Origin: Polyangium sp. 15x6
GTDB lineage: Bacteria; Myxococcota_A; Polyangia; Polyangiales; Polyangiaceae
Direction of reading: 5' to 3'
Assembly (NCBI RefSeq): GCF_029960785.1
Contig: NZ_JASBQE010000077.1
Span: 1-56,958 of the forward strand
Length of the DNA stretch: 56,958 nucleotides
Both the position numbers and the translations under genes were made by a program. How positions within the stretch are numbered: position 1 is the stretch's first letter; every line of letters begins with the position of its first letter. The notes beneath the pieces were generated by a model. It was given only the letters and a program-made list of their open reading frames with translations. It was not told the origin of the DNA and did not search any database. Shown here piece after piece: positions 1-56,958 of the stretch.

Positions 1-107
1 GGAAAAACCGCGCATCGCGCGGTTTTTCCGCCTTCGGTCCAGGCCGTGCCTGGTCCGGGGTGCAGGGGGCGGACAGCCCCCTGCTGGGGTGCGGGGCGAC
101 GCCCCGC
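1..107 (-). repeat. Four-hairpin 3'-end element, copy 1 (A-B-C-D)
   Basis: Read on the minus strand after the lipoprotein stop codon, four hairpins follow in order. A (91-107) has stem GCGGGGC and loop GTC. B (62-84) has stem GCAGGGGGC and loop TGTCC. C (39-53) has stem CCAGGC and loop ACG. D (1-29) has stem GGAAAAACCGCGC and loop GAT. A begins 5 nt after the stop codon at 113-115. D touches the window edge, so a facing copy beyond it cannot be excluded. The same order and loops recur near 44.2, 50.1, 50.3 and 56.7-57.0 kb. D ends in a run of T on the transcript, so this copy could act as an intrinsic terminator. Confidence 0.85.
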
Positions 108-112
108 GCATC

Positions 113-1717
113 TCACGGCGCGCCGGGATCTATCTTCGCGAAGACCTCGTCGCGCGGCCGGGCGCGGTAGAACAGGCTGCGCTTTGGCGCTTCGGCCATG
201 ATGCCCTCCCAGGTGCGGCGGCGTGGGCGCTTCATCTGATCGGCGAGGCCGAATGGAAACCCTGTCACGGGGTCGGCGCGCTCGACGAAGATCGCGTGCT
301 GGTGGATGTGCTTGTCGCGCTTCTCGCCCTGGATGGAGACGATGTCGCCTGGGCGGACCTCGTCTGCGAAATCGCGTAGCTCCGCGAAGAACCGCGAGCG
401 CTCACCGAAGGGGATACGTTCCTCGCCGCGGAAGCGGCGGACTTCGAAGAGCTCGGGCTTCGCCTCGGCGAACTCGCCGAACGAGATGACGCCGCGACGG
501 TTCTTGATGCCGGATTCGTCGAAATCGAGACGACCCACGGCGCGGCCGGGTTTGTCGCCGCGGGCGCGGTACCACGTGCCCGCGGCGCGCTCGTAGGTAT
601 CGAGGACGAAATCGACGCAGACCTCGGGCGGACGCGGGCGGCCGGAGGGATCGAAGACCGCGTATCGTTTGTCCTCGAATGAAAAACTGTCGCGCCCCTG
701 GAGATAGGCCGTCATCCATTGCGGCCTGAGGATGCCGTCGCGGAAATGGTCTGGCTCGGCCTCGGGACGATCGAACGGGAGCGCCTCGTCGACGGCGCGG
801 CCCACGGCCTCGCGGATCGCCTGCATCGCGCGGCGTTTTTGCGCCGTCTTGTCTTGGAAGACGCGCACGGCGTCGCGGATGGGGCGATCCTCGGCGAGGC
901 ATTCGAGCGAAAGGCGCGCGCCATCCGCGTGGAGCAGCGCCGCGGCCCAGGTCTCGCCGAAGCGAAGATCGACGACCATCGCGGATTCCGTCGTGTGGCG
1001 GAGACGCGCGCGCTCGAAGCCGATCTCGTCGGCGAGCGCGGCGAGATCCCGGTGGAGCGGACGCTCGAGCTCGGCCTCCGTCACTGCGACGCGATCGCCG
1101 TAGAGCAGATCGGCGGGTTTGCCCGAGGCGTCCTGATAGCGGACTTCGCGGCGGACCTCGACGCGATCGAGGACGCGCATCTCGTGGCCGCGCAAGAGGT
1201 GGATGCGGGGCTCGTCGAAGAGATCCGGCAGCGTGATTTGCGTGACGAGGGCGAGGGCGTCCTCGGGGTCGGACGTATAGGCGTAGCCCTCGCGGAGCAC
1301 GAGGGCGCGGAGGGCGCGGGGATCGCCGCGGTGCCGCTTCCGTAGCCCGCCGACGCGGCCGCCTGGGCGCTCCTTGTCGAACAGGCGGGCCGAGGGGACG
1401 AGACGCGCGTCGAGGCCCTCCTCAGGCATCGGCGCGGGCTCGCGGACGAAGACGACCGGCTCGCCGCGGGCGCGGCCAAGGATCTCGATCCGGGCCGCGT
1501 CGAAGGCGGGCGCGCCGGGGGATGCGGGCGAGGCGAGCACCTCCGCGACGCGGCGCCGGCAGGCATGGGCCTCGTCCTCGACGTCCGGGGCGGCCGGCGC
1601 GGGGGCGGAGGTGGTGGGCGCTGCCGTGCTGGCGAGCGCGGGCGCGGGGAGCGGGCCTCGGTCGCAGGCGAGGCCGAGGAGCGAAAGAAAAACGGTCGGG
1701 AGGAGTGCCCAGCGCAT
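113..1717 (-). CDS. Lipoprotein with possible papain/NlpC-like C-terminal domain
   Basis: 534 residues. The start at 1717 gives a clean lipoprotein signal (MRWALLPTVFLSLLGLAC, Cys18 lipidated); the frame stays open upstream but that extension does not look coding. A Pro/Ala/Thr-rich spacer follows. The middle (about 60-330) is unrecognised and rich in charged residues. The C-terminal part has VCVDF with Cys367, a GDIVSIQG strand, and HIHQHAI with His470/472/474. A Cys near a helix start followed by a G-D-hydrophobic strand and a His is the arrangement of NlpC/P60 and related papain-fold amidases, so a periplasmic cell-wall or peptide hydrolase is a reasonable guess, not proven. The gene is followed 5 nt later by four-hairpin element copy 1. 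Confidence 0.7.
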   Translation of the reverse strand: MRWALLPTVFLSLLGLACDRGPLPAPALASTAAPTTSAPAPAAPDVEDEAHACRRRVAEVLASPASPGAPAFDAARIEILGRARGEPVVFVREPAPMPEEGLDARLVPSARLFDKERPGGRVGGLRKRHRGDPRALRALVLREGYAYTSDPEDALALVTQITLPDLFDEPRIHLLRGHEMRVLDRVEVRREVRYQDASGKPADLLYGDRVAVTEAELERPLHRDLAALADEIGFERARLRHTTESAMVVDLRFGETWAAALLHADGARLSLECLAEDRPIRDAVRVFQDKTAQKRRAMQAIREAVGRAVDEALPFDRPEAEPDHFRDGILRPQWMTAYLQGRDSFSFEDKRYAVFDPSGRPRPPEVCVDFVLDTYERAAGTWYRARGDKPGRAVGRLDFDESGIKNRRGVISFGEFAEAKPELFEVRRFRGEERIPFGERSRFFAELRDFADEVRPGDIVSIQGEKRDKHIHQHAIFVERADPVTGFPFGLADQMKRPRRRTWEGIMAEAPKRSLFYRARPRDEVFAKIDPGAP

Positions 1718-2226
1718 GGGGGGGACCGATGGACGAACGAGGGGGGCCGGGGAATTCCCACGATCGAGGCGCGGCGTCCATCCGCCGGCGCATCCGGAGC
1801 GACCGGGCGAGCGTCGTTGCCGCGGATCGGACCAGCAATGTCCGAGGTGCCGTGAATACGACGACGCACTGCGCCGTGGGCCGCGGCGAGGGGACATGGA
1901 CATTGTCAGTCCCATCGCCGGACATTCCTCTCGACAATCACGTACGCGCCGGATCGCCTTTGAAACAAGGGCTTCCGGCTTTTTTCCAGGAATTCGGTTC
2001 GCGGACGGAGAATGTCCGATCGCGGGATCGATTCCATTGCGGCGAACCCGGAGATTGCGTATGCATGGGTTCACGGCTCGCGGGACATGAGCCGGCGCTC
2101 GGGGAGGCCGATCGCGCGAGAAGCGCGGCGAGGGCCGTCCTTTGTACGGAGGTGCGTCCGATACGTGGGCGCGCCTTCCATTTCGAGCGAACAACGAACG
2201 ACTCGAACCATTCCTCGGACCTGGCC
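1718..2226. other. 509-bp intergenic region between divergent genes
   Basis: No convincing gene is seen here. Short frames exist on both strands but lack coding character and good start sites. Besides the candidate promoter at 2037-2065, there is an interrupted inverted repeat, ATTGTC near 1902 and GACAAT near 1934, which could be an operator. The stretch about 1860-2060 is less GC-rich than the flanking genes. Confidence 0.5.
2037..2065 (+). promoter_or_regulatory. Candidate sigma-70-type promoter
   Basis: TTGCGG (2037-2042) and TATGCA (2060-2065) are separated by exactly 17 nt, which fits a housekeeping promoter reading towards the gene at 2227. It would give a leader of about 155 nt. The same -35 sequence is seen in the candidate promoter at 32447-32475. 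Judged by eye only. Confidence 0.4.
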
Positions 2227-2850
2227 ATGCAAGGAATCGACGTCTTCTTGGATACTTACGTGCGGATCGACGAGGGAACGGCCGTGCTCCTCTGCTCGCA
2301 CCGCTCCTCGGTGCGAACGGCGGCCTGGATCTACGCGGCGCTCTTCACGCGCGGCACGGGCCCCGAGATGTATTGCTTCGAGGAAGACGACGAGGCCGGC
2401 GACGAGGCGGTGACCGCGGCGATCCAGGCGCTCCGCGCGCGTCCGGGCGTGCGGCGCGTGGCCGTGATCGTATGCGAGCCGGGCGGGCCGTCTCTGCAAA
2501 ACGCGCTCTCGGCGGCGCAGGGCGACAAGCCCGAGCGGACGCCGATCTTCCGCATCTCCGGGCGCGGGACGGGGATCTTCGAGACGGGATTCGCGCCGGC
2601 CGAGGACGATGCCGAAAACGAGAGCCTCGGGCTCACGTCGAGCGACATCGACGATCTGCTCGCGCAGTGCGACACCGAAATGGGCGATCTCGATGATCGC
2701 GATATCGAGGAGGTCGCCGCGATGGCCCTCGAAGAGGATATCGACGCGCTGAGCGACGAGGAGCTCGCCGCGCTCGCCGAGCTCGAGGACAGCGAGCTTC
2801 TCGAGCTCGCGACGGCCTGGGGCGAGGAGGGATTCCGTGTTCTTGCCTGA
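2227..2850 (+). CDS. Hypothetical acidic protein
   Basis: 207 residues from ATG 2227, no family recognised. The N-terminal half (MQGIDVFLDTYVRIDEG onward) alternates hydrophobic strands and helices, and looks like a compact alpha/beta fold with segments such as AVLLCSHRSS and RRVAVIVCEPGG. The last 75 residues are strongly acidic and leucine-rich (LTSSDIDDLL, ALSDEELAALAELEDSELLEL), probably helical and suited to protein binding. No signal peptide or membrane segment. Its stop overlaps the next gene by 14 nt, so the two are probably co-translated. The longer open frame upstream from 1522 is intergenic sequence without coding character. Confidence 0.75.
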   Translation: MQGIDVFLDTYVRIDEGTAVLLCSHRSSVRTAAWIYAALFTRGTGPEMYCFEEDDEAGDEAVTAAIQALRARPGVRRVAVIVCEPGGPSLQNALSAAQGDKPERTPIFRISGRGTGIFETGFAPAEDDAENESLGLTSSDIDDLLAQCDTEMGDLDDRDIEEVAAMALEEDIDALSDEELAALAELEDSELLELATAWGEEGFRVLA

Positions 2851-4096
2851 AGAGGTGCCCGTGCGACGAAATGCATTGCAGGCTTCGAGCGGCCCCGCGT
2901 CACGGCGGCGCTTGGACGGGCGGTTCATCACGGACGAGCCGCTCGCGCCCTACGACCGCCACGTGCGGCGCGAGCTCGCGAGCTGGTCGGCCGAGGCGCT
3001 GCGAAGGCTCGACGAGGCGCCCGAGGACCCGATGGAGCGCGCCGCGGCGCTCGCCCGCGCGCACCAGGACGCGGCCCTCATCGCGAGTCACCTGGGCCGC
3101 CCGAACGAGGCGCGGCTCGTCTGCCACGCGGGGCTCGATTGCGTGGCCGAGCACGCGGAGACGTCGGGCGACGAGGCCATCCTGCTCCTCGGCTTCGGCC
3201 CGCTCGTGGAGCTGTCGCGGCTCGACGCGGGGCTCGGGCGGACCGACGAGGCGCTCTGCGTGCTGGAGCGTCTCGCGGGGCTCCTGCGCGGCCAGGGGCT
3301 CGCGTTCGGGGCGCTCTCGATCTCGGCCGCGACCTGGTCGCGCATCGGGCCGGGCGAAGGCGGCGCCGAGGGCGCGCTCGCGTCGATGGTGGCGATCGAG
3401 ACGCAACGGACGCTGCTCGGATCGGGGCGTCACGAGGCAGCGCTGGAGATCGCGCGGGGTCAGGCGCCGTCGCCGCACGATCCGGTGCTCGAGGCGATGC
3501 GGCGCGAGGCCTACCTGGTCTCGCTCTGCAGGCTCGGTCGCGGGGAGGAGGCGCTGCTCGTGGGCGCGCTCTGGGCCGCGGAGGCGCACCCGATCCGGCG
3601 GCCGATCTTCGAGATTCGTCACGCCGAGTCGCTCGCCGCGTTCGGCGACCCGGTGCGGGCGCACGCGATCGCCGAGGAGTGCGTGCGGCGCGTGGAGTCG
3701 CGCCTCGCGGCCGGGCCCGCGACGCTGTTCGATCTGACGATCGCGGCGCGCGTGTCGCGGCTGCTCGCGACGCTCGGAGATCCGCTTGCCGGCGAGCTCT
3801 GCCGGGCGGCGCTGCCGGCCGCGACGTCACTCGGAGACGTGCCGCTCGCGGCGGAGCTCGCGCTGCGGATCCTCGCGACGGACAAACGCACGGAGGAGCG
3901 CGCCGAGGCGCTCGAGGCGCTGCGCGCGATCGCGACGGGCAGCGGCTATCGGATCCCGGCGGTGGAGCGCGCGGTGGAGGCCGAGGACGGGCCGCTCCTC
4001 GCGCGCTCGTTGAAGGAGCGCGCGCCGAGTTATCCGCGGCTCTTCGAACGCCTGCTCGGCTTCCCGCCCGACGCGCTCGATCGTTCGTCGAGGTGA
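2837..4096 (+). CDS. Helical-repeat (TPR-like) hypothetical protein
   Basis: 419 residues from GTG 2837, preceded by a good ribosome site (GAGGAGG), and overlapping the upstream stop by 14 nt. Almost wholly alpha-helical with repeated Ala/Leu/Glu/Arg-rich helix pairs of TPR spacing (EAALEIARGQ, REAYLVSLCRLGRGEEALLV, EALEALRAIA). No catalytic motif, signal peptide or membrane segment, so probably a cytoplasmic scaffold or regulatory protein. In style it resembles the TPR protein at 10147. The overlap suggests a joint function with the acidic protein before it. TPR assignment rests on helix pattern and composition only. Confidence 0.7.
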   Translation: MFLPEEVPVRRNALQASSGPASRRRLDGRFITDEPLAPYDRHVRRELASWSAEALRRLDEAPEDPMERAAALARAHQDAALIASHLGRPNEARLVCHAGLDCVAEHAETSGDEAILLLGFGPLVELSRLDAGLGRTDEALCVLERLAGLLRGQGLAFGALSISAATWSRIGPGEGGAEGALASMVAIETQRTLLGSGRHEAALEIARGQAPSPHDPVLEAMRREAYLVSLCRLGRGEEALLVGALWAAEAHPIRRPIFEIRHAESLAAFGDPVRAHAIAEECVRRVESRLAAGPATLFDLTIAARVSRLLATLGDPLAGELCRAALPAATSLGDVPLAAELALRILATDKRTEERAEALEALRAIATGSGYRIPAVERAVEAEDGPLLARSLKERAPSYPRLFERLLGFPPDALDRSSR

Positions 4097-4102
4097 CGAC
4101 CC

Positions 4103-4146
4103 AGGAGGAAGACACGCGCTCCGCAGCGATGCATCGCTCATCCTCC
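4103..4146. terminator. Palindrome after the TPR-like gene
   Basis: A perfect 14-bp palindrome, AGCGATGCATCGCT (4125-4138), is flanked by GGAGG (4104-4108) and CCTCC (4142-4146), so the whole can fold as an interrupted hairpin just downstream of the stop at 4096. There is no T-tract. It may be a processing or pausing site or a protein-binding site. Confidence 0.3.
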
Positions 4147-4298
4147 GTTCCAACCCTCGGATGTAGCAGAACCACGCGCGCTCTCGACGCCGTCACGGCG
4201 CCCTCAACGCCGTCGACGGACGCGCGTGCATCGTGCGAGGATGCGACCCCAAACAGGCGCAATCCGCGCGCTGGATCATCAAGGACACGAAGCGGGCG

Positions 4299-5960
4299 AT
4301 GGAGCATCGGGACGAGGTGGAGGCGCTGCGCGCCGAGGTGAGCGCGCTCCGAGCAGAGCTCGCAGAGGCCCGCACAGCGCGGGATCGGGAGAGGTATCTC
4401 GCCGCGGGCTACCGCGAGATCTTCCACGGCGTCCCCACCGCCATGGTCCTGACCGACGGCCTCGGGCGCTTCGTGGACATGAACGAGGCCTTCGTCACGC
4501 TGCTCGGCTACACGCTCGATGACCTGCGCGGCCGCTCCACCGACGAGATCTCACATCCGGACGATCTGCCAGTCGAGAGGCCGCTCGTCGCCGCGCTCGC
4601 GCGCGGTACGCGGTCGATCGTGGAGTTCGAGAAGCGCTACCGCCGCAAGGACGGGACCTGGATGTGGGCGCGCCAGTACACCGGCGTCGTGCGGAACGAG
4701 CAGGGCGAGATCGTCGCGTCCTACGGGGCGCTGAAGGACGCGGAGGAGGAGCTCAGCACCACGGTGACGTCGGTGCGCGCGGTCGAGGCGCGCAACCGCG
4801 CCCTGCTCGACGCGGTGCCCGATCTGCTCTTCGTGATGAGCCGCGACGCGCGGTTCCTCGATTGCAAGCCCGCGCGCGACGTGCCGCTGCTCGTCGCGCC
4901 GGCGCAATTCCTCGGCCGGCGGCTCGTTGACGTGTTCAACACCGACTGGTCGCAAAGGCAAGCCGACGTCATCCGCGACGTGGCCGAGGACGGCGAGCCG
5001 AGGATGGATGGTTATTCCGTCGACACGCCCGATGGCCCCATGCATTTCGAGGCCCTGTACTCGCGATCGAGCACGGGCGAGGTGGTCGTCGCGATCCGGG
5101 ACATCACGAAGCGCGTGCAGGCGGAGGTCGAGCGGGATCGTCTGGCGCGCGAGGTGAGCGCGCAGGTGAACGAGCTGCGGCTGTGGAAGGCGCTCGCCGA
5201 TCGCGCGCCCGACGGGATCTCGATCGTCGGCCTCGACGGCAAGCTCACGTACGCGAACGCGGCGTTCGAGGACATGATCGGTCGAGGTCCGCTCGTCGGG
5301 ACGAACGTGGCGCGCCTGCTCGCGACATCCGAGGAGGCGCAAACCATCGACGCGACGCTCCGGGCCGAGGGTCAGTACCGCGGGGAGCTCGTGCTCCTGC
5401 GCGGCGATCGATCGCAGCTCGCCACGCATGGCGTGCTGTTCGTCATGACGAACGAAGACGGGACGCCCGCGTCGTTCGGCACCATCATGCGGGATCGGAC
5501 CGAGGAGCGGCGCGCCGAGGAGGAGCGGCTGCTCCTGCGCGAGAAGCTCATCGAGGCGCAGCGGAAGCTCATCGAGGAGCTGGAGACGCCGATCCTGCCC
5601 GTGGCGCCCGGCGTCCTCGTGATGCCGCTCGTGGGGCGGGTGGATTCGGCGCGCGCCGAGCGGCTGCTCGGATCGCTGCTCGCGGGGACCACGGCGCACG
5701 GGGCGCGCATGGTGATCCTCGACATCACGGGCGTGCCCGTGGTGGACGCGGACGTGGCCGAGGGCCTCGTGCGGGCCGCGCGCGCGGTGCGGCTGCTCGG
5801 CGCCGAGACGATGCTCACAGGCGTCGGCCCCCTCGTGGCGCGGCAGCTCGTCGCGCATGCCGAGGAGGTCGCGGTGCTCAGGCCATGCAGCACGCTCGAA
5901 CGTGCGGTCTCGATCGCGCTCGGGATGTCGCGGCGCGGCGGCGGGCCTAAAGCAAGCTGA
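4299..5960 (+). CDS. PAS-PAS-PAS-STAS sensor protein (RsbR-like)
   Basis: 553 residues from ATG 4299; GTG 4233 is a possible earlier start. The N-terminus is a short coiled coil (EVEALRAEVSALRAELAEA). Three PAS modules follow: about 36-152 (with PAC-type RYRRKDGTWMWARQY), 162-275 and 292-405, linked by signalling helices. A STAS domain closes the protein (about 435-545: PLVGRVDSARAERLL, ILDITGVPVVDADVAEGL). This is the build of RsbR-type stressosome or anti-sigma pathway sensors. RsbR STAS domains carry two phosphorylated Thr; here the first position is Ala484 (VVDAD) while the second is Thr507 (MLTGV). A shorter paralogue at 37849 keeps both. Stop overlaps the convergent PilZ gene by 14 bp. 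Confidence 0.88.
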   Translation: MEHRDEVEALRAEVSALRAELAEARTARDRERYLAAGYREIFHGVPTAMVLTDGLGRFVDMNEAFVTLLGYTLDDLRGRSTDEISHPDDLPVERPLVAALARGTRSIVEFEKRYRRKDGTWMWARQYTGVVRNEQGEIVASYGALKDAEEELSTTVTSVRAVEARNRALLDAVPDLLFVMSRDARFLDCKPARDVPLLVAPAQFLGRRLVDVFNTDWSQRQADVIRDVAEDGEPRMDGYSVDTPDGPMHFEALYSRSSTGEVVVAIRDITKRVQAEVERDRLAREVSAQVNELRLWKALADRAPDGISIVGLDGKLTYANAAFEDMIGRGPLVGTNVARLLATSEEAQTIDATLRAEGQYRGELVLLRGDRSQLATHGVLFVMTNEDGTPASFGTIMRDRTEERRAEEERLLLREKLIEAQRKLIEELETPILPVAPGVLVMPLVGRVDSARAERLLGSLLAGTTAHGARMVILDITGVPVVDADVAEGLVRAARAVRLLGAETMLTGVGPLVARQLVAHAEEVAVLRPCSTLERAVSIALGMSRRGGGPKAS

Positions 5961-6351
5961 TCATGTCGACCGTCGCGGCGTAATCGACGCGCGGCTCGCG
6001 CGACGACTCGACCGTGGGATACGCGCAGAGCGCCTCTTCGAGGGCGTGGCGTGATCCATCCCGTGGGAGCTCGAACGAAATGCCGACGCCGCGGCTGCCC
6101 TCGAGCTCGCCTGCGATCCGCGCGATCTTGCCGCGCGCATCGATCCATTGCTCGCGCCCGGGGATACGGAGCGTGATCAGGACATCGTCGCCCACGGCGG
6201 CGGGCACGTCCGAGACGAGGAGCATCCCGCAGGTGGACAGGTCTTTGCCCCGAGCGCCGAGCAGGGTGAAGTCGTCCTCGCGCACGACCTGACACTCGAC
6301 GGTCACGGCATGGCGCGGGGCGCGCCGCTCGTTGGCTAGCAACATCTCCAT
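5947..6351 (-). CDS. PilZ domain protein (predicted c-di-GMP receptor)
   Basis: 134 residues, essentially one PilZ domain. Both c-di-GMP-binding motifs are present: an N-terminal Arg cluster fitting RxxxR (ERRAPRH, Arg9 to Arg13) and DLSTCG (Asp37, Ser39, Gly42) fitting D/NxSxxG. The remaining sequence gives the expected beta-barrel strands (DVLITLRIPG, VGISFELPR). PilZ proteins of this size act in trans on motility, exopolysaccharide or transcription partners; no partner is evident here. Start is ATG 6351, with a second in-frame ATG two codons later. It converges with the PAS-STAS gene, overlapping its 3' end, and is divergent from the Kelch-type lipoprotein. Confidence 0.88.
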   Translation of the reverse strand: MEMLLANERRAPRHAVTVECQVVREDDFTLLGARGKDLSTCGMLLVSDVPAAVGDDVLITLRIPGREQWIDARGKIARIAGELEGSRGVGISFELPRDGSRHALEEALCAYPTVESSREPRVDYAATVDMISLL

Positions 6352-6441
6352 CAGTGGCCTCCTCGCGCGGAGCCTACCGAGCCCCCCCGACGCGGCCAAG
6401 AAAGCGCCTTTCCCACGCCGCGTTGGGATACGCTCGAAGCC

Positions 6442-7617
6442 ATGCTCTCGCGTACCTTTTTCCTCGCGCTCCTGCCTCTCGCCTGCTTCGCCTGCAGCGA
6501 TCCGGACTCGAACGAGCCACCGCCGTACCAGGGCGGGCCGCCGAAGGAGATCGTCTGGAGCGCGCTGCCCACGGACGGCGCGCCTGCGCCGCGGTACGCG
6601 CATTCGGCCGTGTGGACGGGCTCCAAGATGATCGTGTGGGGCGGCGATCTCGGCGGAAACCCCGCCGCGACGAACACGGGCGGCATTTACGATCCGGCCA
6701 CACGCACGTGGAAAAGCACGAGCACGGCGGGCGCGCCGGCGGCGCGGTTCTCGCACACCGCATTGTGGACGGGCTCCAAGATGATCGTGTGGGGCGGCTT
6801 CGGCGCGACGGATCTCGAAGCGGCGGGCGGGATCTACGATCCGGAGGCCGACACGTGGGCGCCGATGAGCACGATGGGACAACCGCCGCCGCGCTTCGCG
6901 CACACCGCGGTGTGGACGGGCTCCAAGATGATCGTGTGGGGCGGCGCGAGCGGGGCGAACGTGCTCAATTCCGGCGGGATCTACGATCCGGCGACCGACA
7001 CGTGGACGAGCACGAACGGCGCGGGGAGCCCGCCGGCGCGCCGCTACCACGGGGCCGCGTGGAACGGGAAGCAGATGCTGGTCTGGGGCGGGACCGACGC
7101 GTTCGATTGGCGGAACGACGGCATGATGTTCGATCCCATGGGCACGCCGCAGGGCGTGTGGATCCAATCGACGAGCACGAGCGGCGCGCCGGAGGGTCGC
7201 GAGCGCATGACCGTGATCGCCACGGGGCCATCGTTCCTCGTGTGGGGCGGATGGAACGGCGGCGTCAATTTGAACACGGGTGGCCAGCTCGACGCGGCGT
7301 CGATCGAATGGACGCCGATGACGATCAACGGCGCCCCGGGCGCGCGCGCCGACCACGTGAGCGTGTGGGCCGGCAATCACCTCGTCGTGTGGGGAGGTTG
7401 TCGGGAAACACCGTGCATGCCGGGCAACATCGAGGGCGATGGGGGGCAATACGTGCCGAGCAAGAGCGGCGGCACGTGGTACCCGATCACGGCGCAGGCG
7501 AGCCTCTCGCCGCGGTACGGGACGACGCTCGTGTACACGAAGAGCTCGGTGATCGTGTGGGGCGGACGAACGGATCCGTCGACGCGGACGAACACGGGCG
7601 CCGAAGCGCCGCTTTGA
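6442..7617 (+). CDS. Kelch-repeat beta-propeller lipoprotein
   Basis: 391 residues with a lipoprotein signal (MLSRTFFLALLPLACFAC). The rest consists of seven units of about 50 residues, each with a motif such as HSAVWTGSKMIVWGG and a following GGIYDPATDTW strand, which is the Kelch/galactose-oxidase repeat pattern and enough for one seven-bladed propeller. The first three blades are closely similar (TGSKMIVWGG repeated exactly), later blades have diverged. No catalytic residues are evident, so a surface or periplasmic binding protein is likely. It ends 3 bp from the convergent DnaJ-type gene with no room for a separate terminator. Confidence 0.85.
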   Translation: MLSRTFFLALLPLACFACSDPDSNEPPPYQGGPPKEIVWSALPTDGAPAPRYAHSAVWTGSKMIVWGGDLGGNPAATNTGGIYDPATRTWKSTSTAGAPAARFSHTALWTGSKMIVWGGFGATDLEAAGGIYDPEADTWAPMSTMGQPPPRFAHTAVWTGSKMIVWGGASGANVLNSGGIYDPATDTWTSTNGAGSPPARRYHGAAWNGKQMLVWGGTDAFDWRNDGMMFDPMGTPQGVWIQSTSTSGAPEGRERMTVIATGPSFLVWGGWNGGVNLNTGGQLDAASIEWTPMTINGAPGARADHVSVWAGNHLVVWGGCRETPCMPGNIEGDGGQYVPSKSGGTWYPITAQASLSPRYGTTLVYTKSSVIVWGGRTDPSTRTNTGAEAPL

Positions 7618-7620
7618 GCA

Positions 7621-8451
7621 TCAAGCCACGAGCACGTGATACGCCGCGCTGACCTCGGCAAACCGCGCGGCGTTGCGATCCCGCGTCGCCGCGGGCGCCG
7701 TGGCATGGCGATCGGGATGGAGCTCGATCGCGAGCTTGCGGAAGGCGCGCCTCACGTCGGCCTCGCCGGCCGTCTCGGAGAGGCCGAGCTTCTGCAGCGC
7801 GCGCCGCTTCGCCTCGGGGATCGGATGTCCGAACCGCGACGACGACGCGCGCGGCGGCTCCGTACGCCGCTCTTCGTGGGCCTTCGGCGCGCCGGGGTAA
7901 AACCTTTGCGCGCGCGCCGGCGCGCGGCGGTAGCGGATCTCGGACGCGGGGACGAGATCACGAAGGCGCGGGCGGCCCACGAGGAAATCACACGGTTCGA
8001 GCGGGTGAACACGGCGCGCGGCGGCCTTCGTGGGCCTGGCCGTATGGAACGCGACGGCTGCGTCCTGCAGTTCGAAGAGCGCATCGAGCTTCATGCGGAG
8101 CTGCACGCGCAGCGCGGCCTCGACCGTCGCCGGATCCGCGAGGCGCTCGGCGACGAGGATCTCCCCGCTCGGCCGCGGATCACCCTCCCCGAGTCGACGC
8201 AGGAGCGAACGAAACGCGGGATCGGCGAGGAAACCTTCCCGTCGAAGAAGCTCGCCGAGCGGCGGCGCGGGCAAGCTCGTCTCCACGCCGGCGACGAGGC
8301 CCGAGGCCAGGTGAATCTTGTGCCTCGACGTCACCGCGCCCGGAGGCGCCCAGAGATCGGTGAGCTCGAGCGTGCCCGTCGTCCGCTGGCGATACAGCCT
8401 CCCGAGCAGATCCCCGAGCGTCGTCGCCGAGAGCCGGCTGGGCAGGATCAT
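7621..8451 (-). CDS. DUF4388-DnaJ domain fusion protein
   Basis: 276 residues. The N-terminal 110 or so residues match the DUF4388 pattern (LGDLLGRLYRQRTTGTLELT, then HLASGLVAGVET and LGELLRREG), a domain common in myxobacterial regulators. A variable Arg/Pro-rich linker follows. The C-terminus is a J-domain with the HPD motif intact (His245-Pro246-Asp247), which stimulates Hsp70/DnaK ATPase activity. There is no Gly/Phe or zinc-finger region, so it is a type III J-protein. The likely role is to bring DnaK to whatever the DUF4388 domain binds; this is inference. Confidence 0.85.
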   Translation of the reverse strand: MILPSRLSATTLGDLLGRLYRQRTTGTLELTDLWAPPGAVTSRHKIHLASGLVAGVETSLPAPPLGELLRREGFLADPAFRSLLRRLGEGDPRPSGEILVAERLADPATVEAALRVQLRMKLDALFELQDAAVAFHTARPTKAAARRVHPLEPCDFLVGRPRLRDLVPASEIRYRRAPARAQRFYPGAPKAHEERRTEPPRASSSRFGHPIPEAKRRALQKLGLSETAGEADVRRAFRKLAIELHPDRHATAPAATRDRNAARFAEVSAAYHVLVA

Positions 8452-8507
8452 GGGCGTCGGTTACCCAAAGCCTCCGATCGAGGCCAAGTTTTTGTAGGAT
8501 GCGGGCC

Positions 8508-9320
8508 ATGACGCTTCCCGCGCCCGCCGCCGACGTCGCCCGAGCCTCGTTGCTCGGCTTCTCGAGCCGGCTGCGAGATCTGCTCGCCACGCTGGAGTCC
8601 GCCGCCCTCGTGGGTCAATCGGAGGTGCGCATGCGCGGGCTCGGCGAGCACCTGCGTTTCGCGTGCCTCGCCCTCCCCTGCGCCGAGGCGCTCGTCGCGC
8701 TCGAAGTGGAGACGCTCGGCCGGCTCAGCGTCCCCGTCGTGGCCGATACGCAAGGCTATCGTCGCACCACGCTCGAGTTTCTGCCGAGCGGGACGCCCTT
8801 CGCCTACCTGCTCGGCGGCGGCGGCGCGCACGCGGCGGAGCTCGGCCCGGGCGATCCGATGATCGCCGCGCTGCGCCCTGCCCTCGCGACGAAGCCCACG
8901 GCCGGCATCTTCGTCCCGATCCGCATCGGCGAGTCCACGATCGGGGGCGCGGCGCTGCTCGCGGAGGGCGCGCCGCTCGGCGATCACCACCTCGAGATGG
9001 CCGAGCGCCTCGCCGAGGTCCTCGCGCTCACGGTGGAGTCATTTCGCACCGAGCAGATGATCTTTTCGCTCTTCGCGCGGGCGCTGCCGGACCTGCTCGG
9101 CGCGGACGCGCCCACGTCGCTGCGCGAGTCGCTCGCGCAGTACATCCACGCGCTCCGGCTCGGGCCGACGTACAAGGAGCGGCTCGAGCTCGCGCTCGCC
9201 GTGGGCAAGCTCTGCGATCGCGGGCCGGCCGAGGCCATGCTCTGCGCCGAGGTGCTCGCGCGCATCGACGCCTACGCGGCCTCGATGGGCGGCGTGGCTT
9301 CCTACGACGGGGCGCCATGA
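8508..9320 (+). CDS. GAF-like domain protein
   Basis: 270 residues from ATG 8508, chosen because AGGA lies 8 nt upstream; ATG 8499 is three codons earlier. The core (about 50-185) has the strand and helix pattern of a GAF domain (FAYLLGGGGAHAAELGPGDPMI, then AGIFVPIRIGESTIGGAALLA and LAEVLALTVESFRTEQ). A C-terminal helical part follows (SLAQYIHALRLGPTYKERLEL). No signal peptide. Its stop overlaps the start of the subtilase gene (ATGA), and that gene overlaps a TPR gene in the same way, so the three should be made together. The GAF call is based on pattern only. Confidence 0.6.
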   Translation: MTLPAPAADVARASLLGFSSRLRDLLATLESAALVGQSEVRMRGLGEHLRFACLALPCAEALVALEVETLGRLSVPVVADTQGYRRTTLEFLPSGTPFAYLLGGGGAHAAELGPGDPMIAALRPALATKPTAGIFVPIRIGESTIGGAALLAEGAPLGDHHLEMAERLAEVLALTVESFRTEQMIFSLFARALPDLLGADAPTSLRESLAQYIHALRLGPTYKERLELALAVGKLCDRGPAEAMLCAEVLARIDAYAASMGGVASYDGAP

Positions 9321-10150
9321 CGGAGACGAACCCACGAGCGGCGGAAGAGACCCGGCGCGTGCGTGTCGCCCTCGTGGACTCGGGCGTGGACACGTCGCAC
9401 CCGTGGCTCGTGAACGCCGAGCTCCGCTCGCTGCGCGTCGAGCGGAAAGGCGAAGGGTACGCGGTTTGTCCCGACGAGCCGGTCGATCGGTCGGGTCACG
9501 GGACGGCGTGCGCGGGCATCATCCACAGGCTCGCGCCGTTCGCCGAGATCACGAGCGTCTGCGTGCTCTCGCCCGAGGGCCGATGCTCGCGCGAGGGGCT
9601 GCTCGCGGCGGTGCGCTTCTGCGTGCGCGAGGGCTTCGACGTGGTGAACCTGAGCCTCGGCATCGACGTGCCCAAAGGCGCGCCGCTCCGGCCGACCGAC
9701 TACAAGTCGATCGTCGAGCTCTACGAGATCGCGGACATCGCCTACACGGCCGGCGTCGTGCTCGTCGCCTCGGGGCCGAACGCGTCGGCGTTCCGGACCT
9801 ACCCGGGCCGCTTCAAATCCCTGATCGGCGTGGGGCGCGCGTCGTCCGACGATCCGGAGTTCTTGCGGACCGAGATCACGGTCGACTGGGAGATCCTCGC
9901 GCCGGGCAACGACGTGCTCGCGCCCGCGCTCGGCGGCGGCGAGCGGCGGTGGACGGGCACCTCGTTCGCCGCGCCCCACGTGGCGGCGCACGTCGCGCGG
10001 CTCCGGCGCGACCGATCCGATCTCTCGATCCAGGACATCAAGGCCGCGCTGCACGCGCTCGCGGCCCGGCGGCTCGAACGCGAAGCAGGCCTTCCGCGAG
10101 TCTCGATGCCCCCCGCGCAGATCGATCACGGAGGCGTGCTCTCATCATGA
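9317..10150 (+). CDS. Compact cytoplasmic subtilase (S8 family)
   Basis: 277 residues. The triad is complete: Asp21 in ALVDSGVD, His61 in SGHGTACAGI and Ser216 in WTGTSFAAPHVA. The oxyanion Asn is probably Asn155, in ASGPN rather than the usual AAGN. There is no signal peptide, propeptide or C-terminal extension, so it should work inside the cell and without the usual maturation. Start and stop both overlap neighbours by ATGA (GAF-like protein before, TPR protein after), which implies tight stoichiometry. Intracellular subtilases of this build often process a specific substrate such as a modified peptide or a signalling protein; the substrate here is unknown. Confidence 0.9.
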   Translation: MTETNPRAAEETRRVRVALVDSGVDTSHPWLVNAELRSLRVERKGEGYAVCPDEPVDRSGHGTACAGIIHRLAPFAEITSVCVLSPEGRCSREGLLAAVRFCVREGFDVVNLSLGIDVPKGAPLRPTDYKSIVELYEIADIAYTAGVVLVASGPNASAFRTYPGRFKSLIGVGRASSDDPEFLRTEITVDWEILAPGNDVLAPALGGGERRWTGTSFAAPHVAAHVARLRRDRSDLSIQDIKAALHALAARRLEREAGLPRVSMPPAQIDHGGVLSS

Positions 10151-11889
10151 TCCGTCCCTTGGACCCCCTGAACGAGGTCTCTTCGATCGCGCGGCTCCTG
10201 AAGAGCGCGCCCGCGGAGGAGGCGCACGCCGAGATGGCGCGCCTCGAAACCCTCGACCTCGACCCCTTGCGCGGCGCCGCGCGCCTCTTCGCGAAGGGCG
10301 CCCTCGGGCAACGCGAAGGCGCGCTCGACGTGGCCCGCGAGAGCCTGTCCGCGGCGGCCGCGGCGTTCGCGGATCTCGGCGAGACCCGCGCCAGCAAGAT
10401 CGCGCGGTGCGAGGCGATCCTCGCGGCCGTGCGGCGCGGCCCGCGCCCGGTGTATCGCGAGTCGATCGCGACGCTCGAGGCGATCACGCGGGAGGCGGAC
10501 GGCGACGCGCTCGTCGAGGTCGTCGCGACGCACTACCGCGGCACGGCGGAGCGGCTGCTCGGCGACGCGGCCGCGACGCAACGGAGCCTGCTCTGGGCGC
10601 TCGAACGATCGCAGCCGTTCCTCGACGAACGCGCGAAGATCCTGAACTCGCTCGGCACGCTCTACGTGGTCATGGGCGCGCACGGCGCGGCGCGGGAGCT
10701 GCTCGAGCACGCGGCCGAGCTGCACCACCAGCACGGCGACGTCCTCGGCGAGGCGATCTCCTTCGGTCAGCTCGGCTCGGCCGCGCTCGCGCTCGGCAAC
10801 CTCGAACGCGCGCGGCATTTCCTGCAGCGGCAAGAGTGGCTCTGCTCGCGCGTCGGCGACGTCTTCGGCCAGGCCCGCGCGCTGAACTTCCTCGCCGACG
10901 TGGCGAGCGCGCGCGGCCGCCCCGACGACGCCCTCGCGCTCGCCACCCGCGCCCGCGAGATCGCCGCCGCCGCGCGCCCGCCGCTTCGCTTGTGGATCGC
11001 CTACGCCACGCGCGCGATCGGCCGCGCCCGGATGGACCTCGGCGTCGCCTTCGCGCGTGAGGATCTCGAGGCGGCCGCGACGCTGTTCGGCGAGGTCGGC
11101 AATCCCCTCGGCGCCGCGCTGACGAGCTGGGATCGCGCGCGGATCGAGGCACGCGCGAACGCCTCCGCGCCCGAGCCGCGGGCGCACGCGAGCTTCTTCG
11201 GCCCCGCCTCGCAGCTCGCCGCGCTCGGCCTCTCGGGCCGCGTCGCCGAGGTGCTCCGGGACGATCGCACGTTCTCTCGGTCCGACGCGCGCGCCTCCGA
11301 GAAGGCCATCGCGGCCGCATCGCAGGGTTTGCCGCACCTCTCCGTGGCGCAAGAGGTGGAGCTCCTCCACGGCGCGCCGGACGAGCTCGCGCGCCTGGCC
11401 GAGGCGAAGACCACCGCGCAACGCAACCTCGCCCGCCTCTCCTCCTTTTGCCTCGCTCCCCCGGGCCTCCTCGTGGCGGCCGTGGCGAGCCCGAGCGCGG
11501 GCACAGGAAGGACGTCCCTGCCCTCCGAACGCAGCGCGGCCGCGGCGCTCGCGGACTTGCCCGGCCTCGTCGTGTGGGCCTGGCTCGCGAGCGCGCCGGT
11601 CGACGAGGTGGCGCGTGATCTCGCCGCGCTGAAGGTCTCGCTCGGCGGCGATGCGCGGGCGAGGCTCTCGCGCGTGGCGGACGCGCGGGTGCTCTCGGCG
11701 CCGCTCGCGGGCGAGGTCGGGCCCCTCGTCGAGGCGCTGGATCTCGGTCCGATCGTGGCCGCGGCGCTGTCCTTGCCCCCGGGGACGCTCGAGGTCGGCG
11801 CGGGCATCACGTGGGACGCCGAGGCCGAAGGGCGCGCGGTGATGGCGGGCTTTGTGGTGCGCAGGGATCCTACGGACGGGCCCGCTTGA
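10147..11889 (+). CDS. TPR protein, partner of the subtilase
   Basis: 580 residues from ATG 10147, which overlaps the subtilase stop. The first 370 residues are TPR-type helix pairs (KILNSLGTLYVVMGAHGAARELLEHAAELH, AISFGQLGSAALALGNLERA, ARALNFLADVASARGRPDDALALA split here as separate helices). The C-terminal 200 residues differ: LSVAQEVELLHGAPDELARL followed by a mixed alpha/beta part (LVVAWLAS-like strands, ALDLGPIVAAALSLPPGTL) of no recognised family. No export signal. It could present substrates to the subtilase or sense the GAF-like protein. The function is inferred only from context. Confidence 0.75.
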   Translation: MIRPLDPLNEVSSIARLLKSAPAEEAHAEMARLETLDLDPLRGAARLFAKGALGQREGALDVARESLSAAAAAFADLGETRASKIARCEAILAAVRRGPRPVYRESIATLEAITREADGDALVEVVATHYRGTAERLLGDAAATQRSLLWALERSQPFLDERAKILNSLGTLYVVMGAHGAARELLEHAAELHHQHGDVLGEAISFGQLGSAALALGNLERARHFLQRQEWLCSRVGDVFGQARALNFLADVASARGRPDDALALATRAREIAAAARPPLRLWIAYATRAIGRARMDLGVAFAREDLEAAATLFGEVGNPLGAALTSWDRARIEARANASAPEPRAHASFFGPASQLAALGLSGRVAEVLRDDRTFSRSDARASEKAIAAASQGLPHLSVAQEVELLHGAPDELARLAEAKTTAQRNLARLSSFCLAPPGLLVAAVASPSAGTGRTSLPSERSAAAALADLPGLVVWAWLASAPVDEVARDLAALKVSLGGDARARLSRVADARVLSAPLAGEVGPLVEALDLGPIVAAALSLPPGTLEVGAGITWDAEAEGRAVMAGFVVRRDPTDGPA

Positions 11890-11925
11890 CGTAACGTCAC
11901 CTCCCCCTATGTTCCGCGTCGCCGG

Positions 11926-12660
11926 ATGAAAAAACCCGAGACGTTCGAGGTGCGGCTCGCGTCGGCGACGATGATCGCGCCGATGGTGCGGCAGCTCGTG
12001 TTCGAGCGGGTCGATGGTCGGCCTCTCGATCACGACCCGGGTCAGTGGATCAACCTCGCCTTGCCGCTGCCCGAGGGCGAGCGGCGACGCGCGTATTCGA
12101 TCGCGTCGGCGCCCGACGGATCGAGCCGCTTCGAGCTCGCCGTCACGCGTGTCCCCTGCGGCACGGGCTCGATCTTTCTGCACGATCTCCCCGAGGGCTC
12201 GGTCCTCTCGGCGATCGGCCCGCACGGCCTGTTCACGCGCACGTCCGAGGACCCGAGCCCTTCCCTCTTCATCGGCACGGGAACGGGCGTGACGCCGCTC
12301 CGCGCGATGATGCAGGCCGCGATCGCGGCCGGTTCGAAGGCGCCGCTCTGGCTCCTCTTCGGCGCGCGCTTCGAGGAGGACATCCTCTACCGCGCCGAGA
12401 TGGAAGCCTTTACCCGCGCGCACCCGCACGTGCGGTACACGGTCACGCTCTCGCGCCCCGGGGAGTCATGGACGGGCAAGAGCGGTTATGTCCAGACGCA
12501 CGTCCCTACCCTGCTCCGCGAGCTCGAAGCGGCGAGCGCGCCTGCTCTGCCGCACGTCTACGTTTGCGGCCTCGAACGCATGGTGAAGTCCGTGCGCGAG
12601 CTCTGTCGCCACGAGCTCGGCGTCGACCGCAAGCACGTGCACACCGAGCGGTACGACTGA
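11926..12660 (+). CDS. Ferredoxin-NADP reductase-type FAD/NAD(P) oxidoreductase
   Basis: 244 residues, the two-domain FNR core. The FAD domain has RAYSIAS (55-61), matching the RxYS flavin-binding motif. The NAD(P) domain has GTGTGVTPLRAM (from 117), LLFGAR, and VYVCGLERMV (Cys214-Gly215) which is the conserved CG near the active site. It ends in ERYD with no added 2Fe-2S ferredoxin domain, so it needs a separate electron partner such as ferredoxin or flavodoxin; it might also serve the P450 at 48103, though they are far apart. It starts 36 nt after the TPR gene and may be read through from it. A GC palindrome at 12699-12712 lies beyond its stop. Confidence 0.88.
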   Translation: MKKPETFEVRLASATMIAPMVRQLVFERVDGRPLDHDPGQWINLALPLPEGERRRAYSIASAPDGSSRFELAVTRVPCGTGSIFLHDLPEGSVLSAIGPHGLFTRTSEDPSPSLFIGTGTGVTPLRAMMQAAIAAGSKAPLWLLFGARFEEDILYRAEMEAFTRAHPHVRYTVTLSRPGESWTGKSGYVQTHVPTLLRELEAASAPALPHVYVCGLERMVKSVRELCRHELGVDRKHVHTERYD

Positions 12661-12732
12661 CGGCGCCAATCGCCCGAGGGCAAGCAATACTCGAGGAAGC
12701 CGCGCGCGCGGCCTCTTGCCAGGAGTCTTCGC

Positions 12733-13842
12733 ATGCCCTCGCTTCGCCCTCTTTTCGTGCTCTTCACGTCGTCCTTGCTCGCCACCTTCGCGACCGGCTG
12801 CGGGGACGGCGACGGTGGTGCCGGCGGCTCCGGCGGCTCTGGAGGGTCGGGCGGGAGCGGCGGATCGCAGGCGGTCGCGTGTGACGAAGCGCCGACCACG
12901 CTCGATCTCTCGGGCACCTGGGCCGCCTACGGCCGGCTCGCCGTGACGCTCGAAGGGACGCCCGGCGGCGCGATCACGATCTGCCCTGCCGATCAGATCG
13001 GCGAGTCGACGATGCTCCTCTTCGTCACGATGAGCGCGGACATCATGTTTCCGACGCAGCTCTTCGTGAGGCCCACGCTCTGCTCGATCGAGCTGCCCAT
13101 CGTGACGGCGCTCGTCGGCACGTGCGACCCGAACGCGGAGACGCTCGTGTCGACGCAGATCATTGCACCTCAAACCTTGATCGACGCGCTCCCCGGCGTG
13201 CCCGCCGCGCCCGTCGCGGGCTCGCTCGACGGCCTCTCGCCCGGCGCCGGATTCGCGCTCGAGCGCTTCTTCGTGACCGTCGGCTCGAACGATGCGGGCC
13301 CCTCGATGCCCGCGTGGAACGACGCCGCCGCGGGGTGTGGCGGGACGAACCTCGGCCGCACGGACCTCTGCGAGCCCACGTGCGTGACCGACTGCGCGGG
13401 CCTGCGCGACGACGACGGGGATGGTTATCCGGGCGTCACGGTCGAGGTCTGCGGAAAAACCCCGGACGACGTGAAATCGGGCGTCGCCTGCAACGCGGCG
13501 GAGCCCAATGTCCCGGGGACGACGCTCCAGGGTCGCGCCTTCATCGACATGCAGGTCAATCCGCTGCTCACGGGCCGGGCGAAGAGCTCGTGCGAGCTCT
13601 CGGGGACCGTCGACTCCGAGGTGCTCTACAACCTCGTCGGCGCGGACATCTACCTCGCGGGCACGCCGATCGGGGTCACGAGCGCGATCAGGTCGCTCCC
13701 CGCGTTCCAGGTCGCGCCTCTGGACAGCCGTTTCCGCATGGTGCGCATCGACGGCAAATTCGGCGCGCCCGACTGGAACGTCGACCCCCAGAACGCCGCC
13801 GCGGCCTGCGCGACGCTCCTCATGCGCCAAAACGAGCTCTGA
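12733..13842 (+). CDS. Gly/Ser-linker lipoprotein
   Basis: 369 residues. Lipoprotein signal with Cys at ATGC, directly followed by a GGSGGSGG linker, which is a common way for myxobacteria to hold a domain away from the membrane. The mature domain is unrecognised. It contains several paired Cys (CGGTNLGRTDLCEPTCVTDC) and an acidic DDDGDGYPG loop that resembles a calcium-binding loop. The C-terminal half (RAFIDMQVNPLL, VDSEVLYNLVGADIYLAG) looks like a beta-rich domain. Probably outer-membrane anchored. The next gene also encodes a Gly-linker lipoprotein but on a different mature domain. Confidence 0.75.
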   Translation: MPSLRPLFVLFTSSLLATFATGCGDGDGGAGGSGGSGGSGGSGGSQAVACDEAPTTLDLSGTWAAYGRLAVTLEGTPGGAITICPADQIGESTMLLFVTMSADIMFPTQLFVRPTLCSIELPIVTALVGTCDPNAETLVSTQIIAPQTLIDALPGVPAAPVAGSLDGLSPGAGFALERFFVTVGSNDAGPSMPAWNDAAAGCGGTNLGRTDLCEPTCVTDCAGLRDDDGDGYPGVTVEVCGKTPDDVKSGVACNAAEPNVPGTTLQGRAFIDMQVNPLLTGRAKSSCELSGTVDSEVLYNLVGADIYLAGTPIGVTSAIRSLPAFQVAPLDSRFRMVRIDGKFGAPDWNVDPQNAAAACATLLMRQNEL

Positions 13843-13996
13843 GGGACCGGCCGTAGGGACGGTCGACCCAATCGTGTCGACGAGCGCCAAAATCCCGGCG
13901 GGCTCGGTGGACGGGCGCTGGCGGCGAAGCTATAAATTTTCCATGTTACGTCGAATGTCGGTTCTTGGAGAAGCTTCTTCTATGCGAGGAGGGGTC

Positions 13997-14644
13997 ATGC
14001 GTTTCGTCTTCCTGGCGCAGGTGACCGGCGCCGCACTGTTTTTGGCTGGATGTCCGGAGGGTCAGGAGGTCGGGCCCACAGGTGGGACCAACTGCCCGAC
14101 CGGGCAGGTCTGTCCCCCCGGAACGGGCGGCGGCGGTAACGGCGGGAGCGGCGGCGACGGCTCGGGCGGCGCCGGCAACGGCACGGCCCAAGGCGGCAGC
14201 GGGCAAGGCGGCGCAGGCAATGGCGGCTCGGGCGGCGCAGGCAACAATGGCTCGGGCGGCGCGGGCAACAATGGCGCGGGCGGCAATGGCACCGGCGGCG
14301 CGGGCGCGGGCGGCGGTGGCGGCGGCAGCGGTGGAAACACGGCGGTGTGCGAGCCGCTCGAGGCCGACGTCAATCTCAAGCTCGTCCCGGCGACGAAGTG
14401 TTACCCGCTGCAGCCCGAGATCCCGCAGTGCCAGGAGATCATCGAGGGCCCCTGCTGCCCGATCAGCGTGGTCGCGCAGGATCTGCCCGAGGTCATCGCT
14501 TACAAAGAGGCGCTCCAGAAGTTCAAGAACGAGAGCTGCGATGCGACCTGCCCGGCGATTCCCTGCCCGGCGATGCCCCAGTTCAAGTGCACGGCGGACC
14601 AGAGCGACCCGACCACGGGCACCTGCACGCCGGTCACGCCCTGA
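13997..14644 (+). CDS. Gly-rich linker lipoprotein with Cys-rich head
   Basis: 215 residues from ATG 13997, which has a strong ribosome site (GAGGAGG) 6 nt upstream; ATG 13982 is weaker. Lipobox LFLAGC. Residues about 40-115 are nearly all Gly with Ser, Asn and Ala (GGSGQGGAGNGGSGGAGN), encoded by an imperfect short DNA repeat prone to length change. The C-terminal 100 residues hold about ten Cys (CQEIIEGPCCPI, CDATCPAIPCPAM), likely disulfide-bonded outside the cell. No family recognised. AT-rich sequence around 13931 (TATAAA) may be part of its promoter. Followed by an intrinsic terminator. Confidence 0.75.
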   Translation: MRFVFLAQVTGAALFLAGCPEGQEVGPTGGTNCPTGQVCPPGTGGGGNGGSGGDGSGGAGNGTAQGGSGQGGAGNGGSGGAGNNGSGGAGNNGAGGNGTGGAGAGGGGGGSGGNTAVCEPLEADVNLKLVPATKCYPLQPEIPQCQEIIEGPCCPISVVAQDLPEVIAYKEALQKFKNESCDATCPAIPCPAMPQFKCTADQSDPTTGTCTPVTP

Positions 14645-14674
14645 CGCACCCGGCCTCCCCCTTTTGCGCTCCCC

Positions 14675-14727
14675 CTGCCCCTTCGTCTTCGCCCCCGCGG
14701 CGTGGAGAGAAGGGGCAGGCGTTTTTT
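14675..14727 (+). terminator. Rho-independent terminator after the Gly-rich lipoprotein
   Basis: Stem arms CTGCCCCTTC (14675-14684) and GAAGGGGCAG (14709-14718) pair perfectly over 10 bp and are followed by GCG and six T (14722-14727). It lies 31 nt after the stop at 14644. Confidence 0.8.
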
Positions 14728-14798
14728 CGCCGCCTCCGCGCCGGCCGATGATTCGATGACGAACGCCCCCCGCGACCGGGGGCGAAAGAGGAGCTCTC

Positions 14799-15659
14799 AT
14801 GACCCCGCATGAATCCCTGTTCGAGCAAGCCGCCCGCGCCCTCGAAAACGCGCGCGCGCTCGTCATCACGGCGGGCGCGGGCATGGGCGTCGACTCGGGG
14901 CTGCCCGATTTCCGCGGCAACGACGGGTTCTGGCGCGCCTACCCGCCGTACAAGGAGCTCGGCCTCGGCTTCTCGTCGCTCGCGAATCCACGCTGGTTCG
15001 CGAGCGATCCCACCCTCGCGTGGGGTTTTTATGGTCATCGCCTGGAGCTTTACCGGGCGACCGTGCCGCACCCGGGCTTCGAGATCCTCGCGCGGTTCGC
15101 GAGGCGCATGGCCGACGGGTATTTCGTGTTCACCTCGAACGTCGACGGTCAGTTCCAGCGCGCGGGCTTCGACCCGGAGCGCATCGTCGAGTGCCACGGC
15201 GCCATCGACTTCCTGCAATGCACGACATCGTGCGGCGCCGGCATCTTCCCCGCGGCTCCGTACCGCCTGAAGGTCGATCCCACGTCGTTTCGTGCCGCGG
15301 AGCCGCTCCCGAAGTGCCTGCGCTGCGGCGCGATGGCCCGGCCGAACGTGCTCATGTTCGGCGACGCGCACTGGGATGGAAGCCGCACGTACGCGCAGGA
15401 AGAGCGGCTCGACGCGTGGTTCTCGGGGCTACCACGCGAGGCGCGTGGGCGCGTCGTCGTCATCGAATGCGGCGCCGGGACGGCCATCCCCACGGTCCGA
15501 TCCTTCAGCGAGCGCATCGCGAAGAGCCTCGGCGGCCTGCTCGTTCGCATCAACGTGCGCGAGCCCGAGGTCCCGTCGGGCCATGTGGGTCTGCCGCTCG
15601 GGGCGCGCGCCGCGCTCTCCGAGATCCAGCTCCGGTTCGCGCGCGGCGCCCAGGGTTGA
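14799..15659 (+). CDS. Sirtuin (Sir2-family NAD-dependent deacylase)
   Basis: 286 residues, full length for a bacterial sirtuin. NAD-binding motifs GAGMGVDSGLPDFRG (from 26) and GAGTAIPTVR are present, with catalytic His133 in ECHGA. The usual TQNID is TSNVD (112-116), so a Ser replaces the Gln that contacts NAD ribose; such changes occur in divergent sirtuins and may alter substrate choice. Zinc Cys are Cys141/145 and Cys173/176. Good ribosome site (GAGGAGCT) upstream. Expected to remove acyl groups from lysines with consumption of NAD. It is monocistronic, between two terminators. Confidence 0.92.
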   Translation: MTPHESLFEQAARALENARALVITAGAGMGVDSGLPDFRGNDGFWRAYPPYKELGLGFSSLANPRWFASDPTLAWGFYGHRLELYRATVPHPGFEILARFARRMADGYFVFTSNVDGQFQRAGFDPERIVECHGAIDFLQCTTSCGAGIFPAAPYRLKVDPTSFRAAEPLPKCLRCGAMARPNVLMFGDAHWDGSRTYAQEERLDAWFSGLPREARGRVVVIECGAGTAIPTVRSFSERIAKSLGGLLVRINVREPEVPSGHVGLPLGARAALSEIQLRFARGAQG

Positions 15660-15700
15660 CGCCGCGCCCCGCGCGGGCGCCATGGCTGGGACCTCAAAAA

Positions 15701-15742
15701 ACGGAAGCGGCGGCATCCCGGAGGACGCCGCCGCTCCTTTTT
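15701..15742. terminator. Bidirectional terminator between convergent genes
   Basis: Perfect 9-bp arms AGCGGCGGC (15706-15714) and GCCGCCGCT (15727-15735), with an A-run before (15696-15701) and a T-run after (15738-15742). It can stop transcription of the sirtuin on plus and of the large beta-helix gene on minus. Confidence 0.8.
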
Positions 15743-15757
15743 CGTTACCCGGACGAA

Positions 15758-18700
15758 CTACGCTGCCTTGCGCCGCCGGCGCGCCGCCACGAGCGCGCCC
15801 GCGAGCACGAGGACGACCGCGCAGCCCGCGTCGCGGGTCTCGCCGACGGTCCGGCAGCCGCAGCTCTCGTCACTGCCCGGGTCGCGTCCGCCAGTGCCCG
15901 CGCCGCCTTCGCCGCCGGCGCCGCCCATGCCGCCGGCGCCGCCCATGCCGCCGTCGCCGCCGCCGCCTGCGCCGCCCTGGCCTTCGAGCTTGCAGTCGAA
16001 GGTGCAGCCGTCGCCGGAGACGCCGTTCGCATCGTCGCACTCCTCCGTGCCACCCCAGACGAACCCGTCGCCGCAGCTCGCCTTGAGGCAGCCGCTCAGG
16101 CAGGCGTCGAAGTTCGACGCATTGCCGTCGTCGCAAGCCTCACCGGGCTGCACCACGCCGTCGCCGCACGTCGCGCTCGTGCACAGGTTCGAGCACGCGT
16201 CGTCGTTGTTCTGGTTGCCGTCGTCGCAGCTCTCGACGCCGAGCTCGACGTAGCCGTCACCGCAGGCCGCGGCCTTGCAGTCCTGCACGCAAGCGTCGGA
16301 GTTCGAGCTGTTCGCGTCGTCGCAGTCCTCGACGCCATCGAGGACGAACCCGTCGCCGCACGTTGCGTCCTCGCACGTCGTCGGGCACTCGTCGGTGTCG
16401 TCGGAGTTGCCGTCGTCGCACGCCTCCACGTCCGCGCGGACGAACCCGTCGCCGCACGTCGCGTTCTTGCACGTCACGAGGCACGCGTCCGTGTTCGACG
16501 CGTTGCCGTCGTCGCACTCCTCGTTCGGGCCCACGATGCCGTCCCCGCACCCCGGTAGGCTGCAGTTGTTCTTGCAGCCGTCGGTGTCGTTCTGGTTGCC
16601 GTCGTCGCAGGCCTCGACGCCGCCTTGCACGTAGCCGTCACCGCACGACGCGCTCTTGCAATCAAGGACGCAGGCGTCCGTGTTCGACGCGTTGCCGTCG
16701 TCGCACGACTCGACGCCCTGCTGGACGACGCCGTCGCCGCACGTCGCGTTCTTGCAGGCGTTGAGGCATGCGTCGCCGTTCGTCAGGTTGCCGTCGTCGC
16801 ACTCCTCGACGCCCGCCTGCACGAACCCGTCGCCGCACGTCGCGTTCTTGCACGTCGACGGGCACTGGTCGCTGTTCACCACGTTCCCGTCGTCGCACTC
16901 CTCGACGCCCGCCTGCACGAACCCGTCGCCGCACGAGGCCGGCTTGCAGGTCGAGAGGCAGCCATCGGTGTTCGACATGTTCCCGTCGTCGCACGTCTCG
17001 ACGCCCGCTTGCACGAAGCCGTCGCCGCACGTCGCGGTCTTGCAGCCCATGATGCAGCCGTCGGTGTCCGACATGTTCCCGTCGTCGCACTGCTCGACGC
17101 CGGCCTGCACGAACCCGTCGCCGCACGACGCGGACTGACACGAGGCGAGGCAGCCGTCGGTGTTCGACGTGTTCCCGTCGTCGCACGTCTCGACGCCCAC
17201 CTGCACATGGCCGTCGCCGCACGACGCGGTCTTGCAGCCTGCGACGCACCCGTCGTTGTTCGACATGTTCCCGTCGTCGCATTGCTCGACGCCGACGTTC
17301 ACGTAGCCGTCGCCGCACGAGGCCGGGATGCACATCGCGAGGCACGCGTCGCCGTTCGACGTGTTCCCGTCGTCGCACTGCTCGACGCCCATCTGCACGA
17401 ACCCGTCGCCGCACGAGGCCATGACGCACGTGGTCAAGCAGGCGTCCGTGTTCGACGCGTTCGCGTCGTCGCACTGCTCGGGGCCGTTGACCATGCCGTC
17501 ACCGCAACGCGGGCCTTGCCCGGAGCAATCGGCCTTGCAGGAGCCGTACTGGCCGTTCAGCACGCCGTCGTCGCAGATCTCGCCGCCGTTCGTCACGCCG
17601 TCGCCGCAGAAGAAGGACGGCGCGTACTCGTAGGCGCCCATGTCGTACGCGGCGCCGTTGATCCCGTCGCCGTCGATCGGGCGGAGCTTGCCTTCGATGT
17701 CCGAGTTCGGCGCGCCCATCGGCGTGCCCGCGTCGATACACACGCTGCCGGCCGCGAGCTTGAGGTCCGTCGGCGCGTTGACGAAGTTCGGGTTCTGCGA
17801 GATGCAGCCCGCGCCCGCGGTGACGCTGGAATAGTTGCCGCTCGTGTTGCCCCAGACGTTGGAGTACGTGATGTTCGCCGCCGTCGTGCCGTTGGCGGTC
17901 GCGCGATAGACGCCGTACTGCTGCGGGCTCGACGCCAGGCTCGTGATGATGGCGTTCTTGATGTTGACGGACATGGATCCGCCGGTCGACGCGAAGACGT
18001 ACACGCCGTAGGTGCCGTTGCCGTGGATCGTCGCGTTCGTCAGGTTGAGCGTGCCGGTCGCGCCGCTCGACGCGCCCGTGCGCACGCCGTACGTGCCGCT
18101 CGTGCGGATGAGGGCGTTCTCGATCGTCGTGATCGAATTGCCGCTATTCGGCACGAAATACAGGCCCAAGGTCGCGTTCCCTTTGAGCGTCAACCCCTGC
18201 ACCGTGGGCGCGGCGGTGCCCGTCACGTACATGCCGTACGAGCCGTTGTTCGCCGTGACGTTCTTCAGCATCGGGGTGCCCGCCTCGAGGTAGACGCCGT
18301 ACGTCGACGCCTCGCTCGCCACGTTCGTGAGCGAGAGGAGCAAGCCGTTGGCCACCGAGCGCACCGCGTACGATGCGTACTGCAGGTTCACGTTCGTCAG
18401 CGTCGCGCCCTTCGACGTCGACGGGACCACGACGCCGTACCAGTTGCCCGCGCCCACCGTCGTCGCGCGCAGCGTTATCGGTGAGGCACTCGTGCCGAGC
18501 GCGTCCAGCGTGCCGTTCACGCGGATCTCGCCGCGCCCCGTGTCGTCGCCCGACGCCATGAGGTCGCCGTTCGAGAAGTTCACCACCACCCCGGGCTCGA
18601 TCGTGAGCTTCGCGCTCGGACCGACCGTCATGTCGCCCGCGATCGTGTACGGCGACCCCGCGAGCGTCAGCGTCGTGTTGACCCACAACGTCCCGTGGTA

Positions 18701-20860
18701 GCCGGGCGTCGGATCGTTCGTGTAGTCGAGCGGCCCGAGATCACCGCCCGTGTCACCCGCGAAGCGCGACGGCGAGTTCGACGTCAGCCGCATGTTCGTC
18801 GGGACCGACACGTACAGCGGGTTCGCCGACAAACACCCCGTACCCGCCACCGCGGTGTCGTAGTTTGCGCTCGAGTTGCCCCACACGTTCGAGTACGTCG
18901 TCGTCACCGCCGTCGTCCCGTTCGCCGTCACGCGGTAGATGCCGTACTGCTGCGGGCTCGACCCCAGGCCCGTCACGTTGGAGCTCTTCACGTTCACCGT
19001 CGTCGAGCCGCCCGTCGACGCGAACACGTACACGCCGTACGTGCCGTTGCCGTGAATCGTGCTGTCCGTGATGTTCACCGTCGACGTCGCACCGGAGCTT
19101 GCGCCCGTGCGCACACCGTACGTGCCGCTCCCCTGCACCAGGCAGCCCGTGAAGCTGTTCGTCGTGATCCCGCCCGACGGAACCACGTACATGCCCAAGG
19201 TCGAGTTATTCTTCGCCGTGCAACCCGAGACGGTCGCGGACGTCGTGCCCGTGACGTAGAAGCCGTACGTGCCGTTGTTCGCGGTGATGTTGGTGAGCGT
19301 CGGCGTGCCGGCTTCGAGGTAGACGCCGTACGTCGACGTGTCGCTCGCCACGTTCGTGAGCGAGAGGAGCGAGCCGTTGACCGCCGAGCGCACCGCGTAC
19401 GATGCGTACTGCAGGTTCACGTTCGTCAGCGTCGCGCCCTTCGACGTCGACGGGACCACGACGCCGTACCAGTTGCCCGCGCCCACCGTCGTCGCGCGCA
19501 GCGTGATCGGTGAGGCACTCGTGCCGAGCGCGTCCAGCGTGCCGTTCACGCGGATCTCGCCGCGCCCCGTGTCGTCGCCCGACGCCATGAGGTCGCCGTT
19601 CGAGAAGTTCACCACCACCCCGGGCTCGATCGTGAGCTTCGCGCTCGGACCGACCGTCATGTCGCCCGCGAGCGTGTATGGCGACCCCGCGAGCGTCAGC
19701 GTCGTGTTGACCCACAACGTCCCGTGGTAGCCGGGCGTCGGATCGTTCGTGTAGTCGAGCGGCCCGAGATCACCGCCCGTGTCACCCGCGAAGCGCGACG
19801 GCGAGTTCGACGTCAGCCGCATGTTCGTCGGGACCGACACGTACAGCGGGTTCGCCGACAAACACCCCGTACCCGCCACCGCGGTGTCGTAGTTTGCGCT
19901 CGAGTTGCCCCACACGTTCGAGTACGTCGTCGTCACCGCCGTCGTGCCGTTCGCCGTCACGCGGTAGATGCCGTACTGCTGCGGGCTCGATCCCAGGCCC
20001 GTCACGTTGGAGCTCTTCACGTTCACCGTCGTCGAGCCGCCCGTCGACGCGAACACGTACACGCCGTACGTGCCGTTGCCGTGAATCGTGCTGTCCGTGA
20101 TGTTCACCGTCGACGTCGCACCGGAGCTTGCGCCCGTGCGCACACCGTACGTGCCGCTCCCTTGCACCAGGCAGCCCGTGAAGGTGTTCGTCGTGATCCC
20201 GCTCGACGGCACCACGTACATGCCCAAGGTCGAGTTGTTCTTCGCCGTGCAACCCGAGACGGTCGCAGACGCCGTGCCCGTGACGTAGAAGCCGTACGTG
20301 CCGTTGTTCGCCTCGACGTTCGTGAGCGTCGGCGTGCCGGCTTGGAGGTAGACGCCATACGTCGAGCTGTTGATGACCGTGTTCGAGACCGCGAGGCCCA
20401 TGGCCGTCGCGCTCGATCGAATCGCGTAACTCGCGTTCGTCATCGTCGCGTTGGCGATCGTCGCGACGCCCGTCGACTCGACGACGATGCCGTACCAGAT
20501 GCCCGCGCCCGAGCCGCTCTGCGCTGCGAAGGTCACGGGGCTCGCCGCCGTGCCGTTCACGTTGAGCTGGCCCTTGGCGGTGATCTCGGTGCGCGCCGGG
20601 TCGAGGCCCGCGGCCTGGACGTCGCCGTTCGCGAACTGCACGACGGTGCCGGCCTGGATGATCAGGAACGCGCCCTCGGGCACGGTGACGTCGCCCGAAA
20701 CGATGTACGGGCTGCCTGCAGGGGTCCACGTCTGGTTGATGACGTTGCCGCCCGCGACATTCGTCGCCGCACGCGCGGCGCGTGGCACGAGGGCCACGAG
20801 GGCGAGCGCGAGTGCGAGCACCACGAGGTGCGCGACACGCGCAATCGATCGATTCGACAT
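15758..20860 (-). CDS. Secreted beta-helix / DUF4215 repeat / MYXO-CTERM protein
   Basis: 1,700 residues; start ATG 20860 chosen for the GGAGG upstream and the signal peptide it gives (VVLALALALVALVPRAARAA). Residues about 33-1085 are three large right-handed beta-helix blocks, each opening with strands such as AGSPYTLAGDMTVGPSAKL and containing rungs like TYGVYLEAGTPTLTN. Blocks two and three are almost identical, from a 1,029-bp DNA duplication. Then come 17 Cys-rich repeats of about 32 residues (CGDGFVQAGVEQCDDGN type, DUF4215), a Gly linker, and a MYXO-CTERM tail: Cys motif, hydrophobic helix GCAVVLVLAGALVAA, and RRRR. Predicted to be exported and anchored or sorted to the cell surface, probably as an adhesin or polysaccharide-binding protein. 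Confidence 0.9.
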   Translation of the reverse strand: MSNRSIARVAHLVVLALALALVALVPRAARAATNVAGGNVINQTWTPAGSPYIVSGDVTVPEGAFLIIQAGTVVQFANGDVQAAGLDPARTEITAKGQLNVNGTAASPVTFAAQSGSGAGIWYGIVVESTGVATIANATMTNASYAIRSSATAMGLAVSNTVINSSTYGVYLQAGTPTLTNVEANNGTYGFYVTGTASATVSGCTAKNNSTLGMYVVPSSGITTNTFTGCLVQGSGTYGVRTGASSGATSTVNITDSTIHGNGTYGVYVFASTGGSTTVNVKSSNVTGLGSSPQQYGIYRVTANGTTAVTTTYSNVWGNSSANYDTAVAGTGCLSANPLYVSVPTNMRLTSNSPSRFAGDTGGDLGPLDYTNDPTPGYHGTLWVNTTLTLAGSPYTLAGDMTVGPSAKLTIEPGVVVNFSNGDLMASGDDTGRGEIRVNGTLDALGTSASPITLRATTVGAGNWYGVVVPSTSKGATLTNVNLQYASYAVRSAVNGSLLSLTNVASDTSTYGVYLEAGTPTLTNITANNGTYGFYVTGTTSATVSGCTAKNNSTLGMYVVPSGGITTNSFTGCLVQGSGTYGVRTGASSGATSTVNITDSTIHGNGTYGVYVFASTGGSTTVNVKSSNVTGLGSSPQQYGIYRVTANGTTAVTTTYSNVWGNSSANYDTAVAGTGCLSANPLYVSVPTNMRLTSNSPSRFAGDTGGDLGPLDYTNDPTPGYHGTLWVNTTLTLAGSPYTIAGDMTVGPSAKLTIEPGVVVNFSNGDLMASGDDTGRGEIRVNGTLDALGTSASPITLRATTVGAGNWYGVVVPSTSKGATLTNVNLQYASYAVRSVANGLLLSLTNVASEASTYGVYLEAGTPMLKNVTANNGSYGMYVTGTAAPTVQGLTLKGNATLGLYFVPNSGNSITTIENALIRTSGTYGVRTGASSGATGTLNLTNATIHGNGTYGVYVFASTGGSMSVNIKNAIITSLASSPQQYGVYRATANGTTAANITYSNVWGNTSGNYSSVTAGAGCISQNPNFVNAPTDLKLAAGSVCIDAGTPMGAPNSDIEGKLRPIDGDGINGAAYDMGAYEYAPSFFCGDGVTNGGEICDDGVLNGQYGSCKADCSGQGPRCGDGMVNGPEQCDDANASNTDACLTTCVMASCGDGFVQMGVEQCDDGNTSNGDACLAMCIPASCGDGYVNVGVEQCDDGNMSNNDGCVAGCKTASCGDGHVQVGVETCDDGNTSNTDGCLASCQSASCGDGFVQAGVEQCDDGNMSDTDGCIMGCKTATCGDGFVQAGVETCDDGNMSNTDGCLSTCKPASCGDGFVQAGVEECDDGNVVNSDQCPSTCKNATCGDGFVQAGVEECDDGNLTNGDACLNACKNATCGDGVVQQGVESCDDGNASNTDACVLDCKSASCGDGYVQGGVEACDDGNQNDTDGCKNNCSLPGCGDGIVGPNEECDDGNASNTDACLVTCKNATCGDGFVRADVEACDDGNSDDTDECPTTCEDATCGDGFVLDGVEDCDDANSSNSDACVQDCKAAACGDGYVELGVESCDDGNQNNDDACSNLCTSATCGDGVVQPGEACDDGNASNFDACLSGCLKASCGDGFVWGGTEECDDANGVSGDGCTFDCKLEGQGGAGGGGDGGMGGAGGMGGAGGEGGAGTGGRDPGSDESCGCRTVGETRDAGCAVVLVLAGALVAARRRRKAA
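15981..17613 (-). repeat. 17 tandem DUF4215 Cys-rich repeats (coding)
   Basis: Seventeen repeats of roughly 96-99 bp lie in frame within the large secreted protein. Each encodes a CGDG start, a CDDGN or CDDAN centre, and two or three further Cys. The middle repeats (about 16800-17400) are the most alike, suggesting recent local expansion. Confidence 0.85.
18283..20340 (-). repeat. Two 1,029-bp near-identical tandem copies (coding)
   Basis: Sequence from 18283 to 19311 recurs from 19312 to 20340 at a constant offset of 1,029 bp (343 codons), with only scattered differences. For example 18361 matches 19390, and 18841 matches 19870. The copies keep frame and encode whole beta-helix blocks. The flanking third block (about 17830-18280) is clearly more diverged. 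Confidence 0.9.
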
Positions 20861-20962
20861 ACGAGAAGCCTCCGGGGACGAACCCCGCCTTCGAGACTGT
20901 TGGTGCACAAATCATCCGGCGCGCGCCGCCGCCCCGGCGCCACGGAGGCCCCGGCCGGGCAG

Positions 20963-20974
20963 GGTGAATTCACC
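20963..20974. promoter_or_regulatory. 12-bp perfect palindrome upstream of the beta-helix gene
   Basis: GGTGAATTCACC lies about 100 bp before the start at 20860, next to an AT-rich patch (about 20980-21005) that is unusual for this DNA. It could be an operator in the promoter region of the secreted protein gene. No regulator is identified. Confidence 0.35.
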
Positions 20975-21058
20975 GAAATGACCTGGAATTTTGAAGAAAT
21001 ACGTTCGCTCTGGAACGTGTAGACCGGAAAGTACAACCGATCCGGGGCGGCGGCGTCA

Positions 21059-21083
21059 AGCGGCGGACCCTGGATCCGCCGCT
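21059..21083 (-). terminator. Hairpin after the large VIT/vWA gene
   Basis: Arms AGCGGCGGA (21059-21067) and TCCGCCGCT (21075-21083) pair perfectly across a 7-nt loop, 15 nt beyond the stop codon at 21098. There is no T-run, so it is either a weak terminator or a 3'-end stabiliser. Confidence 0.45.
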
Positions 21084-21097
21084 CGGCGACGCGCGGG

Positions 21098-24000
21098 TCA
21101 GTTGGACGTGAACGCGCTGCCCGTCCAGCGGAGCGTGACGGGCTTGCCAGTCGGCGGGAGCTCGACGTCGATCGAGACGAGCTTCGGCGGCTTGCCGTCG
21201 CCGTCGGGCACGAGCGCATCGACGCGGACCTTCGTGGCGCGCGCGGGCGCGAGCTCTTCGGGTCGCGAGAGGACCAAGGAGATCGGCGACTTCTCCGCGA
21301 GGCCGAAGCGGAGCGCATAGAGGCCCACGCCCGCCGCGGCGACGTCGGGGCCGAGGGGGTCCTCGGTCTTGTCGCGCAGGAGCTTCACGTCGAGGGCAAG
21401 GGCGCCCGCAGGCGCGCGGACGAGCGCGACCACGGCCGCGTTCGGATACGGGAGCTCGAGCGAGGCCCGCACGAGGCGATCCGTGTCCGACTCCGCGAGC
21501 CCTTGGCGGCCGCGGCCCTCGGCGAGCAGGACGTGCGCGAGGTAGCCCGCGAGCCTGCCGAGCGCCTCGTCGCCCGCGCGACCGCCCGTCTGCGCGACGC
21601 GCGCGAGCATGCGATGTGCGATGTCGAGCCGGCCCGCGCCCGCATGCGCGAGCGCGAAGCGAATGACGGCCGCAGGCTCCTCGGGGACGAGCTCTTCGAG
21701 CACCGCGTAGGCGAGCGAGGCATCGTCGAAGAACCCCTCGTTGCGCAGGCGATCGCCGAGGAAGGCGCGCGCCCAAGGATCCCGCGGGGCGCGCTCGGAG
21801 AGCTCGCCGAACGTCCGGCGTGCCTCCGCCTCGTCGCCGATGCGCAGCAGCGCGGACGCCGCGTCCGCGAGCAGGCCCGCGTCCGCGAAGGGATCACGGC
21901 GGGCGCGTCGGATCTCCTCGGAGAGCTCGGCCTTCATGTCGAGCGCTTCGAGCAGCGCGAAGAGCCGGCGCCGGAGCCGCGCGTCATGCGGCGCGATCCC
22001 GAGGAAACGGCGCACGACCGCGAGCCGCCCCTTGTCATCATTTGCCGCGCGGTACTGCTTGCGGAACGTGCCCACGGGGTATCGCTCGCTGCCCACGAGC
22101 TCGCGCTTGATCGCGAAGAGCTCCTCGGGGCTCTGCGCGCGGCGGATCGCCTCGCGCCGCAAGAGCGCGGCCGCGTCGCTCTCGCCGAGCAGCTCGAGCT
22201 TCCCGGCGACGCCCACGCGCGCGAGGCCGTTCGGCTCGTTCACGAGGATGAGCTCGAGGAGCGCGCGACGATCGGTCCACGTGGGCAGCTCACACGACTG
22301 CTTCGCCTCGACGTACACGACGTCGGCCTGGCCGCGGTCGAGCCGCTCACGCCACACGCCGCGGCGGAGCGGCAGCGGCAGGAACGAGGTCGGCGAGCAT
22401 TTGCGGCCCCGCAGCGTCGCGCGCGGCGGCGGCAAGCCGAGCGTGCGCGTCACGTCGATCGACACGGTGAGCCCGCTCGCGGGGAAGATCATCCCTCGCA
22501 CCACGACCTCGACGCAGCGGTCGAGCGCGTCGTCGTCCGCGCCCGCCACGCCCTTCACGCGGACCTTCTCGGCGCGGCCGTCGCCGTCGATCGAGAAGTT
22601 CACTTCGAGCTTGCCCGAGAGCTCGGGCCGGAGCGCCGCGCGCGAGTCACGGCATGCGCGGACCGAGGGGCCGGCCTCGTCGAGCAGCCTCGCTGCGGCC
22701 TCGGCCACGGCGGCCTTGTAGGCGGCCTCGTCGTCCTTGTCCTCGGCCGACTCGGTCTCCTGCGGGACGTTCATCAGCGTCCCAGCCGCCGCGCGCGGCG
22801 TGGCGAACGCGGCGGAGAAGCCGGATTCGGGCCCGGCCGAGAGATCGAGGATGCGCGTCTGCAAGAGCGTCGGCGTGTAGACGCGCGGGCCGCCGATCAC
22901 GAAGCCGGTCCACGGCGTGAGCAGGCCTGCGCGCAAGGCCACGTCGGTCGCGGCCTCCCGCCCCTTGCCCTTCAGCGCGATCTCCTCGACACGCGCCGCG
23001 GCCCAGCGCCGCGCCACGTCCTGCTCGCGGAGCGCGCGCTCCACGACGACGGGCCGCTTCTCCTCGTGCACGCCGCGCGCGTCGCGGTAGCGCAGCGTGA
23101 TCGAGCGAGGCGGATCGCCCCGCACGCGGCCCACGGCGAAGACCGTCTCGCCGGCCGTGATCGCCCGGGCCGAACGCGGGTAGATACGATCGACCTCGGT
23201 CCCGAACACGATCTCGACGCCCGCCACTGCGGGCTGCAGCGCCTCGGCGATGAGCTCGGTCGCGACACGCGCGGCGTCCGTCGTGTCCGCGATCTCGAGC
23301 AGCGGCCCCGAGCCGCGCACCAGGCTCGCCAGCGCGAAGCGGTTCACGAGCGGCCCGACGCCCACGGCGCCGAGGCGCGGTGCCCCGCCCTGCCGACGCG
23401 CGAGTCGCGCCTGGATCCGATCGACCGTTGGATCTCCAACGGTCGGCCAGCCGTCGCCCACGTAGATCACCATGCCCGCAGGCGCGTCGACCGGCAGCGC
23501 GTCCGCGCCGGCTTCGAGGGCGCGGCCGAGATCCGTCGCGCCTCCCGTCGAAATCTGCCCGAGCGCCTCGCGGATCGCCTTGCGGCGCGCCTCGTCCACC
23601 GGGCCGATCGTGGCCGGTCCAATCGGACGCACCGTCTGATCGGCAGCCAGCACGACCACCTTGTCCCGCGCCCCCAGGCCCGAGAGCACCGCGTCGACGA
23701 GCGCGCGCTCCGCGTCGAGCAGCGCCGGCTCCACGCTCGACGAGACGTCGAGCACGAGCGCGAGCGTGACCCCGTCCTCGGCGCGCGCCTCGGGCACCTC
23801 GGTGCGCACGAGGATCGTCGAGGCCGGATCATCCTCGTCGCCCTCGAACGGCGGCGCCACGAAGAGCCGCGCGGGCGACGACGAGGGCTCGATCGCCACG
23901 TCCACCACGAGGTCCGCGGTCGGCCGATAATCGGGCCGCCGCAGCTCGACGGTGCTGCCGGTCACGCGCGCCCCGAGCCCGGCGCCGATCGACTTCGGGC

Positions 24001-25555
24001 TCGACTGCGTCGCGTCGATCTTCGCGGAGAACTCGCCGATGAGCGGGGGCGCGGCGTCCGAGACCATCGGATAGCGGTACTGCACGACCCAGGTCCCATC
24101 GCCCTTCGGACGCGGCGAGAGCCACTCGACGTACCGGACGATCACCTGCACCGTCGCGCCGGGGGCGATGCTCGGGATCGTCGCGCGAACCCAGCCTTCG
24201 CCGGCCCACTCGAGCACCTCGCCGCTCGAGCTCGAGCTCCCGGGGCCGCGCAGATCGCGCGTGGCGAGCGCGATGTAGCCCTCGTTCGTGTTGCCACCGC
24301 GCACCGAGGCGAAGCGCGCCACGAGCGCGCCCGGCGGGATCGCCAGGCGATAATCGCCGGTCACGTGCGTGCTGCCGGCGTTGAAGAACGTCGTCCGCAC
24401 CTCGGTCTCGGCGAGCTCGCGCGCGACCGTCGCCTCCACGTCGTGCGCGCGGATCGTGAGCGGTGAGCCCGCGTCGCCGGGTTTGTCCGGCCGACCCCAG
24501 AGCTCACCGACGGCCCTGCGCGGCGCGCCCTTCGCGCCCCACGGCGCGGCCATGCCGCCCGTCCAGTCGTCGTAGCCGCGCTCGGGCGCGACCTCGACCT
24601 TGCTGCCGTCCACCGTGGCCGTCTCGCCCGCGCGCACCGTCTTCTCGGCGCCGCCCGCGCGCACCGTGATCTCCTCGGTCGCCGCGTAGAGCTTCGCGCT
24701 CGAGGGACGCTCACGCGAGCGCTCGATGCCGGTGTTCGCGCCGCTCACGAGGCCCGTGGCCTCGCCGATCTCGATCTCGGTCCGCGCGCCGAGCGCGCCC
24801 TGCACGAAGATACGCCCGTGATCGAGCGCCACGCCCTTCTGCGTGATGCGCAGGCTCGTCGAGCGATCCAGCACGAGGCCCGTGCCGTCGTCGAGGCGCA
24901 GGCGCGCTCGACCGTCGGCGTCGGTCTTGACGACATCCCCCTCGGAGAGCCGCCGTGTCTTGTGCACGGGTGCGCCCGCGGCGGTCACCGACGCGTGCAC
25001 CGCCTGCAGATCGGCCACCGTCGGCACGAGCGGCTGGCTCGGCTTCCGCTCGCCTTGCCCGCGCAGGAGCATGACGGTCACGAGGATGACCACGATCGAG
25101 CTCACGATCGCGAAGAGCGCGGGCGGGATGGTCCCGCCATCGTGCGGCAGGGGCGTCGACGGCGTTCGCCGGATCTGCTCCTGCGCGCGGGGATCACTCA
25201 CGGGCAACCATTCGGCCGTGTCGAGTTTGTCGCCGCGCGTGACCACGACGATCCGGCGCTCGTTCGCGCGCGGAGGCTCGGGGAGAGCGGCCGCGGGCTC
25301 GTCGTCGCCATCGTCGTCATCACCGTCGTCGTCGCTTCCGCCGTCGCTCCCGCCTCCGCCACCGCCGTCGCTTCCGTCTCCGCTTCCGCTGCCACCTGCG
25401 CTCGCGCTCTCGTCTCCGCTTCCGCTCGCGCTCGCGTTTTCCTCTGCGCTGGCCGTGGGTTCTTCGGGACGAACGGATGCCTCTCCGGCCGCCAGGGTCG
25501 CTTCCTCGGAGGGCGTGCCCTTCACGTCTTGCTCTTCTCGTCGCTCGTCGCTCAC
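21098..25555 (-). CDS. Membrane-anchored FecR-VIT-vWA-TPR protein with AgmX-like domain
   Basis: 1,485 residues from GTG 25555, which overlaps the upstream stop (GTGA). Residues 1-143 are acidic, Gly/Ser/Asp-rich and predicted cytoplasmic. One membrane helix follows (144-164, PPALFAIVSSIVVILVTVML). Outside are a FecR-like strand region (about 205-320), a VIT domain (about 370-500) and a vWA domain (about 596-750) with a complete MIDAS start, DVSSS (Asp603, Ser605, Ser607). Around 960-1040, KLEVNFSIDGDGRAEKVRV and a DALDRCVEVVVRGMIFP segment resemble the AgmX/PglI C-terminal domain linked to myxobacterial gliding proteins. TPR helices follow (about 1180-1310). Likely an envelope scaffold working with its paralogue upstream. 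Confidence 0.85.
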   Translation of the reverse strand: MSDERREEQDVKGTPSEEATLAAGEASVRPEEPTASAEENASASGSGDESASAGGSGSGDGSDGGGGGGSDGGSDDDGDDDDGDDEPAAALPEPPRANERRIVVVTRGDKLDTAEWLPVSDPRAQEQIRRTPSTPLPHDGGTIPPALFAIVSSIVVILVTVMLLRGQGERKPSQPLVPTVADLQAVHASVTAAGAPVHKTRRLSEGDVVKTDADGRARLRLDDGTGLVLDRSTSLRITQKGVALDHGRIFVQGALGARTEIEIGEATGLVSGANTGIERSRERPSSAKLYAATEEITVRAGGAEKTVRAGETATVDGSKVEVAPERGYDDWTGGMAAPWGAKGAPRRAVGELWGRPDKPGDAGSPLTIRAHDVEATVARELAETEVRTTFFNAGSTHVTGDYRLAIPPGALVARFASVRGGNTNEGYIALATRDLRGPGSSSSSGEVLEWAGEGWVRATIPSIAPGATVQVIVRYVEWLSPRPKGDGTWVVQYRYPMVSDAAPPLIGEFSAKIDATQSSPKSIGAGLGARVTGSTVELRRPDYRPTADLVVDVAIEPSSSPARLFVAPPFEGDEDDPASTILVRTEVPEARAEDGVTLALVLDVSSSVEPALLDAERALVDAVLSGLGARDKVVVLAADQTVRPIGPATIGPVDEARRKAIREALGQISTGGATDLGRALEAGADALPVDAPAGMVIYVGDGWPTVGDPTVDRIQARLARRQGGAPRLGAVGVGPLVNRFALASLVRGSGPLLEIADTTDAARVATELIAEALQPAVAGVEIVFGTEVDRIYPRSARAITAGETVFAVGRVRGDPPRSITLRYRDARGVHEEKRPVVVERALREQDVARRWAAARVEEIALKGKGREAATDVALRAGLLTPWTGFVIGGPRVYTPTLLQTRILDLSAGPESGFSAAFATPRAAAGTLMNVPQETESAEDKDDEAAYKAAVAEAAARLLDEAGPSVRACRDSRAALRPELSGKLEVNFSIDGDGRAEKVRVKGVAGADDDALDRCVEVVVRGMIFPASGLTVSIDVTRTLGLPPPRATLRGRKCSPTSFLPLPLRRGVWRERLDRGQADVVYVEAKQSCELPTWTDRRALLELILVNEPNGLARVGVAGKLELLGESDAAALLRREAIRRAQSPEELFAIKRELVGSERYPVGTFRKQYRAANDDKGRLAVVRRFLGIAPHDARLRRRLFALLEALDMKAELSEEIRRARRDPFADAGLLADAASALLRIGDEAEARRTFGELSERAPRDPWARAFLGDRLRNEGFFDDASLAYAVLEELVPEEPAAVIRFALAHAGAGRLDIAHRMLARVAQTGGRAGDEALGRLAGYLAHVLLAEGRGRQGLAESDTDRLVRASLELPYPNAAVVALVRAPAGALALDVKLLRDKTEDPLGPDVAAAGVGLYALRFGLAEKSPISLVLSRPEELAPARATKVRVDALVPDGDGKPPKLVSIDVELPPTGKPVTLRWTGSAFTSN

Positions 25556-28500
25556 GGCTCGACCTCCCGGGCCTCACCCTTCGAGATGGCGAACGCCCGC
25601 ACCGGCTTGCCGCCGCGCGCGAAGCGGATCGTTTGCTTCACGATGGTCTCGCCGTCCTCCCCCTCGTCGAACACGATCGTCAGGATCGCCTCCGCGCCGA
25701 GGCGCGCGGCATGCTCCACGTCCTCGCCTTCGAGCCGCACCTCCACGCGTGCGTCGGGGCGCATCGGCAGGAGCGCCTGCGCGATGCCCAGCGTTACGTC
25801 GCCCTCGGGCGCAGGCATCTGCGTGCCGAGCCCGTTCGTCCAGAGCGACGGATGGAACTCGGGGTGCGACCACGTCAGCGACACGCGCGCCCCGCGCGGC
25901 GCCTTGCCGGCCGCGCGCTCGGTCGAGATCACCCGCAGGAGCCGCGCGCGCAGCGTCTGCTCCTCGTCCTTCTTGCCGTTCTTCTGCGCGAGGAGCCGGC
26001 CCCACGCGAGGTACGTCGCGGCGAACGCGCGCGCTGTCACGGCCGGGCTTTGCTCCGCGTCGGGCGCGCCCGCCGCGCCGCCCTTCTCGGTCCACTTGAT
26101 CGCCTCTTCGAGCTTGCCCATGCCCTCGGCGGCCGCCGCGAGCAGCAGCGAGACGCTCGTGTCGTCGGGCGCGAGCCGCGCCAGCGTCTCGTACTGCCGC
26201 GCCGCGTCCGCGTACCAACCGTGGGCCCTCAAAAGATCGCCGAGCCTGCGCCGCGCGACCGGATCGTCGGGGGCAAACTCCACGATCTCGCCGAACGACC
26301 TTCGCGCCTCGGCCTCGTACGCGGCCTTCTTGCCCGCGTCGGCCTCCTTCGCCGCGAGGCGCAAGTACAGCTCGCCGACCGCGGTCCGCACCCGCGCGTC
26401 CGCGTCGGGCCTCGACCTCAGCGTCCGGCCGAGCTCACGCGCCCCCGCGTCGTCCGACGCGTCCTCCAGCATGTCGAGCAGCCGCAGCGCGAGCGCGAAA
26501 TCGTCCGGCCACTGGGCTACGAGCTCCCGCAGCTTCTTCACCCGCTCGTCGGGCGACTTCGTGTCCTTGATGAGCTTCTCGAGCAGGCCCGGATCCATCG
26601 TCTTCAGGCCGAGCGCCGCGTGCAGCTCGCGCATCTCCTGCGCGGTGCGCACACGCGCGAGGATCCCGCGGTAGAGCGCGTCGGCCACGCCGAGATCCGT
26701 GAACATCACGCGCCAGAGCGTCACCTTCGCGGCGATCGACGGCATCGCGTCGAGCATGAGCGACACGAGCTTCGACCTCTCGCGCCACGTCGGCGCTTCG
26801 CACGCGGAGAGCGCGGCGCGGTAGACCGAACGCACGCCCTGCGCGTTGCCCGCGACGCGCCCGAACCGCTCGCGCCAGAGGCCCACGCGCTCCTCGAACG
26901 GCACGAGCGCGGCGCCGCTGCACGGCGATGCCTGATGCGGCACGTCGCCCACGTGCACCACGATCGTCGTGCCCGACGATCCGCCACGAACTTGCTTCGC
27001 TTTTTCTGCCGACTCGTTCTTCTGGGTCTTCTCCAGGACCGGCCGGCTCTCGTCGGCCTTGGGGATGTCCTCGCCTGCGAACGGCTTGCCACTCTGGTCC
27101 CCGCCTGCCAGCGGATCCCCCGGCGCGTTCGACGACTTCGCGACTGTGGTCGGTCGAGGCGGTGACGCCGCCGGCGCGGCGGTCGCCGCGGCGCTCGGCA
27201 TCGCGATGGGTGCCTCCGTGATCCTCGGCGGCGCGCTCTTGTGAGCGCCGCTGAGCCGCCCGTTCCCCGAGCCGAACCCTTGCCCCGTGCCCGTGCCCGC
27301 GCCGTGCCCGATTGTCCCGATGGAACCGAGCCCGATGCCTTCGCCTCGTCCGCCCCCGCCTTCAGCAAGGCCCGAGAGCCCGAGGCCGCCCGCGCCGACC
27401 GCGTCGCCGATCGCGCCGCCCCACTGGTAGCCGTTCGCGGCGATGCCATCACTCCCGAGCGAATCGTCGCGGCCCCACGGCGCCGTGGGCGCGTTCGGAT
27501 CGCCGCCCGCGCCCGTGTTGAGCATGCCGATCATCCCGAACTCGGCCGCGTCGCGCAGCGCGGCTTGCCGCGCGATGTGCGGATCGGCGTTGTCCGCGGG
27601 CCCTTGCACGCCGTAGCGGTTGCCCGTCGAGCGCGAGACCGGGTTCCCCATGGAGCCCTCTTCGCCCTTCGCGCGCGTGCCCGTGCCGCCTTCCTTGTTG
27701 TCGCCATTCGGCGCGGCGGCGACCTCCACGGCCGCGACTGCGTTTTCCTCTTCTTCTTCGTCGTCGACGTCCGCCTTGATGATCGGCGTCCACATCATCC
27801 GGCGCTTCGTCTCCACGAGGCTCCGCGCCATGCCCTTCTTGCGCTCGAGCTCGGCGCGCTCCTCCGGCGTCATCTCGTTCTTCGTCGGCACGTAGAGCGA
27901 CGTGACCGGCGTGATGATCGCGTGTCGCGATCCGAGATCGACCATCGCCGCGCGCCCCGTCGCCTCGGCCATCATCTGCAGCAGGCGCCCTTCCGCCCAG
28001 CGACGCCGCAGATCCCCTTCGTCCTCGATCCGCGACACCTGAAGGTTCGTCCGGACCGTACCCGCGGGCCCCGTCAGCGCCACCGACGTCGGGAGCCCCG
28101 CCGAAGTCACGCGGCCGATCACCGCGATGCTCTCGTCCGCCACGAGCGCGCCAAGATCACGCGGGAAAATCCGCTCCACCGTCGGCCCGAGATCCACCTG
28201 CGCGCCGAGCCAAACCGGCCGCTCGGCATGCTCGAGCAGTCGAAGCGCCACGCGCGCCGCGGCGTTCGCGTCGGCCACGCGCTCGGCGAAGCCGCCACGC
28301 GCGAGACCTTCGAGCAGCGCCATGTCCGCCTCGTCGCCCACGCCCACGCCGAACATCCGCACCGGCCGCGGCAGCTTCGCCATCCGATCGCGCAGCTCCT
28401 GCAGCCGCAGCTCGCCGACCGTGGGCGCGCCGTCGCCGACGTACACCACCGCGCCGCGCCGCGAAGGATCCAGCAGCGCCGCGGCTTGGCTCAACATCGC

Positions 28501-30204
28501 CCCGAGATCCGTCGCGCCGCCTCGCTCGATCCGCGACATCCGCGCGAGCACCTCGCGCCGCCCCGCCTCGTCGATCGGCGCGAGCCCGTCCTTGCCCGGC
28601 ACGACCGGCACGAGCGACGTGTCCCCGCCGAACACGCCCACCCGATCGTCCTTGCCGAGGTGCGCGAGCAACGCCGCCGTCGTCGCCCGCGCGATCGCGA
28701 GCGATGGCGCGTCCGTCGCGGCCGACGTGTCGATCACGATCGCCAGATCGAGCCCGCCCTTCGCGATCGGGACGTCGGCGGATCGCACCGGCACGATGAC
28801 GTAGTCGGCTTCCGTCTTCGCGCGTTGCATCGCGTCCGCGCGCTCCGAAGGCGGCACCGTCTCGGGATCCATCGTGTGCGGCGCCGTGTAGCCGCGCGGC
28901 GCGACGAGACCGTCGTCGAAGAGCTCGATCGCGAGATCGGCCCTCGGCACGAAGTCCTGCGCGCGCACCCTGATCGTCCCGCCCTCGCGCACGCCGCTCA
29001 TGCCCGTGCGCACCTCGCGCGCGCCGGCCCGCGCGAGATCGATCGTCGCCGTCAGCTCCTCGATGTGCGGCAAGGACCCCTCGGCCCCCTCGGCGGCCAT
29101 CGGATACACGTAGAGCCGTCGCTCGCCGCGCGCGCCCGTGCGCCCGAGCCACTCGGCATACCGCACCACGACGCGCCGCGATTGTCCGGGCAAAATCGGG
29201 TAGAGCCGCGCCTTGTACACGCCCGGCGCCTCCCACTCGAGCAGCGCCGGATCCTCCTTGCTGCCCTCGTAGACGTTCGCCTGGTACTGCGCCGCGGCGG
29301 CCTGCTTCTCCTTGACGTACCCCCAGAACACCACGCCGTCGCGATCCACGCCGAACTTGTGCAGCGTCGCGCCCGCGGGCGTGCGGAAGCGATACACGCC
29401 CTCGACCGTCGCCGAGCTCGGGTTGAAGAAGAGCTCGTCGACCTCGGTGATCGCGAAGTCGTCCTGGATCGACACGCGCACGTCGAGCCTTTGAATCGCG
29501 AGCGGGAAGCGCGGCGCGCCTTGCTCGCCGGGGCGACGCGCGCCCACCGTGCCCACGCCGTACGGCGAAGGTTCGGCGGAGCGATCCGTCGTCGCGAGGC
29601 CGCCCGTCCAGTCCTCCCACGTCAAGACCGGCGACGTCTTCGCCGTGGGCTCGCCCTTGTGCGGCTCGAGCGTGAGCCGCTCGCCGGCCGTCGCGCGCGC
29701 CGAGCCGTCCGTGCGCACCTCGCCCGCGAGCACGTACACGTCCGACGCGCCGTCCTTCTGGGCCACGTCGATGCTCGCGCGCACGTGCGCGAGGTGCAGC
29801 GGGCCGGTCGGCGTCTCGAGCTCGGTCGTGATCGACGCGGGCGTGTCCACGAAGACGCGCCCGTACTTGATGTCGATCACGTCGGCGTGGAGGACGAGCT
29901 CCGCGGGCCCGCGAACGAGCAGCATCGCGCCGCCGTCTCGCCGGAGCCACGCGAGCCCGTTTGGCTGCACCCGCACCACCTCTCCGTCCACGAGCCGTTC
30001 TCGTGGATACGGTGGGCGTTCCGGCTCACCGGGCGGCGCGACGACCACGTCGCGCCGGACCGTCCGGAGCTCGGCCCAAGTCTGGGATCGTGGCAGGAGC
30101 GGGCGCTCCGGTTCACGACACGCGGTGAGCAGCCCCGGACAAACCAGGGCGAGGAACGCCAGCACCACGAGGGCGAGGCGCGGACGAGCGCGGTTCGAGG
30201 ACAT
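25552..30204 (-). CDS. FecR-VIT-vWA-TPR lipoprotein, paralogue of the downstream gene
   Basis: 1,550 residues; start ATG 30204 with GGAGG 9 nt upstream. Lipobox LLTAC (Cys29). A FecR-like segment (about 70-190: NGLAWLRRDGGAMLLVRGP), a VIT domain (about 235-370) and a vWA domain (about 484-640) follow. The MIDAS start is DTSAA (Asp492, Ser494, Ala496), so the second Ser of DxSxS is Ala, while the later Thr (GGATD) and Asp (VGDGAP) are kept; metal binding may be weakened. A Gly-rich stretch near 905-975 (GSIGTIGHGAGTGTGQGFG) is a signature also seen in AgmX/PglI-type proteins. TPR helices fill the last third. Overlaps the next gene by GTGA, so both should be made as a pair. Confidence 0.85.
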   Translation of the reverse strand: MSSNRARPRLALVVLAFLALVCPGLLTACREPERPLLPRSQTWAELRTVRRDVVVAPPGEPERPPYPRERLVDGEVVRVQPNGLAWLRRDGGAMLLVRGPAELVLHADVIDIKYGRVFVDTPASITTELETPTGPLHLAHVRASIDVAQKDGASDVYVLAGEVRTDGSARATAGERLTLEPHKGEPTAKTSPVLTWEDWTGGLATTDRSAEPSPYGVGTVGARRPGEQGAPRFPLAIQRLDVRVSIQDDFAITEVDELFFNPSSATVEGVYRFRTPAGATLHKFGVDRDGVVFWGYVKEKQAAAAQYQANVYEGSKEDPALLEWEAPGVYKARLYPILPGQSRRVVVRYAEWLGRTGARGERRLYVYPMAAEGAEGSLPHIEELTATIDLARAGAREVRTGMSGVREGGTIRVRAQDFVPRADLAIELFDDGLVAPRGYTAPHTMDPETVPPSERADAMQRAKTEADYVIVPVRSADVPIAKGGLDLAIVIDTSAATDAPSLAIARATTAALLAHLGKDDRVGVFGGDTSLVPVVPGKDGLAPIDEAGRREVLARMSRIERGGATDLGAMLSQAAALLDPSRRGAVVYVGDGAPTVGELRLQELRDRMAKLPRPVRMFGVGVGDEADMALLEGLARGGFAERVADANAAARVALRLLEHAERPVWLGAQVDLGPTVERIFPRDLGALVADESIAVIGRVTSAGLPTSVALTGPAGTVRTNLQVSRIEDEGDLRRRWAEGRLLQMMAEATGRAAMVDLGSRHAIITPVTSLYVPTKNEMTPEERAELERKKGMARSLVETKRRMMWTPIIKADVDDEEEEENAVAAVEVAAAPNGDNKEGGTGTRAKGEEGSMGNPVSRSTGNRYGVQGPADNADPHIARQAALRDAAEFGMIGMLNTGAGGDPNAPTAPWGRDDSLGSDGIAANGYQWGGAIGDAVGAGGLGLSGLAEGGGGRGEGIGLGSIGTIGHGAGTGTGQGFGSGNGRLSGAHKSAPPRITEAPIAMPSAAATAAPAASPPRPTTVAKSSNAPGDPLAGGDQSGKPFAGEDIPKADESRPVLEKTQKNESAEKAKQVRGGSSGTTIVVHVGDVPHQASPCSGAALVPFEERVGLWRERFGRVAGNAQGVRSVYRAALSACEAPTWRERSKLVSLMLDAMPSIAAKVTLWRVMFTDLGVADALYRGILARVRTAQEMRELHAALGLKTMDPGLLEKLIKDTKSPDERVKKLRELVAQWPDDFALALRLLDMLEDASDDAGARELGRTLRSRPDADARVRTAVGELYLRLAAKEADAGKKAAYEAEARRSFGEIVEFAPDDPVARRRLGDLLRAHGWYADAARQYETLARLAPDDTSVSLLLAAAAEGMGKLEEAIKWTEKGGAAGAPDAEQSPAVTARAFAATYLAWGRLLAQKNGKKDEEQTLRARLLRVISTERAAGKAPRGARVSLTWSHPEFHPSLWTNGLGTQMPAPEGDVTLGIAQALLPMRPDARVEVRLEGEDVEHAARLGAEAILTIVFDEGEDGETIVKQTIRFARGGKPVRAFAISKGEAREVEP

Positions 30205-30360
30205 CCTGGGGTGCCTCCACATCGAAGGAATGCGGAGACACAGGCGCGCCCCCGATCCTGTCGAGAAGACTCTACCAGGACACCCGACCCGGGATTTGGT
30301 TCCTTTTGGATGAAGGGATGATCCAGCCGAGATCGGCGGGGGGTGTGGGGGGCAGAGGAA

Positions 30361-30415
30361 GGACTGCAACGCAGTCCGACCGGAGCCCCCCACGGTGGAT
30401 CACGGCGGGGGGGCT
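30361..30415 (-). terminator. Two hairpins at the 3' end of the OmpA gene
   Basis: On minus, the first hairpin has 8-bp arms AGCCCCCC/GGGGGGCT (30384-30391 and 30408-30415) and includes the last Pro codons and stop of the OmpA gene. The second has 7-bp arms GGACTGC/GCAGTCC (30361-30367 and 30371-30377) with a 3-nt loop. No T-run. In style it recalls the A and D hairpins of the four-hairpin family but B and C are absent. Confidence 0.45.
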
Positions 30416-32385
30416 GCCTGGGCCTTCTTCGCCGACTTCAGGATGTTGAACTCGACGCGGCGGTTCTTCTGGCGACCCGCGGACTGCTTGTTGTCGGCGA
30501 TCGGCTTATCCGGCCCGTAGCCCTTCGCCTGGATCCGCGTCTTGTCGATGCCCTTGTCGATCAGGTACTTGACCACGGCCTCCGCGCGCTTCTGCGACAG
30601 CGCCCGGTTCTCCTCGGTCTTGCCCACGTTGTCCGTGTGGCCTGCGACCTCCACGAGGAAGATCTCCTTGTGGATGTCGAGCACGCTCGCGACCGCGTTG
30701 AGCACGGCGAAGCTCGTCGCGCCCTGGATCTTGTCGCTGTTCGTCGCGAACTCGACGCGCTGGAGGATCTTGATGTCGTCCTCCGTGATCGTGACGAGCG
30801 ACGGGCCCTTGTCCGGGCAACCGTCGAGGTCCTCGAAGCCGTTCAGGTTCTCGGGCTGCTTCGGGCACTTGTCCTTGTCGTCCGGGATGCCGTCCTTGTC
30901 CGAGTCCGGCGACTCGTCGGGGCAGCCGTCCTCGTCCTTGAAGCCGTTGTAGACCTCGGGCGTGTCGATGCACTCGTCGAGGTCGTCGTTGATCTTGTCA
31001 CCGTCGTTGTCCGGATCCGGGCAGCCGTCGGTGTCGGCGAAGCCGTCCGTGTCCTCCGGCTGATCCGGGCAGCCGTCGGCCTTGTCGGCGACGCCGTCCT
31101 GATCCTTGTCCGGGCAGCCGTAGAACTCCTTCACGCGCATCTTGCCGAAGTCGTCGGGGCACTTGTCGTCCGCGTCCCCGATGCCGTCCTTGTCGCGATC
31201 CGGCAGCTCGTCGGGGCAGCCGTCGTCGTCCTGCAGGCCGTTGATCGTCTCCGGCTTGAGCGGGCACTTGTCCTTGACGTCGGGCACCTTGTCCTGGTCG
31301 TTGTCGTCTTCCAGGCAGCCGTCGTCGTCCTCGAAGCCGTCGATGTCCTCGGCGATCGAGGGACACTTGTCGTCCTTGTCGTTGATGCCGTCCTTGTCCT
31401 CGTCGCCGACCTCGGCGACGAACGCCACGCCGCCGAGCGCGCGGAAGAGCGGCACGCCCACGCCTTGCAGCACGCCGCCGCCGCCGCCGAGCGTGAAGGC
31501 GAGCGGGACGCTGAGGGGCGTGATCTGGATGGCGCCGTCGACCTCGAGCGAGTTCGTCCCGTTCTGCGAGCTGAACTTCGTGCCGCCGAAGCCCTCGGCG
31601 AACACGCGGACCGTCGGGCTCACGCGGTAGCCGAGCGCGGCGCCGTAGCGGAACTCGAAGGGACCGACCGTCGTCGAGCCGAGGCGCGCCTCGGGGCGAT
31701 AGACGCCGCGCAGGTTCAGGCCGAACGAGAGCGCGCCGAACGAGCCGTCGAAGATCAGCCGGCCACCACCGGTGATCGGCGTGCTGTTGCCGATGTACTT
31801 GTCCTTCGCCGTGATCGTCCCGAGCGGCGCCGACACGTCCACGGCGCCGCCGAGCACCACGGCGCTCGTCTTCGGATCGCCGAAGAAACGGAACTTGCCT
31901 TCGAGCGTCGCGTCACCCACGCCGAACGCTTTGAGGCCGTTCGGATCGGGCCCGCCCGTGTCGAGGTTGATGCCCGAGCCGCTCACGTACATCACGGGCA
32001 GGCGCAGGCCGATCTGCACGACCGGCACCGGCGTCAGCGACGCGAGCACGTCGGCGGTGAACATGTCGCTGATGACGGCGACGTCCTGCGTCGCGGCGTT
32101 CGGCGCGCTGCAGTCGGTTTCCGCCCTACAGCTCTTCACGACGAACGGCTTGTTCGCGTAGTTCACCATCAGGCCCGCGGTGAAGCCCATCGCGGCGTCC
32201 ATGCGAGCCCCCGCGACCGTGAGGTAGTTCTTCGACCCCGGCACGGGTTCGAACCGCTGGACGGAGAACTCTCCCTCCTTCGCGCCGCTCGCGGCGCTCT
32301 CCTGGGACAGCGCAGCGGTCGGGACCAGCGAGACGGAGAGAAGTCCCAGAAGAGTCAGCAGCCTTGGCGATAGTCGCGTTCTCAT
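30400..32385 (-). CDS. OmpA-family outer-membrane protein with TSP type-3 repeats
   Basis: 661 residues from ATG 32385, with AAGAGGG upstream. Signal peptide (RLLTLLGLLSVSLVPTAALSQ), then about 290 residues of alternating strands likely forming a transmembrane barrel. Residues about 325-529 hold calcium-binding thrombospondin type-3 repeats (DKDGINDKDDKCP, DGFEDDDGC). The C-terminus (about 530-650) is an OmpA peptidoglycan-binding domain, with VEVAGHTDNVG, ALSQKRAEAV and GRQKNRRVEFNI. It ends in a Pro-rich tail. Such proteins link the outer membrane to the cell wall. Divergent from the large outer-membrane protein at 32841. Confidence 0.92.
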   Translation of the reverse strand: MRTRLSPRLLTLLGLLSVSLVPTAALSQESAASGAKEGEFSVQRFEPVPGSKNYLTVAGARMDAAMGFTAGLMVNYANKPFVVKSCRAETDCSAPNAATQDVAVISDMFTADVLASLTPVPVVQIGLRLPVMYVSGSGINLDTGGPDPNGLKAFGVGDATLEGKFRFFGDPKTSAVVLGGAVDVSAPLGTITAKDKYIGNSTPITGGGRLIFDGSFGALSFGLNLRGVYRPEARLGSTTVGPFEFRYGAALGYRVSPTVRVFAEGFGGTKFSSQNGTNSLEVDGAIQITPLSVPLAFTLGGGGGVLQGVGVPLFRALGGVAFVAEVGDEDKDGINDKDDKCPSIAEDIDGFEDDDGCLEDDNDQDKVPDVKDKCPLKPETINGLQDDDGCPDELPDRDKDGIGDADDKCPDDFGKMRVKEFYGCPDKDQDGVADKADGCPDQPEDTDGFADTDGCPDPDNDGDKINDDLDECIDTPEVYNGFKDEDGCPDESPDSDKDGIPDDKDKCPKQPENLNGFEDLDGCPDKGPSLVTITEDDIKILQRVEFATNSDKIQGATSFAVLNAVASVLDIHKEIFLVEVAGHTDNVGKTEENRALSQKRAEAVVKYLIDKGIDKTRIQAKGYGPDKPIADNKQSAGRQKNRRVEFNILKSAKKAQAAPPP

Positions 32386-32840
32386 CAACCCTCTTGGCGC
32401 GGACGGCAAACCGGCACGTTGGGAACGGCGGTACACGAGAATTGCAGGAATAGAAGACCGTCCCGAGCGCCGCAACGGGGATCCTGGATTCGGGTGAAAT
32501 TTCGGGCCGTTCTGGCCGTACTGGACGCGATTCGCCGGCTTTCTGACGCCCGGGCGGCGGTTCCGGCGCCACGGAGCACGTTCGCGGCGGGGCCGTCCGC
32601 GACCCGAGGGGCCGGGCCGGGTTTTCCCCGAGGGACCTCGGAACCTGTCCCTTGGCCACGCGGCCAACATCGATCCACGTTGACCACACCCGCTCGGCGT
32701 GAGACATCGCCCCTGCCCGAGCGCCCGGACGAGCCGTGCGCGGGCACGGCGAGACGAACCTCGTTACGACACCCAAAGCGCGCGGCACGCGGATTCCAAG
32801 GCGGGGCCCCGTCCGGCGCGACACACGCAGCAAACGCGCC
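32386..32840. other. 455-bp divergent intergenic region
   Basis: Separates two outer-membrane protein genes. The only element I can support is the candidate promoter for the OmpA gene at 32447-32475. A possible -35 TTGACC for the rightward gene lies near 32680 but has no good -10. Open frames on both strands here do not look coding. Confidence 0.4.
32447..32475 (-). promoter_or_regulatory. Candidate promoter of the OmpA gene
   Basis: On minus, TTGCGG (32475-32470) and TATTCC (32452-32447) are separated by 17 nt, about 60 nt before the start codon. The -35 is identical to the one proposed at 2037. Confidence 0.4.
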
Positions 32841-34973
32841 ATGCGAATTTCGTCGCGGTACCTAGGCTCCTCGTACGGATCGGGAACGAGAACGGCAGCA
32901 TCCCTCGCTGCGCTCGCCTTCGGCCTCACGGCGGCAGGATCCGCCCTCGCCCAGCCCGCGGCGCCGCCTCCGCCAAAGCCCGCAGAAACCGCGCCCGCGC
33001 CCGCGTCCGCGCCTGCAGACGAGCCGCTCGTGCCCCCGAACGGCACGGGCGCAGCCACGCCGACGCAAGCCACGCCGGAAGCCGCGTCGCAGACCGCCAC
33101 CCCGCCTGCGCCGAAGCCTGCCGCGCCCGTCGCCGCCACGCCGGATCCGGATCGCGACGCGCGCGCGCTCACGCGCCAGGGCGCCGATCGTCCTCCGCCC
33201 ACGGGCGACGTCGGCGTGCGCCCGAGCGACGTCTTCGCCGAGGACTGGTGGTCGCAGGCGCGACCGAGCCTGGAGATTCACGGCCTCTTCCGCGTGCGCG
33301 CCGAGCTCTTTCATCACTTCTCGCTCGGCCGTCGGGAGCTGCCCGATCGCGCGCTCTGGCCGCAGCCGCCCGACAACGCGTACTACCCCACGTCGGGCGC
33401 GATCCAGACCGTCACGCTCTGCGGCGACGTTCCCACGGCGACCACGGCTTGCGAGAACAACACGCAGGCCGGCGCGAACATGCGCTTCCGCCTCACGCCG
33501 GAGCTGCACATCAGCGACAACCTCCGGGTCCTCTCGCAGATCGACATCCTCGACAACTTCGTCCTCGGCTCCACGCCCGAGGGCTACTGGAACACGCCCG
33601 CGGATGCCGGCGGCTACAGGGTCGGCACGCGCGGCGGCTACGCGCCGCTCGGCGCGCTCGCGACCACCTCGTGGGCGCCCGTCGCGGGACAAACCAGCAC
33701 CGTCGACAGCATCATCGTCAAGCGCGCCTGGGGCGAGTACGTCACGCCCGTCGGCCTCCTCCGCTTCGGCCGCATGCCGAACCAGTGGGGCCTCGGCATC
33801 CTCAACAACGAGGGCAACGGCTACGACTCGGACTACCAGAGCACGGTCGACCGGATCATGTTCGTGACCGGCATCAAGAAGTACGACCTCTACTTCGCCG
33901 GCGCGTGGGACTTCATCAGCGAGGGGCCGACGAGCGCGGCGCTCCGCGAGCAGCAGGGCCAGCCCTACGATCTCGGCCAGCTCGACGACGTGAGCCAGTA
34001 CGTGTTCATGGCCGCGCGCAAACGTGATCCCGAGCTCGCGCGGCTCGACCTCGCCAAGGGGCTGCCCGTCATCAACGGCGGCATCTACTTCGCGTACCGC
34101 AACCAGGTCCTCGCGAACGACACCACCGACGCCCAGACGAGCGCCACGTTCGGCCAGTCGGCGAGCGACATCCGCACCGGCTACGCCCGCCGCGGCGCGC
34201 AGTTCTTCACGCCCGACCTCTGGTTCCAGTTCCTCTACAAGAAGTTCCGCTTCGAGGCCGAGGCCTCGATGACCTACGGCACCATCGACAACCTCCAGAC
34301 CGCGGGCGGCACCACCGTCGAGCGCAACCCGCTCGACGCCGAGGACACGGGCTGGACCGTGCGGAGCTTCATCGTCGCGGCGCAGAGCGAGTTCCGCGCG
34401 CTCGACGACAAACTCCGCCTCGACCTCGGCTTCGGCTGGGCCTCGGGGGATCCCGACGTCGAGGGCCTCGCGCCGCCTCGCGGCGGCGTCGAGCGGCAGC
34501 TCACGGCCGATCGGACGTTCTCGACGGGCCGGTTCCACCCGGACTACCGCGTCGACCTCATCCTCTGGCGCAACATCATGAGCCGCGTGCAGGGCGCGTA
34601 TTACCTCCGCCCGTCCGTGCAGTACGACTTCGCGCGCGACCCGAACGGACAGCGCCTCGGCGGCAGCGCGGCGCTCATCTGGAGCCGCGCGAGCGAGTTC
34701 ATTCAGACGCCGGGCAACAAGCGCGACCTCGGCGTCGAGCTCGATTTCTCGCTGTATTTCCAGGCGAAGGACGGCACGCTGAACGACAAGCCCGATCAGA
34801 TGGGCGGCTTCTACACCATGCTCCAGTACGGCGTGCTCTTCCCGCTCGGCGGCTTCGACTATCTGCCCGGCGAGATCGGCCGCTACGAGAGCGCTCCGGA
34901 GAACCGCAGCGCGCCGACGCTCGAAACGGAGACGGCGCAGACGCTCCGCTGGTACCTCGGGATCATGTTCTGA
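32841..34973 (+). CDS. Predicted outer-membrane protein (TIGR04551-like)
   Basis: 710 residues from ATG 32841. Signal peptide (SLAALAFGLTAAGSALAQP), then a Pro/Ala-rich periplasmic stretch of about 75 residues. The rest is rich in Tyr, Trp and alternating strands (LEIHGLFRVRAELFHHFS, VDSIIVKRAWGEYVTPVGLL, KFRFEAEASMTYG) and ends in an aromatic strand closing with Phe (LRWYLGIMF), which is the usual outer-membrane barrel end. It resembles a myxobacterial family I know as TIGR04551, recalled rather than searched. Function unknown; a porin-like or adhesin role is possible. It ends 30 nt before alaS. Confidence 0.75.
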   Translation: MRISSRYLGSSYGSGTRTAASLAALAFGLTAAGSALAQPAAPPPPKPAETAPAPASAPADEPLVPPNGTGAATPTQATPEAASQTATPPAPKPAAPVAATPDPDRDARALTRQGADRPPPTGDVGVRPSDVFAEDWWSQARPSLEIHGLFRVRAELFHHFSLGRRELPDRALWPQPPDNAYYPTSGAIQTVTLCGDVPTATTACENNTQAGANMRFRLTPELHISDNLRVLSQIDILDNFVLGSTPEGYWNTPADAGGYRVGTRGGYAPLGALATTSWAPVAGQTSTVDSIIVKRAWGEYVTPVGLLRFGRMPNQWGLGILNNEGNGYDSDYQSTVDRIMFVTGIKKYDLYFAGAWDFISEGPTSAALREQQGQPYDLGQLDDVSQYVFMAARKRDPELARLDLAKGLPVINGGIYFAYRNQVLANDTTDAQTSATFGQSASDIRTGYARRGAQFFTPDLWFQFLYKKFRFEAEASMTYGTIDNLQTAGGTTVERNPLDAEDTGWTVRSFIVAAQSEFRALDDKLRLDLGFGWASGDPDVEGLAPPRGGVERQLTADRTFSTGRFHPDYRVDLILWRNIMSRVQGAYYLRPSVQYDFARDPNGQRLGGSAALIWSRASEFIQTPGNKRDLGVELDFSLYFQAKDGTLNDKPDQMGGFYTMLQYGVLFPLGGFDYLPGEIGRYESAPENRSAPTLETETAQTLRWYLGIMF

Positions 34974-35003
34974 GGCCCGAAACATGGTAGATGGGCGGGC
35001 GCC

Positions 35004-37736
35004 ATGTCCGCCTCGAGCCATCAGATCCGCCGCACCTTCCTCGATTTCTTCGCCTCCCGCGGCCACGAGGTCGTCCCGAGCGCGCCGATCGTCCCGCAGA
35101 ACGATCCCACGTTGATGTTCGTCAACGCCGGGATGGTCCCGTTCAAGGACGTCTTCACGGGCAAGGATCGCCGCCCGTACACGCGCGCCGCGAGCAGCCA
35201 GAAGTGCATCCGCATCAGCGGCAAGCACAACGACCTCGAGAACGTCGGCGTCACCGCGCGCCACCACACGTTCTTCGAGATGCTCGGCAACTTCAGCTTC
35301 GGCGACTACTTCAAGGAAGAGGCCATCACGAGCGCCTGGGAGCTGCTCACGAAGGTCTACGGCGTGCCGAAGGAGCGGCTCGTCGTCACCGTGTTCAAGG
35401 GCGAAAACGGCTTCCCCGCGGACGACGAGGCGGCCGAGCTCTGGCGCAAGGTCACGGGCTTCGGCGACGATCGCATCCTCCGGCTGGGCATGGCGGACAA
35501 CTTCTGGAGCATGGGCGACACCGGCCCGTGTGGCCCCTGCTCGGAGATCCACTTCTTCACGGGCGACGAGGTCGACCTCTCGCGGTTCGGCGAGGAGCCC
35601 CGGCTCGACGGCTCGGGCTGGACCGAGATCTGGAACCTCGTCTTCATGCAGTACGACCGCGCCGAGAAGGACGCGCCGATCACGCCGCTGCCGGCGCCGA
35701 GCATCGACACGGGCATGGGCCTCGAGCGCATCTCGTTCGTGCTCCAAGGGGTCACGTCGAACTACGACACCGACCTTTTGCGCCCGCTCGTCGAGCGCGC
35801 GGCCGAGATCGCGGGCAAGAAGTACGGGGCGAGCCTCGCGCCGGACGACATCTCGCTGCGCGTCATCGCCGACCACGCCCGCACCACGGCCTTCCTCATG
35901 GCCGAGGGCGTGATGCCCGAGAAGCAGCGGCGCGAGTACGTGCTCCGCCGCGTCATGCGCCGCGCGATCCGGCACGGCTACCGGCTCGGCATCGAAAAGC
36001 CGTTCCTCCACGAGGTCGCGCTGCTCGTCGTGGATCGCATGGGCGACGTCTACCCCGAGCTCCGCGATCGGCGCGAGCTCATCGCGCGCGTCACCGAGGA
36101 CGAGGAGGTCCGCTTCCGCGCCACGTTGAAGCGCGGCATGAAGATCCTCGACGAGCACTTCGACACGATGCGCGAGAAGGGCGACAAGACCCTCGCGGCC
36201 CCCGCGGCCGCGGATCTTTTCACCACGTACGGCTTCCCCCTGGATCTCACGCAGGTCATCTGCGGCGAGCAGGGCTACGGCGTGGATGTCGAGGGCGCCA
36301 ACAAGATCATCAAGGGCGCGGACGAGGCCGACGGGCCGATCGATCCGACCGCCGCCCTCGACCCGGCCTACCGGCAGGCGCGCGAAAAACTCGGCTCGCC
36401 CGTGACCTTCACCGGCTACGAGCGCGAGGCGGGCGAGAGCGAAGTCGTCGTGATCCTGGCGGTCGAAAAGAAGGACGGCGAAGGCAAACCCACCCGCTCG
36501 CTCGTGGACCGGGCAAGCGCGGGCGCGCACGTCGAGGTCGTGGTGAAGGAGACGCCCTTCTACGCCGAGAGCGGCGGCCAGGTCGGCGATGCCGGCGTGA
36601 TCACGGCCGGCGACCTGCGCATCCGCGTCACCGACACGCAGCGCCCGCTCACCGGGCTCGTGGTGCACGAGGGCGTGGTCGAGGCGGGTGAGGTCAGCGT
36701 GGGCCAGAAGGTCACGCTCACCGTCGATCACGCGGCGCGCTCGGCCACGCGGCGCAACCACTCCGCGACGCACCTGCTCCACTGGGCCCTGCGCACGGTG
36801 CTCGGCGAGCACGCGCAGCAGAAGGGCTCGCGTGTCGGGCCAGACATGCTCCGGTTCGACTTCGCCCACAACAAGCCCCTCACGCGCGACGAGATCGAGC
36901 GCATCGAGGACCTCGTGAACGGCAAGGTCCTGGAGAACGCGCCCGTGCTCACGGAGGTCCTGCCCGTCGACGAGGCGCGCAAGCGCGGCGCCGTCGCGAT
37001 CTTCGAGGAGAAATACGGCGACGTCGTCCGCATGCTGACGATGACCCAGGACTCGATCGAGCTCTGTGGCGGCACGCACGCGCGGGCGCTCGGCGACATC
37101 GGCCTGTTCAAGATCACGGGCGAGGGCGGCGTGGCGGCCGGCGTGCGGCGCGTCTTCGCGGCGACGGGCAAGAACGCGCTCGGCTACGTGCGCGGCCTGG
37201 AAGACGACATCCAGAAGGCGCGCCAGGTGGCGAAGGCGCAGGGCGGCGATCTCTCGGACAAGATCGGCAAGATCGTGGCGCACGAGCGCGAGCTCGAGAA
37301 GAAGGTCGCCGAGCTCGAGCGCAGGCTCATCGAGGGCGGCGGCCCCGGCGGCGGCGGAGGCGGCGGGATCGACGCGATGCTCGCCGAGGCCCGCGAGATC
37401 TCGGGCATCAAGGTCCTCGCGCGGCGCATGCCCGATGGCACGCAGGCGGCGGCGCTGCGCGAGATCGCGGAAAAGCTCCGGGACAAACTCGGCGAGTCGA
37501 GCCTCGTGCTCGTGGGCGCGGTGGACGCGGGCAAGGCGCAGCTCGCGGTGATGGTCTCGAAGGCCGCGACGAGCCGCGTGAAGGCCGGCGACGTGATCAA
37601 GAACGTGGCCGCGATCGTGGGCGGGCGCGGCGGCGGCCGGCCCGACATGGCCCAGGCCGGCGGCCCCGAGGCCAGCAAGATCGACGAGGCCGTCGCGGCG
37701 ACGTACGGCGAGGTCGAGCGCCTCGTGACGGCGTAA
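35004..37736 (+). CDS. alaS: Alanyl-tRNA synthetase
   Basis: 910 residues, full length. Charges tRNA-Ala and edits mischarged Ser/Gly. The catalytic domain opens with RRTFLDFFASRGHEVVPSAP and has NDPTLMFVNAGMVPFKD. The editing domain has the zinc motifs HSATHLLHWAL and CGGTH. The C-terminal DHHA1 domain has the Gly-rich GGRGGGRPDMAQAGG. A Gly run (GGPGGGGGGG, about residue 780) joins editing and C-terminal domains and is longer than usual. No paralogue in the window. The start is preceded by a GGGCGGGCG sequence. Confidence 0.98.
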   Translation: MSASSHQIRRTFLDFFASRGHEVVPSAPIVPQNDPTLMFVNAGMVPFKDVFTGKDRRPYTRAASSQKCIRISGKHNDLENVGVTARHHTFFEMLGNFSFGDYFKEEAITSAWELLTKVYGVPKERLVVTVFKGENGFPADDEAAELWRKVTGFGDDRILRLGMADNFWSMGDTGPCGPCSEIHFFTGDEVDLSRFGEEPRLDGSGWTEIWNLVFMQYDRAEKDAPITPLPAPSIDTGMGLERISFVLQGVTSNYDTDLLRPLVERAAEIAGKKYGASLAPDDISLRVIADHARTTAFLMAEGVMPEKQRREYVLRRVMRRAIRHGYRLGIEKPFLHEVALLVVDRMGDVYPELRDRRELIARVTEDEEVRFRATLKRGMKILDEHFDTMREKGDKTLAAPAAADLFTTYGFPLDLTQVICGEQGYGVDVEGANKIIKGADEADGPIDPTAALDPAYRQAREKLGSPVTFTGYEREAGESEVVVILAVEKKDGEGKPTRSLVDRASAGAHVEVVVKETPFYAESGGQVGDAGVITAGDLRIRVTDTQRPLTGLVVHEGVVEAGEVSVGQKVTLTVDHAARSATRRNHSATHLLHWALRTVLGEHAQQKGSRVGPDMLRFDFAHNKPLTRDEIERIEDLVNGKVLENAPVLTEVLPVDEARKRGAVAIFEEKYGDVVRMLTMTQDSIELCGGTHARALGDIGLFKITGEGGVAAGVRRVFAATGKNALGYVRGLEDDIQKARQVAKAQGGDLSDKIGKIVAHERELEKKVAELERRLIEGGGPGGGGGGGIDAMLAEAREISGIKVLARRMPDGTQAAALREIAEKLRDKLGESSLVLVGAVDAGKAQLAVMVSKAATSRVKAGDVIKNVAAIVGGRGGGRPDMAQAGGPEASKIDEAVAATYGEVERLVTA

Positions 37737-37784
37737 ATCGGGCGTCCCCCTACACGTCTCCCCTACCTCTTTCAGGATCCTCCT

Positions 37785-37812
37785 CACGCCGCGCTTGCCT
37801 TGGCGCGGCGTG
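37785..37812. terminator. Hairpin after alaS
   Basis: Arms CACGCCGCGC (37785-37794) and GCGCGGCGTG (37803-37812), 10 bp with an 8-nt loop, lie 48 nt after the alaS stop. There is no T-run. Confidence 0.5.
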
Positions 37813-37848
37813 TTGCCCTACCGTCGACCGATTCCACGGGTCGAGGGG

Positions 37849-38760
37849 ATGAGCCAGGGCACGGATTCGCTCGAAGCGCAGGTGGCTGAACTCCAGCGCC
37901 GCAACGCGGAGCTCCAGCGGGAGCTGTGGTTGAAGACGCAGATGTACGCCACGCTGGTGGAGGACCAGCGCGAGCTCATCTGCAGATTCAGCATGGATGG
38001 CACGCTCTCCTTCGTGAACGACGCGTATTGCCGCTACTTCGGCAAGACGCGCGAGGAGCTCATCGGCCACCGTTTCGCGCCCCTCGTCCCGGAGGAGGAT
38101 CAGGCCCTCATCGCCGACGTGCTCGCACGGCTCGGGCCGAACGAGCCGGTCCTCGAAGTCGAGCACCGGGTGCTGCCGCCTGGGGGCGAGGTGCGCTGGC
38201 TCAACTGGATCGATCGCGCGATCCTCGACGAAGCGGGCAACGTCGCGGAGTTTCAGGCCGTCGGGATCGACGTCACGGATCGGCGGCGCGCGGAGGAGCA
38301 CGCAACGTGGAACGAGCAACTGCGCGCGGAGCTCATCCTCGCGCAGGAGCAGGCGCTCCGGGAGCTCTCGGCGCCGCTCATTCCCATCGCCGACGACGTG
38401 CTCGCGATGCCGCTCGTCGGGCGGATCGACGAGAAGCGCGCGCAGGTCGTGCTGGAGACGTTGCTCGAAGGTGTCGTGCGCCTGGCGGCCGAGACGGTGC
38501 TGCTCGACGTGACGGGCATCACGACGATCGACACGCAGGTCGCCGAGGCGCTCGTGCGCACGGCGCACGCCGTGAAGCTCATCGGCGCCAAGGCCGTCTT
38601 CACCGGGATCCAGCCCCACGTGGCGCAGACGTTGATCACCATGGGCGTCGAGGTGCACGGCGTGATCACGGTGCGCAGCCTGAAGGACGGGATCGCGTGG
38701 GCGATGCAGGAACGCGGCAAGGGCCGCAAGGCGGCGCGGCCCCGGCCCCGCCAAGCCTGA
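37849..38760 (+). CDS. PAS-STAS protein (RsbR-like)
   Basis: 303 residues from ATG 37849; an earlier TTG at 37795 lies inside the alaS hairpin and is unlikely. Short coiled coil (EAQVAELQRRNAELQREL), one PAS domain (about 33-146; FSMDGTLSFVNDAYCRYFG), linker helix, STAS domain (about 175-290). Both Thr expected for RsbR-type phosphorylation are present: Thr229 in TTIDTQVAEA and Thr252 in AVFTGIQ. The STAS part is clearly paralogous to the one at 4299. Probably a sensor subunit of a stressosome-like complex; no RsbS, RsbT or sigma factor gene lies nearby. Convergent with folA, 3 bp apart. Confidence 0.88.
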   Translation: MSQGTDSLEAQVAELQRRNAELQRELWLKTQMYATLVEDQRELICRFSMDGTLSFVNDAYCRYFGKTREELIGHRFAPLVPEEDQALIADVLARLGPNEPVLEVEHRVLPPGGEVRWLNWIDRAILDEAGNVAEFQAVGIDVTDRRRAEEHATWNEQLRAELILAQEQALRELSAPLIPIADDVLAMPLVGRIDEKRAQVVLETLLEGVVRLAAETVLLDVTGITTIDTQVAEALVRTAHAVKLIGAKAVFTGIQPHVAQTLITMGVEVHGVITVRSLKDGIAWAMQERGKGRKAARPRPRQA

Positions 38761-38763
38761 AGG

Positions 38764-39294
38764 TCAGGACGCCGGGCGATTCCGGTCCAGCACCAGGACG
38801 CTGTACGCGGGGGACGCCGCCCCCTCTTCCGGTTCGTCGCGGCGCGAGATCTCCCGCCACTCCGCCCGATTGAATGCGGGGAAAAAGGCGTCGCCCGCGG
38901 GCCGGGCGTGGACCTCCGTCAGATACAGCCGGTCCGCCTGCGCGAGCGCCTCCGCGAACAACGCCTCCCCGCCGATGACCACGATCTCGCCGGCGCCCGC
39001 CTCCGCCGCAAAGGCGCGCGCCCGTCCGATGGCCTCGGCAAAGCCGTGGCAGACCACCGCTCCCGGCGCGCGATAGTCGTCTTTCCGCGTGACGACCAGG
39101 TTCTTGCGGCCCGGTAAGGGTTTTCCCCCGATGCTCTCCCAGGTCTTGCGGCCCATGAGGATGGGTTTGCCCATGGTCGTGGCCTTGAAATGGGCGAGAT
39201 CGCCCGGGAGCCGCCAGGGCAGGCGGTTGCCTTTGCCGATGACGCCGTTCTCCGCGACGGCGGCGATCAGGGCGAGGCGGGGCTCGGTCGTCAC
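38764..39294 (-). CDS. folA: Dihydrofolate reductase
   Basis: 176 residues from GTG 39294. Reduces dihydrofolate with NADPH. Motifs: IAAVAENGVIGKGNRLPW (substrate and Met20-type loop), catalytic Asp32 in GDLAHFK, LMGRKTWESIG for NADPH, and VVIGGEALFAEAL. Length fits DHFR (about 160-180). The start codon overlaps the stop of the S9 peptidase gene (GTGA), so it is probably translated by coupling. No thymidylate synthase gene is adjacent, although folA and thyA are often paired. Confidence 0.97.
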   Translation of the reverse strand: MTTEPRLALIAAVAENGVIGKGNRLPWRLPGDLAHFKATTMGKPILMGRKTWESIGGKPLPGRKNLVVTRKDDYRAPGAVVCHGFAEAIGRARAFAAEAGAGEIVVIGGEALFAEALAQADRLYLTEVHARPAGDAFFPAFNRAEWREISRRDEPEEGAASPAYSVLVLDRNRPAS

Positions 39295-41528
39295 TTCCCG
39301 TCCTTCACCTCGAGCCTATCGAGCAGCCACGCGTACTTGAACGCCATCTCCTGCATTCGCTCGTAACGCCCGGATTTGCCCCCGTGTCCGGCCGGATCGA
39401 GGTGAATGCGGAGCAGGAGCTGGTTCTCGTCCGTCTTCATTTCACGCAGCTTCGCCACCCATTTCGCGGGCTCCCAGTACATCACCTGGCTGTCGTTGTA
39501 CGACGTGTTCACGAGGATCGACGGATACGCCTTCTTCGCGACGTTTTCATAGGGGCTGTAGCGGACGATGTACTCGAATTCGTCCTTCTTCTTGGGATTG
39601 CCCCACTCCTCGAACTCCTCGACGGTGAGCGGCAGGGATTCGTCGAGCATCGTGTTGATCACGTCGACGAAAGGCACGTCGGCGATCGCCGCGCGATAGA
39701 GATCCGGGCGCATGTTCAGGACCGCGCCCATGAGCAGGCCGCCCGCGCTCGCGCCCTGGATCGCGATGCGATCCTTCGCGGCCCAGCCCATTTGCACGAG
39801 GCCTTCGGTCGCGTCCACGAAATCGGTGAACGTGTTCAGCTTCGTCTTCATGCGCCCGGCCTCGTGCCAGGTCTCGCCGAGCTCGCCGCCGCCGCGAATA
39901 TGGGCGATCGCGCAGACCACGCCGCGCTCCACGAGCGAGAACGTCGGCGCTGAGAACATCGGGAAGATGGGGAAGCCGTACGAGCCGTACGCATACAGGA
40001 AGAGCGCGTTCTTCCCGTCCGGGTTCGTCCCCTTCTTGTAGAGCAGCGAGACCGGGATCTTCGTGCCGTCCTTGGCCGTCGCGTGCACCCGCTTCGACTC
40101 GTACCGGCTCGCATCGTAGTTCGGGACCTCCACGCGCTTCTTCTGCACGAGCGCGCGCTTCTTCGGCTCGTAATCGTAGACCGTGGAGGGCGTCGTCGGC
40201 GATTCGAACCGGAATCGATAAAACGGCGCGTCGAACTCGCGGTTGTCCCCCTGCCGCAGCGTGAAGATCGGCTCGGGCAGCGTGACCCGGTGCGAGCCGT
40301 CGAGGGCGAGCTTCTTCGGGTCGAGCACCCGGATCTGGCGCAGCCCGTCCTCGCGCTCGAAGGCCACGGCGAACGTCGAGAAGAGCTCGACGGACTCGAT
40401 CATCACGTCCTTGCGGTGCGGGATCGTCTCCTTCCACGACGCGCGCCCCGGGGACGAGACCTTGGTCACGACGAGCCGGTAGTTCGTCGATTTCGGATCG
40501 CCCGGCTTCGCGGGGCTGTTCGTGCGAATCACGAGCTCGTCGCCGCGATGATCCACGTCGTACTCGTGGTCCTGCTCCCGCGGCTCGACGAGCGTGAGCG
40601 GCGCGCCGGGTTTGTCCGTGGGCAGAAAACGGACCTCGCTCGTCGTATGGCTGTTCGACTGGACGAAAATGAGTTTCTTGCTGCTCGAACGGGCCGAAAA
40701 CAGGCGGAACCGCTCGTCCTTCTCCTCGTAGAGCAGCGTGTCCTTGGCCGCGTCGTCGCCGAGGGCGTGCCGGAAAAACTTGTGCGAGCGCTTCGTGACG
40801 GGATCCTCGACTGTATAAAAGAGCGTCTTGCCATCCTTGGCGAACACGACCGACGTGACGCGCTCGGCGCGATCCGCGAGATCCTTGCCCGTCTTGAGGT
40901 CTCGCACGTGGAGCACGAATTGCCGGAAGCCGGTGGTGTCGAGGCCATACGCGAGGAGATTGCCGTCCTCGGAGAGGGCGAGCGGGCCGAGGCCCACGTA
41001 TTTCTCGGTCTTCGCGATCTCGTTCGGATCGATCATGACCTCCTCGGGCGCCTTGTTCCCGCCCTTCACGGCCTTGCGGCAGTAAATGGGGTACTGTTTC
41101 CCTTTTTCGGTGCGCGTGTAATAAAGATACGCGCCTTCCCGGAAGGGGACCTCCACGTCGGTCTCTTGCAGGCGGCCGAGGATCTCGCCGTAGATGCGCT
41201 CCTTCACCGGCGTGAGCCCAGCGGTCATGGCCTCGCTGTACGCGTTCTCCGCGCGCAGGTGCTCGAGCACATCGGGCGCGTCCTTCTTGCGCAGCCACGC
41301 ATAGTCGTCGACGAGCTTCACGCCGTGGATCTCGGTGACGCGCGGCTCCTTCCTGGCCGTCGGCGCGACCGGGCCCTTCGGAGCCGGTTTTTCCGCGGCG
41401 GCGCTCGTCACGGCGGACGGCGACGTGGCCGGCAGGCTCGTGGTCGGCGCGGGGGCCGGAGGCAGGCCCTCGCCTGAACAGCCGAGGACGACGAGGAGCG
41501 GGAGGACGAACGGGGTGCGTCGGATCAT
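39291..41528 (-). CDS. S9 family oligopeptidase B-like lipoprotein
   Basis: 745 residues. Prolyl-oligopeptidase fold: N-terminal propeller (about 85-470) and C-terminal alpha/beta hydrolase. Triad Ser594 (QGASAGGLLMG), Asp679 (NTSYNDSQVMYW) and His715 (DPAGHGG). The sequence around the active site (ADVPFVDVINTMLDESLPLT) is typical of oligopeptidase B, which cuts short peptides after Lys/Arg. Unusual for that family, which is mostly cytoplasmic, it has a lipobox (LLVVLGC) and a Pro/Ala-rich spacer, so it should face the periplasm or surface. Stop overlaps folA start. Confidence 0.93.
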   Translation of the reverse strand: MIRRTPFVLPLLVVLGCSGEGLPPAPAPTTSLPATSPSAVTSAAAEKPAPKGPVAPTARKEPRVTEIHGVKLVDDYAWLRKKDAPDVLEHLRAENAYSEAMTAGLTPVKERIYGEILGRLQETDVEVPFREGAYLYYTRTEKGKQYPIYCRKAVKGGNKAPEEVMIDPNEIAKTEKYVGLGPLALSEDGNLLAYGLDTTGFRQFVLHVRDLKTGKDLADRAERVTSVVFAKDGKTLFYTVEDPVTKRSHKFFRHALGDDAAKDTLLYEEKDERFRLFSARSSSKKLIFVQSNSHTTSEVRFLPTDKPGAPLTLVEPREQDHEYDVDHRGDELVIRTNSPAKPGDPKSTNYRLVVTKVSSPGRASWKETIPHRKDVMIESVELFSTFAVAFEREDGLRQIRVLDPKKLALDGSHRVTLPEPIFTLRQGDNREFDAPFYRFRFESPTTPSTVYDYEPKKRALVQKKRVEVPNYDASRYESKRVHATAKDGTKIPVSLLYKKGTNPDGKNALFLYAYGSYGFPIFPMFSAPTFSLVERGVVCAIAHIRGGGELGETWHEAGRMKTKLNTFTDFVDATEGLVQMGWAAKDRIAIQGASAGGLLMGAVLNMRPDLYRAAIADVPFVDVINTMLDESLPLTVEEFEEWGNPKKKDEFEYIVRYSPYENVAKKAYPSILVNTSYNDSQVMYWEPAKWVAKLREMKTDENQLLLRIHLDPAGHGGKSGRYERMQEMAFKYAWLLDRLEVKDGK

Positions 41529-41747
41529 CGCGGCGAAGGATAGCCCAGGTTCGCCGCGCCCGTGCCCCTACCGTCGCCGACGAGGACAGGCAACCCCGAA
41601 ACGTTTTTCATGACTGCAACGCGCGGCGCGCGCGGGCGTATCTCTCGCGTTTCGGCGCGAGGTCCGGCTGCCCGTTGCGGCCCTCGGGGCGCCTTCGGTA
41701 TCGTACGAGCCTACCGCGGCCGGAAGGCGCGGGAGACGAGGAGCGCC

Positions 41748-42641
41748 ATGTCGTATCGAGCGGGTGATGTCATCGACGGTCGGTACAAGCTCCTCGACCT
41801 CATCGGCAGCGGCGGCCACGGCTACGTGTTCCGGGCCGAGGACATGGACCTCAGCGCGCCCGTCGCCGTGAAGTGCCTCCTGCCGAACATCACGAGCGAG
41901 CCCGTCTTCACGACGCGCATCGCCCGCGAGGCCCGCGCGATGGGCTTGCTCAGCGGCACGGCCGCGACGCAGATCCTCGCCTTCAACCGCTCGGACAACG
42001 GCACGCTCTACATCGTGATGGAGCTGCTCGAGGGCAAGGATCTCGAGGCCTACGTGCGCGGCGTCGAGGCGAAAGGCGGGCCCATGCCCATCGATCGCGC
42101 GCTCGAGATCATGCGGCCCGTCGCCGAGACGCTCTCCGCCGCGCACGCGCGCGGCATCGTGCACCGCGACGTCAAACCCGCGAACATCTTCGTCCTGCGC
42201 ACGCGCGCGCGGGGCCGCGTGCGGCTGCTCGACTTCGGTCTCGCCAAGGAGGTCGGTGGTTTCACGGTGACGCGCGACGGCACCATCGCCGGATCTCCGA
42301 CGTACATGGCGCCCGAGATCTGGGCGGGCAAACCCAAGGACCTCGATCACCGCGCCGACGTCTACTCGTTCGGCGCCGTCGTCTTCCGCATGATCGGCGG
42401 CAGGCTCCCGTTCCCCGCGCGCAAGATGGTGGAACTTTTGCGCGCTGTCTCGACGGACCCGCGCCCGAGCCTGCTCGCGCTCCGGCCCGATCTGCCGGAG
42501 GCCGTGGATCCGTGGGTCGCGCGTGTGCTCGCGAGCCAGCCGGCGCACCGCTTCACGTCGATGCAGGAGGCGTGGACAGAGCTCTGCAAGGCGCTCGGTC
42601 GCGCCACGGAGCTCGAGGACGACGATCTCGGCTTGCCTTGA
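41748..42641 (+). CDS. Ser/Thr protein kinase, catalytic domain only
   Basis: 297 residues from ATG 41748. One Hanks-type kinase domain: Gly loop IGSGGHGYVF, Lys42 (VAVK), catalytic HRDVKPAN (Asp141), DFG (162-164), APE (188-190). Activation loop GFTVTRDGTIAGSPTY has Ser/Thr for autophosphorylation. It has no transmembrane helix, sensor domain or long tail, so control must come from partner proteins. A second kinase follows 31 nt later in the same direction, so they are probably an operon, with the second able to phosphorylate or be phosphorylated by this one. Divergent from the S9 lipoprotein gene. Confidence 0.93.
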   Translation: MSYRAGDVIDGRYKLLDLIGSGGHGYVFRAEDMDLSAPVAVKCLLPNITSEPVFTTRIAREARAMGLLSGTAATQILAFNRSDNGTLYIVMELLEGKDLEAYVRGVEAKGGPMPIDRALEIMRPVAETLSAAHARGIVHRDVKPANIFVLRTRARGRVRLLDFGLAKEVGGFTVTRDGTIAGSPTYMAPEIWAGKPKDLDHRADVYSFGAVVFRMIGGRLPFPARKMVELLRAVSTDPRPSLLALRPDLPEAVDPWVARVLASQPAHRFTSMQEAWTELCKALGRATELEDDDLGLP

Positions 42642-42672
42642 ATCGGCGTTTGTCTGCCCTTACCCTCGGCAC

Positions 42673-44184
42673 ATGTCGGACCCCGGCGCGGACACGGTGC
42701 CGATCTTTCTTCTCGCCCCCGCGCAGCTCTTCCACGAGCGATACCGCATCGTGCGCACCATCCGCACGGGCGGAATGGGCGCGGTCTACGAGGCCACGGA
42801 CGAACGCACGGCCGGCCGCCGCGCCCTGAAGATCATCCACCCGACCCTGCTCGCCGAGCACGCGGACTTCAAGGCGCGCTTCGAGCGCGAGGCGCGGATC
42901 CTCGGGGAGCTCGAGAGTGATCACATCGTCCGCGTGATCGACGCCGGCGTGGACGCGCCCTCGGGTTTGCCCTTCCTCGCGATGGAGCTCCTGCGCGGGC
43001 GGGACCTCGGCATGATCGTCGCCGAGCGTGGCGCCCTGCCCCCCGGCGAGGTGCGCACCTACCTCGCGCAAGCCGCGTTCGCGCTCGACAAGACGCACGC
43101 GGCGGGCGTCGTGCACCGCGACATCAAGCCCGACAACCTCTTTCTCACGTACCGCGACGACGGCTCGCCGTGCCTCAAGCTGCTCGACTTCGGCATCGCC
43201 AAGGCGGACGGCCACCTCGGCATCGGGATGCAGACGAAGACGATCCTCGGCAGCCCCTACTTCATGGCGCCCGAGCAGATCTTCATGGACCAGCCCATCG
43301 GCCTCGCCGTCGACGTCTACGCGCTCGGGCACACGGCGTTCATGCTGCTCGTCGGCGCGCCGTACTGGGCCGAGGAGTTCGAGAAGGCGCCGTCGATCAT
43401 CACGCTCGCGCGTTGCCTCGACAACCCGCTGCCCGAGCCCCCCGCGACGCGGGCATGGCGGCGTCACGCCGTGGAGCTGCCCGCGGGGGTCGACGCCTGG
43501 TTTTTTCGGTGCGTCGCGCGGAACCCGGGCGATCGATTCCCGAGCGCCTCCGCCGCGATCGTCGCGCTCTCCGAGGTCCTCTTCCCCGCGGACGCCCTGG
43601 GCCCGAGCTACTCGACGCCGCCTCCGCCGCGGGAGCCCTACATTTCGGTGTCGTACGAGTCGACGCCGCCGCCCCCCCCGGCGCGCAGCTCCCGCCCCTC
43701 GACCCCGCCGTCGAGCGAGGAGACGAAGCACCCGACGCCGTCACGGACGAGCCGGCATTCGACGCCGCCGAGCTCGCTGGACCGGGTGAAGTCGTCCGTG
43801 TCGCGGCCCCGGAGCGGGCACGCGATCCGCGTGGACCGGGAGCGCAGGCTCGTGCGGCTTTCGGTGTGGGGCTTCTGGACCGTGGATCAGGCGCGGGCCT
43901 ACTACGAGGAGTTCGCGCGCGTGACGCAGCCGCTCTGGGGCAAGCGCTGGCGCGTCCTCGCGGACACCTCGGACTTCGCGGCCCAGAAGCCCGACGTGAG
44001 CGCGTTCGTGGAGCGGACGATGGAGGTCGCCCAGAAGAACGGCTGCATCCGGGCCGCGAACATCGTGTCGAGCACGCTGACGAAGATGCAGCTCGCGCGC
44101 ATGTCCGCCGAGCAAGGCCTGCCCTCGTTCGCATTCTTCCAGGACGAGGCCGAAGCCATGGTCTGGCTGCTCGACGGCACGTAG
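42673..44184 (+). CDS. Ser/Thr kinase with C-terminal STAS-like domain
   Basis: 503 residues from ATG 42673. Kinase domain (about 22-305): RTGGMGAVYEATD loop, Lys53, HRDIKPDN (148-155), DFG (172-174), APE (199-201). A Pro/Ser/Thr-rich linker (about 310-380) follows, rich in likely phosphorylation sites. The last 120 residues (AIRVDRERRLVRLSVWGFW, RWRVLADTSDFAAQKP, FFQDEAEAMVWLL) have the strand and helix order of SpoIIAA/STAS-like domains, in which a kinase often controls partner binding. This is a single-chain kinase and STAS unit. It is followed after 22 nt by four-hairpin element copy 2. Confidence 0.85.
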   Translation: MSDPGADTVPIFLLAPAQLFHERYRIVRTIRTGGMGAVYEATDERTAGRRALKIIHPTLLAEHADFKARFEREARILGELESDHIVRVIDAGVDAPSGLPFLAMELLRGRDLGMIVAERGALPPGEVRTYLAQAAFALDKTHAAGVVHRDIKPDNLFLTYRDDGSPCLKLLDFGIAKADGHLGIGMQTKTILGSPYFMAPEQIFMDQPIGLAVDVYALGHTAFMLLVGAPYWAEEFEKAPSIITLARCLDNPLPEPPATRAWRRHAVELPAGVDAWFFRCVARNPGDRFPSASAAIVALSEVLFPADALGPSYSTPPPPREPYISVSYESTPPPPPARSSRPSTPPSSEETKHPTPSRTSRHSTPPSSLDRVKSSVSRPRSGHAIRVDRERRLVRLSVWGFWTVDQARAYYEEFARVTQPLWGKRWRVLADTSDFAAQKPDVSAFVERTMEVAQKNGCIRAANIVSSTLTKMQLARMSAEQGLPSFAFFQDEAEAMVWLLDGT

Positions 44185-44197
44185 GGTGTGGTTTCAA

Positions 44198-44310
44198 AGC
44201 GTAGCGCCGGGGTTTCACCCCGGGCCCGACCAGGGGTTGTCCACCCCTGGACCCGGACCAGGCACGGCCTGGACCGAGGGTGCATCGACCGCGATGCGGT
44301 CGATGCACCC
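44198..44310 (+). repeat. Four-hairpin 3'-end element, copy 2
   Basis: After the kinase stop at 44184 and the leader AGCGTAGCG come A (44207-44223, stem CCGGGGT, loop TTC), B (44230-44250, stem CCAGGGGT, loop TGTCC), C (44258-44272, stem CCAGGC, loop ACG) and D (44278-44310, stem GGGTGCATCGACCGC, loop GAT; 15 perfect bp). D ends 3 nt before the stop codon of the convergent gene, so only one copy is present in this convergent pair. Leader, A and B match copy 4 almost exactly while D does not. Confidence 0.88.
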
Positions 44311-44313
44311 GAT

Positions 44314-46524
44314 TCAACCGAGCAAGAACTTGCGGATCCGACCCGCGAGCCCGTCCGTGCTCGTCGGCCTCGTGCGGCCTTCCCGATCGAGCTGCCGCGC
44401 AGCGATGAGCAGGCCGAGCTCGACCACGAGCTGCGGCCGTGACTCGATGATCGGCGCGAGCGCCTGCTTGCTGATCTCGTAGAGCGTCGACTCGCAGGTC
44501 GTACGCACGGTGGCGGTGCGGTCGCACCCCGTGAGCAGCGCGACCTCCCCGAAGACGGCGCCGCGCTCCAGCGTGGCCACGGCGACGTCCTGGCCGCCCT
44601 GCTGGCGCACGAGGACCTCGACCGTGCCCGAAGCGAGGATGAAGAGCGACGAACCCCGGTCGCCCTCGCGCACCACGCGATCATGCGGGCCGTAGACGAC
44701 GGGGCGCGTCTTCTGCGCGAGCCGCTCGACTTCGCGATCCGTGAGCGGCTTGAAGACCGGCACGCGGCGGAGGAGCGCCGCGATGTCGGCATGCGTGGGC
44801 TCGGGCCCGAGCGAGAGCGGCTCGGCCGCGTCGAGCCCGCCGCCGTAGCCGTCGCGACGCTGCAGGGCATCGACGAGGGAGCTGTCGCCGCGCATGTACG
44901 CCTCGAAGAGGCTCGCGGTGCGCGGGATGCACTCGTCGCCCGTGTGATCCATGAGCCCGCGCTCGCGGGCGAAGCGCGCGACCTCGTTCATCGACTGGCG
45001 GTACTGCCGGCACGCCGAGGGGAAGAGGCCGTCCTGATCCCCGAAGGCCCCCGTCAGCGACTCGGGGAGCGCGTAGCTGCCGAAGACGCCGCGCTGGTGC
45101 CACATGGCGAAGTCGCGCGTGCGTTGGTCGAGCCAACCGAGCTCGGGGAACGCGGCGAGGCCGTTCTTGAGGACCGCGCGCTCGGCGTCGCGGAAGACGC
45201 GGTGCCAGGTCTCCTGCGCGTTCTCGACGTTCGGCCCGGCGAGCGCGATGGCGTGCTTCAGGTCCTCGTGGTGCGCGTGCAGGAACGCGAGCGTCGCCTT
45301 CTGCTTGCGCAAGAGGTTCGCGAAGCTCACGGGCCCGGCCGCGAGCAGATCCGACGAGCGCGGGACGATCTCGCGCATGGCCCAGACCCGCCTCCACGCC
45401 GTGACGTCGAGCCGCTCGCGGATCTTGGCGAAGACCGGGCTCTTCTCGAACACCTGGCGCTCGGCCGGCGAGAGCAGATCCGGGTGCTCGGCCCGCACGG
45501 CCTCGAAGATGCCGAGGCACGTGAGCAGCTCCAGGTACAGCCCGACGCGCAGGAGCCACGCGGGATCGGGGAGGTTTCGCCGCTGCTCGCCGAGGTCCTG
45601 CCGGATGGCGTGCAGGTAGAGCATCGCCTTGTCGGTCCCGATCGTGAGGACCGGGAACCACGGGTGGTATCCGACGTGCAGATCCGGGATGTCCAGCGCG
45701 TCGGCCTGCAGCTTGGTGTCGGCCGGGATGAGCCGCTCGCAGAGCCGCGCGTAGAGCGATCCGAAGCGGCCCGTGTCGTAGATCTCGGCCTCGATCGTGT
45801 CTGCGGCGACGTACTTGTTGCCCTCCGTGTGCAGGGCGAGCGTGACGCGCAGCTTCTGGTGGAAGAGGTGCGCGAACGTGAACGGATCGGCGCCGTCGGG
45901 CGTGCGCGCGCGCAGGGAGGGCGCGACCTCGGACCAGTCGTAGCCGCGCCCCTCGGGGCAGCCTTCGCGGCGCGGCAGGAGGGCCTCTGGGTTCAACGTC
46001 GCCGCGTAGACGGTCTTGTAGAACTCGTTCCACGACGCCTCCTCGATCGCGGGGAACGGGTACGCGGCGGCCGAGACGACCTGCGGCTTGAGCACGATGC
46101 CCGAAAGCCCCGGGACGGGGCACGCCGCGCCGTCGCCCTCGACGTGCGGCAGGAACTCGACCGACATGCGGACCTCGAACGATCGCTGGAACGGCGCGAC
46201 GTACGCGTAGAGGTCCTTCACCTGGTAGAGCAGGCAGAGGTCGTCGGTGTGCGCGCCGTTTGCCGCGGTCGACACGAGGCCCGCGTGCTCGCTCGCGCCG
46301 AGCCCGGGGCCGAGCGCCTCGTCCATCGGCCTTCGGCCCGCCTCGAACGGGACGATCTCGATCGCCGGCTCGAGCTCGGCGGACTCCTCCATCGGGTCCT
46401 TGCGCGACTCGAGCTCGCGCATGTACGCGCGCACGAACGCGAGCTTGTCCTCCCAGGACATGCCCGCGACGGGGCTCAGGAGAAGGCGCTTGAAGAGCTT
46501 CTTGAAGTCTCGGGGGTTCTGCAT
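44314..46524 (-). CDS. Cyclic nucleotide-binding protein with unknown N-terminal domain
   Basis: 736 residues. The C-terminus (about 590-715) is a cyclic nucleotide-binding (Crp-type) domain: LRRVPVFKPLTDREVERLA, VVREGDRGSSLFILASG, and the phosphate cassette FGEVALLTGCDRTATV with Gly-Glu and Arg in place. There is no HTH, so it is a ligand-gated sensor, not a Crp regulator. The first 560 residues match nothing I know. They contain His-rich helices (HAHHEDLKHAIALAG) and conserved-looking Trp and Tyr, and may be an enzyme or metal-binding domain. The start overlaps the FMO gene by 49 nt, so the two belong together. Confidence 0.75.
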   Translation of the reverse strand: MQNPRDFKKLFKRLLLSPVAGMSWEDKLAFVRAYMRELESRKDPMEESAELEPAIEIVPFEAGRRPMDEALGPGLGASEHAGLVSTAANGAHTDDLCLLYQVKDLYAYVAPFQRSFEVRMSVEFLPHVEGDGAACPVPGLSGIVLKPQVVSAAAYPFPAIEEASWNEFYKTVYAATLNPEALLPRREGCPEGRGYDWSEVAPSLRARTPDGADPFTFAHLFHQKLRVTLALHTEGNKYVAADTIEAEIYDTGRFGSLYARLCERLIPADTKLQADALDIPDLHVGYHPWFPVLTIGTDKAMLYLHAIRQDLGEQRRNLPDPAWLLRVGLYLELLTCLGIFEAVRAEHPDLLSPAERQVFEKSPVFAKIRERLDVTAWRRVWAMREIVPRSSDLLAAGPVSFANLLRKQKATLAFLHAHHEDLKHAIALAGPNVENAQETWHRVFRDAERAVLKNGLAAFPELGWLDQRTRDFAMWHQRGVFGSYALPESLTGAFGDQDGLFPSACRQYRQSMNEVARFARERGLMDHTGDECIPRTASLFEAYMRGDSSLVDALQRRDGYGGGLDAAEPLSLGPEPTHADIAALLRRVPVFKPLTDREVERLAQKTRPVVYGPHDRVVREGDRGSSLFILASGTVEVLVRQQGGQDVAVATLERGAVFGEVALLTGCDRTATVRTTCESTLYEISKQALAPIIESRPQLVVELGLLIAARQLDREGRTRPTSTDGLAGRIRKFLLG

Positions 46525-48020
46525 GCTTCGTCGCGATCACGCGCCTCTCGGGCGCGCGCATCGAGCTCCTCCTCGAGGTCCGCGTAGAGCGAAGGATCCA
46601 CCGGAAGGAGGAACTCGCGGAAGGGATTTTGCGGCAGCCTCCGCACCCGCGCCCCCATGTCCCGGCAAAGGTCGTCGATGTAGTGGAAGTTCCACGGCAC
46701 GACGCAGGCGCCGCCCGTGAACGCGTCCGGCCGCTCGCGCTTGCGGAAGGCGATGTGCTCGTCGATGCGGGCGATCACCTCGTCGCGCGGCGGGAGCTTC
46801 ATCCGGCCCCGGAAGAGCTCGCAGAGCCACCGCGCCCCGACCTCCGCGGTGAGCTGGCTGTAGAGGCTGTTGATGAAGCCGCAGAAACCGAGGCCCGGGA
46901 CGTCGGGGTGGTAGATGCCACGATAGAGCCGGAACGTGCCCTCCTCGTCCTGCACGACGCGCTGGAGCGAGGGTTCGAGGAAGGGGAACTCCTGGCGAAA
47001 GCCCGTCCCGAAGATCACGACGTCGGCCGGGATGCGCTTGCCGTCCGAGGTCTCGACGGCGCCTTCGTGGTACCGCGCGATCTCGCCTCGGTGGAGCTTC
47101 AGCGCCCCGCGCGCGGCGGCCTCGTAGAAGCCCACGGGCGCCATGTTGAGCGAGCAACCGACGTTGCGGAGGGACATCTCGGGCCGGAGGCCGGTCTTCG
47201 TGAGCCCGAGGTCCTTGTCGAGCGCGCCCATGACCTGGTTCCAGTACCAGGCGACGAACCCGCCGGCCTTTTCGTGCAGCGCGCGCTCGAAGCCCTCCGC
47301 GTGCGGGTACAGGAAAAACATCTCGGAGAAGCGGTTCAGGAGCAGGAACTTCGTGGGCACGACCCCGAACAGGAACCGCGGCGCCTTCCAGGCGACGCTC
47401 CGGTGGACGAGCGTCACCTCGCGCGCGGGCTCCACCGCGACGGACGCCACGTCGCACGCCGACTTCGAGAACCCCACGACGACCACACGTTTGCCCCGCA
47501 CGACGCTCGTGTCGTGGAACGCCGTCGTGTGCAGCACGCGGCCGCCGTTCGCCTCGAACGCCTCGCGGCCGGGCGCCTCGGGGATGTACGGCCGGCTGAA
47601 GAGCCCGCTCGAGATGATCACCTGGTCGAAGGCGTGCGTCTTCCGCTCGGATTCGGGGGCGCCCACGGGCCGCGTGTCCACGGCAAACCCGCCTCCGTCA
47701 CGGCGGCGGATCTCGCCCACCTGGGTGCGAAGGCGGACGCGCGGCGTGACGCCGAAATGGTCGGCGTAGCTCGAGAGATAGGCTTGAACCTGGGCGCCCT
47801 CGGGCCACTCGGGGTAGTGGCTGGGCATCGGGAAATCGGAGAATGCGTAGGTATCGCGGGCGTTTTGCGTCTGGAGGCCGGGGTAGCGGCGCGAGCGCGC
47901 CCAGACGCCGCCGACCTCGTCCTCCTTCTCGAACACCGTGACCTCGAAGCCGCCCCGCAGGAACGTCTTCGCGGCCACGAGCCCACTCAATCCGCCCCCG
48001 ATGATGCCCACCGATGCCAT
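46476..48020 (-). CDS. FMO-type flavin monooxygenase
   Basis: 514 residues from ATG 48020, preceded by GGGAGGG. FAD motif GGGLSG (8-13), NADPH motif VVVVGFSKSA (179-188), and FGTGF near the third quarter, the class B monooxygenase pattern. The fingerprint FxGxxxH is not obvious (VLHTTAFHD in its place), so the split between FMO and Baeyer-Villiger type is open. It oxidises small lipophilic or N/S-containing substrates with NADPH and O2. The last 15 residues are Ser-rich and overlap the next gene. It follows the P450 in the same direction, which suggests joint action on one substrate. Confidence 0.92.
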   Translation of the reverse strand: MASVGIIGGGLSGLVAAKTFLRGGFEVTVFEKEDEVGGVWARSRRYPGLQTQNARDTYAFSDFPMPSHYPEWPEGAQVQAYLSSYADHFGVTPRVRLRTQVGEIRRRDGGGFAVDTRPVGAPESERKTHAFDQVIISSGLFSRPYIPEAPGREAFEANGGRVLHTTAFHDTSVVRGKRVVVVGFSKSACDVASVAVEPAREVTLVHRSVAWKAPRFLFGVVPTKFLLLNRFSEMFFLYPHAEGFERALHEKAGGFVAWYWNQVMGALDKDLGLTKTGLRPEMSLRNVGCSLNMAPVGFYEAAARGALKLHRGEIARYHEGAVETSDGKRIPADVVIFGTGFRQEFPFLEPSLQRVVQDEEGTFRLYRGIYHPDVPGLGFCGFINSLYSQLTAEVGARWLCELFRGRMKLPPRDEVIARIDEHIAFRKRERPDAFTGGACVVPWNFHYIDDLCRDMGARVRRLPQNPFREFLLPVDPSLYADLEEELDARAREARDRDEACRTPETSRSSSSAFS

Positions 48021-48102
48021 ACGCCCTCCCTGGTTCAAGAAAGAACCCGGATGCTACGGCAAAGGTGGGCCGAGGACCAGAGAGGCCGCCCGAAAGCCCT
48101 GA

Positions 48103-49305
48103 TCACCAGGTGACGGGGAACTCGTGCATGCCGTAGACGGTGGAGCTGTCCTTGAACGAGAGCTGCTCGAAAGGCACGGCGGACCTGAGCTCGGGGATGC
48201 GGCGGAACAGCGTGTCGATGACGATCTGGAGCTCCAGCCGGGCGAGGTTCTGCCCGAGACACTGGTGCGGGCCGAAGCCGAACGCGAGGTGGTTGCGCGA
48301 GCCTCGCTCGAGGTCGAGCTCGTCGGCGTTCTCGAACACCTCGGGATCGCGGTTCGCCGTGTTGGCCAGGGCGAACACGCCTTCGCCGGCCTTGATGACC
48401 ACGCCGCCGATTTCCACGTCGTCCGTGGCGACCCGACCGAGCGCGGACTCCGCAATGGTGAAGTACCGAAGGAGCTCCTCGACGGCCCCGATGGTCTTCG
48501 ACGGGTCCTGCTTGATGGCGGCGAGCTTCTCCGGGTGCTGCAGCAGCACCAGCGTGCTCAGCGAGATCATGTTCGCGGTGGTCTCGTGTCCGGCGATGAG
48601 GAGCAGGAACGCCATGCTGACCATGCCCTCGAAATCGACGGCGCCGGTCTCGGCAAGCTGCTTCTGGATCTGGCGGCTCAGCAGATCCTCGGTGGGGCTC
48701 TGCGCCTTCGCGCCCACGAGCTTTCCGAGATACGTCATGAGCTCGACGACCGAGCCCATGATCACGTCGGCCGGCGTCTTCTGATTCACGATGAGCGAAG
48801 AGTGCTTCTGGAAGAAGTCGTGATCGCTGTAGGGCACGCCGAGCAGCTCGCAAATGACGAGCGAGGGCACCGGCAAGGAGAGCGCCTGCACGAGGTCGAC
48901 CGGGCGCGGCCCGGCGAGCATGGCGTCGATGTGCTCGTCCACGATTTGCTGGATGCGCGGCGCGAGCGCGTTGATCCGCTGGAGCGTGAACTCACCGAGC
49001 ACGGCGCGGCGCGCCTGCCCGTGCTCGGGCGGGTCGAGCTCGAGCAGCATCGGCTTGAGGTCGCTCGACGGCGGGCGCTCGTGCGCCAGCGTGGGGAAAT
49101 TGGGGTGGCGCCGGTTGGAGCTGAACCGAGGATCGGATAGGATCGTCCGGATGTCCTTGTGGCTCGTGGCGACCCATACGACCCGCCCATTGGGCAGTTT
49201 TACCTTGGCGATGGGCGTCTCTTCACGGAGCTTGCGATGCTCCGCGAGCGGCGCGTACGGGCAGGTTCGGCTGACAGGAAGCGTCGGGACGGCATCGGCT
49301 GACAT
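48103..49305 (-). CDS. Cytochrome P450
   Basis: 400 residues, soluble bacterial P450. I-helix oxygen motif AGHETT, K-helix EELLRY (ExxR), and heme loop FGFGPHQCLGQNLAR with Cys349 as heme ligand. N-terminal CPYAPLAEHRKLREE resembles CYP105/107-type enzymes of natural product and xenobiotic oxidation. It needs ferredoxin and reductase from elsewhere. Divergent from a TetR regulator; the promoter region between has a palindrome inside a good promoter. Same direction as the FMO and cyclic nucleotide protein, separated by 82 nt. Confidence 0.96.
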   Translation of the reverse strand: MSADAVPTLPVSRTCPYAPLAEHRKLREETPIAKVKLPNGRVVWVATSHKDIRTILSDPRFSSNRRHPNFPTLAHERPPSSDLKPMLLELDPPEHGQARRAVLGEFTLQRINALAPRIQQIVDEHIDAMLAGPRPVDLVQALSLPVPSLVICELLGVPYSDHDFFQKHSSLIVNQKTPADVIMGSVVELMTYLGKLVGAKAQSPTEDLLSRQIQKQLAETGAVDFEGMVSMAFLLLIAGHETTANMISLSTLVLLQHPEKLAAIKQDPSKTIGAVEELLRYFTIAESALGRVATDDVEIGGVVIKAGEGVFALANTANRDPEVFENADELDLERGSRNHLAFGFGPHQCLGQNLARLELQIVIDTLFRRIPELRSAVPFEQLSFKDSSTVYGMHEFPVTW

Positions 49306-49329
49306 GGTTCCACCTCGATTCGGGCGAAG

Positions 49330-49358
49330 AGCCTAGCCGATCGGCAAGCACAGCTCAA
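49330..49358 (-). promoter_or_regulatory. Promoter of the P450 gene
   Basis: On minus, TTGAGC (49358-49353), a 17-nt spacer and TAGGCT (49335-49330). The start codon at 49305 and the ribosome site GGTGG fit a transcript start near 49322. The palindrome GCCGATCGGC sits between the two boxes. Confidence 0.6.
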
Positions 49359-49373
49359 GCCGAGCGGCAAGTA
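49336..49373. promoter_or_regulatory. Candidate TetR operator pair
   Basis: Two 15-bp direct repeats, GCCGATCGGCAAGCA (49336-49350) and GCCGAGCGGCAAGTA (49359-49373), start 23 bp apart. The first contains the perfect palindrome GCCGATCGGC inside the P450 promoter; the second lies just beyond that promoter's -35 box and upstream of the TetR gene. Binding of the divergent TetR protein here would block the P450 promoter and could affect its own. Confidence 0.55.
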
Positions 49374-49427
49374 CGTGACCAGGGTCCAGCAGCCGGGGTA
49401 CTGTCTGGCGTTCCGCGAGGAGAGCGC

Positions 49428-50033
49428 ATGACCGCCGCCGGCACCGCCGCCACCGACACCCGATCAAGACTGCTCGACACCGCGCTGAAGCTGTTCAGCG
49501 AACACGGAGTGGAGGGCACGTCCCTGCAAATGATCGCCGACGAGCTCGGCGTCACGAAGGCCGCCGTCTACTACCACTTCAAGACGAAGGACGAGATCAC
49601 GGAGGCCGTCGCCGCGCCCGGGGTCCAGGAGCTCGACCAGATCATCGAAGAGGCGCGCGCGCTACGGAGCCGGAGCGCGCAGATCGATCACGCACTCTCG
49701 GGTTTCGTCGAGCTCATCGTCCGCCAGCGCTCGCTGCTCGGCCTGTACAACAGCGACCCCTGCATTCAGCGGATCGTCAACCGGGCGTTCCGGACGCCGC
49801 ACGGCGAGGACGTCAAAACCAGAATGAAGGCCGTACTCGCAGGCGAAAACCCGAACCTCGCCGACGCAATCGCGGTACACGTCGTGTTCACGGGCCTCGC
49901 GATGGTCGGCGGCGCGCCCGAATACGCAGGCATCGACGACGACACCCTGCGTGAGCACCTGCTCGAAGCAGGGCGGCGCCTACTCGGCCGCCCCCGCCGC
50001 AAGCGCCCAGACAACCACCCGCCCGGGCGCTGA
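49428..50033 (+). CDS. TetR-family transcriptional regulator
   Basis: 201 residues. The N-terminal DNA-binding domain is typical: RLLDTALKLFSEHGVEGTSL, then the HTH MIADELGVTKAAVYYHFKTK (34-53). The C-terminal ligand domain is unspecific and helical. Divergent from the P450, with 122 bp between, which holds two related palindromic sites; local repression of the P450-FMO operon released by a substrate-like ligand is the likely role. The stop is followed 6 nt later by four-hairpin element copy 3. Confidence 0.95.
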   Translation: MTAAGTAATDTRSRLLDTALKLFSEHGVEGTSLQMIADELGVTKAAVYYHFKTKDEITEAVAAPGVQELDQIIEEARALRSRSAQIDHALSGFVELIVRQRSLLGLYNSDPCIQRIVNRAFRTPHGEDVKTRMKAVLAGENPNLADAIAVHVVFTGLAMVGGAPEYAGIDDDTLREHLLEAGRRLLGRPRRKRPDNHPPGR

Positions 50034-50039
50034 CGCAGA

Positions 50040-50147
50040 GCGGGGCGTCGCCCCGCACCCCAGCAGGGGGCTGTCCGCCCCCTGCACCCCGGACCAGCGC
50101 AAGCGCTGGACTCGGGGTCGATGAACTGCGCGATGCGCAGTTCATCG
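50040..50147 (+). repeat. Four-hairpin 3'-end element, copy 3
   Basis: A (50040-50056, stem GCGGGGC, loop GTC), B (50063-50085, stem GCAGGGGGC, loop TGTCC), C (50094-50109, stem CCAGCGC around AA), D (50119-50147, stem CGATGAACTGCGC, loop GAT). Around C a further outer stem is possible (ACCCCG at 50086-50091 with CGGGGT at 50113-50118). A and B are the same as in copy 1. It lies directly behind the TetR gene and faces copy 4. Confidence 0.9.
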
Positions 50148-50226
50148 AACAGGCCCTGGCAAGACCGCGAGGCCTCGCCCATCGAGACAGCAGCGCTGCC
50201 CTGCGTGCTGGCGACGTCTTCCCTGT
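50148..50226. other. Spacer between facing element copies 3 and 4
   Basis: 79 bp with no gene. It starts A-ACAGG and ends CCTGT, so its ends can pair. The equivalent spacer at 56808-56857 has the same end sequences, indicating that the spacer is part of the paired structure. Confidence 0.6.
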
Positions 50227-50336
50227 CGACAGCGCGCATCGCGCGCTGTCGCCCCGGGTCCAGCGCTTGCGCTGGTCCGGGTCCAGGGGTGGACAACCCC
50301 TGGTCGGGGTCCGGGGTGAAACCCCGGCGCTACGCT
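50227..50336 (-). repeat. Four-hairpin 3'-end element, copy 4
   Basis: Read on minus from the thiC stop codon (50362-50360): leader AGCGTAGCG, A (50311-50327, stem CCGGGGT, loop TTC), B (50283-50303, stem CCAGGGGT, loop TGTCC), C (50260-50275, stem CCAGCGC around AA), D (50227-50251, stem CGACAGCGCGC, loop GAT). Leader, A and B match copy 2; C matches copy 3; D is unique. Faces copy 3 tail to tail. Confidence 0.9.
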
Positions 50337-50359
50337 GTGGACCTCCCTGAGGCCCCTTC

Positions 50360-52334
<1,975 letters not shown>

Positions 52335-52346
52335 GGTCGAGCGGTG

Positions 52347-52375
52347 GGTCTGGACGAAGCTCGGCCCGGCGTCAA
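52347..52375 (-). promoter_or_regulatory. Candidate thiC promoter
   Basis: On minus, TTGACG (52375-52370) is a good -35. Seventeen nt later CAGACC (52352-52347) is a poor -10, but it would place the transcript start about at 52340, right at the first base of the riboswitch. Confidence 0.35.
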
Positions 52376-52445
52376 CGCCCGAACGACACGCCCGGCCCTC
52401 CGGCTTGACGGCCCGGCCGGCCCGTGGTCCGCTCGCCCGCCTGCC

Positions 52446-52931
52446 ATGCACCCGAATCAAGCCTTGATCGAGCAATTTTATCGGGCGTTCCAGAAGCGCG
52501 ACGCCGAGGGAATGATCGCCTGTTATCACCGGGACGTCACGTTCTCGGACGTGGTCTTCGTGGGCCTCGACGCGGCCGAGGCGCGCGGGATGTGGCGCAT
52601 GCTCTGCGAGCGAGGGAAAGACCTCACGCTCGAATTCAGCGACGTGCGCGCCGACGATTCCACGGGCAGCGCGCACTGGGAGGCCCACTACTCGTTCTCG
52701 GCGACCGGCAGGCACGTGCACAACGTGATCGACGCGTCGTTCGAGTTCAAAGACGGGAAGATCTTCCGTCACACGGATCGCTTCGACCTCTGGCGCTGGA
52801 CACGGATGGCGCTCGGGCCTGCGGGGCTCGTCCTCGGCTGGACGCCCATCCTCAAGAACGCGGTGCGCAAAAAGGCACGCAAGGGGCTCGCCGACTACAT
52901 GGCGCAGAACCCGGAGCCCTCGCGAGGCTAG
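52446..52931 (+). CDS. SnoaL/NTF2-like protein
   Basis: 161 residues from ATG 52446. The NTF2-like fold is recognisable: ALIEQFYRAFQKRDAEGMIA, CYHRDVTFSDVVF, then curved strands SAHWEAHYSFSATGRHVHNVIDASFEF and KIFRHTDRFDLWRW given here as separate segments. Such proteins are small polyketide cyclases, isomerases or ligand binders; polar residues in the pocket are not enough to decide. The C-terminus is a hydrophobic and then basic stretch (LGPAGLVLGWTPILKNAVRKKARKG) that may bind membranes. Divergent from thiC, no evident connection. Confidence 0.85.
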   Translation: MHPNQALIEQFYRAFQKRDAEGMIACYHRDVTFSDVVFVGLDAAEARGMWRMLCERGKDLTLEFSDVRADDSTGSAHWEAHYSFSATGRHVHNVIDASFEFKDGKIFRHTDRFDLWRWTRMALGPAGLVLGWTPILKNAVRKKARKGLADYMAQNPEPSRG

Positions 52932-52971
52932 GCACACACGCGTGATCGGCGCCCCCCAGGGCGTGCAGGGA

Positions 52972-53000
52972 GAGGACATCGTTCCGAAAGCGATGTCCTC
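52972..53000 (+). terminator. Hairpin after the NTF2-like gene
   Basis: Arms GAGGACATCG (52972-52981) and CGATGTCCTC (52991-53000) pair over 10 bp with a 9-nt loop, 41 nt after the stop. No T-run follows. Confidence 0.5.
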
Positions 53001-53382
53001 GGGGGCCGAGGCAGCGCTCGCAAGCCGTGCGAAGGCCGCCTCGGCGCCGAGGGAGCGCCGTGCAACTCGGATCAGCGTCGACTCGGGTGCCGAGGGTGAC
53101 CTCGGCAAAGCGGAATTTGTAAGCTCGGCATCAGGGAGAGGCACGGGAGCGGCGGCAAGAGCGGCCTCGCCGGCGAGGCCACCGCGTCGAGAAATGCGGG
53201 ACCCGCCTCGGGTGGCGAGGCCGTGTCGGGCAGGTCGAAGAGCGGCGCCGGGGTGGCCGAGGGGGCGGGCGCCGTGAAATCCGCCCGTGTTCGCGCGTGG
53301 ATCACGCCGCGGGTCCGCTTATCATGCGAGCTCCGAGGGCCGCGCTCTCGGCCCGTTCCGGACTCCAAAGGCGAGGCTTCGC
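53001..53382. other. Unassigned stretch before the lysyl-oxidase gene
   Basis: No gene can be supported. Minus-strand frames here read as Pro/Ala-rich sequence (PAPSATPAPLFDLPDTASP) with some coding-like composition but no plausible start, family or continuation, so a decayed gene fragment is possible. The promoter of the following gene must lie here; no clear boxes were found. Confidence 0.4.
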
Positions 53383-55395
53383 ATGCGATATCGACGGCTG
53401 ATCCCGCTCTGCTTTCTCCCGGCCCTCCACGTGGTCGTCCCCGGCTGTTCGGACGACGTCTCCGAGTTCGCGATCGCGGACGGGGTCGTCACGATCGACG
53501 CGCGCGCCAAGCCCGGCGCCGCCATCAACGTCAAGGTCGACGCACGAAACAGCGGGCAAGCGACGTGGGTGCCCGGCGAGGTCACGCTCACGCTCCCGGA
53601 GGGGCAAGGTTTTCCGAGCGCGTCGCTCGCGCTCTCCGGCGAGGTGGAACCGGAGGGCCGCGGCACGTTCACGGGCACGCTGACGGCGCCCGTGCGCACG
53701 GGTCTCTTCAAGCTGAACTTCGACGCACAATACGACGGCGCGAGATTCGGCTCGCCGATCACGTCGCCCCCGACGGAGCTCACGTGCAGCGACGGCATCT
53801 ACTGCAACGGCGCGGAGCGGCTCGTCGCGGGCCAGTGCGTGAACGGGACGGACCCGTGCGAAGACGGCGCCGAATGCACGACGGACACGTGCGACGAGGC
53901 CACGGACACCTGCAAGCACGAGCTCGGGCCGGGGTGTGCGTCGTGCACGTCGGATTGCACGCCCGACTGCGCGGGCAAGGTCTGCGGCGACGACGGCTGC
54001 GGCGGGAGCTGCGGGAGCTGTCCCATGGGTCAGGCGTGCGCGAACGCGACGAACGAGTGCAAACCCGCGAACCAGCCGGGCTCCTGCGCGGCGCCGCTCG
54101 AGCTGCTCCCGGCGGGCACGGCGTTCCTCGGGGTCCACCAGATCACGGGGGACACGACGAACGGCCTGCACGAGGTCGTGCCGACGTGCAACTCGACGAG
54201 CACGGCGGTGGAGACGGTCTACAAGTTCACGCTGACGGAGAAGATGGGCATCGAGGCGCGCGTGTCCGGCTACGACACGGTGATTCACCTCCGGAAAGAG
54301 GATCCGGCGACGCCCGCGAACGAATGCCTGGACAACAAGCCCGCGGCGACCGTGGGCTGCAGCGACGACGCGTCGCCGCCCGGCAATTACGGCTCGCGCG
54401 TGGACGCGGGCCTCGATGTGGGGACGTATTACCTCATCGTCGACGGGTTCGACGCCTCCCAGTACGGCGCGTTCGATCTGCAGGTGAAGTTCACGGCGAA
54501 CGGCTGCGTGCCGCATTGCGACGGCCTGTATTGCGGCACGGACGACGGCTGCGGCGGCGACTGCGGGACGTGCGATACGGGCTTCGCCTGCTCGGCCGAG
54601 GGCAAATGCCGGCCCGACCCGTGCGTGCCGGATTGCAAGGACAAGCAATGCGGCGACGACGGCTGCGGCGGGACGTGCGGGTCGTGCGCCGAGGGCTCGC
54701 TCTGCGTGCCGGCGACGTCGAAATGCCAGGTGTTCGCGGACTGCAACAACGAGGCGCCGGTGTGCGACCCGCCCTGCGGCGCGGGCGAGTTCTGCGGGAC
54801 GGACTGCGGCTGCCACGCGGCGAACGAGCCGATGGCGGATCTCGTGATCGACGAGAAGCGGCTCGCCGAGGAGATCCTCTTCGACAAGCTCGACGTGAGC
54901 CCGAACTCGTGCGCGTTCATCGAGGAGTGCGTGGGCGGGACGGGCGAGCGGAAGCTCCTGCGCTTCAGCGTGGAGGCGAAGAACCAGGGCATGGCGACGC
55001 TGACGGTGCCGCCGCCGGCGGAGCGGCCGGATCTGTTCCTGTTCTCGCCCTGCCACGGGCATTACCACTTCAACGGGTTCGCGACGTACGCGCTGCTCGA
55101 CAAGGCGGGCAACGAGGTCGTGACCGGGCGCAAGCAGGCGTATTGCATGGAGGACACGCAGCAGATCGCCTTCGGCCCGAACGTGGGCTGCAACAAGATC
55201 TACACGTGCGAGGATCAAGGCATCCAGCGCGGCTGGTCGGATCTCTACGGCAACACGCTCGATTGCCAGTGGCTCGACATCACGGACGTGCCGGCGGGTG
55301 AGTACTTCATCCAGGTGAAGCTCAACCCGAGCCGCGAGTTCGAAGAGGTGAGCCTCGACAACAACACGGCCACGGTGCCAGTAACGATTCCCTGA
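53383..55395 (+). CDS. Lipoprotein with C-terminal lysyl oxidase domain
   Basis: 670 residues from ATG 53383; lipobox VVVPGC (Cys22). A beta-rich domain (about 28-130), Cys-rich segments with CGDDGCGGSCGSC type motifs (about 135-230 and 375-480) and a PPC-like beta domain (about 235-370) precede residues 485-670, which match lysyl oxidase. The copper site CHGHYH gives His558, 560 and 562. The Lys and Tyr that form the LTQ cofactor are Lys584 (GRKQAYCMED) and Tyr622 (SDLYGNTLDCQW). DCQWLDITDVPAGEY and the NN end of the domain match as well. The enzyme should oxidise lysine or amines on outside proteins, giving aldehydes and crosslinks. Six bases separate it from the phosphodiesterase gene. Confidence 0.9.
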   Translation: MRYRRLIPLCFLPALHVVVPGCSDDVSEFAIADGVVTIDARAKPGAAINVKVDARNSGQATWVPGEVTLTLPEGQGFPSASLALSGEVEPEGRGTFTGTLTAPVRTGLFKLNFDAQYDGARFGSPITSPPTELTCSDGIYCNGAERLVAGQCVNGTDPCEDGAECTTDTCDEATDTCKHELGPGCASCTSDCTPDCAGKVCGDDGCGGSCGSCPMGQACANATNECKPANQPGSCAAPLELLPAGTAFLGVHQITGDTTNGLHEVVPTCNSTSTAVETVYKFTLTEKMGIEARVSGYDTVIHLRKEDPATPANECLDNKPAATVGCSDDASPPGNYGSRVDAGLDVGTYYLIVDGFDASQYGAFDLQVKFTANGCVPHCDGLYCGTDDGCGGDCGTCDTGFACSAEGKCRPDPCVPDCKDKQCGDDGCGGTCGSCAEGSLCVPATSKCQVFADCNNEAPVCDPPCGAGEFCGTDCGCHAANEPMADLVIDEKRLAEEILFDKLDVSPNSCAFIEECVGGTGERKLLRFSVEAKNQGMATLTVPPPAERPDLFLFSPCHGHYHFNGFATYALLDKAGNEVVTGRKQAYCMEDTQQIAFGPNVGCNKIYTCEDQGIQRGWSDLYGNTLDCQWLDITDVPAGEYFIQVKLNPSREFEEVSLDNNTATVPVTIP

Positions 55396-55400
55396 TCGCC

Positions 55401-56186
55401 ATGCATTACAAGGACGGCCCCCGCCCCCGCCTGTTCGCGCACCGCGGCGCCTCCGGTACGGCGCCCGAGAACACGCTGCCCGCCTTCGCCGCCGCGCTCG
55501 CGGCGGGGGCGGACCGCCTCGAGCTCGACGTGCACCTCACAGCCGACGAGGAGGTGATCGTGCTGCACGACGAGGACGTGGCGCGCACGACGGACGGCGC
55601 GGGGCCGGCCTCGGAGAAACGTTTCTCCGAGATTCGCGAGCTCGACGCGGGATACGGGTTCCAGGATCCGGACGGCGCGCACCCGTTCCGAGGCCGCGGC
55701 ATCCGGATCCCGACGCTCGCCGAGGTGCTGACATCCCTGCCGGGCGTGCCGCTCAACATCGAGCTGAAGGCGGACGAGGCGGCGCTGGTCTCCGCGGTGC
55801 AATGGGTGCTCGATCGGCACGACGGGCGGGAGCGGGTGCTCTTGACGGCAGAGCCGGGCTCCTTGATGGAGAAGATCCGGCGGCGGATCCCAGGGGTGCT
55901 AACCGGGATGTGCCTGCCCGAATCGCTGGAATTCCTCTGCAATGGGGGAAACCCGGGCTACGTGGCGCGGGGGTTCGCGTTGCAGGTGCCGACGAGCCTT
56001 CCGGGGATCCCGATCGTGACGCCGTATTTCGTGGAGGTCGCGCACGCGTGCGGGCTCGAGGTGCACGCGTGGGTGATCAACGAGGAGGCCGAGATGCGCG
56101 CGCTCCTCGCGATGGGCGTGGACGGGATCATGACGGACTTTCCGGAGCTCGGCGCAGAGGTGCTCGGGCGCCGGGCGGTCGATTGA
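55401..56186 (+). CDS. Glycerophosphodiester phosphodiesterase
   Basis: 261 residues, whole GDPD barrel. Catalytic pattern: HRGASGTAPENT (His14, Arg15, Glu23), ELDVHLTADEEVIVLHD (Glu41, Asp43, His56), then NIELK (metal ligand Glu). C-terminal VHAWVINEEAEMRALLAMG and GIMTDFP are typical. No signal peptide, so cytoplasmic; it splits glycerophosphodiesters into glycerol-3-phosphate and an alcohol. Starts 5 nt after the lysyl-oxidase stop and is likely co-transcribed with it. Confidence 0.95.
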   Translation: MHYKDGPRPRLFAHRGASGTAPENTLPAFAAALAAGADRLELDVHLTADEEVIVLHDEDVARTTDGAGPASEKRFSEIRELDAGYGFQDPDGAHPFRGRGIRIPTLAEVLTSLPGVPLNIELKADEAALVSAVQWVLDRHDGRERVLLTAEPGSLMEKIRRRIPGVLTGMCLPESLEFLCNGGNPGYVARGFALQVPTSLPGIPIVTPYFVEVAHACGLEVHAWVINEEAEMRALLAMGVDGIMTDFPELGAEVLGRRAVD

Positions 56187-56278
56187 CGCCGGACGGACGG
56201 GCTCCATGTCCCGCAGCAGACGGGGCTGCCTGTCCGGCCAGGGGGGTCGGGCGCGGCATTCCCTCGGGGGGAGTCACC

Positions 56279-56680
56279 ATGAAGAGCTACTGGGCCGGCG
56301 CCGCATTGCTGATCGCGGGCCTCTTCACGAGCGCGGCCGCCGACGCGGCTTGCACCAGGAATCCATTCCAGATGGGCTGGGACGCCGCGAATCAGGCGTG
56401 CCAGGACATCGCGCAGGGGTATACGCCCATGCCCTGGGGCCACAGGCGGCTCGCGAGCGGGGATTTCGTCCCGCTGCCGGAGCCGGAGCAGACCTGCACG
56501 TGGCAGGACGTCGTCGAATGCAAGAACGCGGCGGCCCAGTATCTCCGGCGGTTCCACAACCACGGCTGTGCCCGGCTCATCCGGCGCAACGTCCGGCTGA
56601 CGAGCGCGACCGGCAGGCCCATCGGATCGGCCCAGCAGGTCTGGCGGACCTACGTCAACACGACGTGCAACCTGCCATAG
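56279..56680 (+). CDS. Small exported Cys-rich protein
   Basis: 133 residues from ATG 56279, behind a strong ribosome site (GGGGGGAG). Clear signal peptide (SYWAGAALLIAGLFTSAAADA). The mature protein of about 110 residues has six Cys (ACTRNP, NQACQD, TCTWQD, VECKN, GCARL, TTCNL), enough for three disulfides, with Trp and Arg rich surfaces. No family recognised. Followed 24 nt after its stop by four-hairpin element copy 5. Confidence 0.8.
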   Translation: MKSYWAGAALLIAGLFTSAAADAACTRNPFQMGWDAANQACQDIAQGYTPMPWGHRRLASGDFVPLPEPEQTCTWQDVVECKNAAAQYLRRFHNHGCARLIRRNVRLTSATGRPIGSAQQVWRTYVNTTCNLP

Positions 56681-56704
56681 CCCCGAGCATTGGTAGGCGC
56701 TTCG

Positions 56705-56807
56705 CCGGGGCGCTGCCCCGGACCCCGCGGGGGCTGTTCGCCCCTCGACCCGAACCAGGGCAAGCCCTGGACCATTTGGGAAGAACTGCGCGGTGCGCAG
56801 TTCTTCC
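56705..56807 (+). repeat. Four-hairpin 3'-end element, copy 5
   Basis: A (56705-56721, stem CCGGGGC, loop GCT), B (56729-56745, stem GGGGGC, loop TGTTC, closing on a G-T pair), C (56755-56770, stem CCAGGGC around AA), D (56779-56807, stem GGAAGAACTGCGC, loop GGT). The most diverged copy in loops, yet all four stems are kept. Confidence 0.85.
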
Positions 56808-56857
56808 ACAGGCCGGTGGGACCGCCCCGCCCGTCGCCGGTCTCGACCGGGCCTGTG
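56808..56857. other. Spacer between facing element copies 5 and 6
   Basis: 50 bp bounded by the 8-bp inverted repeat CACAGGCC (56807-56814) and GGCCTGTG (56850-56857). The spacer between copies 3 and 4 has matching ends (ACAGG and CCTGT). Confidence 0.65.
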
Positions 56858-56958
56858 CGATGAACTGCGCATCGCGCAGTTCATCGTCCTGGGTCCAGCC
56901 CCTGGCTGGTCCGGGTGCAGGGGCGGACAGCCCCTGCTGGGGCCTGGGGCAACGCCCC
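56858..56958 (-). repeat. Four-hairpin 3'-end element, copy 6 (cut by window end)
   Basis: On minus: A (56946-56958, stem GGGGC, loop GTT; cut), B (56917-56937, stem GCAGGGGC, loop TGTCC), C (56895-56909, stem CCAGCC, loop AGG), D (56858-56886, stem CGATGAACTGCGC, loop GAT). D is identical to that of copy 3. Its host gene should lie just beyond 56958 on the minus strand. Confidence 0.85.

Follow-up and report, generated by a model that had tools for sequence, protein, structure and literature searches.

In Polyangium sp. 15x6, a high-copy repeat is built from arms of about 105 nt, each a chain of four hairpins (A to D), and, as shown by covariation, the loops of hairpins A and B are predicted to dock in cis at the foot of the hairpin that follows, like two successive small H-type pseudoknots. 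The B contact would comprise three pairs of the H-type pseudoknot kind, one of which varies, and the A contact one pair and sometimes two. We propose, with about even confidence, that the arm is part of a non-autonomous REP/BIME-like mobile repeat that folds as an RNA 3'-end structure. The original prediction was made on six copies in a window of 56,958 nucleotides (the whole stretch of DNA analysed here, contig NZ_JASBQE010000077.1) and took constant B and D loops on variable stems to suggest loop recognition by a protein or loop-loop pairing, and not simple termination. Its pairing component is supported for B, with three exceptions in 2,095 matches, and for A, except that the partner is the adjacent linker and not another loop; its inference from loop constancy holds for B but fails for D, for which no partner stood out and whose loop varies and sometimes flips.

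All six A-B-C-D arms were located when the window was read. The arm to which the prediction referred is a single one on the forward strand (44207-44310). Its hairpin A (CCGGGGT-TTC-ACCCCGG, 44207-44223) carries a loop base, T44215, that would pair with A44229, the last base of the A-B linker (44224-44229) and the one directly 5' of hairpin B, in a contact that covaries as T-A/C-G; an additional pair between loop base C44216 and G44228 is possible. In hairpin B (CCAGGGGT-TGTCC-ACCCCTGG, 44230-44250, loop 44238-44242) the loop bases TCC (44240-44242) face, again with covariation, the GGA (44255-44257) that ends the B-C linker ACCCGGA (44251-44257) directly 5' of hairpin C (CCAGGC-ACG-GCCTGG, 44258-44272), and the arm closes with hairpin D (44278-44310), a perfect 15-bp stem with the loop GAT (44293-44295).

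The other five arms share this anatomy. Arm 1 (1-107, minus strand; A 91-107, B 62-84 with TGTCC, C 39-53, D 1-29 with GAT) extends past the contig start. A first facing pair (50040-50327) joins a plus-strand left arm (50040-50148; A 50040-50056, B 50063-50085 with TGTCC, C 50094-50109, D 50118-50148 with GAT) through a 78-bp body (50149-50226) to a minus-strand right arm (50227-50327; D 50227-50251 with GAT, C 50260-50275, B 50283-50303 with TGTCC, A 50311-50327). A second facing pair (56705-56958) consists of copy 5 on the plus strand (56705-56807; A 56705-56721, B 56729-56744 with TGTTC, C 56755-56770, D 56779-56807 with GGT) and a minus-strand right arm (56858-56958; D 56858-56886 with GAT, C 56895-56909, B 56917-56937 with TGTCC) whose hairpin A (56946-56958) is cut by the contig end. 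The loop counts given originally are thus exact: TGTCC in five of six B loops and GAT in five of six D loops, with TGTTC and GGT, respectively, in copy 5, the arm at 56705. That arm is a T/A arm in which loop and linker have both switched, TGTTC standing opposite the linker GAA. The three D stems quoted with these counts are also correct, although the contrast between them is one of three stem classes, within which the stem is nearly constant. Two further features of the window are a TPP riboswitch (52229-52343, minus strand) above the Rfam gathering score and an array of ~96-bp repeats (15989-17608) with the conserved motifs CCGTCGTCGCA and CCGTCGCCGCA.

As far as searched, the repeat is confined to Polyangium. 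A combined B-loop/linker pattern returned 2,095 matches in six genomes of the genus (612, 404, 269, 323, 430 and 57), and the 612 in the window's own 13.38-Mb genome mark it as a high-copy family; 74 arms counted in 1.65 Mb of that genome scale to about 600 per genome, in agreement with the direct matches. An 857-kb sample of the same genome holds 55 arms, arranged as 21 facing pairs and 13 single arms, and the 20 complete pairs in it span 266-339 bp between their outer A stems. The contiguous-stretch analyses (the 857-kb sample, gene placement, the 84-arm pairing test, the 106-arm D-loop count and the 1.65-Mb count) draw on contigs already known from earlier matches. Searching for the D hairpin with its loop left free gave 480 hairpins of one stem class in the window's genome, 37 in one other Polyangium genome and none in 94 other genomes of the order, and a covariance model of A-B-C matched 2 of 96 Polyangiales genomes, namely the window's and one congener. 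In a collection of named genomes the D hairpin appeared, among the matches listed, mainly in Polyangium fumosum and two other Polyangium strains, and none of the eight non-Polyangium stretches with a D hairpin among those matches carried the B-linker pattern. Phage and plasmid collections gave no match to the repeat, Rfam has no family at the elements (two elements searched with lax limits gave nothing near gathering scores), and no literature on such repeats in Polyangium or Sorangium was among the matches listed.

Both ends of the window's contig, positions 1 and 56958, lie inside repeat copies, and in several other contigs a copy is found no more than ~200 bases from an end; the repeat therefore seems to break the assembly, and the counts are possibly low. 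Copies elsewhere in the genome are up to 97% identical to the pair at 50040-50327. By-eye alignment finds GTAG or GTGG 5' of hairpin A in some arms, most of them with the A loop TTC, and not in others. The same genome also contains another palindrome family, in which TAGTCCC precedes (G)AGGGGGACGC-CTC-GCGTCCCCCT(C); the 857-kb sample has three copies (L033 at ~6004, L035 at ~106 and L045 at ~16399, minus strand).

The coupling of loop and linker is clearest for hairpin B. When more copies are aligned, the B loop is still constrained, the D loop proving looser: with a pattern that leaves the loop free, T-N-T-Y-C is found in 257 of 258 distinct arms, with T1, T3 and C5 constant in those 257 and TGTCC itself in 158. 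T1 is unpartnered in the proposed fold, and positions 3-5 (T-Y-C) are complementary to the G-R-A directly 5' of hairpin C. Two of these three contact pairs are invariant and so carry no information for or against pairing; the middle one varies. Across 257 distinct arms, B-loop position 4 and the middle linker base form C-G in 210, T-A in 46, T-G in one and C-A in none (in a subset of 253 arms 207, 45, 1 and 0), and genus-wide 2,092 of the 2,095 matches are C-G or T-A, with two T-G and one C-A. In the genus-wide pattern, loop (T-N-T-Y-C) and linker (G-R-A) are set in advance, so its counts measure coupling and not loop constancy. The sole C-A arm, in G096, is a composite of two sequence types, possibly through recombination. 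Among all column pairs of 251 aligned arms the B pair ranks eighth by background-corrected mutual information, the other members of the top ten, apart from the A contact, being stem pairs. Loci L072-L153, chosen among the matches listed by an exact D-stem pattern with free loop, and L002-L030, chosen by similarity to a window copy, are included in the 257/258-arm B count, the 251-arm alignment and the 253-arm D-loop count, as well as in the two-arm state comparisons, the codirectional-gene count and the count of bases opposite the linker described below. The closing pair of B showed two C-A and no T-G among about 150 matches listed.

A minimum-energy fold had raised the candidate that the linker state is set by extension of stem C, and this was rejected: the base opposite the linker is invariably C, both in the 46 T-A arms and in the 211 C-G arms (257 scorable arms; the rows of the 84-arm alignment are uninformative here, having been selected for that C). 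The folding tool concerned cannot predict pseudoknots.

For hairpin A, the middle base of the triloop covaries with the linker base that immediately precedes hairpin B. This pair ranks sixth by mutual information and is T-A in 160, C-G in 70, T-G in three and C-A in none of the 233 arms with letters at both positions, 18 of the 251 having been dropped for a gap at the A linker; an independent A pattern gave T-A in 128 and C-G in 57 of 185 distinct segments and no other combination. The A contact amounts to one conserved pair, at most two, and, with at least seven A triloops and several C loops, neither hairpin has a loop constant like that of B. Both contacts were also scored together in 84 distinct arms from contiguous stretches, where all 336 tertiary cells are paired and 30 double changes occur against a shuffle mean of 5.9, with none of 500 shuffles as high; partners slid by one to three columns fail. 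Two of the five measures in this comparison lie within the shuffles (pairs changed on both sides, 413/500; further pair types, 499/500) because few pairs vary.

Facing pairs place the contact within the arm. Their two arms differ in B state in 34 of 86 elements and in A state in 30 of 41, and every one of the arms concerned (68/68 and 60/60) is matched internally, which argues that the contact is formed in cis and led us to reject pairing of one arm with the other within an element. The corresponding counts of zero in trans follow automatically from this internal matching and are no separate evidence, and half of the trans combinations would be T-G wobbles, which were scored as unpaired. A further association in the 251-arm alignment links C-loop type to the first bases of the C-D linker (columns 67 and 78-79, ranks 13-14) and is mostly non-complementary.

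Might the loops be constant simply because all copies descend recently from a few master elements, with no selection on the loops? The near-identity of some copies fits such an origin, as do the D loops, whose alleles span stem classes and are sometimes flipped, and mosaic arms with a poorly resolved tree leave the number of independent A and B co-changes uncertain; for the same reasons, tree-based counts of nine switches for A and 24 for B are a rough guide only. For B, the idea is largely contradicted by the three exceptions in 2,095, by the occurrence of both C-G and T-A around identical intervening sequence in four of 13 contexts and by the near-freedom of loop position 2, whose association with the linker is weak (score 0.037, vs. 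0.635 for position 4); the shared contexts and the free position argue against simple block inheritance of the coupling. For A, the absence of exceptions in the 185 segments and the mere three wobbles in 233 arms point the same way, although only one intervening sequence is shared by both states and descent is consequently less well excluded there than for B. On balance we regard common descent as an improbable explanation of the constant loops.

Recognition of constant B and D loops in RNA by a protein, as the original prediction had suggested, appears more improbable still. It would account for the constancy of T1, T3 and C5 in the B loop, including a T1 that has no partner, but pairing with A and G can explain T3 and C5, and the D loops vary and in some cases flip. 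Docking of the B loop would explain why it stays T-N-T-Y-C while its variable position follows the linker.

Hairpin D calls for a different account. Of the 57 hairpins in the 857-kb sample that combine a 3-nt loop with a perfect stem of at least 11 bp, 39 have GAT or ATC as their loop, so the recurrence of GAT is not chance. In 106 arms from contiguous stretches, however, the D loop is GAT in 67, TCC in 17, GGT in eight, TTC in four, GAA in three and CAAG in two, with one each of AAT, TAC, AGC and AAAC and one arm without a clear D. A larger set of 253 arms, retained from 297 parsed records of which the remainder were seeded on the wrong hairpin, contains several loops together with their reverse complements (GAT 137/ATC 3, GAA 16/TTC 4, AAC 4/GTT 1, GCT 1/AGC 1), and flipped forms of TCC (38), GGT (27) and AAT (11) are absent from it. 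The stems fall into classes, TCGATGAACTGCGC, TGGAAGAACTGCGC, TGCATCGACCGC and others, that have an inner GCGC or GC in common, and the alleles GAT, TCC, GGT and GAA cut across them. Stem changes are mostly two-sided in the two main classes (13 vs. 7 and 27 vs. 4 among unique stems, some of these being subclass differences), and mismatches amount to seven of 1,412 pairs (one G-T, three A-C and three others; stems trimmed at their ends and one of the 106 arms left out). Mutual information across the 251 aligned arms singled out no partner for the D loop. Because the loop varies and some loops occur in both orientations, D by itself gives no evidence of loop recognition.

The D loop would instead be an inherited allele carried on a long stem, and not a recognition signal: the two sides of the stem may homogenise by template switching, which would yield paired stem changes while the loop drifts and sometimes flips. 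DNA template switching with homogenisation of the arms and inversion of the spacer is described in the passages we draw on from PMC8604942 and PMC8794818, where inverted repeats show, as D does here, changes on both sides of the stem together with loop inversion, including TTC/GAA. In the RNA genes covered in those passages of PMC8794818, a compensatory change together with loop inversion is extremely rare. Template switching of this kind would need no reader of the D loop; the Polyangium case differs from this precedent in spanning a mobile repeat family. Template switching is incapable, on the other hand, of producing the loop-linker coupling of A and B.

The placement of the arms, assessed with gene models from a purpose-made codon-usage script and no published gene finder, connects them to the 3' ends of genes. 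Only two of 73 arms lie inside predicted genes. In a count of 104 arms, with one edge and two intragenic arms left out, hairpin A starts within 40 nt past a stop codon in 68 (49 in the window's genome, 14 in G098 and five in G088), and the A side points toward a gene's 3' end in 79 (56/70, 16/25 and 7/9, respectively), compared with roughly half of intergenic gene ends overall; arms facing a 3' end lie a median of 20, 20.5 and 8 nt from the stop codon in the same three genomes. Elements lie between convergent genes in 18 of 30 cases with both neighbours known, compared to 105 of 585 intergenic regions, and among single arms between codirectional genes 17 point with the upstream gene and seven against it (p 0.064, in a partly selected set). 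The arm at 44207 illustrates the arrangement: it follows a plus-strand ORF (42523-44184, protein-kinase-like by eye, its true start possibly further in) whose TAG stop codon at 44182-44184 lies 22 nt upstream of hairpin A, and a convergent minus-strand ORF (44314-46524, by eye with a cyclic-nucleotide-binding-like C-terminus) ends 3 nt past hairpin D.

This location just past stop codons and between convergent genes is also what bidirectional transcription terminators with no specific fold requirement would show, and at two element-less sites in congeners another strong hairpin is found. The region 44100-44400 of the window, however, contains no G+C-rich hairpin followed by a T-run, consistent with the earlier contention that this is not simple termination; a terminator would do with fewer than four hairpins, and plain hairpins give no reason for loop-linker coupling, leaving plain termination highly improbable. 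Docking within an RNA 3' end remains the explanation we prefer. The A/B covariation argues that the fold is used. Given that arms sit just past stop codons and turn their A side to the gene, the likeliest use is in a transcribed 3' end: transcripts of the adjacent gene would end in the arm, the arm's compact fold would protect or define that end, and facing pairs between convergent genes would supply each gene with one arm in the sense direction.

The elements are insertions that differ between Polyangium species. At the site of the arm at 44207, the same two convergent genes are found in congeners G099 and G088, where their stop codons overlap and no element intervenes; the element is present in G098, and an unrelated insert of ~595 bp takes the place of the arm in G096 and G097. 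The pair at 50040-50327 is absent from G099, and altogether the element is missing at the matching site of at least one congener in 11 of 14 cases checked, comprising both queried window elements and nine of 12 others; the remaining three of these 12 had no spanning match in congeners. Element-less sites often have a few to ~100 other bases in the element's place. The ~595-bp insert (L160 in G097 and L161 in G096, matching window 44184-44319) contains, by eye, a short signal-peptide-like ORF and ends in a CCCCCTCTCC...GGAGAGGGGG hairpin, similar hairpins being found at two other element-less congener sites.

Such mobility raises the alternative that the fold acts as single-stranded DNA, the arms being the ends of a mobile element that a putative HUH-type or other transposase reads with the loops docked. 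TnpA-IS200/IS605 and TnpA-REP transposases read folded single-stranded DNA and contact its loops. In the portion of PMC8266576 that we draw on, the TnpA-REP of Stenotrophomonas recognises hairpin loops in single-stranded DNA, and that of S. maltophilia depends on the loop and a perfect stem. Presence that differs between species, the identical architecture at both ends of a paired element and the lack of any constant target-site duplication visible by eye at element-less sites all agree with such a role, as does the lack of an RNA-type wobble bias among the exceptions to pairing (two T-G vs. one C-A for the B pair; three T-G and no C-A for the A pair). These exceptions are too few for the wobble pairs to decide between RNA and DNA, and we discarded that approach. 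A search for Y1_Tnp (PF01797), on the other side, gave no match in G097, G098 and G099, three of the six genomes, which hold 269, 323 and 430 pattern matches; matches are full-length in G096 and G088, and in the window's genome only a partial IS200-like one (model positions 63-121) was found. A RAYT as mobiliser is therefore not supported. The partial match (L031, ~1459-2418) overlaps an opposite-strand ORF that is tyrosine-recombinase-like by eye. A single-stranded DNA role also does not require placement past stop codons with A toward the gene, although selection against harmful insertion could produce it. We consider that role possible but doubtful.

Taken one step further, the RNA 3'-end interpretation could mean that a mobile repeat spreads a complete RNA 3'-end module that serves as a genus-wide protector of mRNA ends, a proposal we advance tentatively and at less than even confidence. 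Such a module would consist of tandem pseudoknot-like docking of A and B followed by two hairpins, would insert right past the stop codons of hundreds of genes, and would provide each of two convergent genes with its own sense copy. The role of REP-like repeats has long been debated. In Polyangium, some two thousand copies in six genomes share a tertiary contact that is evidently constrained, so that a test with one-base and compensatory-base changes could ask whether the repeat acts as folded RNA or as folded DNA. The analysis also tells apart two origins of constant loops on varying stems, namely pairing for A and B, and inheritance with template switching for D.

The Polyangium repeat resembles REP, BIME and REPIN elements as portrayed in the relevant passages of PMC3733652 (see also PMC3116915). 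Those, too, are high-copy palindromic intergenic repeats, often in facing inverted pairs; they lie downstream of genes, whether the neighbouring genes converge or run in the same direction, and each family has variants of loop and stem. It differs in that those are single palindromes of 20-40 bp, whereas the Polyangium arms are chains of four hairpins and ~105 nt whose A and B loops pair with linkers. The GTAG or CGTC tag that ends REP/BIME/REPIN repeats has a counterpart in Polyangium only as the GTAG before hairpin A of some arms, and, unlike in REP/RAYT systems, a cognate Y1 transposase is missing from three of the six genomes and partial in the window's. The passages of PMC3733652 on loops and placement make no mention of loop-linker pairing, and among the matches listed for REP/BIME-related literature the word pseudoknot occurs only in PMC8169995, once in the text retrieved. 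Relative to REP/BIME repeats as those passages describe them, the docking contacts are new, and copy number, facing pairs and placement are shared.

In classical H-type RNA pseudoknots, which occur in tandem in plant-virus 3' ends and in minimal form in frameshifting signals, a hairpin's loop pairs with single-stranded sequence on its 3' side. The A and B contacts share with them a loop complementary to the 3' flanking strand and coupled changes on both sides. If the full 8-bp B stem is kept, the 4 nt of linker are few for a classical pseudoknot, and docking may require the outer B pairs to open; with only the 5-bp core of stem B retained, the arm matches the dimensions of small H-type pseudoknots, with a 5-bp stem, a 2-nt loop, a 3-bp second stem and a 7-nt linker. 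It departs from them in that covariation supports the outer pairs of stem B as well, and these compete with this relaxed linker. The second stem of an H-type pseudoknot has at least three contiguous pairs; B would form three, of which only the middle one varies, and A one covarying pair and at most one more. Finally, the Polyangium version differs in being carried by a mobile bacterial repeat.
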